The notes beneath the pieces were generated by a model that was not told the origin of the DNA, searched no databases, and was given only the letters and a program-made list of their open reading frames with translations. Source: Longimicrobium sp. (GTDB lineage Bacteria > Gemmatimonadota > Gemmatimonadetes > Longimicrobiales > Longimicrobiaceae). From it: 48,264 nucleotides of DNA. Position 1 is the stretch's first letter. Every line of letters begins with the position of its first letter. The position numbers and the translations under genes are program-made. The DNA lies in NCBI GenBank assembly GCA_036389795.1, contig DASVWD010000078.1, positions 1 to 48,264 on the forward strand, written 5' to 3'. Of this stretch, positions 1-48,264 are shown piece by piece.

Positions 1-384
1 CAAGGCTCCAGAGGAGCGGGTTCTCCCTCCAGACGCATCTGAGACGCTGCTCAGGCCGCTCACCCCGAATTTCGCGTCTCGCTCTTCTTGAAAACCGTCG
101 CAACTCCCAGTCGCGGAGGTTTTCACACGGTCTGGGCCCGACCACAGGGAGCCAGCATCTGCCTGGATGATCGCAGGGCCGAAGGATCTAGCCGATGTGC
201 CACGTGGGTCGGGCGCGGTAGCGACGCGGAAGACCGCTTGCCTCATCCCCAAGTTTGCTCGAGCAGTTTCGGATCGGCATTTCCCACCTGGCCGCTCCGC
301 GCTGCTTTGACGCGACCCAAACCGGGGTTCGCGGGTATACGGCCTCCGTCCCCGCTCCCACGTTCCCGCACCGCCGCAGGCTGC
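1..384. other. No gene recognised at the left edge
   Basis: An open frame runs in from position 88, but its translation before position 385 is low-complexity and unlike a folded protein, so I do not call a gene here. No RNA gene, clear promoter or repeat was seen. Confidence 0.4.
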
Positions 385-705
385 ATGGAGAAGAGGCCGC
401 TCGACCCGAACTGGTTCTACGAGGACCGCCGCACCACGCCCAGGTGGCGGGACGGCGTGCTGCCGAGCGCGGGGCTTTACCTGCTCGACGGCGCCTACCA
501 CGCCGCCGTGTACGGCACCGCCGAGGAGCAGCGCCTCTTCGAGCGCGGCGCGCTCCTGGTGGCCGGCGTGCGCTTCGACGGCCTGCCGATGGAGGCGCCG
601 CCCCCGGCCGAGGCGCACCTCGTCTCCGTCTACCCGGCCAGCCCTTCTCCCCTGGGCCACAAGCGCACCGTCGAGCGACTCGGCTGGACGCCCACGCGCA
701 ACTGA
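385..705 (+). CDS. Hypothetical protein, 106 aa
   Basis: Short soluble protein without recognisable family. From this ATG the translation becomes protein-like: it starts MEKRPLDPNWFYEDRRT, is rich in aromatic and charged residues, and has a middle part (SAGLYLLDGAYHAAVYGTAEE) that could form a small alpha/beta fold. The open frame continues upstream to position 88, but that part looks non-coding, so the internal ATG was chosen; only a weak purine stretch (GCAGG) precedes it. No signal peptide, membrane segment or cysteine motif is visible. It stands alone, with a repeat hairpin and the minus-strand TonB-like gene downstream. Function unknown; it could be a chance frame, though the residue mix argues for a real gene. 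Confidence 0.45.
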   Translation: MEKRPLDPNWFYEDRRTTPRWRDGVLPSAGLYLLDGAYHAAVYGTAEEQRLFERGALLVAGVRFDGLPMEAPPPAEAHLVSVYPASPSPLGHKRTVERLGWTPTRN

Positions 706-937
706 TCCAGAAAACATCGGCTCGCGCAGAGGCAGCACGTGAATCCGCGGGAGCGCGATAACTCGTTGTGAATCCTCGATGTTCCGTTCGGCATCGATGA
801 AGGGCGGGAGATGGCTTTCAGGCGCGCGAAGCTGCCGCCGTGTGCGCCGTGCCGCAATCCGCCGATGCCGGACCGCCGTGTGATACCACGTTGCCGAGCA
901 TTGTTCTGGTTCCAAACAGAACAGAAACAGATTGGAA

Positions 938-1002
938 TCACACAGAGAAACAGAGGAACAGAGAAAACCCGAAGTCCTCTGTTCCTCCGTTTCTCTGTGT
1001 GA
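938..1002. repeat. 26-bp inverted repeat made of ACAG-type short units
   Basis: Arms 938-963 and 977-1002 are complementary at 25 of 26 positions and enclose a 13-nt loop. Each arm is itself an 8-bp tandem repeat (CAGAGAAA, CAGAGGAA, CAGAGAAA). It lies in the 437-bp gap between the small unknown gene and the 3' end of the TonB-like gene, which otherwise shows nothing gene-like. Confidence 0.75.
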
Positions 1003-1062
1003 GCCCTCTCAGAACCTGTTCCCGAACGATGCCCTGCAAGATGGTATGATTCTCGACGTTGT

Positions 1063-1120
1063 CCTCTCGGCGAGGGCAACGAGCCGAGAGGCCGCCCGGA
1101 GGGTCCGGACGGCCGCTCGG
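1063..1120 (-). terminator. Hairpin cluster downstream of the TonB-like gene
   Basis: Two mutually exclusive strong stems: 1063-1071 with 1083-1091 (CCTCTCGGC/GCCGAGAGG), and 1090-1100 with 1104-1114 extended by CCGAG/CTCGG. The cluster begins 23 bp after the minus-strand tonB-like stop. There is no clear T tract, so termination is inferred from position and stem strength. Confidence 0.4.
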
Positions 1121-1142
1121 CATCACGATCCGGCGGTCCCGA

Positions 1143-2018
1143 TCAGCGCCCGATGGTCCAGGTCACCGGGAGGGTGGTGGTGACCCGCACGCTGCGCCCG
1201 CCCGACTTGGCGGGGCTGAACCGCATGGAGCTCACGATGCGCCGCGCGGCGGCGGCGAACTCGTCGTTGGACGACGACACGACCTCCACCGAGCCCGGCT
1301 CGACCCGGCCGTTCTCGTCGATCACGAACTGGAGCACGGTCTGCCCGGTCACGCCGGCTTCGCGGAGCGACTCCGGATAGACGCGGTCCAGCGCGCGCTG
1401 CACGTCGCCGGCGTTGCGGAGCGACGGGCGGACGTCCACCGCGCTCTCGGCCATCGGCTCGTTGCTCACGGGCTCGGGCTCGGGGGTCGGCGCCACCGGC
1501 GCCGGCTCGGGCGTGGGCGGGACGGGCTCCGTGTGGCCGGTGGGCGCGCGCGTGTCGGACGCGTCCACGGGGCCCACCACGTCGCCTTCCTTGCCGATGC
1601 CGCTCACGTCCGCCTGCGTGAGCGTCGGCGCGTTCATGTCGGGCGCGGGGACCCCCACCGGCGGGTTCTCGGGCGGCCGCGGCGAGACGAAGTTCCCCTT
1701 CACCGGCGCGGGCGGCTGACGCCGGACGCGCGGGGGCTCGGGCTCCTTCGCGAGCTCTACCTTCGGCGCCTCCTTGAGCTGCGGCGGCTCCTCCTCGGGC
1801 GGTGGCGGAGGAGGAGGCGGAGGCGGCGGCGTGGGCTTGACGGGCTTCTCCTCCAGCTCCCACTCGGCGATCACCACCTCTTCCACCGTCTTCGCTTGGG
1901 CGTACCGCGCCGACACGGCGATCGCGCCGATCGCGGTCGCGTGCGCCAGGACCGAAACCGCGACGGTGCCTTTGCTCCAGTGCTTCCTGCGTCGTCCGGG
2001 GCCGTAGACTGAGAACAT
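1143..2018 (-). CDS. TonB family energy transducer
   Basis: A 291-aa protein with the TonB layout. A short basic cytoplasmic start is followed by one membrane segment (about residues 17-38), a proline-rich periplasmic stalk with an uninterrupted polyproline run near residues 64-74, and a C-terminal TonB domain from about residue 205. The domain shows the familiar YPESLREAGVTGQTVLQF and IDENGRVEPGSVEV pattern. TonB couples the proton-motive force, through ExbB/ExbD, to outer-membrane receptors; no exbBD or receptor gene lies in this window, so the partner is unknown. The ATG is preceded by AGGAG at good spacing. Many genomes of this kind carry several TonB paralogues, so the specific substrate cannot be assigned. 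Confidence 0.9.
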   Translation of the reverse strand: MFSVYGPGRRRKHWSKGTVAVSVLAHATAIGAIAVSARYAQAKTVEEVVIAEWELEEKPVKPTPPPPPPPPPPPEEEPPQLKEAPKVELAKEPEPPRVRRQPPAPVKGNFVSPRPPENPPVGVPAPDMNAPTLTQADVSGIGKEGDVVGPVDASDTRAPTGHTEPVPPTPEPAPVAPTPEPEPVSNEPMAESAVDVRPSLRNAGDVQRALDRVYPESLREAGVTGQTVLQFVIDENGRVEPGSVEVVSSSNDEFAAAARRIVSSMRFSPAKSGGRSVRVTTTLPVTWTIGR

Positions 2019-2231
2019 GCTGACGCTCCTGCTTGGGCTCCGAGATCCGTCGGATGCGAGTCATGGAACATTTGCAGGTACCGTGCCGTCGTAAATGATT
2101 GTAGATCCGCAATTTAGATCACCAGTCCCCCCGCAGGCGGCGAACGGAGCGAGGAAGGCGGCTCCGCGGCCCTCCAGTCCGACGCATGCGCGCTGTGTTC
2201 ACACGAATGTGGACCCGGTCGCGACGCCTCC

Positions 2232-2276
2232 CGTCTCCCACGTCTCCCACGTCTCCCACGTCTCCCACGTCTCCCC
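2232..2276. repeat. 9-bp tandem repeat, five copies
   Basis: Unit CGTCTCCCA is repeated from 2232, the fifth copy ending CCC instead of CCA. No gene overlaps it. Confidence 0.9.
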
Positions 2277-2609
2277 CGGATTCCCGGCTCCGGCCAAAGA
2301 GGCCCTTCTGTGCGCCGCCGCTCCCCCGTCGTCGTCTCTCGCACCCGGCTGTGGGATAATACCAGATCCGGATAAACAGCTTGGCTATCGGGGGATGAAG
2401 CGAGCGGGCATCCGTGCCGCTACCGCGCCCAACCTACCTGGCAGGGTGAGAAGATTCTTCGGCCCTGCGGCCATCCGTGCGGATGCCGGTCCTGTGTGAT
2501 CGGGCCTCAGAATGACAGCGAACACCAACTGATTTTCCGGATTCCGTATAACACATCCGTAGCTCCCCGCGCGCAGAGGGGGAGCGATCAGGAGCGAGCA
2601 AGACAGGAG

Positions 2610-2702
2610 GAGAACCTTCGCCACGCCGTGTCCCTGCACTTCATGGGGTACAACTTCGCGCGGCGGCACAGGACGCTGGGGACCACTCCGGCCGATGAGC
2701 TG
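2610..2702 (+). pseudogene. Remnant of a transposase C-terminus (IS1-like)
   Basis: The translation here contains LRHAVSLHFMGYNFARRHRT followed by LGTTPADE, matching the HYNF..RIH.TL..TPA signature near the C-terminus of a common DDE transposase group (IS1-type, from memory of the family). Only about 30 codons are recognisable. The N-terminal DDE catalytic part is absent and no inverted repeats flank it, so it is a dead fragment. It shows that this gap, between the TonB-like gene and the cyclophilin gene, has been hit by mobile DNA. Confidence 0.6.
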
Positions 2703-2902
2703 CGCTTGCTCCCGCGGAGTCGGCAGGGAAACTCCCTCGCCGACCCTGCCGATTCCATCTCCCTGAGTTCGCGCGGGCGTTCGGCCGGGGGGTGGCGCGG
2801 CAGGAGCCGGGTCGCGACACTGTACGCGCAGCCTGTTCCCCGCCGGATGGACGGCGGGAGTTCCCACCTGCGTCACCGCCGCGGACGGCGTCCCCTGGAG
2901 CC

Positions 2903-4327
2903 ATGAAAAAGTCCTGGATTCTCCTCCTGCTGCTCGCCCCGGCGCCGGCCCAGGCGCAGACGCGCGCCGACTCGGCCCTGGTCGGCCGGATCCTGGCCGC
3001 GGAGGACCGGCGCGACTCCACCGACGCGGCCATCGCCGCGGGGCTGCGGCACGGCGACCCGCGGGTGCGGCTGATCGCCGGCCGGGCGCTGGGGCGGATC
3101 CGCGATCCGCGCTTCGCCGCGCGCGATTCGCTGCCGCCGGCCGCCGCCGCTCCCGCGTGGCCCGAGCCGGGGTGGCGGCTCCGCTACCGGGCGCTCGCCG
3201 ACCGGCGCGGGGACTGCGCGGCGCTGCGCGCCGCGCTGGACGACCTCGTGTGGCAGGTGCGGCTCCGCGCGGCAGACCTGGCGGAGGCGCGGTGTGGAGC
3301 CGATTCGGCGTTCGTGCGCGTGTTGACCCGGTGGGTCGACCAGCTGCCGCGCGACACGCGCCGGCGCGCCGCGGGCGGGGTGTCGTGGCACGCGGCCGCC
3401 CACGCGGAGGTCGCGCTCGCGCGGATCGCGCCCGGCCTGGCGCGGGCGCGGCTCGGGAGGCTCGCCGCGCACGCCGACTGGCACGTGCGCCTGTACGCCG
3501 CCCGCGCCGCCGCCGTGCTGGCCGACACCCCCCGCCTGCGCGCCTTCGCGCGCGACCCGGACGGCAACGTGCAGGAGGCGGCCATCGACGCGCTGTCGAA
3601 GCTGGTGGGCCACGGCGCCGACGACGTGTACCTGGCCGCCCTGCAGGGCGACCAGGCGCAGGCCGTCCGCGCCGCCGCCGTCGCGCTGAAGGGGTCTCCC
3701 GCGCCCGCCGCGCGCGCGGCGGCGAACGCCGCGTTCGAGCGGTGGGTGCGCCGCGCGAACGAGTCGGAGCGCGACGTCCGCGTGGCCCTGCTCGAGGCGG
3801 TCGGGCGCCCGGCCGGCGACGACCGCCCGCCTCCCCCGCGCTTCGATCTCCCGCCCGACGCGGTCGCGCTGGCGCTCGGCCGGGACGTGCGCGTCCGCGT
3901 CACGATGTCGCCCGGCGCCGGCGGAGGGTCGTTCGTGGTGCGGCTGCGCGGCGACGTGGCGCCGATCATGGCGGCGCGCGTGCTGGCGCTCGTGCGCGAA
4001 GGCTACTACGACGGCGGCAGCTGGCACCGCGTGGAGCCGGACTTCGTGATCCAGGGCGGCGGTCCGGGGACGAACGAGTACGTGGGCTACGCCCACTACC
4101 TGCGCGACGAGCTCGGAACGGTCGCGCACCCCCGCGGCACGGTGGGGATGAGCACGCGCGGGCACGACACCGGCGACGCCCAGTGGTTCATCAACCTCAA
4201 GGACAACCCCCGCCTGGTGCGCGACTACACCGTCTTCGCCGAGGTGATCGAGGGGATCGGCGCGGTCGACGCCATCCTGGAGGGAGACGTCGTCGCCACC
4301 ATGCGCGTGGAGCCGGCCGGGCGCTGA
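2903..4327 (+). CDS. HEAT-repeat/cyclophilin-type peptidyl-prolyl isomerase, secreted
   Basis: A 474-aa protein. Residues 1-19 form a signal peptide (MKKSWILLLLLAPAPAQAQ), so it acts in the periplasm or beyond. Residues ~20-310 are Arg/Ala-rich helical repeats of the HEAT type (for example HGDPRVRLIAGRALGRIRDP). The last ~140 residues are a cyclophilin domain with GGSWHRVEPDFVIQGGGP, GTVGMSTRGHDTGDAQWFIN and YTVFAEVIEGIGAVDAI. Cyclophilins interconvert proline peptide bonds and assist protein folding; the HEAT part probably binds clients or partners. The catalytic Arg and the Phe-x-x-x-Gln motif (FVIQG) are visible. The ATG has GGAG upstream and starts the signal peptide exactly, whereas longer frames do not. 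The gene 3' of it starts 3 bp after its stop. Confidence 0.9.
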   Translation: MKKSWILLLLLAPAPAQAQTRADSALVGRILAAEDRRDSTDAAIAAGLRHGDPRVRLIAGRALGRIRDPRFAARDSLPPAAAAPAWPEPGWRLRYRALADRRGDCAALRAALDDLVWQVRLRAADLAEARCGADSAFVRVLTRWVDQLPRDTRRRAAGGVSWHAAAHAEVALARIAPGLARARLGRLAAHADWHVRLYAARAAAVLADTPRLRAFARDPDGNVQEAAIDALSKLVGHGADDVYLAALQGDQAQAVRAAAVALKGSPAPAARAAANAAFERWVRRANESERDVRVALLEAVGRPAGDDRPPPPRFDLPPDAVALALGRDVRVRVTMSPGAGGGSFVVRLRGDVAPIMAARVLALVREGYYDGGSWHRVEPDFVIQGGGPGTNEYVGYAHYLRDELGTVAHPRGTVGMSTRGHDTGDAQWFINLKDNPRLVRDYTVFAEVIEGIGAVDAILEGDVVATMRVEPAGR

Positions 4328-4329
4328 GG

Positions 4330-4794
4330 GTGGATTTCTCCCTGGCCGAAGTGACCCGCCTGGTGGCCGCGGCGAATGCGGCGCGCGCGGGCGACCCGGA
4401 CGCGGCCGATGCCGAACGGCGGCTCGACGCCCTGTTCCGGACCAGCCAGACCCTGGCGGTCTACGGCACCCTGGCTCCGGGCCGGCCCAATCATCACGTC
4501 GTCGCGCCCCTGGGCGGCGAGTGGACGGAGGGCGTGATCGAGGGAGACCTGCATCCCGTGGGATGGGCGGCGACGTACGGCTACCCCGCGTTCCTCCCGC
4601 GTCCCGGCGGCCCCGCCGTCCCGGTGCACGTGCTGACGGCCCCGACGCTGGCCGCGGCGTGGCCGGAGCTCGACGACTTCGAGGGTCCGGGGTATCGGCG
4701 CATCCTGGTCCCCGTGTTCAGCCCCGGCCCGGCCGAGGAGCGGCGGCTGTACACGGTCGCGAACCTCTACGCGGCCGAGCCCGAAGTGCGCTGA
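4330..4794 (+). CDS. Gamma-glutamylcyclotransferase-like (AIG2/BtrG fold) protein
   Basis: A 154-aa protein of the gamma-glutamylcyclotransferase fold. The hallmark substrate loop is present (LAVYGTLAPGRPNHHVV), followed by VIEGDLHPVGWAATYGYPAF. The acidic segment WPELDDFEGPGYRRILVPV carries the likely catalytic Glu. Enzymes of this fold cyclise gamma-glutamyl groups to 5-oxoproline, but many bacterial members have unknown substrates. The chosen start is a GTG only 3 bp after the cyclophilin stop, with GAGGG just before it; the same frame stays open much further upstream but there is antisense-like noise inside the previous gene. An N-terminal helix of ~40 residues precedes the domain. Probably co-transcribed with the upstream gene. 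Confidence 0.8.
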   Translation: MDFSLAEVTRLVAAANAARAGDPDAADAERRLDALFRTSQTLAVYGTLAPGRPNHHVVAPLGGEWTEGVIEGDLHPVGWAATYGYPAFLPRPGGPAVPVHVLTAPTLAAAWPELDDFEGPGYRRILVPVFSPGPAEERRLYTVANLYAAEPEVR

Positions 4795-5023
4795 CGCTGC
4801 CCGCGACAGGAGAAGCCTCCTCCCGGCGTCCATCTCCGGGAGGAGGTTCCCGCTCGCACGCATGGATCGGGTGCCAGGCCGGAAGCGCGGTGTGACGCGG
4901 TTCGGCGTCTTCGCGCCGCTTCGCGCTCGCCGGGGTCCGGGAGCGGTGCCGTGTCGATTTCCGGGGCCCTCGTTCGACGCCTGAGTGACGCAGCGGGCAA
5001 TCGACCCTGACCAGAGAGGCCTC

Positions 5024-5605
5024 ATGAGAAAGCTGATCGTCTCCGAGTTCGTGACCCTGGACGGCGTGATGCAGGCGCCCGGCGGCAAGGACGAGGACCG
5101 GGACGGAGGGTTCGAGCACGGTGGCTGGACGCTTCCCTACTGGCACGACGACATCGGGAAGAGCTTCTTCGAGCTGATGCAGGGTTGCGATGCGTTCCTC
5201 CTGGGGCGGCGCACGTACGTCACCCACGCGGAGGCGTTCGAGCCGATGCCGGCGGGCGATTTCTTCGGGGACATGATGAACGCACCGAAGAAGTACGTCG
5301 TCTCCACGACGCTCCAGCAGCCGATGTGGCGCGATACCACCATCATCCGCGAGAACGTGATCGATTCGGTGCGCGCGCTGAAGGAGCAGCCCGGCGGGAA
5401 CATCCTGACGGACGGCAGCAGCCAGCTCGTGCACGCCCTGCTCGAGCACGGCCTGGTGGACGAGCTGCACCTGCTCGTGTATCCCATCACGCTCGGGAGC
5501 GGCAAGCGGGTGCTGCCGGACGGCGTGCACGCGACGTTCGAGCTGAAGTCCGCGACGCCGTACCCGACCGGCGTGGTCGGCCTGCACTATGCGCTGCGAC
5601 GGTAG
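5024..5605 (+). CDS. Dihydrofolate reductase-fold protein (RibD C-terminal-like, YyaP/YwjB type)
   Basis: A 193-aa single-domain protein of the DHFR/RibD-C superfamily. It starts MRKLIVSEFVTLDGVMQAPG, has the dinucleotide-binding signature (GCDAFLLGRRTYVTHAEAF), then KYVVSTTLQQPMW, GGNILTDGSSQLVHALLEHG and the closing LVDELHLLVYPITLGSGKRV. Members bind NADPH, but most of this small subgroup have no proven substrate. There is no deaminase domain, so it is not the riboflavin enzyme (the true ribD lies at 44481). The frame opens earlier (4985), but the residues before this ATG do not belong to the family, and the internal ATG matches where homologues begin. Stand-alone gene with ~230 bp of apparently empty DNA upstream. 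Confidence 0.88.
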   Translation: MRKLIVSEFVTLDGVMQAPGGKDEDRDGGFEHGGWTLPYWHDDIGKSFFELMQGCDAFLLGRRTYVTHAEAFEPMPAGDFFGDMMNAPKKYVVSTTLQQPMWRDTTIIRENVIDSVRALKEQPGGNILTDGSSQLVHALLEHGLVDELHLLVYPITLGSGKRVLPDGVHATFELKSATPYPTGVVGLHYALRR

Positions 5606-5718
5606 CGCCGTTCGTACCCCCGGGGCTGCGGACCTTCTCGGCGCGCACGTCCTTGCTGTTCAGTCCTGACGCCGGACGAGGGCGATCGGGAACGGTTCCA
5701 GGAGACAGGAGACGGATC

Positions 5719-6387
5719 GTGAATCCCCCGCTCACCGACGTCGAAGTGCGCATCCTCGGCTCGCTCCTCGAGAAGGAGGTCACGACGCCGGACTATTACC
5801 CGCTCTCCCTGAACGCGCTGCTGGCGGCGTGCAACCAGACGACCAACCGGGAGCCGGTGATGCGCCTCGACGAGGACGCGGTGGTCCCGGCGACCGTCGT
5901 GCTCCGCCGCCGGGGCTTCGTGCGCCAGATCCAGCCGGTGGGCTCGCGGGTGACCAAGTACGAGCAAACGCTGGCGGACGAGCTGAAGCTCGACGCGCGC
6001 CAGCTCGCGGTGCTCGGCGTGCTCATGCTCCGCGGACCGCAGACGCCGGGCGAGCTGCACGCGCGCACCGAGCGGCTGCATCCGTTCGCCGGCCTCGCCG
6101 ACCTGGAATCGGTGCTGGATTCGCTGATCGCGCGCGAGCCGGAGCCGCTCGTCGCGCGGCTTCCCCGCCGGCCGGGGCAGAAGGAGGTCCGCTACGCGCA
6201 CCTGCTGGGCGGCGAGGCGGCGCAGGACGATGCGCCCGCAGCGGCGGAAGAGCGGACCGCGCCCTTCCGCCGCGGCGAGGCGGAGGACGACCGGGTCGCG
6301 GCGCTGGAGCGGACGGTGGAGGAGCTGCGGGTCGAGGTGGCGGCGCTGCGCGCCGAGCTCGACGCGTTCCGGACACAGTTCCAGTAG
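5719..6387 (+). CDS. YceH family protein (DUF480)
   Basis: A 222-aa protein of the YceH/DUF480 family, which has two winged-helix domains. Diagnostic segments are LTDVEVRILGSLLEKEVTTP, YYPLSLNALLAACNQTTNR, VGSRVTKYEQTLADEL and GPQTPGELHARTERLHPF. The last ~35 residues form a heptad-like helix (VAALERTVEELRVEVAALRA) typical of the family tail. Function in bacteria is unclear; the fold suggests nucleic-acid or protein binding. Start is GTG with a good purine-rich site (GGAGACAGGAGAC) just upstream; no in-frame ATG fits the family start. Length is close to the usual ~215 residues. The alpha/beta hydrolase gene follows after 59 bp on the same strand. Confidence 0.92.
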   Translation: MNPPLTDVEVRILGSLLEKEVTTPDYYPLSLNALLAACNQTTNREPVMRLDEDAVVPATVVLRRRGFVRQIQPVGSRVTKYEQTLADELKLDARQLAVLGVLMLRGPQTPGELHARTERLHPFAGLADLESVLDSLIAREPEPLVARLPRRPGQKEVRYAHLLGGEAAQDDAPAAAEERTAPFRRGEAEDDRVAALERTVEELRVEVAALRAELDAFRTQFQ

Positions 6388-6446
6388 GGACCGGCCGCGT
6401 CGCGGGCGACGTGCGGACCGACGACGAGCCTCCGAGGATTCACGGC

Positions 6447-7226
6447 ATGCGCGAGGTCTGGATTCCCCTCGGCGGCGTCCGGCTGTTCGCGGTGGAAGAC
6501 GGCCACGGCCCGGCGCTGGTGATGCTGCACGGCGGACTGGCGAACCACCAGGCCGTGCTGCCCCTGCTGACGCCCCTCACGGCGCGGCACCGGGTGATCG
6601 CGCCGGATCTCCGTGGCAGCGGGCGCTCGTGGTCGCCGGAACCCCTGACCTTCGACCGCCTCGCGGACGACGTCGCCCAGCTCCTCGACCATCTTTCCAT
6701 CGACCGGGCGATCGTCGGCGGGGTTTCGAGCGGGACCGGTGTCGCGGTTCGCTTCGCGCTCCGGCATCCCTCCCGTGTTCGCGGCCTCGTGCTCGTGAAG
6801 CCCGTCTACGCCGGGGCGGACGCCGGCTACACGAGCGGCCAGGAGGCTGCATTCGCCGCAATGGACTCGGTCGCGAGCCGCGCCCCCGCGGAAGGGATCG
6901 AAGTGCTGCGGGCCCTGTACGCCCGGCTGCCGGAAGGCTTCCGGGAGCGCGCGTGGGAGGTCGCGGCGGAGTTCGATCCGGGGAGCGTGGCGGCGACGAG
7001 CCGGTTCATCGCCTCGGGGGTGCAGCCGTTCGCCTCGAGCGCGGACCTGCGCTCGATCGGGGTTCCCACCCTGCTGGTGCGCGGGGACGATCCGCAGCAT
7101 CCCGCCGGGGTGTCCGATCTCTACGCGGCGAGCATAGCGAATTGCTCGGCGCTTCCGGCGACGACGGAAGATCTCGCGACTGCCATCGGTTCGTTCTGTG
7201 ACCGGGTCGCGCGCGGCGCAGCCTGA
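6447..7226 (+). CDS. Alpha/beta hydrolase fold protein
   Basis: A 259-aa cytosolic protein with the alpha/beta hydrolase core. The oxyanion loop is LVMLHGGLANHQ, strand 4 gives VIAPDLRGSGRS, and the nucleophile elbow is VGGVSSGTG (G-V-S-S-G, Ser nucleophile). The acid strand reads TLLVRGDDPQHP. The usual C-terminal catalytic His (in a GH..P context) is not obvious: the corresponding end reads CSALPATTEDLATAIGSFC. The His in DDPQHP could be an alternative, or the protein may not be an ordinary esterase. Substrate unknown. The start is the ATG that places the first beta strand (WIPLGGVRLFAVEDG) at the N-terminus; the frame upstream is a shadow of yceH. Confidence 0.88.
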   Translation: MREVWIPLGGVRLFAVEDGHGPALVMLHGGLANHQAVLPLLTPLTARHRVIAPDLRGSGRSWSPEPLTFDRLADDVAQLLDHLSIDRAIVGGVSSGTGVAVRFALRHPSRVRGLVLVKPVYAGADAGYTSGQEAAFAAMDSVASRAPAEGIEVLRALYARLPEGFRERAWEVAAEFDPGSVAATSRFIASGVQPFASSADLRSIGVPTLLVRGDDPQHPAGVSDLYAASIANCSALPATTEDLATAIGSFCDRVARGAA

Positions 7227-7295
7227 CACGGTGTTGCCGCGAGCGCGGGGCCATCCGATCACCGGCTCTGAGATGAGCGGTGCAGCCGGGCTTTG

Positions 7296-7323
7296 GCACT
7301 TCGCACCTCGCACTTCGCACTCC
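7296..7323. repeat. Heptamer array, four GCACTTC-like units
   Basis: Units GCACTTC, GCACCTC, GCACTTC, GCACTCC follow each other with an exact 7-bp period. Read on the other strand this is the AGTGCGA-type heptamer found at several other junctions in the window. It sits 16 bp before the putative NrtR operator. Confidence 0.85.
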
Positions 7324-7338
7324 TGACCCCGGGCCTGA

Positions 7339-7353
7339 TTCTCGCGTCGAGAA
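7339..7353. promoter_or_regulatory. Putative NrtR operator upstream of its own gene
   Basis: Perfect palindrome TTCTCG-CGT-CGAGAA, ending 22 bp before the ATG of the Nudix regulator. The same half-sites, with a different 3-bp spacer, occur 22 bp before the pncB ATG. NrtR proteins are known to bind palindromes ahead of NAD-salvage genes; assignment here is by position and shared motif. Confidence 0.7.
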
Positions 7354-7375
7354 CGCCCTCGTGACCGCCGACGCA

Positions 7376-8542
7376 ATGTCAGACTCCGCCGAGAAGAAGC
7401 CGGCCCCGCCGGACGACGGCCCCGTCCCCGAGTGGGCGCTCCGCTACGACGCCAGCGAGTTCCCGCGCTTCGCCGTCACCGGCGACGCCGTGGCGTTCGC
7501 GCTCGACCGGGACGGGGGCGAGGCCGCGCTCCAGGTGCTGGTGGTGGTCCGCGACGCAGAGCCGTTCCGCGGCCTCGACGCCTTTCCCGGCGGCTTCATG
7601 GACTGGGAGGCCGACCCCACCACCCGCGAGACCGCCGTCCGCGAGCTGGCCGAGGAGACCGGGGTGGACGCGCCCGAGTACGTGGAGCCGCTGGGGAGCT
7701 ACACCCAGCACGGCCGCGACCCGCGCCAGTTCGCCGGCCGGCGCGACGAGCGGACGGGCGAATGGGTCCCGCGCGGCGTGCGCGTGGCCACCAACGCGTA
7801 CCTGGTGCTCATGCGCAGGCCTTCGAGCGCGCCCACCGCGCAGGAGGGCGAGGTCTCCGAGGCGCGCTGGACCGACGTCTACGCCTACCTCCCCTGGGAA
7901 GACCTGCGCGCCGAGGCCGGGCGCGCCGCCGCCCGCCGCGCCCTGGCCGGGCTCTCCGCCTGGGCGGAAGCCGCGGGCGGCGACGCGCGCGAGCGCATCG
8001 ACTACGCGTTCGGCTTCGGGCTCAAGGAGTGGAACGAGGAGCGCGTGGGCGACCGCTGGCGCCTCCTCTTCGACGCCGGGCTCGTCCCCGAGGGCCGCCG
8101 CGACGCCTGGGGCCGCGCCGAGGCGGGGGAGACCGACGCCGCGCCCGGGCGGGAGATGGCCTTCGACCACCGCCGCATCCTGGGCGACGCGCTGGCCCGG
8201 CTCAGGGGGAAGATCAAGTACCTGCCGGCGTCGCTGATGGCGCTCACCGGCGAGGACTTCACCCTCGACGAGTTGCAGTCCGCCTGCGAGGCCATCGCCG
8301 GGCGGCCGCTGCACCGCGCCAACTTCCGCCGCACCGTGGCCGCCGCCCGCGACGAGCGCCAGACGCGCACCCCGCGCATCGTCTCCGGCACCGGCCGGCG
8401 GCGCAAGCGGGCGGCGGGGGAGCCGGGCGTGGCCCCCGAGCTCTTCCGCTTCCGCCCCGACGCCGTGCGCGCCCGGCTCGACCCCTCGCTGCGGCTCCCC
8501 TTCCTGGGCGTGGCCGCCGGGCCGGAGGAAGGGTCTCCTTGA
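7376..8542 (+). CDS. nrtR: NrtR-type Nudix transcriptional regulator of NAD metabolism
   Basis: A 388-aa protein with a Nudix domain (about residues 25-190) followed by a winged-helix domain. The Nudix part has DAFPGGFMDWEA and RELAEETGV; spacing in the Nudix box is about two residues longer than the classic pattern, so catalysis is uncertain. The C-terminal half carries the typical NrtR linker MAFDHRRILGDALARLRGKI and the winged helix FTLDELQSACEAIAGRPLHR then NFRRTV. NrtR family members sense ADP-ribose or related NAD metabolites and repress NAD-salvage genes. The next two genes are exactly such targets, pncB and pncA. The ATG was chosen because the palindrome lies at the same 22-bp distance as in pncB; no clear Shine-Dalgarno is present, and GTG at 7361 is an alternative. 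Its own promoter carries the operator, so autoregulation is likely. Confidence 0.88.
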   Translation: MSDSAEKKPAPPDDGPVPEWALRYDASEFPRFAVTGDAVAFALDRDGGEAALQVLVVVRDAEPFRGLDAFPGGFMDWEADPTTRETAVRELAEETGVDAPEYVEPLGSYTQHGRDPRQFAGRRDERTGEWVPRGVRVATNAYLVLMRRPSSAPTAQEGEVSEARWTDVYAYLPWEDLRAEAGRAAARRALAGLSAWAEAAGGDARERIDYAFGFGLKEWNEERVGDRWRLLFDAGLVPEGRRDAWGRAEAGETDAAPGREMAFDHRRILGDALARLRGKIKYLPASLMALTGEDFTLDELQSACEAIAGRPLHRANFRRTVAAARDERQTRTPRIVSGTGRRRKRAAGEPGVAPELFRFRPDAVRARLDPSLRLPFLGVAAGPEEGSP

Positions 8543-8584
8543 CGCCCGCTCCAGCGCGCGCTATCTCTCCCGCGAGACGCATTG

Positions 8585-8599
8585 TTCTCGTTTCGAGAA
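8585..8599. promoter_or_regulatory. Putative NrtR operator upstream of pncB
   Basis: Perfect palindrome TTCTCG-TTT-CGAGAA, ending 22 bp before the pncB ATG and 42 bp after the stop of the regulator gene. Both half-sites are identical to those of the site at 7339. Confidence 0.7.
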
Positions 8600-8621
8600 T
8601 CACATTGCCACCCGGAGGCGC

Positions 8622-9827
8622 ATGACCGCCACCGTCCCCCCCGACCACCCCGGCGAGCGGGCCGAGGCGCTGCACGCGGGCCTGTGGCGCTTCCCGGCGC
8701 AGCTCTTCCGCTTCGACCCGCGCATGTGCGGCGGGTGGCTCTCCGACCGCTACTTCGTGCGCACCGAGAAGACGCTGGCGCACGCGGGCCGCGACCCCGT
8801 GGTCACCATGCAGGTCTTCGCCAAGAAGCAGGGGGTGCTGGCCGGAGTCTACGAGGCGATCCGGCTCCTGCAGACGCAGCTGGTCCCCGGCTACGAGGCG
8901 CGCGAGCTGGAGGTGCGCACCCTCCTGGAGGGCGACGCCATCAACCGCGCTGGCGACGACGACTGGGAGCCGGTGATGCACGTCACCGGGCGCTACCGCG
9001 GCTTCGCGCACCTGGAGACGCCGCTCCTGGGCGTGCTCGCCCGCCGCTCGCTGATCGCCACCAACACGCGCACCGTGGTCGAGGCCGCGCGGGGGAAGCC
9101 GGTGATCTTCATGGCGCCGCGCCACGACGACTGGCGCGTGCAGACGCCCGACGGCTACGCCGCGCAGGTCGGCGGCGCGCAGAGCGTCTCCAGCGACGCC
9201 GCCGGCGCCTGGTGGGGCGCGCGCGGGGTGGGCACCATGCCGCACGCCATGATCGCCGCCTTCGGAGGCGACACGGTGGCGGCCACGCTGGCCTTCGCGC
9301 GCTACCTGCGCGACTGCGAGCCCGACGTGCAGGTGATGAGCCTGGTGGACTACGACAACGACTCGGTGGGCACCTCGCTCGCCGTCGCGCGCGCCATGCG
9401 CGAGGAGTTCGGCGACGGCGTGCTCTCGGCCGTGCGCGTGGACACCAGCGAGCGGCTGATCGACTACGCGTTGCTCAAGGACGAGGAGCTGTGGGGCCGC
9501 GCCAAGCTCACCGGCGTCAACCCCTACCTGGTGCGCAAGCTGCGCGACGCGCTGGACGCGGAGGGGTTCGGTTACGTCGGCATCGTGGCGAGCGGCGGCT
9601 TCACGCCCGCCAAGATCCGGCGCTTCGAGGCCGAGGGCGTGCCGGTGATGGCGTACGGGATCGGCAGCAGCCTGCTGGGCCACAGCGACGGCTCGGGCAG
9701 CCTGCTGAACGACTTCGACTTCACCGCCGACCTGGTGAAGGTCGACGGCCGCGACGAGGGCAAGGTCGGCCGCCGCTACCGCGACAACCCGCGCATGGTC
9801 ACGCTGGACTGGGGGCGGGTGGAGTAA
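8622..9827 (+). CDS. pncB: Nicotinate phosphoribosyltransferase
   Basis: A 401-aa enzyme that joins nicotinate and PRPP to give nicotinate mononucleotide, the first step of the Preiss-Handler NAD salvage route. Family features: the N-terminal FRFDPRMCGGWLSDRYFVR (the Tyr region of the NAPRTase fold), GRYRGFAHLETPLLGVLARR, the internal DYDNDSVGTSLAVARAM segment, and the phosphate-binding VASGGFTPAKIRRFEAEGVP plus AYGIGSSLLG near the C-terminus. Length fits the short, single-chain type. The ATG is preceded by GGAGG at 4 bp. The NrtR palindrome lies just upstream, so this gene is the prime regulatory target. pncA follows after a repeat-filled 178-bp gap and may be co-transcribed. Confidence 0.92.
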   Translation: MTATVPPDHPGERAEALHAGLWRFPAQLFRFDPRMCGGWLSDRYFVRTEKTLAHAGRDPVVTMQVFAKKQGVLAGVYEAIRLLQTQLVPGYEARELEVRTLLEGDAINRAGDDDWEPVMHVTGRYRGFAHLETPLLGVLARRSLIATNTRTVVEAARGKPVIFMAPRHDDWRVQTPDGYAAQVGGAQSVSSDAAGAWWGARGVGTMPHAMIAAFGGDTVAATLAFARYLRDCEPDVQVMSLVDYDNDSVGTSLAVARAMREEFGDGVLSAVRVDTSERLIDYALLKDEELWGRAKLTGVNPYLVRKLRDALDAEGFGYVGIVASGGFTPAKIRRFEAEGVPVMAYGIGSSLLGHSDGSGSLLNDFDFTADLVKVDGRDEGKVGRRYRDNPRMVTLDWGRVE

Positions 9828-9831
9828 CGGC

Positions 9832-9957
9832 AGTGCGAAGTGCGATTAGTTCGTAGGGGCGAGGCATGCCTCGACCGGCGGACGTCGGCCCCGTGCGCGG
9901 CAGGCAGCCTCCTGCGCCGATGCCGGCTCGGTTCGGACTCGCATGCTCGCCCCTGCG
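9832..9957. repeat. Two heptamers plus family A repeat (copy A1)
   Basis: 9832-9845 are two exact AGTGCGA units directly after the pncB stop. 9852-9957 is a ~105-bp repeat that starts CGTAGGGGCGAGGCATGCC and ends with GCATGCTCGCCCC. Copies A2 (12071-12184, inverted) and A4 (35291-35398) share its interior; A3 (23066-23190) shares the ends. Confidence 0.85.
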
Positions 9958-10005
9958 CGACACATCACATGAAGGACGGCGGCGAGCCGTCGGGAGGATA
10001 GAGCC

Positions 10006-10755
10006 ATGGCCGAGCGGATCGCGCGGGTCGGGTGGGTGGTGGACGCGCAGAACGACTTCCTGCTCCCCCCGGAGGAGAGCGGGCGCCTCTACGTGCACGA
10101 CCTGTTCGACGGCGGCAGGGACCCCGGCGCGCGCCTCTGCGTGCCGGCGCTGACGCGGGCGGTGCGGTGGATGGAGGAGCACTGCGACGTGATGGTCTAC
10201 ACGGGCGACTGGCACGCCTACGGCGACGCCGAGATCGACACCGTGGCGCCGGACGCGCGGAAGGGGACCTACCCGCCGCACTGCATGGGGCTCTCGCCCG
10301 ATCCCGGGGAGCGGCTGGGAGCCGAGGTCATCGAGCCGATCCGCCCCGCCGACCCGCTGGTGCTCGACCGCGGCGCCACCGAGGCCGACGCGCGCGAGGT
10401 CGCCCGCCGCGCGGTGGAGGAGCGGCGGCCGGTCTTCATCCGCAAGGACCGTTTCGACGTCTTCGAGGGCAACCCCGCCACCGACGCGCTCCTGCGCGAG
10501 CTGCGCCATCGCCTCGGCGCGCCGCTGGAGATCTACGTGGCGGGCGTGGCGCGCGACGTGTGCGTGAAGCAGGCGGTGGAGGGGATGCTCGCCCCCGTGC
10601 GCCGCTACGCGGTGACGGTGATCACCGACGCCACCTGGGGCCTGGGGCTGGAGGACGAAGCCGTGAGCCTGGAGCGCTGGAGCGGCGCCGGCGCCGCGCT
10701 CATCACCACGCGCGGGCTGGAGCTGCGGAGCCAGGAGCCCCGGGCCGCGGCGTAG
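10006..10755 (+). CDS. pncA: Nicotinamidase / isochorismatase-family hydrolase
   Basis: A 249-aa cysteine hydrolase of the isochorismatase fold. The catalytic triad is visible: Asp13 in WVVDAQNDF, Lys147 in VFIRKDRFDVFEG, and Cys186 in VAGVARDVCVKQAVEG. The metal-binding D-x-H lies in TGDWHAYGD. Nicotinamidases convert nicotinamide to nicotinate, the substrate of the pncB product encoded upstream, which makes this assignment more likely than another isochorismatase relative. The start is an ATG with GGGAGGA upstream. Length is slightly above the usual 180-215 residues, with extra sequence around residues 75-120 (WHAYGDAEIDTVAPDARKGT onward). No separate NrtR palindrome was seen before it, so control probably comes from the pncB promoter. 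Confidence 0.88.
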   Translation: MAERIARVGWVVDAQNDFLLPPEESGRLYVHDLFDGGRDPGARLCVPALTRAVRWMEEHCDVMVYTGDWHAYGDAEIDTVAPDARKGTYPPHCMGLSPDPGERLGAEVIEPIRPADPLVLDRGATEADAREVARRAVEERRPVFIRKDRFDVFEGNPATDALLRELRHRLGAPLEIYVAGVARDVCVKQAVEGMLAPVRRYAVTVITDATWGLGLEDEAVSLERWSGAGAALITTRGLELRSQEPRAAA

Positions 10756-10780
10756 ATCACGCACGTCCATTCGCGGTTTC

Positions 10781-10815
10781 GCACTTCGCACTTAGCACTT
10801 CGCACTTAGCACTGG
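10781..10815. repeat. Heptamer array, five GCACTTC/GCACTTA units
   Basis: Units GCACTTC, GCACTTA, GCACTTC, GCACTTA, GCACTGG with exact 7-bp period fill most of the gap between the pncA stop and the macro-domain ATG, ending 6 bp before that ATG. Confidence 0.9.
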
Positions 10816-10821
10816 GGTTTC

Positions 10822-11349
10822 ATGACCACGCCACTCGCCGCGCGCCTGGAAGTCGTCCAGGGCGACATCACCCGGCTCGACGTCGACGGCATCGTCAACG
10901 CGGCGAACACCTCGCTGCTGGGGGGCGGGGGAGTGGACGGGGCGATCCACCGCGCGGCCGGGCCGGGGCTGCTGGAGGAGTGCCGGGGGCTCGGCGGCTG
11001 CCGCACCGGCGAGGCGAAGCTCACCGGCGGCTACCGGCTCCCCGCGCGGTGGGTGATCCATACCGTCGGGCCGGTATGGCAGGGTGGTGAAAAGGGAGAA
11101 GACGAGCTGCTCGCGTCCGCGTACCGCAGCTCGCTCAAGCTCGCCGCCGGCAAGGAGATGCGCACCGTCGCGTTCCCGTCGATCAGCACCGGTGCATACC
11201 GCTTTCCGCTGGCGCGCGCCACGCGCATTGCGGTGCGTGAAGCGGCGGACTTTCTGGCCCGAAACCCCTATCCCCAGAAGGTGATCTTCTGCACGTTCGG
11301 AGAGGAGGCATACAGAGAATACTTGACGGCGGTGCAAGAGGCGGTTTAA
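10822..11349 (+). CDS. Macro domain protein, likely O-acetyl-ADP-ribose deacetylase
   Basis: A 175-aa stand-alone macro domain of the YmdB/MacroD type. Signature parts are [37 protein letters not shown] (ADP-ribose phosphate loop), [20 protein letters not shown] and [19 protein letters not shown]. Such proteins bind ADP-ribose and remove acetyl or ADP-ribosyl groups, recycling NAD-derived products. Its place 66 bp after pncA, in a cluster headed by an ADP-ribose-sensing type regulator, links it to NAD turnover. The heptamer array fills the gap just before the ATG, and no classic ribosome-binding site is visible (GGGGTTTC precedes the ATG), so translation may be weak or coupled. Length and motifs are complete. 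Confidence 0.92.
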
Positions 11350-11456
11350 ATGATGTTCACACCGGAGACATTGCAGTCCATGTCCCCCCGACATCAACGG
11401 AACACGCGGACGCGAGCCGCGGCCGTACACGCCTGGACCGCCGCAACGGAGCCCCC

Positions 11457-12002
11457 ATGGAAGAGCTGCGCGAAGTCAAAGAGATGCTCGACGAGATCAA
11501 CGCCATAATCTCGAGCTACGACCCCATCCTCAAAGAGCAGGCGCGCGACATCCTGCTGGAGCGCGCTTTCGGCTCGGCGGGGCGGGCGCGGGCGCGTGCG
11601 GCGGCCGGGGGCGGCGAGGCGGCCGGCGAGGGCGAGGAGGCGCCGCGCCGGCGCGGGCGCCCGCGCGGCACCACGGGCGCGCGCCGCGGCGGCGCCAACG
11701 TGAGCGCGCTGCTGGAGCGCTGGCGCCCCGAGACCATGGCCGAGCGCGCGCTGCTGGGCGCCTACGTGCTGGCCCGCGGCCGGCCGGACCGCACCGTCAC
11801 CAGCCAGGCCATCAACGCCGAGCTGAAGCGCAACGGCCTCCCGGTCCCCAACATCACCCGCGCCATCGAGTCGAACCTGCGCGCCAAGCCGCCGCTCATG
11901 GTGCAGAAGAAGAAGATGGGCACCACCCGCCAGGCCCGGAAGCAGTACGCGCTCACCCAGGAAGGCGCCGAGCTGGTCGAGAGCAAGCTCCAGGGCAGCT
12001 GA
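11457..12002 (+). CDS. Putative DNA-binding protein with AT-hook-like linker, 181 aa
   Basis: I do not recognise a named family. Residues 1-38 form an acidic helix (MEELREVKEMLDEINAIISS). Residues ~40-80 are Ala/Gly/Arg-rich and hold RRRGRPRGTTGARRG, which resembles an AT-hook (GRP core between basic residues). Residues ~82-181 look like a compact helical domain ending in a winged-helix-like part (TVTSQAINAELKRNGLPVPN, then KKKMGTTRQARKQYALTQEG). The plan suggests an oligomerising helix, a minor-groove tail and a sequence-reading or nucleoid-binding domain. It is followed by a strong hairpin (12026-12055) and probably is a single-gene unit. The ATG has only a weak upstream GGAG. Could be a nucleoid-associated protein; this is inference from composition. 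Confidence 0.7.
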   Translation: MEELREVKEMLDEINAIISSYDPILKEQARDILLERAFGSAGRARARAAAGGGEAAGEGEEAPRRRGRPRGTTGARRGGANVSALLERWRPETMAERALLGAYVLARGRPDRTVTSQAINAELKRNGLPVPNITRAIESNLRAKPPLMVQKKKMGTTRQARKQYALTQEGAELVESKLQGS

Positions 12003-12025
12003 CGTTCCGGACGCACTTGAACGGT

Positions 12026-12055
12026 CGCGCCCGCCTCCGCGAAGGGGCGGGCGCG
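12026..12055 (+). terminator. Hairpin terminator after the AT-hook-like gene
   Basis: A 10-bp perfect stem CGCGCCCGCC/GGCGGGCGCG with a 10-nt loop begins 23 bp after the stop and is followed by TCCGTTTCG, a weak T-rich tail. Confidence 0.6.
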
Positions 12056-12070
12056 TCCGTTTCGCTGTTG

Positions 12071-12184
12071 GTAGGGGCGAGCCTGCGAGTCCGAGCACAG
12101 GTAGCACCGGCGCTGGGGCCGCCTTCGGCGCACGAGCCGACATCCGCCGGTCGAGGCAGGCCTAAGGCAGGCCTCGCCCCTACG
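12071..12184. repeat. Family A repeat, inverted copy (A2)
   Basis: Reverse complement of the A1/A4 type, running from GTAGGGGCGAGCCTGCGAG to GGCCTCGCCCCTACGG. Its right end has a small internal duplication (GGCAGGCCTAAGGCAGGCC). Confidence 0.8.
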
Positions 12185-12226
12185 GATTACCGTCACGACC
12201 CGGTACACCCGGCTCGAAAGCGACCA

Positions 12227-12256
12227 CGCCCGGGACTCGGATCCGAGTCCCGGGCG
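12227..12256. terminator. Perfect 30-bp palindrome between convergent genes
   Basis: The 15-nt half CGCCCGGGACTCGGA is followed directly by its exact reverse complement. It lies 40 bp from the stop of the minus-strand transglycosylase gene, between two convergent genes, so a two-way terminator is the simplest reading; no T tract is present. Confidence 0.55.
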
Positions 12257-12296
12257 CGGCGTCCTGTCGTTCGATGCTGGGATCCGGCGCGGCCGC

Positions 12297-12974
12297 TCAG
12301 CGGGGCCTGCGGCCCTTGCTCCAGTCGCGCAGCACCAGGCGCGGGTAGCCGTTGTCGGGGTCCTCGCCGGCGCGCAGGAGCTGGTCCACCTTCTCGGGCC
12401 CGCGGTTGTAGGCCAGCAGCGCCAGCCGCACGTTCCCGTCGTACTTGTCGATCAGCGTGCGCAGGAAGCGGAAGCCGATGCGTAGGTTGGTGTCGCGGTC
12501 GAACAGCTCGTGCCGCGCCACGCCGGGGCGGAAGTAGCGCGCCGTGGAGGGCATGAGCTGCGTGTAGCCCACCGCGCCCACCGGGCTCACCGCGCGGTGG
12601 TTGAACTCGCTTTCCGTGGCCACCAGCCCGAAGGCCAGCTTCGGGTCGATCCCCTCCGCCTGCGCGATCTCCTCGATCCGCGCGGCCAGGTCGGCAGGAA
12701 TTCCGTAGGTGGAAGAGTTTGCGGTGACCCGCTCCAGCCGCTCGATCTGCACGCGCTGCAGGTCGACCACGCCCTGGAGCGTGGGCGCCCCGAACTGCCG
12801 CATCAGCGTCCCACCCTCCACCTCGCCCGCCCCGGACGCCCGAAGTCCAAGCAGGAACGCGAGAACCACCGTTCCGATGCCCAGAATGGCGCTTTTGACC
12901 GTGGCGGAGATGTCCCAATGCTGATGTTTGCGCGCTTCGACGTCGGCCTGCAGCTTCAACAGGAGTGACTGCAT
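12297..12974 (-). CDS. Membrane-anchored lytic transglycosylase (SLT domain)
   Basis: A 225-aa protein with an N-terminal membrane segment (about residues 26-46, AILGIGTVVLAFLLGL) and a C-terminal SLT/goose-lysozyme-like domain. The catalytic Glu121 lies in FGLVATESEFNHRAVSPVGA, followed by VGYTQLMPSTARYF and LLAYNRGPEKVDQLL, all standard for the family. It cleaves peptidoglycan glycan strands to 1,6-anhydro ends in the periplasm. Residues ~60-90 form a helical linker. The gene follows moaC by 56 bp on the same strand, with no functional link apparent. ATG start matches the start of the amphipathic/cytoplasmic leader; an alternative longer frame has no support. Confidence 0.92.
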   Translation of the reverse strand: MQSLLLKLQADVEARKHQHWDISATVKSAILGIGTVVLAFLLGLRASGAGEVEGGTLMRQFGAPTLQGVVDLQRVQIERLERVTANSSTYGIPADLAARIEEIAQAEGIDPKLAFGLVATESEFNHRAVSPVGAVGYTQLMPSTARYFRPGVARHELFDRDTNLRIGFRFLRTLIDKYDGNVRLALLAYNRGPEKVDQLLRAGEDPDNGYPRLVLRDWSKGRRPR

Positions 12975-13030
12975 TCCGGCTCCTCCGGTTCAGGGTTGGC
13001 GTGGGGCACAGAGGCAAGGGACGTGCCCCG

Positions 13031-13525
13031 TCAGCCGCCTTCCGTTTCCACCGTCCAGGTTCCGGAGCGCCCGCCTTCCTTGCGCAGGAGCCGGATCCCG
13101 CCCAGTTGCATCCCGCGGTCGCGCGCCTTGCACATGTCGTAAACGGTGAGCAGCGCGCACGTTACCGCGGTGAGCGCCTCCATCTCCACCCCCGTCTTCG
13201 CCTCCACCCGCGCCGTCGCCACGGCCCGCACGCCGGGGAGCGCCGCGTCGGGCTCCAGATCGACCTCTACCGAGTCCAGGGGGAGGGGGTGGCAGAGGGG
13301 GATCAGGTCCGCCGTGCGCTTGGCGCCCATGATCCCGGCCAGGCGCGCCACGCCCAGCACATCTCCTTTGGGCGCCCTCCCTTCCACGATGGCGGCGAGC
13401 GTCTCCGGCGCCATGCGGACGTGCCCCTCGGCCACCGCCAGGCGCCGGCTGACCGCCTTTTCGCCGACGTCGACCATGCGTGGCCGGCCCTGCTCGTCCA
13501 GGTGGGTGAACCCCGCTTCGGTCAT
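13031..13525 (-). CDS. moaC: Cyclic pyranopterin monophosphate synthase (molybdenum cofactor)
   Basis: A 164-aa enzyme of molybdopterin biosynthesis; with MoaA it converts GTP to cyclic pyranopterin monophosphate. Characteristic segments are [56 protein letters not shown] (active-site region), [20 protein letters not shown] and [20 protein letters not shown]. The Lys and Asp catalytic residues of the YDMCKA motif are kept. The frame is open 96 codons further upstream, but that part is Arg/Ser-rich noise; the chosen ATG gives the normal family length. No other moa gene is in the window. It is divergent from the RHS gene with 133 bp between starts. Confidence 0.95.
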
Positions 13526-13658
13526 CGGCTGAGTCCCCTCGGCGGAAGCGCGTGTGCTGTAACGATCCGTTCCGATGCGTGCAACTCCTCCCGCGGTAGC
13601 TTCTCGCCGCGACCGCCGTCTTGCAAGTGCACGGAGAGATTCATACGTTCGTGAATAA

Positions 13659-16600
13659 ATGATTGTCCGATTCCACCCGACCGCCTTCTCCCGATCCCGG
13701 TACCGCATGCTCTTCCGACTCGCCGCCCTCCTCGCGGTCGTGGCGCTCGTCTGCGCCGGGTCCACGCCCGCGGCCGCCCAGCAACCGTGCCAGTCGCTCA
13801 ACCCTCGCTGCACGAACTACGCTCCTTTCGTGGCGGTCACGCCGGCCGGCGGGACGTACACGACCCCGTACGTGACGGTGACGGTGGAGTTCAGCGACGA
13901 CTCGGGGCTGAACTTCGGGAGCTTCCAGGCGAAGCTGAACGGGCACGTGATCCAGGGCGGGCTGGCCGGCGCGGGGACGGAGGGCTCCACCGTCCTGGGC
14001 CTGGACCTGGCGCCGGGGGTGAACACGCTGGAGGTCAGCGTCTGCGACCTGACCGGGAAGTGCGACGCGGGGGGCGGCAGCTACACCTACACGCAGCCGC
14101 CCCCGGCGCAGTGGCACGCGGACCCGCTCATCAGCCTGGCGCCGTACAGCGAGGGCGTGCGGACGGTCTCGCCGTTCGACGCGGTGCAGACCTACACGAC
14201 TCCCGCGTACGTGAGCAAGGACGTGCCGCGCTCGGTCACCCTGGTCTACACGGGCGCGCAGGCGCAGGCGCGCGCCTTCGTGCAGGTGGACGCCTTCGAC
14301 AACTCGCAGGAGAAGCCGGCGACCCTCTCCATCCAGGTGCTGGACGCCGCCGGGAACCCGGTCACGGGCGAGCGGCACTACAGCGTCGAGGGGGCGGCCA
14401 CCCACCGCCTGGCGGCCACCTGGACCGCGCCCCACCTTCCCACCGGCGCCTACACCTACCTCGTGGCGGTACGCTCCCACTGGGCGGGCGACACGCGGAC
14501 TTCGACCGTCCCCGTGCGGGTGCTGATCGTCAACGAGCAGGGGAGCCGCTTCGGGGCGGGGTGGTCGGTGGCGGGGCTGCAGCGCCTGCACTTCCGCGGC
14601 GACAGCGTGATGGTGACCAACGGCGACGGCTCGGCGGTCTACTTCGCCAAGAACGGCTTCACCATCTGGAAGCGGCCCGAAGGGGAGTGGAGCGAGCTGA
14701 CCCGGCCCGACTCGCTCTGGCACCGCCGCTGGCCCGACGGCACCGAGGCGGTCTTCTCCGGCGACGGTTACCTGAAGTACGTGACCGACCGCTTCCAGAA
14801 CACCACTTCCTTCTCCTGGACCTGGACCGCCGACGGCGCGCGGGTCCCGTACCAGATCGTCGACCCGGTGCAGCAGGCGACCACCTTCGCCTACCACGGG
14901 GCGAACGGGACCCACTCGTACAAGCTCGGCGCCATCTACGACCCCGGCGGGCGCGGCACCGGCTTCGCGTACTACGACGGGCAGAACAACCTCACCTACG
15001 TCCACGAGGCGGACCAGGGGGTCGGGCTCGTGCTCGGCTACGACGGCGCCCACCGCCTGGTCTCGCGCGCCAACCGCGACGGCGGAACCTGGACGTACGT
15101 CTACGACGCGGCGGGCCTGGTGGCGGCGGACAGCCTCCCCACCGTCACGCTGGAGGGCGGAGCGCAGGCGCGGCCCGCCGTGCGCTTCCGCGCGTGGGAG
15201 ACGGCCCTGCTCTCGCCCGGCCCGGGCGCCGCCCCGCGCGTGGACAGCGCCGCCGCGCGCGCCGAGGTGACCGACCCGCGGGGCGCCGTCACCCGCCTGG
15301 CGTTCGACCGCTTCTTCCAGCCCACGCGCGTGGAGGAGCCGCTGGGCGACACCACGCTCATCAGCCGCAACGAACAAGGACAGCCGACGACGGTGGTGCT
15401 CCCCACCGGGGCGGTCTCGCGGTACCAGTGGGAAGGGGCCAGCCTGACGCGCTCCTGGGATGCGGAAAGCGGCGGCTTCACCGACTACACCTACGAGACG
15501 GCCTACAACCAGCTGGAAACCGTATCGTCGGGCGGGGCCGTGACCACCTACCACTACGGCCCGCGAGGCGAGCTGCGAAAGGTCAGGCTCGGCTCCGACT
15601 CCACGCTCTTCGACTACACGCCGGACTGGCGCATCCTGTGGTCGCAGGACGCCGCCGGCCACCGCACCGACTACACCTACCAGCCCACCGGCTTCCGCAA
15701 CCTGGCCGAGGTGCGCGACCTGGACGCGAGCGGCTCGACGCGGGTGGTCAGCTACGGCTACGATTCGTACGGCCGCGCCGCGACGGTCACCGATGCGGCG
15801 GGAACGGTGCAGCGTTTCTACGACCTGATCAACCGCGACACCGCCGTGAGCGACCCGGCCGGGACCACGCGGCTCACTTACCAGGAAACGCAGCTGTACC
15901 GGGTGACCGACGCGGCCGGGAAGGCGTACACCTTCCACCACAACCCGCTCGGCTGGCTCACGTCGGAGGTGGACCCGAACGGGCGGCCCCGCAGCTTCGG
16001 GTACGACGTGGCGGGCAACGTGGTGCGGGCCACGGACCGCCGCAACCGGACCGTCACCTTCAGCCACGACAGCCTGGGCCGGGTGCTGGCCCGCACGGCC
16101 GACGGAGCGACCACCACCTACGAGTATGGCCCGGACCGGCGCTGGGTGTACGCGCACAACGACGTGAGCGCCGACACGATCCGGTTCGACGAACGCGGGC
16201 GGCCCACCGACGAGGTGACGATCTTTCCGGGCGTGCCCGGCGGAGTTTTCCGGCGCACGTCCACCTGGAGCGAGGAGGGCCTGCGCGAGAGGCTGGCGTA
16301 CAACGCCCCGGGGCGCACCCTGCCGGAGATCCGCTTCCGCTACAACGCCTCGCTGCAGCTCGACGGCATCCTGGCGTTCGGCGCCTGGACCAACCTCTAC
16401 TACAACGACGACGCGCAGGTCGACACCATCTGGCTGCCCAGCGGCGCGCGGCAGACCTTCCAGTACACGGGCACGCACCTGCCCGCGCAGGCGCGCTGGA
16501 GCGTGCCGGGGCTGGACGGCAGGCTCGGCTTCCGGTACGGCTTCGACCACCTGGACCGTCTGCTGCTGCGCAACAACGCCTCGGGCAGCACCGAGCGCCG

Positions 16601-18005
16601 CTACTCGTACGACGCGGTGAGCCGGCTCACCGGCTTCAGCCACCTCGTCGCCACGCCCGGCGACCTGGTGTGCGAGAATCCCTGGCAGCCGAGCACGTGC
16701 TACCGGCCGACCGAGTGGGTGGAGACCGACGCGGCCGCGTACTCGTACGACGCGGTGGGGAACCGCACCGACGCCGGGGCGTCGCTGCAGCCCGCGAGCA
16801 ACCGGTACGCCACCTTCCGCGGCTACGGCTTCGCGTACGACGAGGAAGGCAACCTCACCCGCAAGTACAACGCGAGCTACGACCAGACGCTCTCCTGGAA
16901 CAGCCTGGGCCAGCTCGAGAGCGTGACCACCAACGGTGTGACCGTCTTCTACGGGTACAACGGCTTCGGCCAGCGGGTGGTCCGCAGCGTGGCGGGCGGC
17001 TCGTCCACCTACTCGGTGTACGACGGCGACGACCTGCTGCTGGAGGTGGACCAGAACGGCACCCTGCTGCGGGAGTTCGCCCACTACCCGGGGATCGACC
17101 GTCCGCACAGCCTGCGCGCGGCGGACGGCTCGGTCTACTACTATGCGACCGAGTATCCCGGGCACGTCGCGGGCCTCTTCAACTCCAGCAACCAGGTGGT
17201 GAACGAGTACCGTCACAACCCGTGGGGGGAGACGGAGGTGGTCACCGAGGGTGTGCCGCAGCCGCTGCGCTACATGGCGCGGGAACTGGACGCGCTCACG
17301 GGGCTGTACTACGTGCGCAACCGCTGGTACGACCCGGTGCTGGCGCGCTTCGTCAGCGATGATCCGATCGGGCTGGCGGGAGGGATCAACACGTACGCCT
17401 ACGTTGGGAACAGTCCCACGAACTACCTTGATCCCCTGGGACTGCTACGGCGGGATGGCTGCATCGACTGGTATCTGATCACCATCAACCGGAGGACCGG
17501 CCAGGTCGTCAGCGAAACGTATGTGCGTACCACCTGTCCCGAGGGAGGCAATGGGAACGAGGGACATGACGAAAAGAATCACAGACAATGTCCTCTCCCG
17601 CCCCCGCTCCCGCCGGGCGCGAGTGTCGACGACAACGTGAGTCTTGCGCTTCGTGCATGGTGGCTCCGCTGGGTCGAGGGGATCGGAGAGTTGTTGACGA
17701 TGGCCTGGTTCCGTGACATGGTCGGGAAGAACAAGCCCTGGGACTATCAGCAAAGCACGGGAGGGCTGCGCCCCGAGTACGAGGACGGAGGGAACTTCAA
17801 CTACGGCGCCACTGGGCGCGCGGTGGGGTTTTCGAGGGGAGATCTGCTGCGGGCCGCCGGATACGTCCAATCCAGAAATCCGTCGGGATCGGCCGCGGGA
17901 GACGGGCATTGGTGGGGAAGGGCCCCGTACGGCGACGAGCGCGTCGACCAGGCCTGGATCCGACAGGGGATTCGCTACTACGAGGAAGGATGTTACAAGA
18001 AATGA
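13659..18005 (+). CDS. RHS/YD-repeat polymorphic toxin with type-44-like C-terminal domain
   Basis: A 1448-aa exported protein. A signal peptide lies within residues 17-42 ([18 protein letters not shown] then AAAQQ); ATG at 13707 is an equally good start and neither has a clear ribosome-binding site. Residues ~45-290 are Ig-like beta domains, followed by many YD repeats (~430-1190) that build an RHS shell. The RHS core ends with [40 protein letters not shown] at about residue 1259. The ~185-residue tail after DPLGL is unlike the shell and lower in repeats. It has [27 protein letters not shown] and [10 protein letters not shown], which I recall as the polymorphic toxin type 44 pattern. RHS proteins encapsulate and release such C-terminal toxins against competitors. 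The stop overlaps the start of the following lipoprotein gene. Toxin activity cannot be told from sequence. Confidence 0.88.
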
Positions 18006-18424
18006 GCTGCGCGAACCGACGTAATCTCTTCGTCGTCGCGATCGTGGGAATGCTGGTGGGGATCACCGGGTGCGTCGACTGCGACAATTGGGTGGTCGAA
18101 CGAAGCCGGTCGCCGAACCGTGAGTACGACGCGGTGGTGTTCTCCGCGGTCTGCGGCTTCGGGATGTCGGTGAACACCCAGGTCTCGGTAGTGAAGGCAG
18201 GGCGGGAGGCGAAGGGGAAAGGCAACGCCCTCTCGGTCATCTTCGCCGACACTGCGGGGACCGCCTCCCGCATCGGGTCGCCGGCGGTCGAGGCACGGTG
18301 GCTTGCACCCGACACCCTGAAGCTCACCTACTACCGCTCGGCCAAAGTGCTCAGGAACCCGCCGCGGGTCGGGGACGTCGTGCTGCTGTACGAGATGAAG
18401 GAAGATCCGCCGCGAACTCCGTAG
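18002..18424 (+). CDS. Lipoprotein, probable immunity protein of the RHS toxin
   Basis: A 140-aa predicted lipoprotein. The signal peptide ends in a lipobox, VGITGC, with Cys24 as the lipidation site. The mature part contains RSPNREYDAVVFSAVCGFG and NTQVSVVKAGREAKGKGNAL, resembling the DUF5412-like small proteins (SPDGKYDA...CG...V.I pattern). Its ATG overlaps the RHS stop (ATGA), implying coupled translation, and GAGGAAGG lies 12 bp before it; ATG at 17990 is an alternative. Position directly after a polymorphic-toxin tail is the standard place of an immunity gene, and lipid anchoring would put protection in the periplasm. Its immunity role is inference from position only. Confidence 0.72.
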   Translation: MSCANRRNLFVVAIVGMLVGITGCVDCDNWVVERSRSPNREYDAVVFSAVCGFGMSVNTQVSVVKAGREAKGKGNALSVIFADTAGTASRIGSPAVEARWLAPDTLKLTYYRSAKVLRNPPRVGDVVLLYEMKEDPPRTP

Positions 18425-18507
18425 CCGCGGCTCACGATCAAAACACAAGTCGCGTTTGCCGATGCGAGTTCGGCAGCCGCGACTCGTCGTTCACGACTTC
18501 AGGCGCC

Positions 18508-19659
18508 TCACCCCGTGCGCAGCAGGTCGCGGCGGATGCCGCCGAGCAGGTCTGCCAGGATGAGCTGCGGGTTCACGTTGCCGGCGGCCATGTCCTGCGC
18601 CTCGCGCACGCGCAGGATCGCCGACGCCACGCCCTCGGCGCTCACGCCCGGCTTCTTCGCGATCGCGGCAAGGAGCGCGGGGTCGTCGGTGTAGGCCACC
18701 TGCTCGGGGGCGCCGGCGGCCACGGCCATCAGGTCGCGCAGCCACAGTCCCAGCGCCTCCAACCCGGCGGCGAACTCGCCGCGCGCGCCGGCGGGGGCCA
18801 CGGCGTTGGCCGCCGCGAAGCGCTCCGCCCCCGAGCCCGACGTGGCGGCCACCAGCAGCCCGCGCGCCGTCTCGCGCTGCTTCTGCAGCATCCCCGCGCC
18901 CCCGGCCGTCGGCAGCAGGCGCAGCGCCCGGCCGACGGCGCCTTCGGAGACGGCGGCCAGCTCTTCGGCCTGCTTCGGCGGCATCCCCCGCTCGCGCACG
19001 AGGAAGTCGGCGACCTCGGCGGCGGAGAGGCGCAGCAGGCGCACCGGGAGGACGCGCGAGCGGATGGTGGGGAGCAGCGCGCCGGGGTTCGAGGAGGTGA
19101 TGACGAGGGTCGTGTCGGCCGGGGGCTCCTCGAGCAGCTTGAGGAAGGCGTTGGCGGCCTCGGGGCTGGACTCCTGCGGCACCATCGCCTCGGCGTCGCC
19201 GACCACGAACACCTTGCGGCGGCCCATGGCGGGGCGCACGGAGGCCAGGCGCTGGAGGTTCTGCACCATCCCCAGGAAGTAGGCGGGCGCCCGGTCGTAC
19301 GCGGGGACGTGGAAGGGGTCGCCGCGGCGCGCCTCCAGCTCGGCGCCGCGCGCCTCCTCCAGCTTGTCGCGCAGCTTCTCGGGGGTGGCCGCGTCGGGGC
19401 GGGGGAGCGGGAAGAACCAGTGCACGTCGGGGTGCTCCAGACGCAGCACCATGCGGCACGGCTGGCACTGCCCGCACGCGGTTCCGTCCGCCGCGGGAGA
19501 CGCGCAGACGAGCTGCTGGGCGAGCCAGAGCCCCACCCGCTCCTTGCCCACGCCCGCGGGGCCGTGGACCAGCAGCGACTGCGGCAGGTTCCCCGCGCGC
19601 AGGGCGGTGATCAGCTTGGCGCGGACGTCCGCGTGCCCGTAGACCGGCGGCAGCGCCAT
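18508..19659 (-). CDS. holB: DNA polymerase III subunit delta'
   Basis: A 383-aa clamp-loader subunit of the AAA+ family. Walker A is HGPAGVGKE (Lys39). The zinc-binding cysteines are Cys52, Cys62, Cys65 and Cys68 (ACGQCQPC). Further segments are GRRKVFVVGDAEAM, EAANAFLKLLEEPPADTTLV and TSSNPGALLPTIRSRVLPVR; the usual SRC motif reads SRV here. An insertion of ~35 residues around FPLPRPDAATPEKLRDKLEE separates the zinc module from the ATPase core. With delta and tau it loads the sliding clamp during replication. Residues 270-383 are the helical collar domain. The ATG start fits the family (MALPPVYGHADVRAKL). It converges on the RHS-lipoprotein unit, with an 83-bp gap. Confidence 0.92.
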   Translation of the reverse strand: MALPPVYGHADVRAKLITALRAGNLPQSLLVHGPAGVGKERVGLWLAQQLVCASPAADGTACGQCQPCRMVLRLEHPDVHWFFPLPRPDAATPEKLRDKLEEARGAELEARRGDPFHVPAYDRAPAYFLGMVQNLQRLASVRPAMGRRKVFVVGDAEAMVPQESSPEAANAFLKLLEEPPADTTLVITSSNPGALLPTIRSRVLPVRLLRLSAAEVADFLVRERGMPPKQAEELAAVSEGAVGRALRLLPTAGGAGMLQKQRETARGLLVAATSGSGAERFAAANAVAPAGARGEFAAGLEALGLWLRDLMAVAAGAPEQVAYTDDPALLAAIAKKPGVSAEGVASAILRVREAQDMAAGNVNPQLILADLLGGIRRDLLRTG

Positions 19660-19809
19660 CAGCGGAAGCCGTGGAGAAGGTTCGCGCGCTCCGGCGGGCG
19701 CCGGCGCGGGGGGCCCTCACCCGGCCGCCTTAGGGCGTCCACCCTCTCCCAACTTCGGGCGAGGGTACTTGACGGGACTCCTCGACGCGGGGACGGGAGT
19801 TGTTGCTGG

Positions 19810-19837
19810 CTGTTCCCTGTAACCTGTCCCCTGTTCC
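19810..19837. repeat. Heptamer array, four CTGTTCC-like units
   Basis: Units CTGTTCC, CTGTAAC, CTGTCCC, CTGTTCC with exact 7-bp period. The other strand reads GGAACAG/GGGACAG, a different core from the AGTGC arrays but the same period. Confidence 0.85.
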
Positions 19838-19844
19838 CTCGCCG

Positions 19845-19989
19845 TTGCATGAGGGATGCGCGCCCGGAGGGCCGGGACCGGGGCGGCCGGGCAGTTTCGG
19901 CCGACGCGGGCCCGGCGCCGTTGGGCACGGCGGTATCGTGCCCTACGGCGCGCGCAGCCCGGCCCGGAGCGCAGCGGAGGGACATGCCC
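19845..19989. repeat. Family B dispersed repeat (copy B1)
   Basis: About 145 bp, starting TTGCATGAGGGATGCGCGCC and ending GGAGGGACATGCCC. Contains a strong internal stem GGGCACGG/CGTGCCC. Copies B2 (25865-26007) and B3 (31401-31546) are in the opposite orientation. Confidence 0.85.
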
Positions 19990-20032
19990 GAATCACGCAG
20001 TTCCGTCTTTCTCATCATCCGACGACGAAAGA

Positions 20033-21319
20033 TCACCGGCCGCGCAGCCAGGTGAGCGGGTCCACGGCCTCGCCGCCGGGGGCGCGGATCTGGAACTCCA
20101 CGTGCGCGCCCTCGGGGGTCCGCTCGCCGCCCACGGTGCCGACCACCTGCCCCTTCTGCACCGTGGCGCCCTGCTGCACGGAGACGTCCTTGAGGTACAG
20201 GTAGAGCGAGTAGTAGCCGCCGCCGTGGCTGACGACCACCGTGGGGCCGTACCCCTCGAACGGCGCCGCCATCTCCACCCTGCCGCCCTCCACCGCGCGC
20301 ACCGGCGTTCCCGGCGCCGCGCCGATCCCCACGCCGTTGTAGCGGATGGCGGTGCCGTTGGACTGCTCGGCGCGGCCGAAGCGGTAGACCAGGCGCCCGT
20401 CCACCGGCCAGTTGAGCGCGCCCACGTCCGCGGTCGTCATCGTCGGCGCGGCGGCGCGCGTCGTCGGGGTGGACGGGCGGGCGGGGGCGCTCCCCGGGCT
20501 CGTGCGGGCGCGCTCGCGCTCGGCGGCCAGGCGCTCGCGCTCGCGGCGCTCGGCCTCGCGGCGGCGCGCCTCCAGCGTGGCGATCAGCGAGGTGAGGCGC
20601 CGCTCGTCGCGCACCAGCTCGTCGAGCCGCCGCGCCGCGGAGCGCTCGTGCGAGCGCAGGGAGGAGAGCGTCCCCGAGCGCTGCGCCTGCAGGTTCTGCA
20701 GCTGCGAGTTCTCCTGGGCGCGCTCGTTCTGCAGGTACTGCAGGTCGGTGAAGTTGCGCCGGAGCTCCTGCTCGCGCAGCGCCAGCTGGCGCTGCAGCTC
20801 GGCCACCTCGCGCACCAGGTGGCGGTCGCGCCGGGCCACCAGGTACAGGTACTTGTAGCGGTTGAGCAGGTCGCTGAAGGAGTGCGCGGTCAGCAGCACC
20901 TCCTGCGTCTGCAGCGGCCCGCGCTTGTAGATGTCGCGCACCCGCCGGTCCAGCAGCAGGCGCTTCTCGGCCAGCTGCTGCTCCACCGACAGCAGCTCGG
21001 CGGTGGTCTCCTCGATCTTCCGCTGGGTCTCGGCGAGCTGGATGTTCAGCTCCCGGAGCAGCGACTCGGACACCTGCCGCTGCCGCTGGATGTTGCGCAC
21101 CTCGGCCGAGACGTCGTGCACCTGCCCGCGGATGCGCTGCAGCTCGCTGCGCAGCTCGCTCCGCTCGGCGCGGATCTCCTGCAGGCGGCGCTGGCTCTCG
21201 GTGAGCTGCTGCGTGGGGTTCGCCTGCGGCTGCTGGCGCCCGCGCTGTGCGGGCGCCCCCGTCGGGAGCGCGGCCAGCAGCAGCAGGGCGAGCCCGGCGA
21301 GCGCGCGCCGCACCGTCAC
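20033..21319 (-). CDS. EnvC-like murein hydrolase activator (coiled coil + degenerate M23/LytM)
   Basis: A 428-aa exported protein. Signal peptide: residues ~3-25 (VRRALAGLALLLLAALPTGAPA). Residues ~35-270 are a long charged coiled coil (for example LRSELQRIRGQVHDVSAEVR), then an Ala/Pro/Thr linker and a C-terminal M23 domain from ~300 (LNWPVDGRLVYRFG, VSHGGGYYSLYLYL, HVEFQIRAPGGEAVDPLTWL). The zinc ligands of active LytM enzymes are mostly lost: the H-x(3)-D site reads YNGVGIGA and the HxH pair reads LYLYLKD. That is the EnvC pattern, where the domain activates amidases rather than cutting. It follows ftsE and ftsX, the exact partners of EnvC, and its GTG start overlaps the ftsX stop by 4 bp (GTGA); GTG at 21313 is an alternative. 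Confidence 0.9.
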   Translation of the reverse strand: MTVRRALAGLALLLLAALPTGAPAQRGRQQPQANPTQQLTESQRRLQEIRAERSELRSELQRIRGQVHDVSAEVRNIQRQRQVSESLLRELNIQLAETQRKIEETTAELLSVEQQLAEKRLLLDRRVRDIYKRGPLQTQEVLLTAHSFSDLLNRYKYLYLVARRDRHLVREVAELQRQLALREQELRRNFTDLQYLQNERAQENSQLQNLQAQRSGTLSSLRSHERSAARRLDELVRDERRLTSLIATLEARRREAERRERERLAAERERARTSPGSAPARPSTPTTRAAAPTMTTADVGALNWPVDGRLVYRFGRAEQSNGTAIRYNGVGIGAAPGTPVRAVEGGRVEMAAPFEGYGPTVVVSHGGGYYSLYLYLKDVSVQQGATVQKGQVVGTVGGERTPEGAHVEFQIRAPGGEAVDPLTWLRGR

Positions 21320-22173
21320 ACCGCCTGCAGGTGGCGCCTGACGGCCACCATGCTGGAGAGGAAGCCGAAGACGGTGCCCACCAGCACCACGAGCAGGATC
21401 CACTCGGCCGGGAGCCACTCGATGCGGAACATGGTGGCCTGCAGGAGGCGGTACGTGGCGTAGGTGAGCCCCGCCGCCAGCACGCCGCCCAGGAGGCCGG
21501 TGATCAGGCCCTCGAGGAGGAAGGGGCGCTGCACGAAGCCGTCGGTGGCGCCCACCAGCCGCATGATGGCGATCTCCTCGCGCCGGGCGAACACGGCGAT
21601 GCGCACAGCGGTGGCGATGATGATGGCGGCCACCAGCGCGAAGGCGGCGCCCAGCACGGTGGCGGCGGCGCCGGCGATCCGGCGCAGCATGAAGATCTTG
21701 TCCAGCCACTCGCGCCCGTAGCGCACGTCTTCCACGAACGGGTACGCGCCCAGCCGCTCGGCCACGCGCCGCGCCGTGGCGGGGTTGCGGTGCTCGGGCT
21801 CGAGGCGCACCTCCAGCGAGGCGGGGAGCGGGTTGTTCTCCAGGTCGGTGAAGACCTCCTGGAACTCCTCCATCTCGGCGCGCGCGGTGGCGAGCGCCTC
21901 CAGCTTGGTCACGTAGCGCAGCTCGCCGACCTCGGGGAGCGCGCGCACCTCCTGCTGGATCTGCTCGAGCTGGGCCGGGGTGGTCTCGTCGTCCAGGTAC
22001 GCCACCATCTCCACCTTCTCCTCCACCTGCCGGATCGCCTGCCCGATGTTCCAGGCGGTGAGCCCGAAGAGGCCAACGACGAAGAGGGAGAAGGCGATGA
22101 GGACCACGGAGAGCGAGGCGAGGAGCGGGCTCCGGCGGAAGGCGGCCAGCGCCTCGCGCAGCGAGTACGGCAT
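21316..22173 (-). CDS. ftsX: Cell-division ABC transporter permease FtsX
   Basis: A 285-aa membrane protein with four predicted helices: one at residues ~18-45 ([20 protein letters not shown]) and three at the C-terminal half ([60 protein letters not shown]). Between the first and second helix lies the large periplasmic loop (~45-165) that in FtsX contacts EnvC. The conserved cytoplasmic [20 protein letters not shown] is present. FtsX transmits ATP-driven movement of FtsE to cell-wall hydrolase activators at the division site. ATG overlaps the ftsE stop by one base (TGATG), showing a tight operon ftsE-ftsX-envC. Confidence 0.95.
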
Positions 22174-22943
22174 CACACCCTCCCGCGCTCGAGGGCGGGC
22201 TTCTCCGCGAGGGCCGCGGGGCCTTCGGCCGGGGGCGGCGCCGGCCGGGCGGCGGGGGCCGCGGCGGCGGTGGCGGCGCCGGACGAGTCGTAGACCACCT
22301 GCCCCTGCGCCAGCTCGATCACCCGGTACTGCGGGTGGGCGCGCACCAGGTCCAGGTCGTGGGTGGCCATCAGCACCGTCATCCCCATCGCGTTGATCTC
22401 GCGGAACAGGTCGAAGACGCCGCGCGCGGCCCACTCGTCCAGGTTGCCGGTGGGCTCGTCGGCCAGGAGCACCAGCGGCTCGTTGGCCAGCGCGCGGGCG
22501 ACGGCCACCCGCTGGCGCTCGCCGCCGGAGAGCTCGTCGGGGTACGCCTGCGCCTTGTGCGCGAGGCCCACCTGGGTGAGCACGCGGCTCACGCGCTGGG
22601 GGATGGCCGCGCGCTTGACGCCGGTGACCTCCAGCGCGAAGGCCACGTTCTCCTCGGCGGTGCGGTCGCGCAGGAGGCGGAAGTCCTGGAAGACCACGCC
22701 CAGCTTGCGGCGCAGCAGCGGGATCTCGCGGCGGCGGATGAGCTTGCTGGAGAAGCCGGAGACGCGCACCTCGCCCGCCGAGGGGGTCTCGGCCATCATG
22801 ATCAGGCGCAGCACCGTGCTCTTGCCGGCGCCCGAGTGGCCGGTGAGGAAGACCAGCTCCCCCTTGGGGACGTGGAAGGAGACGTCCCTCAGCGCCGGAC
22901 CGGAGCGGGGGTACTCCTTGTAGACCGCTGTCAGCTTGATCAC
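22173..22943 (-). CDS. ftsE: Cell-division ATP-binding protein FtsE
   Basis: A 256-aa ABC ATPase. Walker [11 protein letters not shown]-loop [11 protein letters not shown], signature [19 protein letters not shown], Walker [12 protein letters not shown] and H-loop MATHDLD are all present. The opening ([20 protein letters not shown]) is typical of FtsE. Beyond the ~222-residue core there is an extra Ala/Pro-rich C-terminal tail of ~30 residues ([20 protein letters not shown]) that is absent from most FtsE proteins. Start codon is GTG, placed exactly where FtsE proteins begin. It is the first gene of the ftsE-ftsX-envC set; its promoter should lie in the 240-bp gap holding the family A repeat A3. 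Confidence 0.95.
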
Positions 22944-23065
22944 GCGACGGACCGCGGGGAGGGGGACGACCTATGTGGGGAGGACGGCGTAATTTAGTCG
23001 CGACATTGCGCTCTGTCAAAGCAATGTCGTTCTCCCCGGCGCAGGGATGGCGCAGATCGGTTTTT

Positions 23066-23190
23066 CGTAGGGGCGAGGCATGCCTCGCCCGGATGGCCGG
23101 AGGCCATCACGAGGAGCCGGATCATCCTGCCGTTCCCACCCTCCTCGCAGTCGCGGCCCTCCGGCGGTCGAGGCATGCCTCGCCCCTACG
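23066..23190. repeat. MITE-like family A element (copy A3)
   Basis: Ends carry 22-bp identical inverted repeats: CGTAGGGGCGAGGCATGCCT at 23066 and its reverse complement ending at 23190. The interior is unlike A1/A2/A4. Its right end overlaps the last codons of pdxA and supplies that gene's TAG stop. Confidence 0.85.
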
Positions 23191-24133
23191 AATTCCACGC
23201 CGAGCTGCGCGCGAGGCGTACCGCGAGGAGGATCGCCTCCTTCATCGACGACGGGTCGGCGAGGCCCTTGCCGGCGATGTCGAGCGCGGTGCCGTGGTCG
23301 GGCGAGGTGCGGGGGAAGGGGAGGCCCAGCGTCACGTTCACCCCGCTGCCGAACGCCGCCGTCTTGAACGCCGCCATCCCCACGTCGTGGTACGGCGCGA
23401 TCACCGCGTCGAACTCGCCGCGGACGGCGCGGGTGAAGACGGTGTCGGCGGGGATCGGGCCCCGGGCGTCGACGCCCGCCGCGCGCAGGCGCTCCAGGGC
23501 GGGGGCGACGATGCGCGCCTCCTCGTCGCCGAAGAGGCCGCCGTCGGACGCGTGCGGGTTCACCGCGCAGAGCGCCAGGCGCGGCGACGCGATCCCCCAT
23601 TGATCGCGCAGCGAGCGGTGGGTCAGCATCGATTGTTCGACCAGGAGGTCGGCGGAGAGCGCGGCGGGGACGTCGCGCAGCGCCAGGTGGGTGGTGGCCA
23701 GCACCACGCGCAGGGGGCCGCCCAGCGCGGTGCGCTCCGCGGCCATCATCATCACCACCTCGGCCGCGCCGGCCAGGTCGCGCAGCATCTCCGTGTGCCC
23801 GGGGAAGCGCCAGCCGCCCGCGTGGAACGCCGCCTTGTCGATCGGCGCGGTGACGATCGCCTCCACCTCGGCCGCCAGCGCCAGCTCCACCGCCCGCCGG
23901 ACCGCTTCTCCTGCGATCCGCCCCGCCGCGGCCGCCCCGTCCTCCGGGCTCCAATGTCCGACCCCGACGTCGTCCGCGGACCGGAGCAGCTCCCGCGGCC
24001 CCACGCGGACGAACGAGGCCGCGCCGGCGACCTCGGGGTCGGCCAGCGCGGCCTCGGTGACTTCGGGGCCGATCCCGCGCGGGTCGCCCAGGGTGACGGC
24101 GATGCAGGGAAGGCGTCTCCACGGGGGGGTCAC
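23186..24133 (-). CDS. pdxA: 4-hydroxythreonine-4-phosphate dehydrogenase (vitamin B6 synthesis)
   Basis: A 315-aa enzyme that oxidises 4-phosphohydroxy-L-threonine in pyridoxal phosphate synthesis. Family signatures: IAVTLGDPRGIGPEVTEAAL, TAPIDKAAFHAGGWRFPGHT, NPHASDGGLFGDEEARIVAP, then APYHDVGMAAFKTAAFGSGV and LPFPRTSPDHGTALDIAGKG. Metal-binding His residues in PGHT, YHDVG and SPDHG are kept. The GTG start overlaps the stop of the S4 gene by 4 bp (GTGA); the open frame before it is a shadow. surA-pdxA neighbourhood is also known from Enterobacteria. The final Ser-stop (TCG TAG) comes from the end of repeat A3, suggesting that the repeat inserted at or trimmed the 3' end. Confidence 0.94.
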   Translation of the reverse strand: MTPPWRRLPCIAVTLGDPRGIGPEVTEAALADPEVAGAASFVRVGPRELLRSADDVGVGHWSPEDGAAAAGRIAGEAVRRAVELALAAEVEAIVTAPIDKAAFHAGGWRFPGHTEMLRDLAGAAEVVMMMAAERTALGGPLRVVLATTHLALRDVPAALSADLLVEQSMLTHRSLRDQWGIASPRLALCAVNPHASDGGLFGDEEARIVAPALERLRAAGVDARGPIPADTVFTRAVRGEFDAVIAPYHDVGMAAFKTAAFGSGVNVTLGLPFPRTSPDHGTALDIAGKGLADPSSMKEAILLAVRLARSSAWNS

Positions 24134-24426
24134 CCCCAGGGCTCCGCGTCGGGGCGGCGCTCTTCGCGCAGCACGCGGTACAGGTCGCGCGCCGCCTTCT
24201 TCGACACGCTCTTCCCCGGGGTCGCCAGCAGCTCCACCTCCAGCGTCCGCGACGGGTAGCGCACCTCGATCCGCCTCCCCGGCGGCACCGGGTCGCTGGG
24301 CCGGGCGGGCCTGCCGTCCAGCATCACCGCCCCCGCCTCGCACGCCGCCTTCGCCTCGCTGCGGCTCTTCGTCAGGCAGAGGCGGTGCAGGAGGACGTCG
24401 ACGCGGAGCGGGCCCTCGTCGCTCAA
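24130..24426 (-). CDS. S4-domain RNA-binding protein (Hsp15/RqcP type)
   Basis: A 98-aa protein that is essentially one S4 domain: LRVDVLLHRLCLTKSRSEAK, AACEAGAVMLDGRPARPSDP and RRIEVRYPSRTLEVELL. This is the layout of Hsp15 and RqcP, which bind stalled large ribosomal subunits carrying nascent chains; a general RNA-binding role is also possible. C-terminal basic helix KSVSKKAARDLYRVLREERR follows. No ATG fits; TTG at 24426 overlaps the surA stop by 4 bp (TTGA) and gives the family start, mirroring the GTGA overlap with pdxA. It sits in the middle of a translationally coupled surA-S4-pdxA set. Confidence 0.85.
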   Translation of the reverse strand: MSDEGPLRVDVLLHRLCLTKSRSEAKAACEAGAVMLDGRPARPSDPVPPGRRIEVRYPSRTLEVELLATPGKSVSKKAARDLYRVLREERRPDAEPWG

Positions 24427-25721
24427 AGCGAGACCTGAACGTGGGTGCGCCCGCGCAGCTCCTCCAGCAGGCGCTCCACCTGCTTCTGCTGCACCAGGCG
24501 GCTGCGCACCTGCTCGCGGACGTCGTCGAGCGTGTACTCGCCCGCCTCGTGACGCTCCGTCACCTTCGCCACCACGAACGACGTCCCCGCGCCCTCGGCC
24601 AGCTCGAAGGGGCCGACCACGGTGCCCGGGGCGGCCGCGCCGACCGCGGTGCCGTACGGCGCGGGGAGCCGCTCCAGCACCACGTCGCGGGCCACGCGCT
24701 GGTCGGCGGGGGTGCCGTACCGCTCGGCCATCTCCACCAGCGACGCCCCGCCGCGCGCGGCCGTGGCCACCGAGTCGGCGCGGGCGCGGGCGCGCTCCAC
24801 GTCGGCCGGGGTGACCTCGGGGCGGATCAGGATGTGGCGCGCCTGCCGCTCGGGGCCGCGCACCTTCTCCAGCTTGATGATGTGGAAGCCGTACTCCGTC
24901 TCCACGATCCCGCTCACGTCGCCCGGGCGCATGGCGTACGCCACCATCTCGAAGGGGCGCACCATCTGCCCCTGGCGGAACCACCCCAGCATCCCGCCCT
25001 GCGAGGCGCTGGGGTCCTGCGAGTGGCGGCGGGCCAGCACCTCGAAGTCGCCGCCCTTGCGCAGCTCCTCCAGCACCTCCATGGCCTTGCGGCGCGCCGC
25101 CGCCTTCGCCGAGTCCGACGGCTGCGGCTTGATGATCGCCTGCTGCAGCGACACCGTGGCGGGGCGCTGCCCCAGCCGGCCCTTCTGCTCCTCGAAGAAG
25201 GCGCGGATCTCCTCCTCGCCCACCGGCGGCGCGGCCATCTTCTGCAGCCGCTGGCCGATGTAGCGCTGCACCATGGTCTGGTCGGTGAACTGCTGGGTGA
25301 GCGTCTGCCGGTACTCCTCCAGCGTGCGCCCCGAGCGCGCCAGCGCCTGCCGGAACGCCTCCTCCGAGCCGAACTGCTGCTGCACCTGGTTGATCTGCCG
25401 CTCCACCGCCGTCACCACCTCGGTGGCGTCCACGGACGTGCCCTCGGCGCGCGCGGCCTCCAGGAGCATCAGGTCGTCCACCCGGCGCTGCACCAGGTCG
25501 CGGATGAGCGCCGCGCGCTGCGCGGGGTCGGTGGGGAGCTGCTGCCCCTGGGCCTGCATCGCCTCCAGCTCGATCAGGATGTCGGAGTAGAGCAGGGAGG
25601 TGTCGCCGACCACGGCCACCACCCGGTCCCACACCTGCTCGCCGGGCTGGGCGGGCTGCTGCGCGAGCGCGGGCGTCGCGAGCGCGACGAGGGCCGAAGC
25701 CAGGAGGAAGCGGAAACGCAT
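24423..25721 (-). CDS. surA: SurA-like periplasmic chaperone / peptidyl-prolyl isomerase
   Basis: A 432-aa periplasmic folding factor for outer-membrane proteins. Signal peptide MRFRFLLASALVALATPALA. The N-terminal SurA module reads EQVWDRVVAVVGDTSLLYSD, with LIRDLVQRRVDDLMLLEAAR and VTAVERQINQVQQQFGSEEA. Two parvulin-like regions follow: a first with LARRHSQDPSASQGGMLGWF and VETEYGFHIIKLEKV, and a second from RQARHILIRPEVTPADVERA to GTSFVVAKVTERHEAG, shorter and more divergent. The ATG was chosen because it begins the signal peptide; upstream frame lies inside repeat B2. It leads the surA-S4-pdxA set; a PrsA-like lipoprotein gene lies upstream on the same strand. Confidence 0.92.
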   Translation of the reverse strand: MRFRFLLASALVALATPALAQQPAQPGEQVWDRVVAVVGDTSLLYSDILIELEAMQAQGQQLPTDPAQRAALIRDLVQRRVDDLMLLEAARAEGTSVDATEVVTAVERQINQVQQQFGSEEAFRQALARSGRTLEEYRQTLTQQFTDQTMVQRYIGQRLQKMAAPPVGEEEIRAFFEEQKGRLGQRPATVSLQQAIIKPQPSDSAKAAARRKAMEVLEELRKGGDFEVLARRHSQDPSASQGGMLGWFRQGQMVRPFEMVAYAMRPGDVSGIVETEYGFHIIKLEKVRGPERQARHILIRPEVTPADVERARARADSVATAARGGASLVEMAERYGTPADQRVARDVVLERLPAPYGTAVGAAAPGTVVGPFELAEGAGTSFVVAKVTERHEAGEYTLDDVREQVRSRLVQQKQVERLLEELRGRTHVQVSL

Positions 25722-26075
25722 GCGATTGTCGGGGAAGAAGAAGCGAAGGCGGCCCGCCGGGGCCGCCGTCCGTCGGCTACTCACGCCCACGGGACCGCCG
25801 TGATACAGGCGAGCCGCGGCCGGGTTCCGGAACTGGCTGAACAGCAACTGTGAACTGCGGATCTGGGCGTGTCCCCCGTGCCGGGGGCCGGGCTGCGCGC
25901 GCCGTAGGGCACGATACGACCGTGCCCAACGGCGCCGGGCCACCGCCGCCACGATACCCCTGTGGCGGCGGCGTCCCGGCCCTCCGGGCGCGCATCCCTC
26001 ACGCAACCCCGTCGTACGAAGAACGGATTTCGTCACAGCGGACGATGCCGCGTACCTCGTACTTCGTACCCCTGC
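25722..26075. other. Repeat-filled gap between SurA-like and PrsA-like genes
   Basis: 354 bp without a gene. It contains family B repeat B2 (25865-26007) and a short heptamer array at 26051-26071 (CGTACCT, CGTACTT, CGTACCC), with a facing GTACGAA unit near 26013. The surA promoter, if separate, must lie here. Confidence 0.6.
25865..26007. repeat. Family B dispersed repeat (copy B2)
   Basis: Inverted relative to B1. Starts GGGCGTGTCCCCCGTGCC, carries the central GTAGGGCACGATACGACCGT stem, a second stem CCGCCGCCA/TGGCGGCGG, and ends GCGCATCCCTCACGCAAC. Confidence 0.85.
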
Positions 26076-27596
26076 CTACTGCTTCGGCGCCTCGCCCGCG
26101 GGCGGCGGCGGCGCGGGAGCCGGGGCGGGCGCGGGGGCCGGCGCCGCCGGGGGCGCGGCCTGCGGCTGCGGCATCGGCATCGGCGGCTGGCCGGGCTGGC
26201 CCACCGGGGCCTGCGGCGTGGGGCGCAGCGCGCGGATCGACTTCACCTTGTCGACCACCCGCTGGAACGAGCTCTCGTTGATGCTGTGCCCGTAGATGCC
26301 GCGCAGCTGGACGCCCAGCGGGCCCAGCGGAGGCATCTGGCGCTGGCCGGTGATGGCCTGGCCCAGCAGCTCGCGCACCCGCTGCTCGATGATCGGCGTC
26401 CCCGCCGAGCCCTTGTGAATGCGCTGGCCGCCCAGCCCCGTGGCCGCCGTGAGCTGGCGGATGATCCCGCGCGCCTGCGAGCGCAGCGAGTCCACCTCCG
26501 GCTGCGAGAGGCCCACGTTCCGGCGCCGCGCCTCGGCCAGGAGCACCTCCTTGCCGGCCTCGCGCTCCAGCACCTGGTTCAGCATGCTGTCCGGCGCCTC
26601 GGCCACCTGCCCCAGCATCTGGGGGTTGACGCCCTGGATCGTCTCCAGCATCTCCGAGGCCGTCAGGTCGCCGCCCTCGAAGGAGACCAGCTTGCGCTCG
26701 GCCGCGCGGCCGCGCAGGGCGAGGCCCGGCTGCTTCGCCATCTCGCGCACCTGCTCGGCCGCGCCGGGCTGCACCTTCACCCCGGCCCGGTCGGTGAGCG
26801 CCTTCACGTAGTTCTCCACCGCCTGCTGCTGCGCGCGCTGCTGCAGGTAGCCGCGGAAGCGCTCCTTGTCCTCGCCCAGCTCGCGCTGGCGGCGCTCCTC
26901 CACCTTGATCACGTGGTAGCCGTAGGGGGTCTCCACCACGTTGCTGACCTGCCCGGGCTGCAGCGCGAACGCCGCCTGCTCGAAGGTGGGCATCATCCGC
27001 CCCCGCCCGAAGAAGCCCAGGTCGCCGCCCTGCTGGGCGCTGGCGTCCTGCGAGTACTGCCGCGCCAGCTGCGCGAAGTCCTCGCCGCCGGCGGCGCGGG
27101 CGCGCACCTGCTCGGCCAGGCGCTTCACGCTGTCGCGCTGCGCCGGCTTCGCGTCGGCGGGAAGCTGGAAGAGCACGTGGCGGGCGCGCACCTCCATCCC
27201 CGGCCCCTCGGTGTTCCACGCCGCCTGCAGCTCCGCGTCGGTGAAGCTGGTGTCGGCGCGCACCGACTGCTGCAGGAGCCGGTTGATGGTCTGCGCCTCG
27301 CGCTCCGGCTGGATCAGCTTGTCGACGTCGAGCACCGCCAGCGTGGAGTCCTCGGCCAGCGCGGTGGCCAGGAGCACGTAGTCCACCCAGCGCTCGGCCA
27401 CCTCGCGGACCAGGTCCGCGGTGGGGTCGACCTGCGGGTTGGCCGCCAGCAGGTTGGCGGCCTCGTCCACCTTCAGCTCCTTGCCGGCGGCGCGGGCCAC
27501 CTCGTCCTTGTGCGCGGTCATGGCGCCGCTGAGGCCCCCGCACCCCGCGAGCGCGGGGACGGCGGCCAGCAGCAGGGCCCATCGGGACAACTTCAT
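26076..27596 (-). CDS. PrsA/SurA-like peptidyl-prolyl isomerase lipoprotein
   Basis: A 506-aa predicted lipoprotein with lipobox ALAGC (Cys19). Residues ~40-130 form a SurA/PrsA-like helical chaperone part (VREVAERWVDYVLLATALAE). The parvulin domain is at ~136-235: VRARHVLFQLPADAKPAQRD, LARQYSQDASAQQGGDLGFF and VVETPYGYHVIKVEERRQRE. A second helical half (~240-450) has no clear isomerase motif. The last ~45 residues are Pro/Ala/Gln-rich (APAPAPAPAPAPPPPAGEAP). It probably assists folding of exported proteins, anchored to a membrane by lipid. It lies between mfd (upstream) and the SurA-like gene (downstream), all on the minus strand. Two parvulin proteins side by side suggest a duplicated folding function. 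Confidence 0.88.
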   Translation of the reverse strand: MKLSRWALLLAAVPALAGCGGLSGAMTAHKDEVARAAGKELKVDEAANLLAANPQVDPTADLVREVAERWVDYVLLATALAEDSTLAVLDVDKLIQPEREAQTINRLLQQSVRADTSFTDAELQAAWNTEGPGMEVRARHVLFQLPADAKPAQRDSVKRLAEQVRARAAGGEDFAQLARQYSQDASAQQGGDLGFFGRGRMMPTFEQAAFALQPGQVSNVVETPYGYHVIKVEERRQRELGEDKERFRGYLQQRAQQQAVENYVKALTDRAGVKVQPGAAEQVREMAKQPGLALRGRAAERKLVSFEGGDLTASEMLETIQGVNPQMLGQVAEAPDSMLNQVLEREAGKEVLLAEARRRNVGLSQPEVDSLRSQARGIIRQLTAATGLGGQRIHKGSAGTPIIEQRVRELLGQAITGQRQMPPLGPLGVQLRGIYGHSINESSFQRVVDKVKSIRALRPTPQAPVGQPGQPPMPMPQPQAAPPAAPAPAPAPAPAPPPPAGEAPKQ

Positions 27597-27659
27597 CGGT
27601 GCTCTCCGGCCCGGGTTGAATGATGACGGCGCGGCGATGGTCGCCGGCCGCGAAAAACC

Positions 27660-27820
27660 AGTCCTAAGTGCGAAGTCCTAAGTGCGAAGTGCTTAGTCCT
27701 TAGTGCTTAGTCCTTAGTCCTTAGTCCTTAGTCCCTGGCCATGGATGCGGCTCACCGCCGATCCACTAAAACACTAAGGACTCAGGACTAAAACACTTCG
27801 CACCTCGCACTTCGCACTAT
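27660..27820. repeat. Facing heptamer arrays (11 + 8 units)
   Basis: 27660-27736 holds eleven exact 7-bp units (AGTCCTA, AGTGCGA, AGTGCTT, AGTCCTT types). After a 28-bp spacer, 27765-27820 holds eight units of the reverse-complement type (CACTAAG, GACTCAG, GCACTTC). The two arrays can pair as a long imperfect hairpin. The end is 6 bp from the mfd stop. Confidence 0.9.
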
Positions 27821-27825
27821 CCTCC

Positions 27826-30800
27826 CTACGCCTCCCGCCCCGGATCCGCGGCGAGATCCCTGAGCGCCGCCACCGCCGTGGGGAGGATCGGCTCCGTGCC
27901 GTGGCGCGTGAGCGTCAGCGACAGCGGGAGCGGGCGGCGCACCTCCACCGCGAACTGCCGCGCGCCCAGCGTCTTCTGCAGGCTCGACATCCGCGGCACC
28001 ACCCCCTGGCGGAAATTGAGCCGCACGTCCCACGGCCGCACCAGGATCCGCTCGATCCTGAGCTCCGCCCCCAGCAGCCGGAGCGCCTGCGTGTGCAGCA
28101 GCGTCTCCACCTCCTCGGGGAGCGGGCCGTAGCGGTCGCGCAGCTCGCGGCGGAGCGCCTCCACCCCTTCCACCGTCTCCTCCCTGGCCAGGCGGCGGTA
28201 GAAGTGCAGCTTCTGCGGCTCGTCGGGGACGTAGTCGTCGGGGATGAGCGCCGCGCCGTCCACCGACACCTCGGCCAGCCCCTTCGGGCCCGCCTTCCCG
28301 TCGCCCTTCATCTGCCGGATCGTCTCCTCCAGCAGGCGCAGGTAGGTGTCGAGCCCCACCGCGTGCACGAAGCCCGACTGCTCGGCACCCAGGATGTTCC
28401 CCGCGCCGCGCAGCTCCAGGTCCTTGAGCGCGATGCGGTAGCCGCTCCCCAGCTCCGTGTAGTGCTCCAGCACCCTCAGGCGCCGCTCCGCGTCCTCCTG
28501 CACCTCGTCGGGGATCAGCAGGTAGCAGAACGCCCGGTGGTGGCTTCGGCCCACGCGGCCGCGGATCTGGTACAGCTGCGACAGCCCGAACTGGTCGGCG
28601 CGGTTGACGATCAGCGTGTTGGCGCGGGGGACGTCGAGCCCCGACTCGATGATGGCCGTGGCCACCAGGATGTCCAGATCGCCGTCCAGGAAGCGGGTCA
28701 TCACCGCCTCCAGCTCCTTCTCGCGCATCTGCCCGTGCGCCACGCCGATCGAGGCGTCGGGGACCAGGCGCTGCACCTTCTGCGCGACCGCGGTGATCGT
28801 CTCCACCCGGTTGTGGACGAAGAACACCTGCCCGCCCCGGTCCAGCTCGCGCCGGATGGCGTCCTCGATGATCGCGTCGGTCCACGGCAGCACGTGCGTG
28901 ATCACCGGCTGCCGGTCGCGCGGGGGCGTCTGGATCAGGGTCATGTCCCTGAGGCCCAGCAGCGAGAAGTGCAGCGTGCGCGGGATCGGCGTGGCCGTGA
29001 GCGTCAGCACGTCCACCGTGCGGCGCAGCTGCTTCAGGATCTCCTTGTGCTTGACCCCGAAGCGCTGCTCCTCGTCGATCACCAGGAGCCCCAGGTCCTT
29101 GAAGGTGACGTCGGGGGAGAGCACCCGGTGCGTGCCGATCACCACGTCCACCTCGCCGCTCTCCAGCCGGCGCAGCACCTCCTCCTGCTCCTTCCCCGTG
29201 CGGAAGCGGGAGAGCGCCTCGATGCGCACCGGGAAGTCGGCCAGGCGCTCGCTGAAGGTGTGCAGGTGCTGCTCGGCCAGGATCGTCGTGGGCACCAGCA
29301 CCGCCACCTGCTTGCCGTCCTGCACCGCCTTGAACGCCGCGCGGATCGCCACCTCGGTCTTGCCGTACCCCACGTCGCCGCAGATCAGGCGGTCCATGGG
29401 GCGCGGGGACTCCATGTCCTTCTTGACGTCCTCGGTGGCCTGGCGCTGGTCGGGGGTGTCCTCGAAGAGGAACGCCGACTCCATCTCGCGCTGCCACCGG
29501 CTGTCGGCGCTGTAGGCGTAGCCCTGCTCGGCGCTCCGGGCCGCGTACAGCTCCAGGAGCTCGGCCGTCATCTCCTGGATCGACTTCTTCGTCTTCTCCC
29601 GGGCCCGCGACCACTCCTTGCCGCCGATGCGGTGCACCCTGGGCGCCGCCGCCTCGTCCGCGTCGCTGGTCCAGCGCTCGATCAGGTCCACGCGGTGCAC
29701 GGGCACCCGGAGCAGCTCGCCCCCGGCGTACTCGATCACCAGCGTCTCGAACTCCTCCTCGCCCACGCGGACCCGCTCCATCCGCCGGAACTGGCCGATC
29801 CCGTGGTCCATGTGCACCACGTAGTCGCCCGGCTTGAGCGCCGCCACGCTCTCCAGCGCCGCCCCGCCGCGGAAGCGCCGCCGCCGGCGGATGCGCCGCG
29901 AGCGCCGGAAGATCTCGTGGTCGGTCAGCAGCCGGAGCGGCGGCTGCGCGTCGGCCAGCACGAAGCCGCCGGTGAGCGAGCCGATCCCCAGCTCCACCGT
30001 GCGCGCCACCTTCAGCTCGTCCAGCAGCTCCTGCAGGCGCTCCAGCTGCCCCTGGTTGTCGCAGAGGATGAGCGTCTGCTCGCCGCGGGACGCCCCCGCG
30101 CGCAGCACCTCGCCCAGGCGGCCCATGTCGCGGTCGATCGCCTCGGGCGCCAGCGCGCGGAAGCGAAGGGCCGCGCGCAGCGCCTGGCCGGGCGCCTCCT
30201 CCACGAAGAGCTGCGGGAGCCTGGCCAGGCGCGCCGCCGCCTCGGCCGGCGGGAGGAAGAGGCGCTCGGGAGATTCGGGGCGCGTCCCCCGCTTCGCCTC
30301 GACGTCGTGCAGGCGCTCCACCTCGGCCCAGGTGCGCTCCATCTCGGGGCGCGTGCCGGCCCCCGCCAGGTGCACGACCACCGTGTCCGGCGGCAGGTAG
30401 TCCAGCAGCGAGCGCCGCTCCGGCTCGCCCCCGTTGGGCGACGGGGCCGCGGGGCGGTGCGCCGCCATCCCCTCGTCGCGCGCCGGGCGCAGGTCCACCG
30501 GGAGGAGCTCCAGGGCGTCCACCGCGCGCACCGAGAGCTGCGACAGGATGTCGAAGAAGCGGATCGACTCGATCTCGTCGCCGAACAGCTCGATGCGCGC
30601 GGGCTCGGGCGTGCCGAAGCCGAAGACGTCCACGATCCCGCCGCGCAGCGCGAACTGCCCCACCTCCTCGACGGTGGCCACCCGCTCGAACCCCATCCCC
30701 TCCAGCGTGGCCGCCAGCTCGGGGAGCCGCACCGTCTGCCCGACCTTCAGCTCCAGCCGCAGGTCGTCGAGCCCCTCCACGGCGGGGGAGAGCTCCTGCA

Positions 30801-31182
30801 TGGCCCGCGCGGTGGTCACCAGGAGCGAGGCGCGCCCGGAGAGCAGCGCCTCCAGCGCCTCCACCCGCGCCCCGCCGATCTCCAGGTGGGGCTCGGCCTC
30901 CTCGTACGGGAGGCTCTCGCGCTGCGGGTAGAGGAAGACCGAGCCCTCGCCGAGCAGCGCCTCCAGGTCGGCGGTGGCCTGCTCGGCCGCCTCGGGGCCG
31001 GTCTCCACCAGCACCCAGATGCGCTCGCGGCGGGCGCGGTGCAGCGCGGCCACCAGCACCACGGGCGCCGACCCGGCCAGCCCGGCGGCCAGCACCGACT
31101 CTCCCGCGCGCGGCAGGCTCCCGGCCAGCTCCCGGAAGGCGGGGACCGTCTGGAAGGAGTCGATCAGCAGCGGGTGCGGCAC
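27826..31182 (-). CDS. mfd: Transcription-repair coupling factor
   Basis: A 1118-aa ATP-driven translocase that removes RNA polymerase stalled at DNA damage and recruits UvrA. N-terminal UvrB-like module: SLPYEEAEPHLEIGGARVEA and GMGFERVATVEEVGQFALRG. The RNA-polymerase binding domain includes LKPGDYVVHMDHGIGQFRRM and the tail of that module. The motor has Walker A GDVGYGKTEVAIRAAFKAVQ, the DEEQ box LLVIDEEQRFGVKHKE, TLTATPIPRTLHFSL and QIRGRVGRSHHRAFCYLL. C-terminal D7 follows (YGPLPEEVETLLHTQALRLL). Length matches the family (~1150). GTG at 31182 was chosen because earlier residues are Pro/Arg-rich and only a TTG (31275, 31 codons longer) would extend it; the exact start is uncertain. Confidence 0.94.
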   Translation of the reverse strand: MPHPLLIDSFQTVPAFRELAGSLPRAGESVLAAGLAGSAPVVLVAALHRARRERIWVLVETGPEAAEQATADLEALLGEGSVFLYPQRESLPYEEAEPHLEIGGARVEALEALLSGRASLLVTTARAMQELSPAVEGLDDLRLELKVGQTVRLPELAATLEGMGFERVATVEEVGQFALRGGIVDVFGFGTPEPARIELFGDEIESIRFFDILSQLSVRAVDALELLPVDLRPARDEGMAAHRPAAPSPNGGEPERRSLLDYLPPDTVVVHLAGAGTRPEMERTWAEVERLHDVEAKRGTRPESPERLFLPPAEAAARLARLPQLFVEEAPGQALRAALRFRALAPEAIDRDMGRLGEVLRAGASRGEQTLILCDNQGQLERLQELLDELKVARTVELGIGSLTGGFVLADAQPPLRLLTDHEIFRRSRRIRRRRRFRGGAALESVAALKPGDYVVHMDHGIGQFRRMERVRVGEEEFETLVIEYAGGELLRVPVHRVDLIERWTSDADEAAAPRVHRIGGKEWSRAREKTKKSIQEMTAELLELYAARSAEQGYAYSADSRWQREMESAFLFEDTPDQRQATEDVKKDMESPRPMDRLICGDVGYGKTEVAIRAAFKAVQDGKQVAVLVPTTILAEQHLHTFSERLADFPVRIEALSRFRTGKEQEEVLRRLESGEVDVVIGTHRVLSPDVTFKDLGLLVIDEEQRFGVKHKEILKQLRRTVDVLTLTATPIPRTLHFSLLGLRDMTLIQTPPRDRQPVITHVLPWTDAIIEDAIRRELDRGGQVFFVHNRVETITAVAQKVQRLVPDASIGVAHGQMREKELEAVMTRFLDGDLDILVATAIIESGLDVPRANTLIVNRADQFGLSQLYQIRGRVGRSHHRAFCYLLIPDEVQEDAERRLRVLEHYTELGSGYRIALKDLELRGAGNILGAEQSGFVHAVGLDTYLRLLEETIRQMKGDGKAGPKGLAEVSVDGAALIPDDYVPDEPQKLHFYRRLAREETVEGVEALRRELRDRYGPLPEEVETLLHTQALRLLGAELRIERILVRPWDVRLNFRQGVVPRMSSLQKTLGARQFAVEVRRPLPLSLTLTRHGTEPILPTAVAALRDLAADPGREA

Positions 31183-31400
31183 AGCCTCTCGCCAGGGAAT
31201 GACGCCCGCCCGGCGGGGCTTTGCGGCGCCTCGCCGGGGAGACCTCGGAGACGGCTCCGGGGGTACGCGGGACAAACGGGAAAGCTACCGCCTCCCGGCG
31301 ACTCCCGTCAACCGCCCGAAGCCCGCCTCATGAGCACCCGACCGGCCGCATCGCCCGACCGGATGCCTCGAAAACGGCGGACTACCTGAACTGCTCGCCT

Positions 31401-31546
31401 GGGCATGTCCCTCCGCTGCGCTCCGGGCCGGGCTGCGCGCGCGGTAGGGCACGATACCACCGTGCCCAACCGCGCCGGGCCACGGTCGCGCCAAACCCCC
31501 GGCGCGCCCGCGTCCCGGCCCTCCGGGCGCGCATCCCTCATGCAAC
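31401..31546. repeat. Family B dispersed repeat (copy B3)
   Basis: Same orientation as B2: starts GGGCATGTCCCTCCGCTG, central GTAGGGCACGATACCACCGT stem, ends GCGCATCCCTCATGCAAC. Confidence 0.85.
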
Positions 31547-31591
31547 GTCCGCGCGAACCGCGACAGGTGTTGCCGCCGCGATGGTGTGGCT

Positions 31592-31628
31592 CCTCCCACC
31601 GCGCAGCGGGGGAGGCGGGGGAGGGGGG
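31592..31628. repeat. CTCCCACCGCGCAGCGGGGGAG-type hairpin repeat (first copy)
   Basis: Short C-rich arm, GCGCAGC centre, G-rich arm. A near-identical copy lies at 41249-41289. Confidence 0.7.
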
Positions 31629-31807
31629 CGTCACCGGCTGCACCGGACTCAGTCCGCTGTCGCGCAATCTCGAGGGGTGCCGGCATCGCGAGCGGCTGAA
31701 GCCGCCCGCTGGAACTACGGAAAGCCTCGCAAACCCCGCGAGGCTTCAATCGCGCACCCTCCTTGTCTTCCCACGCTGATTTCGTCGCGCGAAGCGCCGA
31801 GGTGTTT

Positions 31808-31834
31808 CCCCTCTCCCGCAGTCTGGGAGAGGGG
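31808..31834. repeat. Perfect CCCCTCTCCC/GGGAGAGGGG hairpin
   Basis: A 10-bp perfect stem with a 7-nt loop (GCAGTCT). Related C/G-rich hairpins occur at 19735-19767, 35218-35249 and 35466-35493. Confidence 0.7.
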
Positions 31835-32133
31835 AGCGCGCCCTCCGTCCGCGAGGCACGAGCGGACCAGGGCGCGCGGGGGAGAGGGCCCCCGGCGGCG
31901 CAGCCGCCGGGACGGTTTGCGTCGCGCGCCTGGGAATTCGGCGTCCCGAAACCGTATACTGTATCCGTCCCCTGGGCCGGACCGGCACGTCCACGCACGG
32001 TGACACGGGAGCCGGCGCACCCTCGCCCGGCTGCTCGTAAGTCGATATACTTCACCGCCTTGCGAATCCACCCGAACGGGGAACGGGGATTGCTGCCGCC
32101 CCGGGGAGCTTCCTGCCCCACCCGGAGAACCAG

Positions 32134-33462
32134 ATGCGTACAACCTTTCTCACCGGCCTCGCCCTGATCGCCCTCGGGGCGTCCGCCGGCGTCGCCGCCG
32201 CCCAGGACGCGCCGGGGGACGAGCTCCCCGGCGACGCCCTCGCGCTCCAGGACGGCTACCAGGACCGCTCTTCCCAGGACGGGTACTCCCAGGACGGCTA
32301 CTACGACCGCCGCGACGGGCGCTACCAGCGCCTCGGCGTGCGGGTGTGGCTGGCCGACCAGCACGACGTCTTCCGCGCCGGCGAGCACAGCGAGGTGCTG
32401 GTGCGCACCAGCGCCGACGCCTACCTGGCCGTGATCCACATCGACCCGCGCGGCGACGTGGAGTTCCTCTGGCCGCGCAGCTACTACGACGACGGCTACG
32501 TCGAGGGCGGCCGCACGCTGTCGGTGGGCAACCGCGGCAGCCGCTACCTGCGCCTGGGCGGCGTCTACGGCATCGGCTACGTCTTCGCCGTGGCCAGCGA
32601 CGAGCCGCTGGACGTGGAGCGCTTCCGCGACTACTACCAGCGCCGCACCGTGGGCTTCGACCGGCGGCTGAACGTCTACGGCGACCCCTTCTACCACATG
32701 GAGCGCATCGAGCGCATCCTGGTGCGCGACTGGGAGTACGGCTACCACTCCAGCGACTGGTACAGCTACCACGTGGGCCGGCGCTACGAGTACCCGCGCT
32801 ACGCCTGCTACAGCGGCTACGGCTCGTGGTACAACGACACCGGCCACTACTACGGCGGCTGCAACCAGGTGTTGGTGTTGCTGCGCGAGCGCCCGTACTA
32901 TTATGACACGCGCTACTACCGGGGCGACCGCAGCCGCTACTACCGGCGCCACTACGGCTACGACGTCCGCCGGACGCAGCCCGAGCACGGGTACAAGGAG
33001 CGCACCGACGCGCCGCGCACCTATTCGGGCCGCTCGCCCAACCGGCGCCCCTTCGTGGAGTCGTCCGCGGTGCCGCCGCTGCGCACCGGCTCCGACGACT
33101 ACCAGGAAGGGCAGGAGGGGCGGCAGCAGGAAGGGTCGCGGACCCGGCCGCGCCCCACGCTGCAGCGGCGCCCGCCCGAGTCGGAGCCCGCGCGCCGGCC
33201 GCCGTCGGACACGCGGCGCGAGCCTCCGCCGGCCACGCGCGAGAGCCCGCCGCCCCGGCGCGACGAGCCCCGCGCCCGCGAGGCGCCCCCGCGCAGCGAG
33301 CCGCGCGTCCGCGAGGCCCCGCCCAGCCGCAGCGAGCCGCGGGTGCGCGAGGCGCCGCCCCAGCGCAGCGACCCGCCCCCCAGCCGCAGCGGCGGCGAGG
33401 GCACCAGATCCGCCCCTTCGGACCGCTCGGCGCCGCGGGTCCGGCCGAACACGGAGGGGTGA
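32134..33462 (+). CDS. DUF4384 domain envelope protein with basic, proline-rich tail
   Basis: A 442-aa exported protein. Signal peptide MRTTFLTGLALIALGASAGV then AAAQ. Residues ~65-170 match the DUF4384 fold: RLGVRVWLADQHDVFRAGEH, VLVRTSADAYLAVIHIDPRG, VEFLWPRSYYDDGYVEGG and GVYGIGYVFAVASDEPLDVE. DUF4384 domains are often found with secreted or surface complexes; the biochemical role is unknown. Residues ~170-300 are very Tyr/Arg-rich (RPYYYDTRYYRGDRSRYYRR). The last ~120 are Arg/Pro/Glu-rich with tandem REAPP-type repeats (SEPRVREAPP). This basic tail suggests electrostatic binding to LPS, peptidoglycan or nucleic acid. Followed by a hairpin and the M28 peptidase gene 49 bp on. Confidence 0.85.
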   Translation: MRTTFLTGLALIALGASAGVAAAQDAPGDELPGDALALQDGYQDRSSQDGYSQDGYYDRRDGRYQRLGVRVWLADQHDVFRAGEHSEVLVRTSADAYLAVIHIDPRGDVEFLWPRSYYDDGYVEGGRTLSVGNRGSRYLRLGGVYGIGYVFAVASDEPLDVERFRDYYQRRTVGFDRRLNVYGDPFYHMERIERILVRDWEYGYHSSDWYSYHVGRRYEYPRYACYSGYGSWYNDTGHYYGGCNQVLVLLRERPYYYDTRYYRGDRSRYYRRHYGYDVRRTQPEHGYKERTDAPRTYSGRSPNRRPFVESSAVPPLRTGSDDYQEGQEGRQQEGSRTRPRPTLQRRPPESEPARRPPSDTRREPPPATRESPPPRRDEPRAREAPPRSEPRVREAPPSRSEPRVREAPPQRSDPPPSRSGGEGTRSAPSDRSAPRVRPNTEG

Positions 33463-33465
33463 GCC

Positions 33466-33488
33466 GGGCGGGCCGACGAGGCCCGCCC
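33466..33488 (+). terminator. Hairpin between DUF4384 and M28 genes
   Basis: Perfect 9-bp stem GGGCGGGCC/GGCCCGCCC with a 5-nt loop, 3 bp after the stop and 23 bp before the next start. No T tract; may reduce read-through or protect the transcript. Confidence 0.45.
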
Positions 33489-33511
33489 CCAACCCTTTCG
33501 GAGCCGTGCCG

Positions 33512-35074
33512 ATGACCAGAAGTCCGTCCGCATTCCTCCTGGCCGCGCTGGCGCTCGTCGCCGGCGCGGCCCCGGCGTTTTCCCAGGCGCCGGCGCCCGC
33601 CCCCACCCCCAACGGCACCGCCAGCCTGCGCGAGGCGGCCGAGACCATCACTCCCGCGGACATGTACGCCCGCATCGAGTACGTGGCCTCGGACCGGATG
33701 CGCGGGCGCGACACGCCCAGCCCCGAGCTGGAGATCGTGGCGGGGTACCTGGTCAACCAGTACAAGCTGATGGGCTTCCAGCCCGCGGGCGAGAACGGGA
33801 CCTTCTACCAGTGGTACGCGCTCCCCCTGCGCCGGCTCTCGGCCTCGGGCGCGCGGCTCCAGTTCGCCGGCCGCGGCGGCACGCAGTCGATGGCGCTGGG
33901 GCGCGACTTCTGGGCGTCGGGCGGCACGCGCTCGGAGCTCACCGGCGACCTGGTGTTCGTGGGCCGGGGGCAGGAGTCGGCCACGGGGGCGGGGACGCTC
34001 GCGGGCCGCGTGGCGGTGATGGCGCTCCCCGGGCGGATGAACCGCGACTTCCGCATCGCGCGGGGGCAGCTGCGGAACGCCGCCCGCCGCGCCGGCGCCG
34101 TGGCCGCGGTGTACGTGCTGGACCCGACGTGGACGGCCGACAGCGTGGCGAAGTACGGCACGCCGCAGCCCATGCGCTCGCTGGGCGAGGAGCTGGCCTA
34201 CCCCGAGTTCTACCTCATCCAGGACGCGGCCCGCCGCCTCTTCACCGCCGCCGGGCTCGACTTCCAGCGGCTCTGGACCGGCGCCGAGGCGGCCTCGTTC
34301 CGCCCGGTGCCGCTCGCCGGGGTCACCGCCACGGCGGGGCTGCCGATCGAGACGGTGGACGCCGCGCGCGCGCCCAACGTGGTGGCGATGATCCCCGGGA
34401 GCGACCCGCAGCTCAGGAACGAGTACATCGTGGTCTCCGCCCACATGGACCACGTGGGCGTGGGGCGGCCGGTGAACGGCGACTCCATCTACAACGGCGC
34501 CGACGACGACGCCTCGGGGACCACGGGGATCCTGGAGGTGGCCGAGGCGTTCAGCCGGCTGGGGCAGCGGCCGAAGCGCTCGATCGTGTTCCTGCACGTG
34601 AGCGGCGAGGAGAAGGGGCTGCTGGGGTCGCAGTGGTTCTCCGAGCACCCCACGCTGCCGCTGGACCGCATCGTGGCGAACATCAACGTGGACATGATCG
34701 GGAGGAACAACCCCGACAGCGTGGTGGTGATCGGGAAGACCTACTCGTCGCTGGGGCCGCTGGCCGAGCGGGTGGCGGCGGCGCACCGCGAGCTGCACCT
34801 GACGCTCTCGGACGACCTCTGGCCGCAGGAGCGCTTCTTCTTCCGCAGCGACCACTTCAACTTCGCGCGCAAGGAGGTGCCGGCGATCTTCTTCTTCAGC
34901 GGCGTGCACGCGGACTACCACCAGCCGTCCGACGAGGTGGAGAAGATCGACACCGACAAGGCGGCCCGCATCGCGCGGATGGTGTTCTACGTGGCCAACG
35001 AGATCGCCAACGACCCCCAGCGCCCCCGCTGGGACCCGAAGGGGCTGGAGGAGGTCCGGCGGATGACGCGGTAG
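33512..35074 (+). CDS. M28 family zinc aminopeptidase with PA-like insert, secreted
   Basis: A 520-aa exported peptidase. Signal peptide MTRSPSAFLLAALALVAGAA then PAFSQ. Residues ~40-90 (MYARIEYVASDRMRGRDTPS) are the usual N-terminal segment. Residues ~130-290 are a PA-type insert (LTGDLVFVGRGQESATGAGT). The M28 core has all zinc ligands: His in VVSAHMDHVG (~311), Asp in YNGADDDASGTTG, the Glu pair in VSGEEKGLLGSQWF, Asp in NVDMIGRNN and His in ADYHQPSDE. It should remove N-terminal residues from peptides in the periplasm or outside. ATG has GGAG 8 bp upstream. A strong hairpin follows the stop. Confidence 0.93.
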   Translation: MTRSPSAFLLAALALVAGAAPAFSQAPAPAPTPNGTASLREAAETITPADMYARIEYVASDRMRGRDTPSPELEIVAGYLVNQYKLMGFQPAGENGTFYQWYALPLRRLSASGARLQFAGRGGTQSMALGRDFWASGGTRSELTGDLVFVGRGQESATGAGTLAGRVAVMALPGRMNRDFRIARGQLRNAARRAGAVAAVYVLDPTWTADSVAKYGTPQPMRSLGEELAYPEFYLIQDAARRLFTAAGLDFQRLWTGAEAASFRPVPLAGVTATAGLPIETVDAARAPNVVAMIPGSDPQLRNEYIVVSAHMDHVGVGRPVNGDSIYNGADDDASGTTGILEVAEAFSRLGQRPKRSIVFLHVSGEEKGLLGSQWFSEHPTLPLDRIVANINVDMIGRNNPDSVVVIGKTYSSLGPLAERVAAAHRELHLTLSDDLWPQERFFFRSDHFNFARKEVPAIFFFSGVHADYHQPSDEVEKIDTDKAARIARMVFYVANEIANDPQRPRWDPKGLEEVRRMTR

Positions 35075-35103
35075 CCGGATCGCCTTTCCGGCGAGGGCGA
35101 CGG

Positions 35104-35134
35104 AAGGGCGGGGTCCGAGGCGGGCCCCGCCCTT
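35104..35134 (+). terminator. Terminator-like hairpin after the M28 gene
   Basis: Perfect 10-bp stem AAGGGCGGGG/CCCCGCCCTT, 11-nt loop, 29 bp after the stop. Confidence 0.55.
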
Positions 35135-35197
35135 CGCGTGGGGGCGGGGAGGATCTCGCCGCTCGTGGCGAGCTTCGGCGCCGCCGCGGGGGCCTCT

Positions 35198-35513
35198 CCC
35201 TGGCGCCTGAGGCGCCTGTCCCTCCCCCAAAACAACCTGGGGGAGGGACCTCCTCGCTTCGCTCGTGACGAGTGGGCCCCGGGTACAGCTCGTAGGGGCG
35301 AGGCCTGCCTCGACCGGCGGATGCCGGCTCGTGCGCGGCAGGCGGCCTCTTGCGCCGATGCCGCCAGTGCTCGGACTCGCATGCTCGCCCCTTGTACGAA
35401 AACCCGTCGCGAGAGAGGAGATGGTCGAGGACCCTCGCGGCCCCCCGTCGCGCGCAGCGCCGAAGTCCCTCCCCTGAAGTTCGGGGGAGGGACAGGCGCG
35501 CCAGGCGCCAGGG
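35198..35513. repeat. Composite element with 31-bp terminal inverted repeats, enclosing a family A copy
   Basis: Left arm 35198-35228 and right arm 35483-35513 are inverted repeats identical at 29 of 31 positions (CCCTGGCGCCTG...). Each inner edge also forms its own hairpin (GTCCCTCCCCC/GGGGGAGGGAC at 35218-35249; similar at 35466-35493). Inside lies repeat A4. Together with flanks this accounts for most of the gene-free stretch 35075-35668. Confidence 0.75.
35291..35398. repeat. Family A repeat (copy A4)
   Basis: Same orientation as A1, from CGTAGGGGCGAGGCCTGCC to ATGCTCGCCCCTTGTACG, with the shared interior TGCGCGGCAGGCGGCCTC. Confidence 0.85.
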
Positions 35514-35668
35514 CGGGGGCTGCCCGCGGCCGCGCCGATGCCGGTCGAAGCGGCTCCGGGCGCCGCCGGGCCGGCACTGGCCGGATTCTCGCGGGCGCTC
35601 GGTTGCCGCCCCGGGCGGGCAGGCTTAGTTTAGGCGGGTTTGCCACCAATTCGAGACCAAGCACCGAC

Positions 35669-35998
35669 ATGCCGACGTACGAGTACCGCTGTCCCGAGTG
35701 CGGGACGGAGTTCGAGAAGTTCCAGAAGATGAGCGACGAGCCCGTGGCCGAGTGCCCGAGCTGCGGCGCCAAGTCCCAGCGCAAGCTGTCCGGCGGCGCG
35801 GGGCTGCTCTTCAAGGGGAGCGGCTTCTACATCACCGACTACCGCGGCGAGGGCTACAAGAAGGCCGCCGAGGCCGAGAAGGGCGGCGGCTCGTCCGCGT
35901 CCGAGGGGAAGTCCGGGTCGAAGTCCGAGGCGCCGTCCACCAAGGCGGAGTCGAAGCCGGCGTCCGGCGGCTCGTCGTCGGCGGCGAAGGACGAGTAG
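35669..35998 (+). CDS. FmdB-family zinc ribbon protein
   Basis: A 109-aa protein. Residues 1-45 are the FmdB/putative regulatory zinc ribbon: MPTYEYRCPECGTEFEKFQK with Cys8, Cys11, Cys29 and Cys32 as a CxxC-x17-CxxC site. A short YITDYRGEGYKKAAEAEKGG segment follows, then a Ser/Lys-rich disordered tail (SSASEGKSGSKSEAPSTKAE). Members are widespread in bacteria; function is not established, though nucleic-acid or protein binding is likely. It heads a tight set: argS begins 4 bp after its stop. ATG chosen because it begins the zinc ribbon exactly. Confidence 0.93.
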   Translation: MPTYEYRCPECGTEFEKFQKMSDEPVAECPSCGAKSQRKLSGGAGLLFKGSGFYITDYRGEGYKKAAEAEKGGGSSASEGKSGSKSEAPSTKAESKPASGGSSSAAKDE

Positions 35999-36002
35999 GC
36001 GG

Positions 36003-37709
36003 ATGTCCGTCGAGAAGCTCAAGGCGGAGGTGGAGCGCGTCCTGCGCGAGATGGGCGCCCCGGATGCTCACCCGGTCGCGCTCGAGCGCCCGCGCAACCC
36101 GGAGCACGGCGACTGGGCCACCAACGTGGCCCTCACGCTCGCCAGGCCGCTCTCCCGCAAACCGCGCGAGATCGCCGACGAGCTGGCCCGGCGCATCGAC
36201 GCGGCCGCCGCGGGGGTGAGCGCGGTGGAGGTGGCCGGGCCGGGGTTCATCAACTTTCGCCTGGCCGCCGACTACCTGCAGCAGGGGCTCGCCGCCATCC
36301 TGGCCGCGGGCGACGGCTGGGGGCGCTCGGAGGCGGGGCGGGGGCAGCCGGTGAACGTGGAGTTCGTCTCCGCCAACCCCACCGGGCCGCTGCACATCGG
36401 CCACGGGCGCCAGGCCGCGCTCGGCGACGCCATCGCCGAGCTGCTGGCGTGGGCCGGGTGGAAGGCGCACCGCGAGTTCTACTACAACGACGCGGGCGAG
36501 CAGATCAACCGGCTCACCGAGAGCGTCTGGGCGCGCTACCAGCAGCAGCTGGGTGTGGACGCGCCGTTCCCCGAGGCGGGGTACCGCGGCACCTACATCA
36601 CCGAGATCGCCCGCGAGCTGGCCGCCCAGGTGGGCGACCGCCTGAAGGGGGACGACTCTCCCGGGGCGATGGACGAGGTCCGCCGCTTCGCGGTCGCGCG
36701 CCTGCGCGAGGAGCAGAACCGCGACCTGGACGGCTTCCGCGTGCGCTTCGACCACTTCTTCCTGGAGTCCTCCCTCTACACGTCGGGGAAGGTGGAGGAG
36801 ACGATCCGGCGGCTGCGCGAGACGGGGCACGTCTACGAGCACGACGGCGCCGTGTGGCTCAGGACCACCGAGTTCGGCGACGACAAGGACCGGGTGATGG
36901 TGAAGAGCAGCGGCTTCCCCACCTACTTCCTCCCCGACGTGGCCTACCACCTGGACAAGTGGGAGCGCGGCTTCCACCGGGCCATCAACGTGCAGGGCTC
37001 CGACCACCACGGCACGGTGGCGCGGGTGCGCGCGGGCTTGCGGGCGCTGGGGCTGCCGGAGGGCTATCCCGAGTACGTGCTGCACCAGATGGTGCTGGCC
37101 ATGCGCGGCGGCCAGGAGGTGAAGCAGAGCAAGCGCGCGGGCGACTTCATCTCGCTGCGCGAGCTGTACGACGAGGTGGGGGTGGACGTGGCGCGCTTCT
37201 TCTTCCTGATGCGCCGCCCCGACAGCCAGCTCACCTTCGACATCGACCTGGCGCTGGACCAGTCGGACAAGAACCCCGTCTACAAGGTCCAGTACGCCCA
37301 CGCCCGCATGAGCTCCATCTTCCGCAGGGCCGGCGTCGAGGCGGGGCGGATCGACCCGTCTTCGGCCGACCTGTCGCTCCTCGGCCACGAGAGCGAGGCG
37401 GAGCTGGTGAAGCTGCTCCTGCGCTTCCCCGAGGAGGTCGCGACGGCCGCGGAGCGGCACACGCCGCACGCGGTCTGCGAGTACCTGGAAGCGGTGGCGG
37501 GGGCGGTGAACTCGTGGTACCACGCCGGCAACCGCGAGCCGGAGCTGCGCGTGATCGGGGACCGGGTGCCGCCGGAGCTCACGCGGGCGCGGCTGGTGCT
37601 CGCGCGCGCGGTGCAGGTGGTGCTGCGCAACGGGCTGGCGGTGCTGGGGATCGCCGCGCCGGAGCGGATGGAGCGCGAAGTCGACGAACTCTCTCTCGAA
37701 ACCGTCTGA
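36003..37709 (+). CDS. argS: Arginyl-tRNA synthetase
   Basis: A 568-aa class I synthetase that charges tRNA-Arg. N-terminal Add1 domain: EVERVLREMGAPDAHPVALE and PRNPEHGDWATNVALTLARP. HIGH motif: VSANPTGPLHIGHGRQAALG. The KMSK loop is replaced by the KQSKRAG form, within GQEVKQSKRAGDFISLREL. FYYNDAGEQINRLTESVWAR and VQGSDHHGTVARVRAGLRAL are further ArgRS segments. C-terminal DALR anticodon-binding domain ends ELTRARLVLARAVQVVLRNG. The ATG is 4 bp after fmdB. Length is typical. Likely one transcript with the PfkB kinase and purM genes. Confidence 0.96.
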   Translation: MSVEKLKAEVERVLREMGAPDAHPVALERPRNPEHGDWATNVALTLARPLSRKPREIADELARRIDAAAAGVSAVEVAGPGFINFRLAADYLQQGLAAILAAGDGWGRSEAGRGQPVNVEFVSANPTGPLHIGHGRQAALGDAIAELLAWAGWKAHREFYYNDAGEQINRLTESVWARYQQQLGVDAPFPEAGYRGTYITEIARELAAQVGDRLKGDDSPGAMDEVRRFAVARLREEQNRDLDGFRVRFDHFFLESSLYTSGKVEETIRRLRETGHVYEHDGAVWLRTTEFGDDKDRVMVKSSGFPTYFLPDVAYHLDKWERGFHRAINVQGSDHHGTVARVRAGLRALGLPEGYPEYVLHQMVLAMRGGQEVKQSKRAGDFISLRELYDEVGVDVARFFFLMRRPDSQLTFDIDLALDQSDKNPVYKVQYAHARMSSIFRRAGVEAGRIDPSSADLSLLGHESEAELVKLLLRFPEEVATAAERHTPHAVCEYLEAVAGAVNSWYHAGNREPELRVIGDRVPPELTRARLVLARAVQVVLRNGLAVLGIAAPERMEREVDELSLETV

Positions 37710-37728
37710 ACTCTCACCTCATAACTCC

Positions 37729-38652
37729 ATGTCGTTACTCGTGGTTGGCAGCGTCGCGCTCGACACGGTCGAGACGCCCTTCGGCCGGGCGGAGGAGGCG
37801 CTGGGGGGCTCGGCCACCTTCTTCTCGGCCGCCGCTTCGCTCTTCTGCCCGGTGCAGCTGGTGGGGGTGGTGGGCGACGACTACCCGCTGGACGCGCTCT
37901 CCTTCCTGGCGGAGCGGGGGGTGGACCTGGCGGGGCTGGAGCAGGCCCCGGGCGAGAGCTTCCGCTGGACGGGGAGGTACGCCTTCGACCTGAACTCGCG
38001 CGAGACGCTGGAGACCCGGCTGGGGGTGTTCGCCGACTTCGCGCCCAAGATCCCCGACCAGTTCCGCGACGCCGACTGGGTGTTCCTGGGGAACATCGAC
38101 CCCGAGCTGCAGATCAACGTGCTGGACCAGGTGCACCAGGCCAAACTGGTGGCCTGCGACACCATGAACCTGTGGATCGACATCAAGCGCGACCGGCTGC
38201 TGGAGCTGCTCGGCCGGGTGGACCTGCTGCTGGTGAACGACGCCGAGGCGCGGCAGCTCTCGGGCGACCACAACCTGGCGCGGGCGGCGCGCTGGATCCT
38301 GGACCGCGGCCCGCGCTACCTGATCATCAAGAAGGGCGAGCACGGGGCGATCCTCTTCACCCCGCACTCGACGTTCTTCGTCCCCGGGTACCCGCTGGAG
38401 GAGGTGTTCGACCCCACGGGGGCGGGCGACGCCTTCGCGGGCGGCTTCATGGGGCACCTGGCGCAGTGCGGCCGCACCGAGGAGGGCGACCTGCGGCGGG
38501 CGATGGTCTACGGCTCGGCGCTGGGCTCGTTCGCGGTGGAGCGCTTCTCGGTGGAGCGCTTCCGCGACCTCTCGGCCGACGAGGTGGAGGAGCGGGTGAG
38601 GGCGTTCCGCGAGATGACGGTGTTCGAGCTGCCGGTGGACGCCGGTGTCTGA
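37729..38652 (+). CDS. PfkB-family carbohydrate/nucleoside kinase
   Basis: A 307-aa ribokinase-fold kinase. The N-terminal part has GSVALDTVETPFG and the GG motif EALGGSATFFSAAASLFCPV. The catalytic and anion-hole motif is VFDPTGAGDAFAGGFMGHLA, with Asp in GAGD as base. DLLLVNDAEARQLSGDHNLA and YLIIKKGEHGAILFTPHSTF are the usual ATP-side segments. The family phosphorylates sugars, adenosine and similar hydroxyls; the substrate cannot be set from sequence, though the purM neighbour leaves a purine-nucleoside role open. ATG is 19 bp after argS; its 3' end overlaps purM by 8 bp. Confidence 0.93.
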   Translation: MSLLVVGSVALDTVETPFGRAEEALGGSATFFSAAASLFCPVQLVGVVGDDYPLDALSFLAERGVDLAGLEQAPGESFRWTGRYAFDLNSRETLETRLGVFADFAPKIPDQFRDADWVFLGNIDPELQINVLDQVHQAKLVACDTMNLWIDIKRDRLLELLGRVDLLLVNDAEARQLSGDHNLARAARWILDRGPRYLIIKKGEHGAILFTPHSTFFVPGYPLEEVFDPTGAGDAFAGGFMGHLAQCGRTEEGDLRRAMVYGSALGSFAVERFSVERFRDLSADEVEERVRAFREMTVFELPVDAGV

Positions 38653-39679
38653 AGCGGGCCTGTCGTACCGCGCGGCGGGCGTCGACATCGACGCGGCGGC
38701 CGAGGCGCTGAAGGGCGTGGCCGAACTGGTGCGCGGGACGGCCACGCCCGACACGCTCTCGGAGCTGGGCTCGTTCGGCGGGCTGTACCGCGTCCCGCGC
38801 GACGCCCGCCGCCCGGTCCTGGTGGCCAGCACGGACGGGGTGGGGACGAAGCTCAAGGTCGCGTTCCTGGCCGGGCGCCACGGCACGGTGGGCGAGGACC
38901 TGGTCAACCACTGCGTGAACGACGTGCTGGTGCAGGGCGCGCGGCCGCTCTTCTTCCTCGACTACGTGGGCGTGGGCCGGCTGGAGCCGGGGGTGGTGGA
39001 GACGATCGTGGGCGGGATCGCGCGCGGGTGCCGGGCCAACGGGTGCGCGCTGCTGGGCGGCGAGACGGCGGAGATGCCGGACTTCTACGCGCCCGGCGAG
39101 TACGACCTGGCGGGGACGATCGTGGGCCTGGTGGAGGAGGACCGGGTGGTGGACGGCGCGGCGATCCGCGCGGGGGACGCGCTGGTGGCCCTGGCCTCGG
39201 ACGGGCTGCACACCAACGGCTACTCGCTGGCGCGGCGGATCGTCTTCGAGCGCATGGGGCTCGGGGTGGACGACCCCTTCCCGGGGGAGGACGGCAGCGT
39301 GGCCGACGTGCTGCTGCGCGTCCACCGCTCCTACCTCAGGCCGCTGCTGCCGCTGATCGAGCGCGGCGTGGTGCATGGCCTCGCGCACATCACGGGCGGG
39401 GGGCTGCTCGACAACGTGCCGCGCATCCTCCCCGGGGGGCTGGACGCGCGCTTCCGCCGCTCGACCTGGGAGGTGCCGAACGTCTTCCGCGTGCTCCAGC
39501 GCGAGGGCGGGGTGGACGAGCGGGAGATGTTCCGCGCGTTCAACATGGGGGTCGGGATGGTGGCCGTGGTGCCGCCGGAGGAGGCGGAGGCCGCGGTCCG
39601 CGAGCTGAACGGGGCGGGGGAGCGGGCGTGGGTGGCGGGGGAGGTGGTGCGGGGGGAGGGGAAGGTGGTGCTGGACTGA
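38645..39679 (+). CDS. purM: Phosphoribosylformylglycinamidine cyclo-ligase
   Basis: A 344-aa enzyme of purine synthesis that closes the imidazole ring to give AIR, using ATP. Segments: SYRAAGVDIDAAAEALKGVA, VLVASTDGVGTKLKVAFLAG, VGEDLVNHCVNDVLVQGARP, CALLGGETAEMPDFYAPGEY and LAHITGGGLLDNVPRILPGG, all standard for PurM. GTG start, placed 8 bp inside the 3' end of the PfkB gene; family start (MSEAGLSYRAAGVDIDAA) supports it. The stop is 53 bp before the IS110 element, whose insertion point lies in a downstream palindromic repeat. Confidence 0.96.
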   Translation: MSEAGLSYRAAGVDIDAAAEALKGVAELVRGTATPDTLSELGSFGGLYRVPRDARRPVLVASTDGVGTKLKVAFLAGRHGTVGEDLVNHCVNDVLVQGARPLFFLDYVGVGRLEPGVVETIVGGIARGCRANGCALLGGETAEMPDFYAPGEYDLAGTIVGLVEEDRVVDGAAIRAGDALVALASDGLHTNGYSLARRIVFERMGLGVDDPFPGEDGSVADVLLRVHRSYLRPLLPLIERGVVHGLAHITGGGLLDNVPRILPGGLDARFRRSTWEVPNVFRVLQREGGVDEREMFRAFNMGVGMVAVVPPEEAEAAVRELNGAGERAWVAGEVVRGEGKVVLD

Positions 39680-39797
39680 GGGTGGGACGTCGGGTGGCAT
39701 TCGGGTCCGAAGGCGGCTGAAGCCGCGGCAACACCATAAGAAAGGTTCCTGTCAAGGGCGATGGGTTTTCTGTGATTTTGATAAAAATCGCCTGATA

Positions 39798-39970
39798 GCG
39801 AAGAACGAAGTTCTTCGCATGTTTGCCCTGCTCCAGGGTTCGATCTCCGCTCTCAGAGCGGAGTTACGCAGTCGGCCGGTACCCGAAGGTATCTACCGTG
39901 GCAGTGGCGGCCACACACCATAGGGGCGACTGCCGTCCGAGCGGACGGTGGCTCCGAGCACTGCGGAGCC
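39798..39970 (-). ncRNA. Candidate bridge/seek RNA of the IS110-family element
   Basis: Non-coding 3' part of the IS, directly after the transposase stop. It contains perfect stem-loops at 39798-39818 (GCGAAGAAC/GTTCTTCGC), 39845-39863 (CTCCGCTC/GAGCGGAG) and 39950-39970 (GGCTCCG/CGGAGCC), plus CCGTCC/GGACGG at 39933-39948. IS110/IS1111 elements are known to encode a guide RNA in this place (downstream of tnp in IS1111). Ends and loops that pair with target and donor are not defined here. Confidence 0.5.
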
Positions 39971-40008
39971 GGCCAGATACGAGCCGGGCACCACACCGGG
40001 CTTCCCAA

Positions 40009-41064
40009 TCAATGGCGCGGTTCCGATCCTGCCGGAGCCAGTTGCCGCGGGGGGCTTGCCCGGAGGGGCCACTGCGAGGTCTTCGTCCGGCTCAGCTTGC
40101 GTCCGCGGAACTCGCCGGCGAAGTCGCGGCGGTCCTTGAGGACGTGGTAGACGATGCGCCCGAGTTCCTTGCGCACCCAGGCCTGCGCGAGCGCCTTGTT
40201 CTTCTTGCGCAGCCGCTTGCGGTAGGCGTCGCGGATCTCCGGGTAGAGCTGGATGGCGCGCACGGCCGCGTGGCTGAAGGCGAGCTTCAGGTAGCGGTTG
40301 CCCACCCGCGAGCGCTTGCTGCGGACCGAGTGCGCCGAGTTGTCGGCCCCCGGCACCAGGCGGGCGTAGGAGAAGAAGTTCTTCACGCCCGGGAAGCGCT
40401 TGATGTCGTCGATCTCCAGGTAGATGGTGAAGGCGTTGATCCTGCCGATGCCCGGGATGCGCAGCAGGCGCTGCACGTCCTCGTCGGCGACGAGCCGGCG
40501 ATGCAGCGTCTTCACGATCGCGCGGATCTGCCGCTCCAGCGTGGCGATCTGCTCCTGGTGGAAGCGCGCCTGGAGCTGGACCAGCTCGGGGAGCTCCTCG
40601 ACCGAGCTGCGGTTGAACTTCTCCAGCAGGCGTGCGATGCTGTTCAGCGACGAGATCCGCTTCTGGACCAGCCGCAGCCGCAGGCGCAGCAGATCGCGCG
40701 GCTCGCGCCGCTCGGGCGAGACCTGGTGAGCCTTGGGGATCAGGTCCAGGCGGAGCATCGTCAGCAGCGTATGGGTGTCGATGCCGTCGGTCTTGACCTT
40801 CGCCTCGCTGATCGCCTTGAGCTTCCAGGGATGCGCAAGCGTCAGCTCGATCTTGCGCGTCCGGCAGAAGTCGGCGATCCAGTACCAGCCGCCGGTCGCT
40901 TCGACGACGATCCGGTGCCGCGACGCGGGCCACTGGGCCAGGTACGCCGCCAGCGCGGCCTCGGTGGCGGGCAGGCGCTTCTCCGCGATCACCCGATTGC
41001 CGTCGGCCGGCGTCGAGGCGATCTGAAGAACGGTCTTGTGCAGGTCGATTGCGTGGAGCATCAT
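40009..41064 (-). CDS. IS110-family transposase (DEDD recombinase)
   Basis: A 351-aa transposase. The RuvC-like N-terminal domain keeps the DEDD tetrad: Asp7 (HAIDLHKT), Glu55 (RIVVEATGGWYW), Asp93 and Asp96 (VKTDGIDTHTLL). A coiled helix (~125-195) leads to the Tnp_20 domain: LLRIPGIGRINAFTIYLEID, FPGVKNFFSYARLVPG, and the likely Ser nucleophile near Ser243 (GADNSAHSVRSK) before VGNRYLKLAFSHAAV. ATG start has a strong AGGAGGAA site 3 bp upstream; a second ATG follows at once. The gene looks intact, so the element may be active. Family members use an RNA guide to pick the target. Confidence 0.93.
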   Translation of the reverse strand: MMLHAIDLHKTVLQIASTPADGNRVIAEKRLPATEAALAAYLAQWPASRHRIVVEATGGWYWIADFCRTRKIELTLAHPWKLKAISEAKVKTDGIDTHTLLTMLRLDLIPKAHQVSPERREPRDLLRLRLRLVQKRISSLNSIARLLEKFNRSSVEELPELVQLQARFHQEQIATLERQIRAIVKTLHRRLVADEDVQRLLRIPGIGRINAFTIYLEIDDIKRFPGVKNFFSYARLVPGADNSAHSVRSKRSRVGNRYLKLAFSHAAVRAIQLYPEIRDAYRKRLRKKNKALAQAWVRKELGRIVYHVLKDRRDFAGEFRGRKLSRTKTSQWPLRASPPRQLAPAGSEPRH

Positions 41065-41248
41065 CGCTTCCTCCTGGTGAGAAGTGATCGGAGTAGACAG
41101 CTCCTCACCTTCGGCCTGCACTCTCCTTTCTGGAAGTATCAACGGCAGGAAGCCTCGCTGACGGGCATCGGTGTGGACGCGGGGGACGGTGCGCGCGAGG
41201 CTCGGGAGGTGGCGCGGAGGCGGATTCGTCGCGAGAGGCTGGTAGTTC

Positions 41249-41289
41249 TCCCTCCCACCGCGCAGCGGGGGGAGGGCCGGGGAGGGGGG
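41249..41289. repeat. CCTCCCACCGCGCAGCGGGG-type hairpin repeat (second copy)
   Basis: Near-identical to 31592-31628 in the C arm, GCGCAGC centre and G arm. Lies between the IS and the outer-membrane protein gene (gap 41140-41402 otherwise empty). Confidence 0.7.
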
Positions 41290-41402
41290 CTCCCCGCGGT
41301 GGCGCAGAAGCCCAGTCGAAGCGGTGCGATCCAGGGTTTCTAAACGGCAGTGGACGAGGCTCGCCGGGGTGAACGTCGATCGCGGGGCTGAGGGATAACG
41401 GG

Positions 41403-42470
41403 ATGAAGCGAATCGTGTGGGGGATGGCGGCGCTCGCGCTCGCGGCGGGGCCGGCGGCGGCGCAGGACAGCGAGCTCGCGGCGTCGTGCGCGGGGCTGCC
41501 GGCGCAGGCGCAGGAGACCTGCCTGACCGTGGCGCAGGCGGCCGAGTCGGCGCAGCCGCAGCTCGGCATCCTGATCGCCGGCGGTAACCCGGTCCTGGGC
41601 ACCGCCTCCACGCGCGGGGTGCGCCTGGGCTGGGTGCCGCGGGTCACCGCCGGAGTGCGGCTGAACGCGGTGTTCGCGCGGCTCCCCGACATCGTGGCCG
41701 ACAACGCCAGCGGCGCCGTGCAGGCGGTCAACGACGTGGTGGGCATCCCGGCGCCGGCGCTGGGGGCCAACGTGGCCGTGGGGCTCACGCAGGGCTTCAG
41801 CGTGGCGCCCACCATCGGCGGCGTGGGCGCCATCGACCTGCTGGGGAGCGCCACCTGGCTGCCGTTCCGGGCGCTGGGGGTGGAGGGCTTCGACGAGGAG
41901 ACGCCGGACTTCGCCTTCGGGGCGGGGGTGCGCGTGGGGCTCCTGCGCGAGTCGTTCCTCACGCCGGGGGTGTCGGTGTCGGTGATGTACCGGCGGCTGG
42001 GGAAGGTGGGCTTCGGCGCGGTGTGCCCCGGCGGCGAGAGCCCGGCGCCCGGCGGCGGCGACGGGATCTGCACCGGCGACCGGGGCGACGTGGGCGAGTT
42101 CCAGTTCGACCTCACCGACTGGAGCTACCGCGGGGTGGTGAGCAAGCGGCTGCTGGGATTCGGGCTCACCGCCGGGCTCGGCTACGACAGGTACGACAGC
42201 GACGTGCGCTACGCCTTCCGCTACGAGCAGCCGGGGCTCCCCGGGACGCCCACGCTCACGCGGGTGCGCCGCAGCCCCGAGGTGGAGGTGGACAACGGCC
42301 GCTGGTCGGCGTTCCTGAACTCCTCGTTCACCGTCCTGGTGGCGACGTTCACCATCGAGGGCGGGTGGATGGCGGGCGGCGACGCGATCCAGGGCTTCCC
42401 CTCGGCCAGCGACTTCGACCCCGGCGAGGGGAACTTCTTCGGGAGCCTGGGCCTCAGGCTGTCGCTGTAG
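41403..42470 (+). CDS. Predicted outer-membrane beta-barrel protein
   Basis: A 355-aa exported protein with signal peptide MKRIVWGMAALALAAGPAAA. Alternating hydrophobic/polar strands with Gly and aromatic ends run through the chain (VRLGWVPRVTAGVRLNAVF; WSYRGVVSKRLLGFGLTAGL; SAFLNSSFTVLVATFTIEGG). The end, FFGSLGLRLSL, is a typical BAM-recognised terminal strand, with Leu in place of the usual Phe. Two Cys (SCAGLPAQAQETC) near the mature N-terminus may form a disulfide. No specific family recognised; similar unnamed barrels are common in Gemmatimonadota. ATG with GGGATAACGGG upstream. Single-gene unit. Confidence 0.8.
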   Translation: MKRIVWGMAALALAAGPAAAQDSELAASCAGLPAQAQETCLTVAQAAESAQPQLGILIAGGNPVLGTASTRGVRLGWVPRVTAGVRLNAVFARLPDIVADNASGAVQAVNDVVGIPAPALGANVAVGLTQGFSVAPTIGGVGAIDLLGSATWLPFRALGVEGFDEETPDFAFGAGVRVGLLRESFLTPGVSVSVMYRRLGKVGFGAVCPGGESPAPGGGDGICTGDRGDVGEFQFDLTDWSYRGVVSKRLLGFGLTAGLGYDRYDSDVRYAFRYEQPGLPGTPTLTRVRRSPEVEVDNGRWSAFLNSSFTVLVATFTIEGGWMAGGDAIQGFPSASDFDPGEGNFFGSLGLRLSL

Positions 42471-42593
42471 GCCGGAGCGTCGCGACGATGCCGTGTCGTC
42501 CTGGAGGGTCTCCGGCGCGCCGGGGCCCTTCTTCGCTCGGGACCGGCGGCCACGAAGGACGGGAGTGAGCTGCAGGATGGGGGAGGATTGCCG

Positions 42594-42956
42594 ATGAGCA
42601 CGGACCACCTGGACCGGGTGCGGCGGATCTGCCTGGCGCTGCCCGAGGCGGTGGAGCAGGAGGCCTGGGGCGAGCCGACGTTCCGCGTGCGCAAGAAGAT
42701 GTTCGCCATGTTCGCCGGCGCCGGCAACCACCATGGCGGGGGCCGCGACTGCCTCTGGTGCAACGCGCCGCTGGGGGTGCAGGAGCACCTCGTCGGCTCT
42801 GAGCCGGAGAAGTACTTCGTGCCCCCGTACGTGGGGGTGAAGGGGTGGATCGGGATCGTGCTGGACCACGTCGACGACGCGGAGGTCGAGGCGCAGGTGG
42901 TCCAGTCCTACTGCATGGTCGCGCCGAAGAAGCTCCAGGCGCTCGTCGGCGGCTGA
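42594..42956 (+). CDS. MmcQ/YjbR family protein
   Basis: A 120-aa YjbR-like protein: VRRICLALPEAVEQEAWGEP, TFRVRKKMFAMFAGAGNHHG, the VGVKGWIGIVLDHVDDAEVE strand-helix and VQSYCMVAPKKLQALV. The family has a double-wing (CyaY-like) fold and is thought to bind DNA or ligands; no enzyme activity is established. Start: ATG with GGGAGG 7 bp upstream; TTG two codons earlier is possible. A second, shorter paralogue lies at 47762. A DinB-like gene follows after 42 bp on the same strand. Confidence 0.88.
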   Translation: MSTDHLDRVRRICLALPEAVEQEAWGEPTFRVRKKMFAMFAGAGNHHGGGRDCLWCNAPLGVQEHLVGSEPEKYFVPPYVGVKGWIGIVLDHVDDAEVEAQVVQSYCMVAPKKLQALVGG

Positions 42957-42998
42957 GGCCGGTGTGACGCGACAGCACGTAACGGGGGAGGTCTTCAC

Positions 42999-43496
42999 AT
43001 GGCGGACGTGGGCACCGAGTACCTGAGGGTCGTGCGGGCACGGTTCGCGGAGGCGAAGGGCTACGCGGACCGGGCGATGGCCCAGGTGAGCGACGAGCAG
43101 CTCTCCTGGTCGCCCGGGGCGGAGTCGAACTCCATCGCCGTGATCGTCAAGCACGTGGCGGGGAACATGGTCTCCCGCTGGACCGACTTCCTCACCACCG
43201 ACGGGGAGAAGCCGGACCGCGACCGCGACGGAGAGTTCGAGGTGGATTCGGTGACCCGGGAGGAGCTGCTGGCCGTGTGGGAGCGGGGCTGGCGCGTCTT
43301 CTTCGGGGCGCTGGACTCGCTCAGCGAAGACGACCTCCTGCGGACGGTCACCATCCGGCAGGAGCCCCACACGGTGATCGAGGCGATCGAGCGGCAGATG
43401 TACCACTACTCGTACCACGTCGGCCAGATCGTCTACCTGGCCAAGCAGCTGGCCGACGCGGACTGGCGGACGCTGACGATCCCGCGCAGGCGGTAG
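42999..43496 (+). CDS. DinB-superfamily protein (DUF1572)
   Basis: A 165-aa four-helix-bundle protein of the DinB/YfiT superfamily, DUF1572 branch. Metal-ligand His residues are in place: VIVKHVAGNMVSRWTDFLTT (first) and MYHYSYHVGQIVYLAKQLAD (the HxxxH-type pair). The segment DEQLSWSPGAESNSIAVIVK is diagnostic for this branch. DinB-fold proteins often are metal-dependent thiol transferases, or stress-induced proteins of unknown activity. ATG has GGGGGAGG about 6 bp upstream. Probably co-transcribed with the YjbR gene. Confidence 0.9.
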   Translation: MADVGTEYLRVVRARFAEAKGYADRAMAQVSDEQLSWSPGAESNSIAVIVKHVAGNMVSRWTDFLTTDGEKPDRDRDGEFEVDSVTREELLAVWERGWRVFFGALDSLSEDDLLRTVTIRQEPHTVIEAIERQMYHYSYHVGQIVYLAKQLADADWRTLTIPRRR

Positions 43497-43731
43497 GCGA
43501 GCGTCCGATGGATGCGCGGCGGGAGGCGCTGCCGCAGCGCTGCCCGGTTCCGCCCCGCGTCCCCGCCTCTCCCCATCCACCGGCTCGCGGCTCCAGGTAT
43601 TGGCGCCGCCGGCGCTTGCGCTCCAGCCGTCCCGCGGTGAGATTTCCCGGCGCAGGCAGCGCGTTTGCGCTCGCCTGCGCGTCCCTTTCGCACTCCTCTC
43701 GCCAGCGGACCCTTCCACTCGAAGACCTTTG

Positions 43732-44352
43732 ATGATGCGATCCACCATCTTCGCGCTCGCCTGCGCGCTGCTCGCCTTCGCGCCCGCGCTGCCCGCCCAG
43801 GCGGCGCCGGTCTCGACGCCGCTCACGCCGCACGTGGGCAGTCCCATCGCCTACCGGGTCCAGTTGCCGAAAGGATGGAACATCCAGCAGGAGGGGGAGT
43901 TCCTGGGCGCTGCGACCGGTGATGCCATGGTCGCCGTGGCCGCCAGCGACGTGATGGCGGGGGAGGAGTCGGGGCTCCCGGTCGGAGAGGCCGAAGCGCG
44001 GCGCATCATGAGCAACATGATCCTGGGCTCCGACTCGCTCATGTTCGCCATGCTGAACGAGATGCTGAAGGGCTTCCAGGAGGACGGCTCGGAGCTCCAG
44101 GACGTCGTGCGCGAGGTGCGGACCTTCGCCGGCGAGCGGAGCGGCTACCTGAGCGGCCGCAGCATGGACCTGCTGGACAAGCCCGCGCGGGTGGAAGTGC
44201 ACTTCACGATCAAGGACGGCGTCGTTTACGCCCTGGTGTTCGCGGCCACCGAAGCCAGGTTCGCTGCCTACCAGCCGCTCTTTGCCCGCGTGCGCGATTC
44301 CTTCGCCTTCCCGGCCGCGCCGCCGGCCCCGGGCGGGAAGGGAAAGCCGTAA
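43732..44352 (+). CDS. Secreted protein of unknown function, 206 aa
   Basis: Signal peptide MMRSTIFALACALLAFAPAL then PAQA; no lipobox. The mature protein starts APVSTPLTPHVGSPIAYRVQ and contains LPKGWNIQQEGEFLGAATGD, a pattern seen in small periplasmic proteins that resemble PsbP/DUF1795-like lipid or ligand binders; later YALVFAATEARFAAYQPLFA then RVRDSFAF fits the final helix of such folds. I do not claim a family. The double ATG is at the signal-peptide start, while the open frame before it reads as noise. A clear terminator follows the stop. Confidence 0.75.
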   Translation: MMRSTIFALACALLAFAPALPAQAAPVSTPLTPHVGSPIAYRVQLPKGWNIQQEGEFLGAATGDAMVAVAASDVMAGEESGLPVGEAEARRIMSNMILGSDSLMFAMLNEMLKGFQEDGSELQDVVREVRTFAGERSGYLSGRSMDLLDKPARVEVHFTIKDGVVYALVFAATEARFAAYQPLFARVRDSFAFPAAPPAPGGKGKP

Positions 44353-44377
44353 CGCGTCCGACTGGTCGAGCCGCCGT

Positions 44378-44410
44378 CGCGGGCGAGGCGATGCCTCGCT
44401 CGCGTTTTTT
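44378..44410 (+). terminator. Intrinsic terminator with T6 tract
   Basis: 12-bp stem CGCGGGCGAGGC/GCCTCGCTCGCG with one G-T wobble, 3-nt loop GAT, followed by TTTTTT. The clearest terminator of the window; it separates the secreted protein gene from ribD. Confidence 0.9.
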
Positions 44411-44480
44411 GTTGCGGAAACGCGCTGGAAGCGTATTCTCCTGCCACGCCGACGCCTGCCGATCCGAACGCGAGCCCCGC

Positions 44481-45593
44481 ATGAGCGAGCCCACGCCCGA
44501 GGACGTCCGCTGGATGCGGCGCGCGATCGCGCTCGCGCCGCGGGGGTGGGGGCGCGTGGCGCCGAACCCGCTGGTGGGCTCCGTGATCGTCCGCGACGGG
44601 GAGGTGGCCGGCGAGGGGTGGCACACCGGGTACGGCCGTCCCCACGCGGAGGTGGAGGCCCTGCGCGCCGCGGGCGAGCGGGCGCGCGGCGCCACGGCGT
44701 ACGTGTCGCTGGAGCCCTGCGCGCACTGGGGGAAGACGCCGCCCTGCACCGACGCGCTGGTCGCCGCCGGCGTCGGGCGCGTCGTCTTCGCGGCGTACGA
44801 CCCCAACCCGAAGGCGGCGGGCGGCGGCGAGGTGCTGCGCGAGGCCGGGATCGAGGTGCTGGGCGGGGTGGAGGAGGAGGCCGCGCGCGACGTGAACCAC
44901 GTCTTCTTCCACCTCCATTCCGCCGAGGGCGCGGCGCGGCCGTTCGTCGCGCTCAAGCTGGCGCTGTCGCTGGACGCGCGGATCGCGGACCGCGCCGGGA
45001 AGTCGGCCTGGATCACGGGCGAGGAGGCGCGCGCCGAGGTGCACCGCCTGCGCGCCGGCTACGACGCCGCCGCCGTGGGCGCGGGGACGGCGCTCGCGGA
45101 CGACCCGCTCCTCACCGTGCGCGGCGCCGTGGAGCCGCGGGTGCCGCCCGCGCGCGTCGTCTTCGACCTGGACCTGGAGCTGCCGCCGGACGGCCGGCTC
45201 GCGCGGACGGCGGGCGAGGTGCCGGTCTACGCCGTCACCCGCACGGGCGCGCCGGCGGGACGGCGCGAGGCGCTGGAGCGCGCCGGCGTGCGGGTGCTGG
45301 AGGCGTCCGGTGGGCTCCGCGGCGCGCTCGGAGTGTTGCGGGAAGCGGGGATCCGGTCCATGTTCTGCGAGGGCGGCGCCGGACTGGCGGGCGCGCTGCT
45401 GCGCGCGGGGCTAGTGGACCGGCTGTACCTGTTCTACGCGCCGCTCTTCCTGGGCCCCGGGGGACTCGACCCCTTCGCCGCGCTGGAGAGCCCGCCGATC
45501 GGCGACGCGGCGCGCTGGCGACGGGTGTCGACGGAGGCGTTCGGCGCGGACACGCTGGTGACGCTGGCGAGGCCGGGGATGCCGGGCGAATGA
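44481..45593 (+). CDS. ribD: Bifunctional riboflavin deaminase/reductase
   Basis: A 370-aa enzyme. The N-terminal deaminase domain has zinc ligands His55 (PHAEVEAL), Cys80 (SLEPCAHWGKTPPC) and Cys89, with Glu57 as proton carrier. The C-terminal RibD-C/DHFR-like reductase domain begins RPFVALKLALSLDARIADRA and includes SAWITGEEARAEVHRLRAGY, DAAAVGAGTALADDPLLTVR and MFCEGGAGLAGALLRAGLVD. It deaminates and then reduces the ribosylamino-pyrimidine from the ribBA product. ATG fits the family start; the frame before it is noise next to a terminator. Set ribD-ribE-ribBA follows. No FMN riboswitch was recognised upstream. Confidence 0.95.
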   Translation: MSEPTPEDVRWMRRAIALAPRGWGRVAPNPLVGSVIVRDGEVAGEGWHTGYGRPHAEVEALRAAGERARGATAYVSLEPCAHWGKTPPCTDALVAAGVGRVVFAAYDPNPKAAGGGEVLREAGIEVLGGVEEEAARDVNHVFFHLHSAEGAARPFVALKLALSLDARIADRAGKSAWITGEEARAEVHRLRAGYDAAAVGAGTALADDPLLTVRGAVEPRVPPARVVFDLDLELPPDGRLARTAGEVPVYAVTRTGAPAGRREALERAGVRVLEASGGLRGALGVLREAGIRSMFCEGGAGLAGALLRAGLVDRLYLFYAPLFLGPGGLDPFAALESPPIGDAARWRRVSTEAFGADTLVTLARPGMPGE

Positions 45594-45719
45594 ATTCGCG
45601 GCAACAACCACACGAAGTCCGCCTTCGCGGACTGCAAGGCCGCGTCTTGCGCGAGCGGCGGGGATGAGCCGGGGAGAGCCCCGGCGAGGCGCAGTCGATC
45701 GAGTGGAAAGCATCGGACG

Positions 45720-46352
45720 TTGTTCACCGGGATCGTCGAGGAAGTCGGGACCGTCGAGTCCGTCCGCGAGGAGGGGGGCGGCGTCGTCTTCACCATCGCC
45801 TGCCGCACGGTGCTGGACGGGCTGGGGCTGGGCGACAGCGTGGCCGTCGACGGGGCGTGCCTCACGGTGACGTCGCTGCTGGACGGCGCCTTCACCGTGC
45901 AGGCGGTGGGGACCACGCTGGGGCGGACCACGTTCGGGGCCTTTCGCGCGGGGCGGCGGGTGAACCTGGAGCGGGCGCTGGCGCTGGGGCAGCGGCTGGG
46001 CGGGCACATCGTGCAGGGGCACGTGGACGGCCTGGGCGAGGTGGTCTCGGTCGCCCCGCGCGAGGAGCTGACGCTGATCGACTTCCGCATGCCCGAGGAC
46101 GTGGCCGCGGTGACGGTGCTGCACGGGTCGATCACGCTGAACGGCATCAGTCTGACGGTGAACGAGCTGCCCGCGCCGGGCGTGTGCCAGGTGTCGATCA
46201 TCCCCTACACGCTGGAGCACACCAACGTGGGGGACCTGCGCCCGGGCGACGCGGTGAACCTGGAGGGCGACACCATCGGCAAGTACGTGCGGCACCTGCT
46301 GGGCGCCCCGGCGGCCGGCGGCGAGCACGTGTTGCGGGGGTGGGGGTATTGA
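45720..46352 (+). CDS. ribE: Riboflavin synthase alpha chain
   Basis: A 210-aa enzyme that dismutates two lumazine molecules to riboflavin. Two similar barrel halves: the first begins MFTGIVEEVGTVESV and has SVAVDGACLTVTSLLDGAFT; the second has GGHIVQGHVDGLGEVVSVAP and GSITLNGISLTVNELPAPGV. These paired S-x-x-x-(D/N)-G-x-x-L-T-V motifs are diagnostic. Start is TTG (TTG TTC ACC GGG), the only codon that gives the invariant N-terminus; a weak GGAAAG precedes it at a distance. 126 bp separate it from ribD, and a facing heptamer array separates it from ribBA. Length is normal. Confidence 0.95.
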   Translation: MFTGIVEEVGTVESVREEGGGVVFTIACRTVLDGLGLGDSVAVDGACLTVTSLLDGAFTVQAVGTTLGRTTFGAFRAGRRVNLERALALGQRLGGHIVQGHVDGLGEVVSVAPREELTLIDFRMPEDVAAVTVLHGSITLNGISLTVNELPAPGVCQVSIIPYTLEHTNVGDLRPGDAVNLEGDTIGKYVRHLLGAPAAGGEHVLRGWGY

Positions 46353-46357
46353 ACGGC

Positions 46358-46443
46358 AGTGCCCAGGGCCCAGAGCCAAGTGCCCAGGAACGACGGTCGG
46401 TGAGGTTTACTGGGCACTGGGCACTAGAACCTGGGCACTTGGA
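46358..46443. repeat. Facing heptamer arrays between ribE and ribBA
   Basis: 46358-46392: AGTGCCC, AGGGCCC, AGAGCCA, AGTGCCC, AGGAACG. 46409-46443: ACTGGGC, ACTGGGC, ACTAGAA, CCTGGGC, ACTTGGA. Both have a 7-bp period and are reverse-complementary in type, so the leader RNA of ribBA could fold into a hairpin. Confidence 0.88.
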
Positions 46444-46475
46444 ATCATGCCGGCGACCGCACCGGAGTTGAATAA

Positions 46476-47702
46476 ATGCCGTTCGACAGCGTCGAAGCAG
46501 CGATCGAGGACATCCGCCAGGGGAAGATGGTGATCGTGGCGGACGACGAGGACCGCGAGAACGAGGGCGACCTGGTCTGCGCGGCGGCGCTCGTCACCCC
46601 CGAGATCATCAACTTCATGGCGACGCACGGGCGCGGGCTCATCTGCCTGGCGCTGCCGCCCGAGCGCGCCGACGAGCTGGACCTGCGCCCGATGACGGAC
46701 GTGAACACCGAGGCGCTGGGGACGGCCTTCACCATCTCGGTGGACGCCGCGCCGCGCTTCGGGGTGACCACCGGGATCAGCGCCGCGGACCGGGCGACGA
46801 CCATCCGCGTGTGCATGGACCCGGCGAGCGCGCCGTCGGACCTGCGCCGGCCCGGGCACGTCTTCCCCCTGCGCGCGCGGCCGGGCGGGGTGCTGCGGCG
46901 CGTGGGGCAGACCGAGGCGTCGGTGGACCTGTCGCGCTTCGCGGGGCTGCCGCCGGGCGGGGTGATCTGCGAGATCCTCAACGACGACGGCACCATGGCG
47001 CGCCGCCCCGAGCTGGAGGAGTTCGCCCGGCGGCACCAGCTGAAGTTCATCACCGTGGCGCAGATCGTGGCGTACCGGCTCAAGCGCGAGCGGCTGGTGC
47101 ACCGTCAGGCCGAGGCGCGCATCCCCACGCCGCACGGCGAGTGGCGGATGATCGCCTACCACAACGACGTGGACCAGCACGAGCACGTGGCGCTGGTGAA
47201 GGGCGAGGTGGAGGGCGAAAAGGGCGTGCTGGTGCGGATGCACTCGGAGTGCCTGACCGGCGACGTGTTCCACTCGCTGCGCTGCGACTGCGGCGAGCAG
47301 CTCGCGGCGGCCATGCGCGCCATCGAGGCCGAGGGCAGGGGCGCCATCGTCTACCTGCGCCAGGAGGGGCGGGGGATCGGGCTGGTGAACAAGCTGCGCG
47401 CCTACAACCTGCAGGACCAGGGGCTCGACACCGTGGAGGCCAACGAGAAGCTGGGCTTCCGCCCCGACCTGCGCGACTACGGGATCGGCGCGCAGATCCT
47501 GCTGGACCTGGGGCTGTCGTCGATCCGCATCCTGACCAACAACCCCAAGAAGATCGTCGGCATCGACGGCTACGGGCTCTCCATCGAGGAGCAGGTGCCG
47601 CTGGGGATCCGCCCCAACCCGCACAACGACCACTACCTGCGCGCCAAGCGCGAGAAGCTGGGGCATCTCTTCCCGGGCGGGGACGAGCAGGCGGCGGATT
47701 GA
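46476..47702 (+). CDS. ribBA: Bifunctional DHBP synthase / GTP cyclohydrolase II
   Basis: A 408-aa fusion supplying both precursors of riboflavin. N-terminal RibB half (~1-200): [52 protein letters not shown] and [21 protein letters not shown]-terminal RibA half (~205-400): zinc Cys cluster in [20 protein letters not shown], then [20 protein letters not shown] and [20 protein letters not shown]. Both active sites look complete. ATG fits the family start; no strong Shine-Dalgarno is visible (GGAGTTG at some distance). The stop codon forms the first bases of a heptamer array leading into the next gene. Confidence 0.96.
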
Positions 47703-47760
47703 AGTGCGAAGTGCGAAGTGCGGGGTGCGAAGTGCGGAAAGTACGAGAGTACGGGAGTAC
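47701..47760. repeat. Heptamer/octamer array filling the ribBA-yjbR junction
   Basis: GAAGTGC x3, GGGGTGC, GAAGTGC (7-bp units, 47701-47735), then GGAAAGTAC, GAGAGTAC, GGGAGTAC. It begins within the ribBA stop and ends one base before the next ATG, so the whole spacer is repeat. Confidence 0.9.
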
Positions 47761-47761
47761 G

Positions 47762-48091
47762 ATGATCACTGCGGAGGAGGTGCGGCGGGTGGCGCTGTCG
47801 CTCCCGGGGGCGGAGGAGCGGGAGACGTGGGGGCACCCCACCTTCCGGGTGCGGGACAAGATCTTCGCCACGCTCTCGGAGGACGGGCGGGAGGCGGGGG
47901 TGAAGACCTCGCCGCAGGAGCAGGCGATGCTGATCGCGTCGGACCCGGAAACCTTCGCCGTGGCCCACTACACCGGGCGCTACGGCTGGGTCACGGCTCA
48001 ACTGGAGACCGCCGACCCCGACGTCGTGCGCGGCATCGTCGTCGAGGCGTGGCGGCGGACCGCGCCGAAGCGGTTGAGGGGAAGTGCGTGA
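47762..48091 (+). CDS. MmcQ/YjbR family protein, second copy
   Basis: A 109-aa YjbR-like protein: EEVRRVALSLPGAEERETWG, HPTFRVRDKIFATLSEDGRE, GRYGWVTAQLETADPDVVRG and EAWRRTAPKRLRG. Same family as the gene at 42594 but only modestly similar and ~10 residues shorter, lacking the Cys/His-rich insert. Function unknown; the fold suggests nucleic-acid or ligand binding. Its ATG directly follows a heptamer/octamer array, so no normal ribosome-binding site exists; the purine-rich repeat (GAGAG, GGGAG) may act as one. Ends the ribD-ribE-ribBA run where ribH is often found. Confidence 0.88.
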   Translation: MITAEEVRRVALSLPGAEERETWGHPTFRVRDKIFATLSEDGREAGVKTSPQEQAMLIASDPETFAVAHYTGRYGWVTAQLETADPDVVRGIVVEAWRRTAPKRLRGSA

Positions 48092-48264
48092 GTGTGGAAT
48101 ACCGCGCGGGCACTCCAACGCTGTCATCCTGAGTCTACCACCGCGCTGCGCGCGACCAGGGAGGATGAAACGGGTGTGGGAGCATAAATTGGGCGGGTGG
48201 CGTCGGCAAAGAGGTCGGTAAGCTCATTGGTGCGAGAGAGCCCGTTCCTGAGTCAGACCCGGAG
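48092..48264. other. Right edge, no gene recognised
   Basis: Contains CTGTCATCCTGAG, a motif typical of dispersed intergenic repeats, and ends within unassigned sequence. Confidence 0.4.

Follow-up and report, generated by a model that had tools for sequence, protein, structure and literature searches.

A regulator gene in the window, a stretch of 48,264 nucleotides of Longimicrobium sp. DNA, turns out to encode an intermediate between the NrtR and NadQ families of NAD repressors. Two palindromes beside this gene are very probably operators of the encoded protein, a NadQ/NrtR-superfamily repressor of pncB, nadA and, here, its own gene. A single protein carrying both signatures links two repressor families whose sensor domains have been regarded as different. 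The operator set and the predicted Gemmatimonadota regulon (nadA, pncB, and the regulator gene) are considered real with high confidence, and their main value lies in the link between NrtR and NadQ. A literature search found no paper combining Gemmatimonad* and NrtR and none describing an NAD regulon of Gemmatimonadota.

The first palindrome, TTCTCG-CGT-CGAGAA (7339–7353), precedes the regulator gene (7376–8542, forward strand, 388 amino acids) as its putative autoregulatory site, and the second, TTCTCG-TTT-CGAGAA (8585–8599), lies between this gene and pncB (8622–9827, forward strand). Both are exact palindromes, and their positions, the spacers CGT and TTT, and the distance of 22 bp from the palindrome end to ATG 7376 and ATG 8622 are as given in the original prediction. 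The additional claim that the motif fixes the start of the regulator did not hold. A GTG codon at 7361 is in frame 7 bp after the first palindrome, and the 22-bp distance is not conserved. Because the distances to homologous starts vary widely in relatives (13–147 bp for the homologous pncB start and 26–133 bp for nadA), the 22 bp is regarded as a coincidence that leaves the start unfixed, with ATG 7376 and GTG 7361 both possible. The putative target downstream is a pncB-type nicotinate phosphoribosyltransferase gene, whose product matches NCBIfam NF005529 at 2.3e-96, under the curated cut-off. It is followed by an isochorismatase-family gene (10006–10755, forward strand; Pfam Isochorismatase 4.9e-10 and a weak PRK11609 match), which probably encodes a nicotinamidase (pncA). 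Directly after the pncA-like gene comes a macro-domain gene (10822–11349) resembling O-acetyl-ADP-ribose deacetylase genes (NF001664, above cut-off). A search for sigma-70-like promoters around the sites gave no match. Short intergenic strings of repeated gcacttcgcactt lie at about 7296–7325, before the regulator gene, and 10780–10812, before the macro-domain gene. The window also contains a long gene for an RHS-repeat-like protein (13659–18005, 1448 amino acids).

The regulator had been labeled NrtR-type, which is explained by the Pfam matches to NUDIX (1.4e-14) and NrtR_WHD (1.2e-8). The label is apt for the Nudix half, but residues 134–375 match NadQ far better. The Nudix part recognizable by sequence spans residues 19–119 (7430–7732, forward strand) and contains RELAEE and GRDPR in the alignment to SoNrtR (Protein Data Bank [PDB] ID: 3gz5) and the NrtR and NadQ rows. 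An inter-domain helical insert with the pattern PWED...WNEE...AGLV (residues ~165–255; 7868–8140, forward strand) is common to NadQ and absent from NrtR. The C-terminal winged-helix DNA-binding region (residues ~256–375; 8141–8500, forward strand) includes the NrtR_WHD match at residues 290–323. This match (PF21906, NrtR winged helix) scores 35.4 bits against a cut-off of 27 and covers positions 4–37 of 61 only. In our computational comparison, the best solved relative was NadQ of A. tumefaciens (phmmer 1.5e-26, residues 134–375), and the match rose to 4.4e-35 with a five-sequence profile. The match to SoNrtR was 1.1e-18, and its best stretch was Nudix residues 19–119. The AlphaFold2 model of the regulator (mean pLDDT 81.7) had NadQ as its best PDB match (Z score 28.2, rmsd 3.1, 281 residues), compared with a Z score of 19.8 over 217 residues for SoNrtR. 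The alignment of the model with NadQ extends across the N-terminal domain, consistent with the published wording; the title of Minazzato 2022 (cited in PMC11452294) refers to NadQ as "Nudix-like" with ATP-responsive DNA binding.

In 80 related loci from named genomes, three architectures separated cleanly. The Gemmatimonadota-type proteins, including one Longimicrobium sp. record and one labeled Nannocystineae, match the regulator over both halves. The NadQ rows (alpha- and beta-proteobacteria and others) match in the C-terminal part alone and have the PWED/WNEE insert without the Nudix signature, and the NrtR rows (Actinobacteria, Paenibacillus, and others) match in the Nudix and winged-helix parts without the insert. 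In a tree of the 68 columns common to the three architectures, the Gemmatimonadota rows grouped with NadQ and NrtR stood apart, with support of 86/96, which is moderate evidence because the columns are few. These comparisons suggest that the insert, winged helix, and operator of the regulator are NadQ-like by descent and that it still has the NrtR type of Nudix motif, which is lost in NadQ. The regulator may also be a living intermediate on a path from NrtR to NadQ, in which the insert and DNA recognition of the NadQ type arose early, in a protein with an intact Nudix sensor, the Nudix site decayed stepwise later, and the effector switched from ADP-ribose to ATP or NAD, a tentative scenario to which we give somewhat less than even weight. 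The reading of a stepwise decay draws on the full-length relatives L018, L094, and L096, in which the Nudix box is already decayed and the NadQ-like part is retained.

The 36 collected sites define the motif TTCTC-R-N3-Y-GAGAA with an AT-leaning flank to +/-11, beyond which the information drops. None of the 36 sites deviates from TCTC in the 5' arm or from A and G at positions +4 and +5, respectively, of the 3' arm. The published consensus of proteobacterial NadQ is ttATRCTCannntGAGYATaa (PMC5343134), and CTC at -5 to -3 and GAG at +3 to +5 occur in both motifs. Compared with this consensus, T at -7 is in register and the TTA flank is weak, whereas position -6 is T in 36/36 sites and position -2 is mostly G. 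The NadQ loci themselves have same-register sites resembling TTATACTC-N5-GAGTATAA, such as TTATACTCAACTTGAGTATAA (L097) and TTATGCTCAGTTTGAGCATAA (L121). Judged from these alignments, the Longimicrobium motif is the NadQ motif with T instead of R at -6 and G or A instead of A at -2. The expectation that it would define a new motif for this lineage was therefore too strong, since the NadQ motif lies in the same register and differs by two symmetric substitutions. Palindromes in the same register were also seen in divergent Gemmatimonadota relatives: TTGTC-N5-GACAA before nadA (L094:5154 and L095:3748) and GAATC-N5-GATTC before the adjacent pncB (L096:5115), the latter also beside the regulator gene without an NAD gene (L093:2342/L017). 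They are treated as leads because the sequences are few and were found by inspection. Because the geometry is constant and the arms vary (TTCTC, TTGTC, and GAATC), these sites form a compact set for testing a change of winged-helix specificity, and the Gemmatimonadota group also suits a test of ligand change in a Nudix sensor. A one-residue code, in which the His of LHRxNFRR pairs with the CTC half-site, was dropped; G001 has Pro at this position and keeps the same operator.

The same regulator and sites could instead belong to the NrtR family proper, with the palindrome as another lineage-specific NrtR motif. Both Pfam matches (NrtR_WHD and NUDIX) exceed their cut-offs, the Nudix residues and RDPR are as in NrtR, and motif variation is known for this family (PMC4666351, PMC5343134). 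The NCBIfam equivalog model of NrtR also matches at 2.3e-24, although its 86 bits are far below the cut-off of 400. Like NrtR of Shewanella oneidensis (PDB IDs: 3gz5 and 3gz6) and Mycobacterium smegmatis (MsNrtR), the regulator has a Nudix N-terminal half, with the loop length of SoNrtR, a homologous winged helix, predicted NAD-gene targets, and, in this lineage, probable autoregulation. However, NrtR proteins have ~240 amino acids in two domains without an insert, and the 388-residue regulator has a 90-residue insert common to NadQ only. NadQ is its best match in both sequence and fold, even the common winged-helix part groups with NadQ in the tree, and the operator core is that of NadQ. The NrtR motifs of M. 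smegmatis (GTTTTCGA-N7-TCGAAAAC) and Streptococcus (ATA-N-TTTA-N3-TAAAA-N2-ATA) (PMC6800001) differ from the palindrome. Membership in the NrtR family proper is thus unlikely.

The assignment of the palindromes to the adjacent regulator was borne out by a scan of the genome and its relatives upstream of NAD genes. The regulator was searched in 40 relatives, and 21 family genomes were scanned for nadA, pncB, and members of the NrtR winged-helix family. Twelve genomes, ten of the genus and one from each of two other genera (G014 and G015), encode a close copy of the regulator. A site with 0–2 mismatches within 400 bp upstream was found for nadA in 12/12 and for pncB in 12/12 of them. In contrast, seven genomes encode no NrtR_WHD protein, and in 7/7 of these the best match before nadA had three or more mismatches; likewise, no site with fewer than three mismatches preceded the pncB orthologs of the regulator-less genomes G013, G016, and G018 (0/3). 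The nadA contrast (12/12 versus 0/7) has a probability of 1/50,388 under genome independence, but the genomes are related, so the 12 positive ones are not 12 independent events. At the two-mismatch level, the genome of the window has 91 matches in 7.5 Mb; because this rate is ~0.005 per 400 bp, the 24/24 sites are far above background. NadA of G018 and G020 is 88% identical to that of the window's genome, yet both lack the regulator and the site, which argues for a linked loss. The palindromes, conserved with the close regulator and absent without it, would accordingly be operators of the Nudix/winged-helix protein encoded next to them.

The likely targets had been sought next to the regulator gene. 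This was right for pncB, but a site ahead of the regulator gene itself was found in just 4/11 genomes, and the distant nadA was missed, which is the most conserved predicted target outside the cluster. The own-gene site is present in G000, G001, G007, and G009 (one mismatch in the last three) and was not found in G002, G004–G006, G008, G014, and G015 (7/11), so that autoregulation is probably lineage-specific. The pncB orthologs adjoin the regulator gene in relatives. In six genomes, pncB is preceded by paired sites, 47 bp apart in G003–G006 and G014 and 44 bp apart in G015, which suggests two dimers on one promoter; the upstream region of pncB in the window's genome has one site. The pncA-like gene adjoins pncB in G001 and G002, and the window scan found no operator of its own.

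A different explanation is that an unrelated regulator binds the palindrome and by coincidence disappeared from the same genomes. If genes were lost family-wide where the regulator is missing, another factor could be among them. Against this, the adjacent protein has a winged helix, the motif is in register with that of its nearest relative NadQ (PMC5343134), and in divergent lineages the palindrome changes and still adjoins the same regulator gene, making such a coincidence very improbable.

The genome of the window (7.52 Mb, 285 contigs) was scanned by patterns, not by a weight matrix. It contains three exact copies of the palindrome: the two window sites and one at C10:3249, 73 bp upstream of the TTG codon that probably starts nadA (quinolinate synthase). 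All three are at NAD loci (regulator gene, pncB, and nadA). By chance, between 0.12 exact copies per genome (with independent bases) and 0.34 (with a first-order Markov model) would be expected, and a reversed-pattern control on the whole genome gave no match. The identity of the pncB and nadA copies, including the spacer (TTCTCGTTTCGAGAA), might point to chance or to a repeat that was copied recently. This reading is refuted by the conservation across three genera, the expectation of <0.35 copies per genome, and the completely different flanks of the copies, and it has next to no probability left. In the window, no palindrome other than those at 7339–7353 and 8585–8599 was found with up to two mismatches, and three-mismatch matches were at background (11 found versus 17.9 expected). 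The one-mismatch sites of the window's genome (C25:1331, C187:4469, and C222:24529) had no recognizable NAD gene, and one of them sits within a DNA methyltransferase-like gene.

We propose the following mechanism for the regulator by analogy with the NrtR and NadQ families. The C-terminal winged helices of a dimer would contact TTCTC-N5-GAGAA, and the bound sites would be at or close to the promoters of pncB, for salvage, of nadA, for de novo synthesis and at another locus, and, for this lineage, of the regulator gene itself. The effect is probably repression rather than activation, and transcription would be blocked when NAD is sufficient. The dimer may be released from the operator when the N-terminal Nudix-fold domain binds a nucleotide reporting the NAD state. 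ADP-ribose, which releases NrtR from DNA, is the favored effector, since the Nudix half resembles NrtR and RELxEE and GRDPR are kept. ATP or NAD is the alternative because the remainder is NadQ-like and NadQ has been co-crystallized with both (PDB IDs: 7q92 and 7q93). The pncA-like gene is possibly a member of the pncB transcription unit, and the macro-domain gene may be co-transcribed as well. If its annotation is right, the macro-domain protein would act on ADP-ribose derivatives, which fits the ADP-ribose theme but proves nothing.

NadQ (COG4111) of Agrobacterium tumefaciens is a repressor of NAD biosynthesis with known apo, ATP, NAD, and DNA complex structures (PDB IDs: 7q91–7q94). The regulator resembles it in the C-terminal two thirds, insert, winged helix, fold, CTC-N5-GAG operator core, and predicted target nadA. 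It differs by keeping the Nudix RELxEE and RDPR, which are absent from the NadQ rows, by the operator positions -6 and -2, by pncB as a predicted core target, and by its Gemmatimonadota host. NadQ controls nadABC, whereas neither nadB nor nadC was found to have a site in the genome of the window. AraR/XylR of Bacteroides (PDB ID: 5bs6), which are NrtR-family sugar regulators, have a similar Nudix-like and winged-helix fold, and tandem operators are also known there (PMC4666351). Unlike the regulator, they have a sugar effector and sugar genes as targets, and their match is weaker (3.5e-10) and limited to the winged helix.

Some sites in relatives have no clear NAD gene nearby, namely, two exact orphans, G006:C86:30938 (L033) and G015:C92:1904 (L169), and degenerate ones on G001:C156 and G002:C155. 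The one on G002:C155, at 46744 (L171), is near a galactose-1-phosphate uridylyltransferase-like gene. The window's genome encodes one NrtR_WHD protein. G008 encodes a second protein (C198:109793–109975) whose NrtR_WHD match, at 91 bits, is much stronger and which is perhaps a canonical NrtR paralog.
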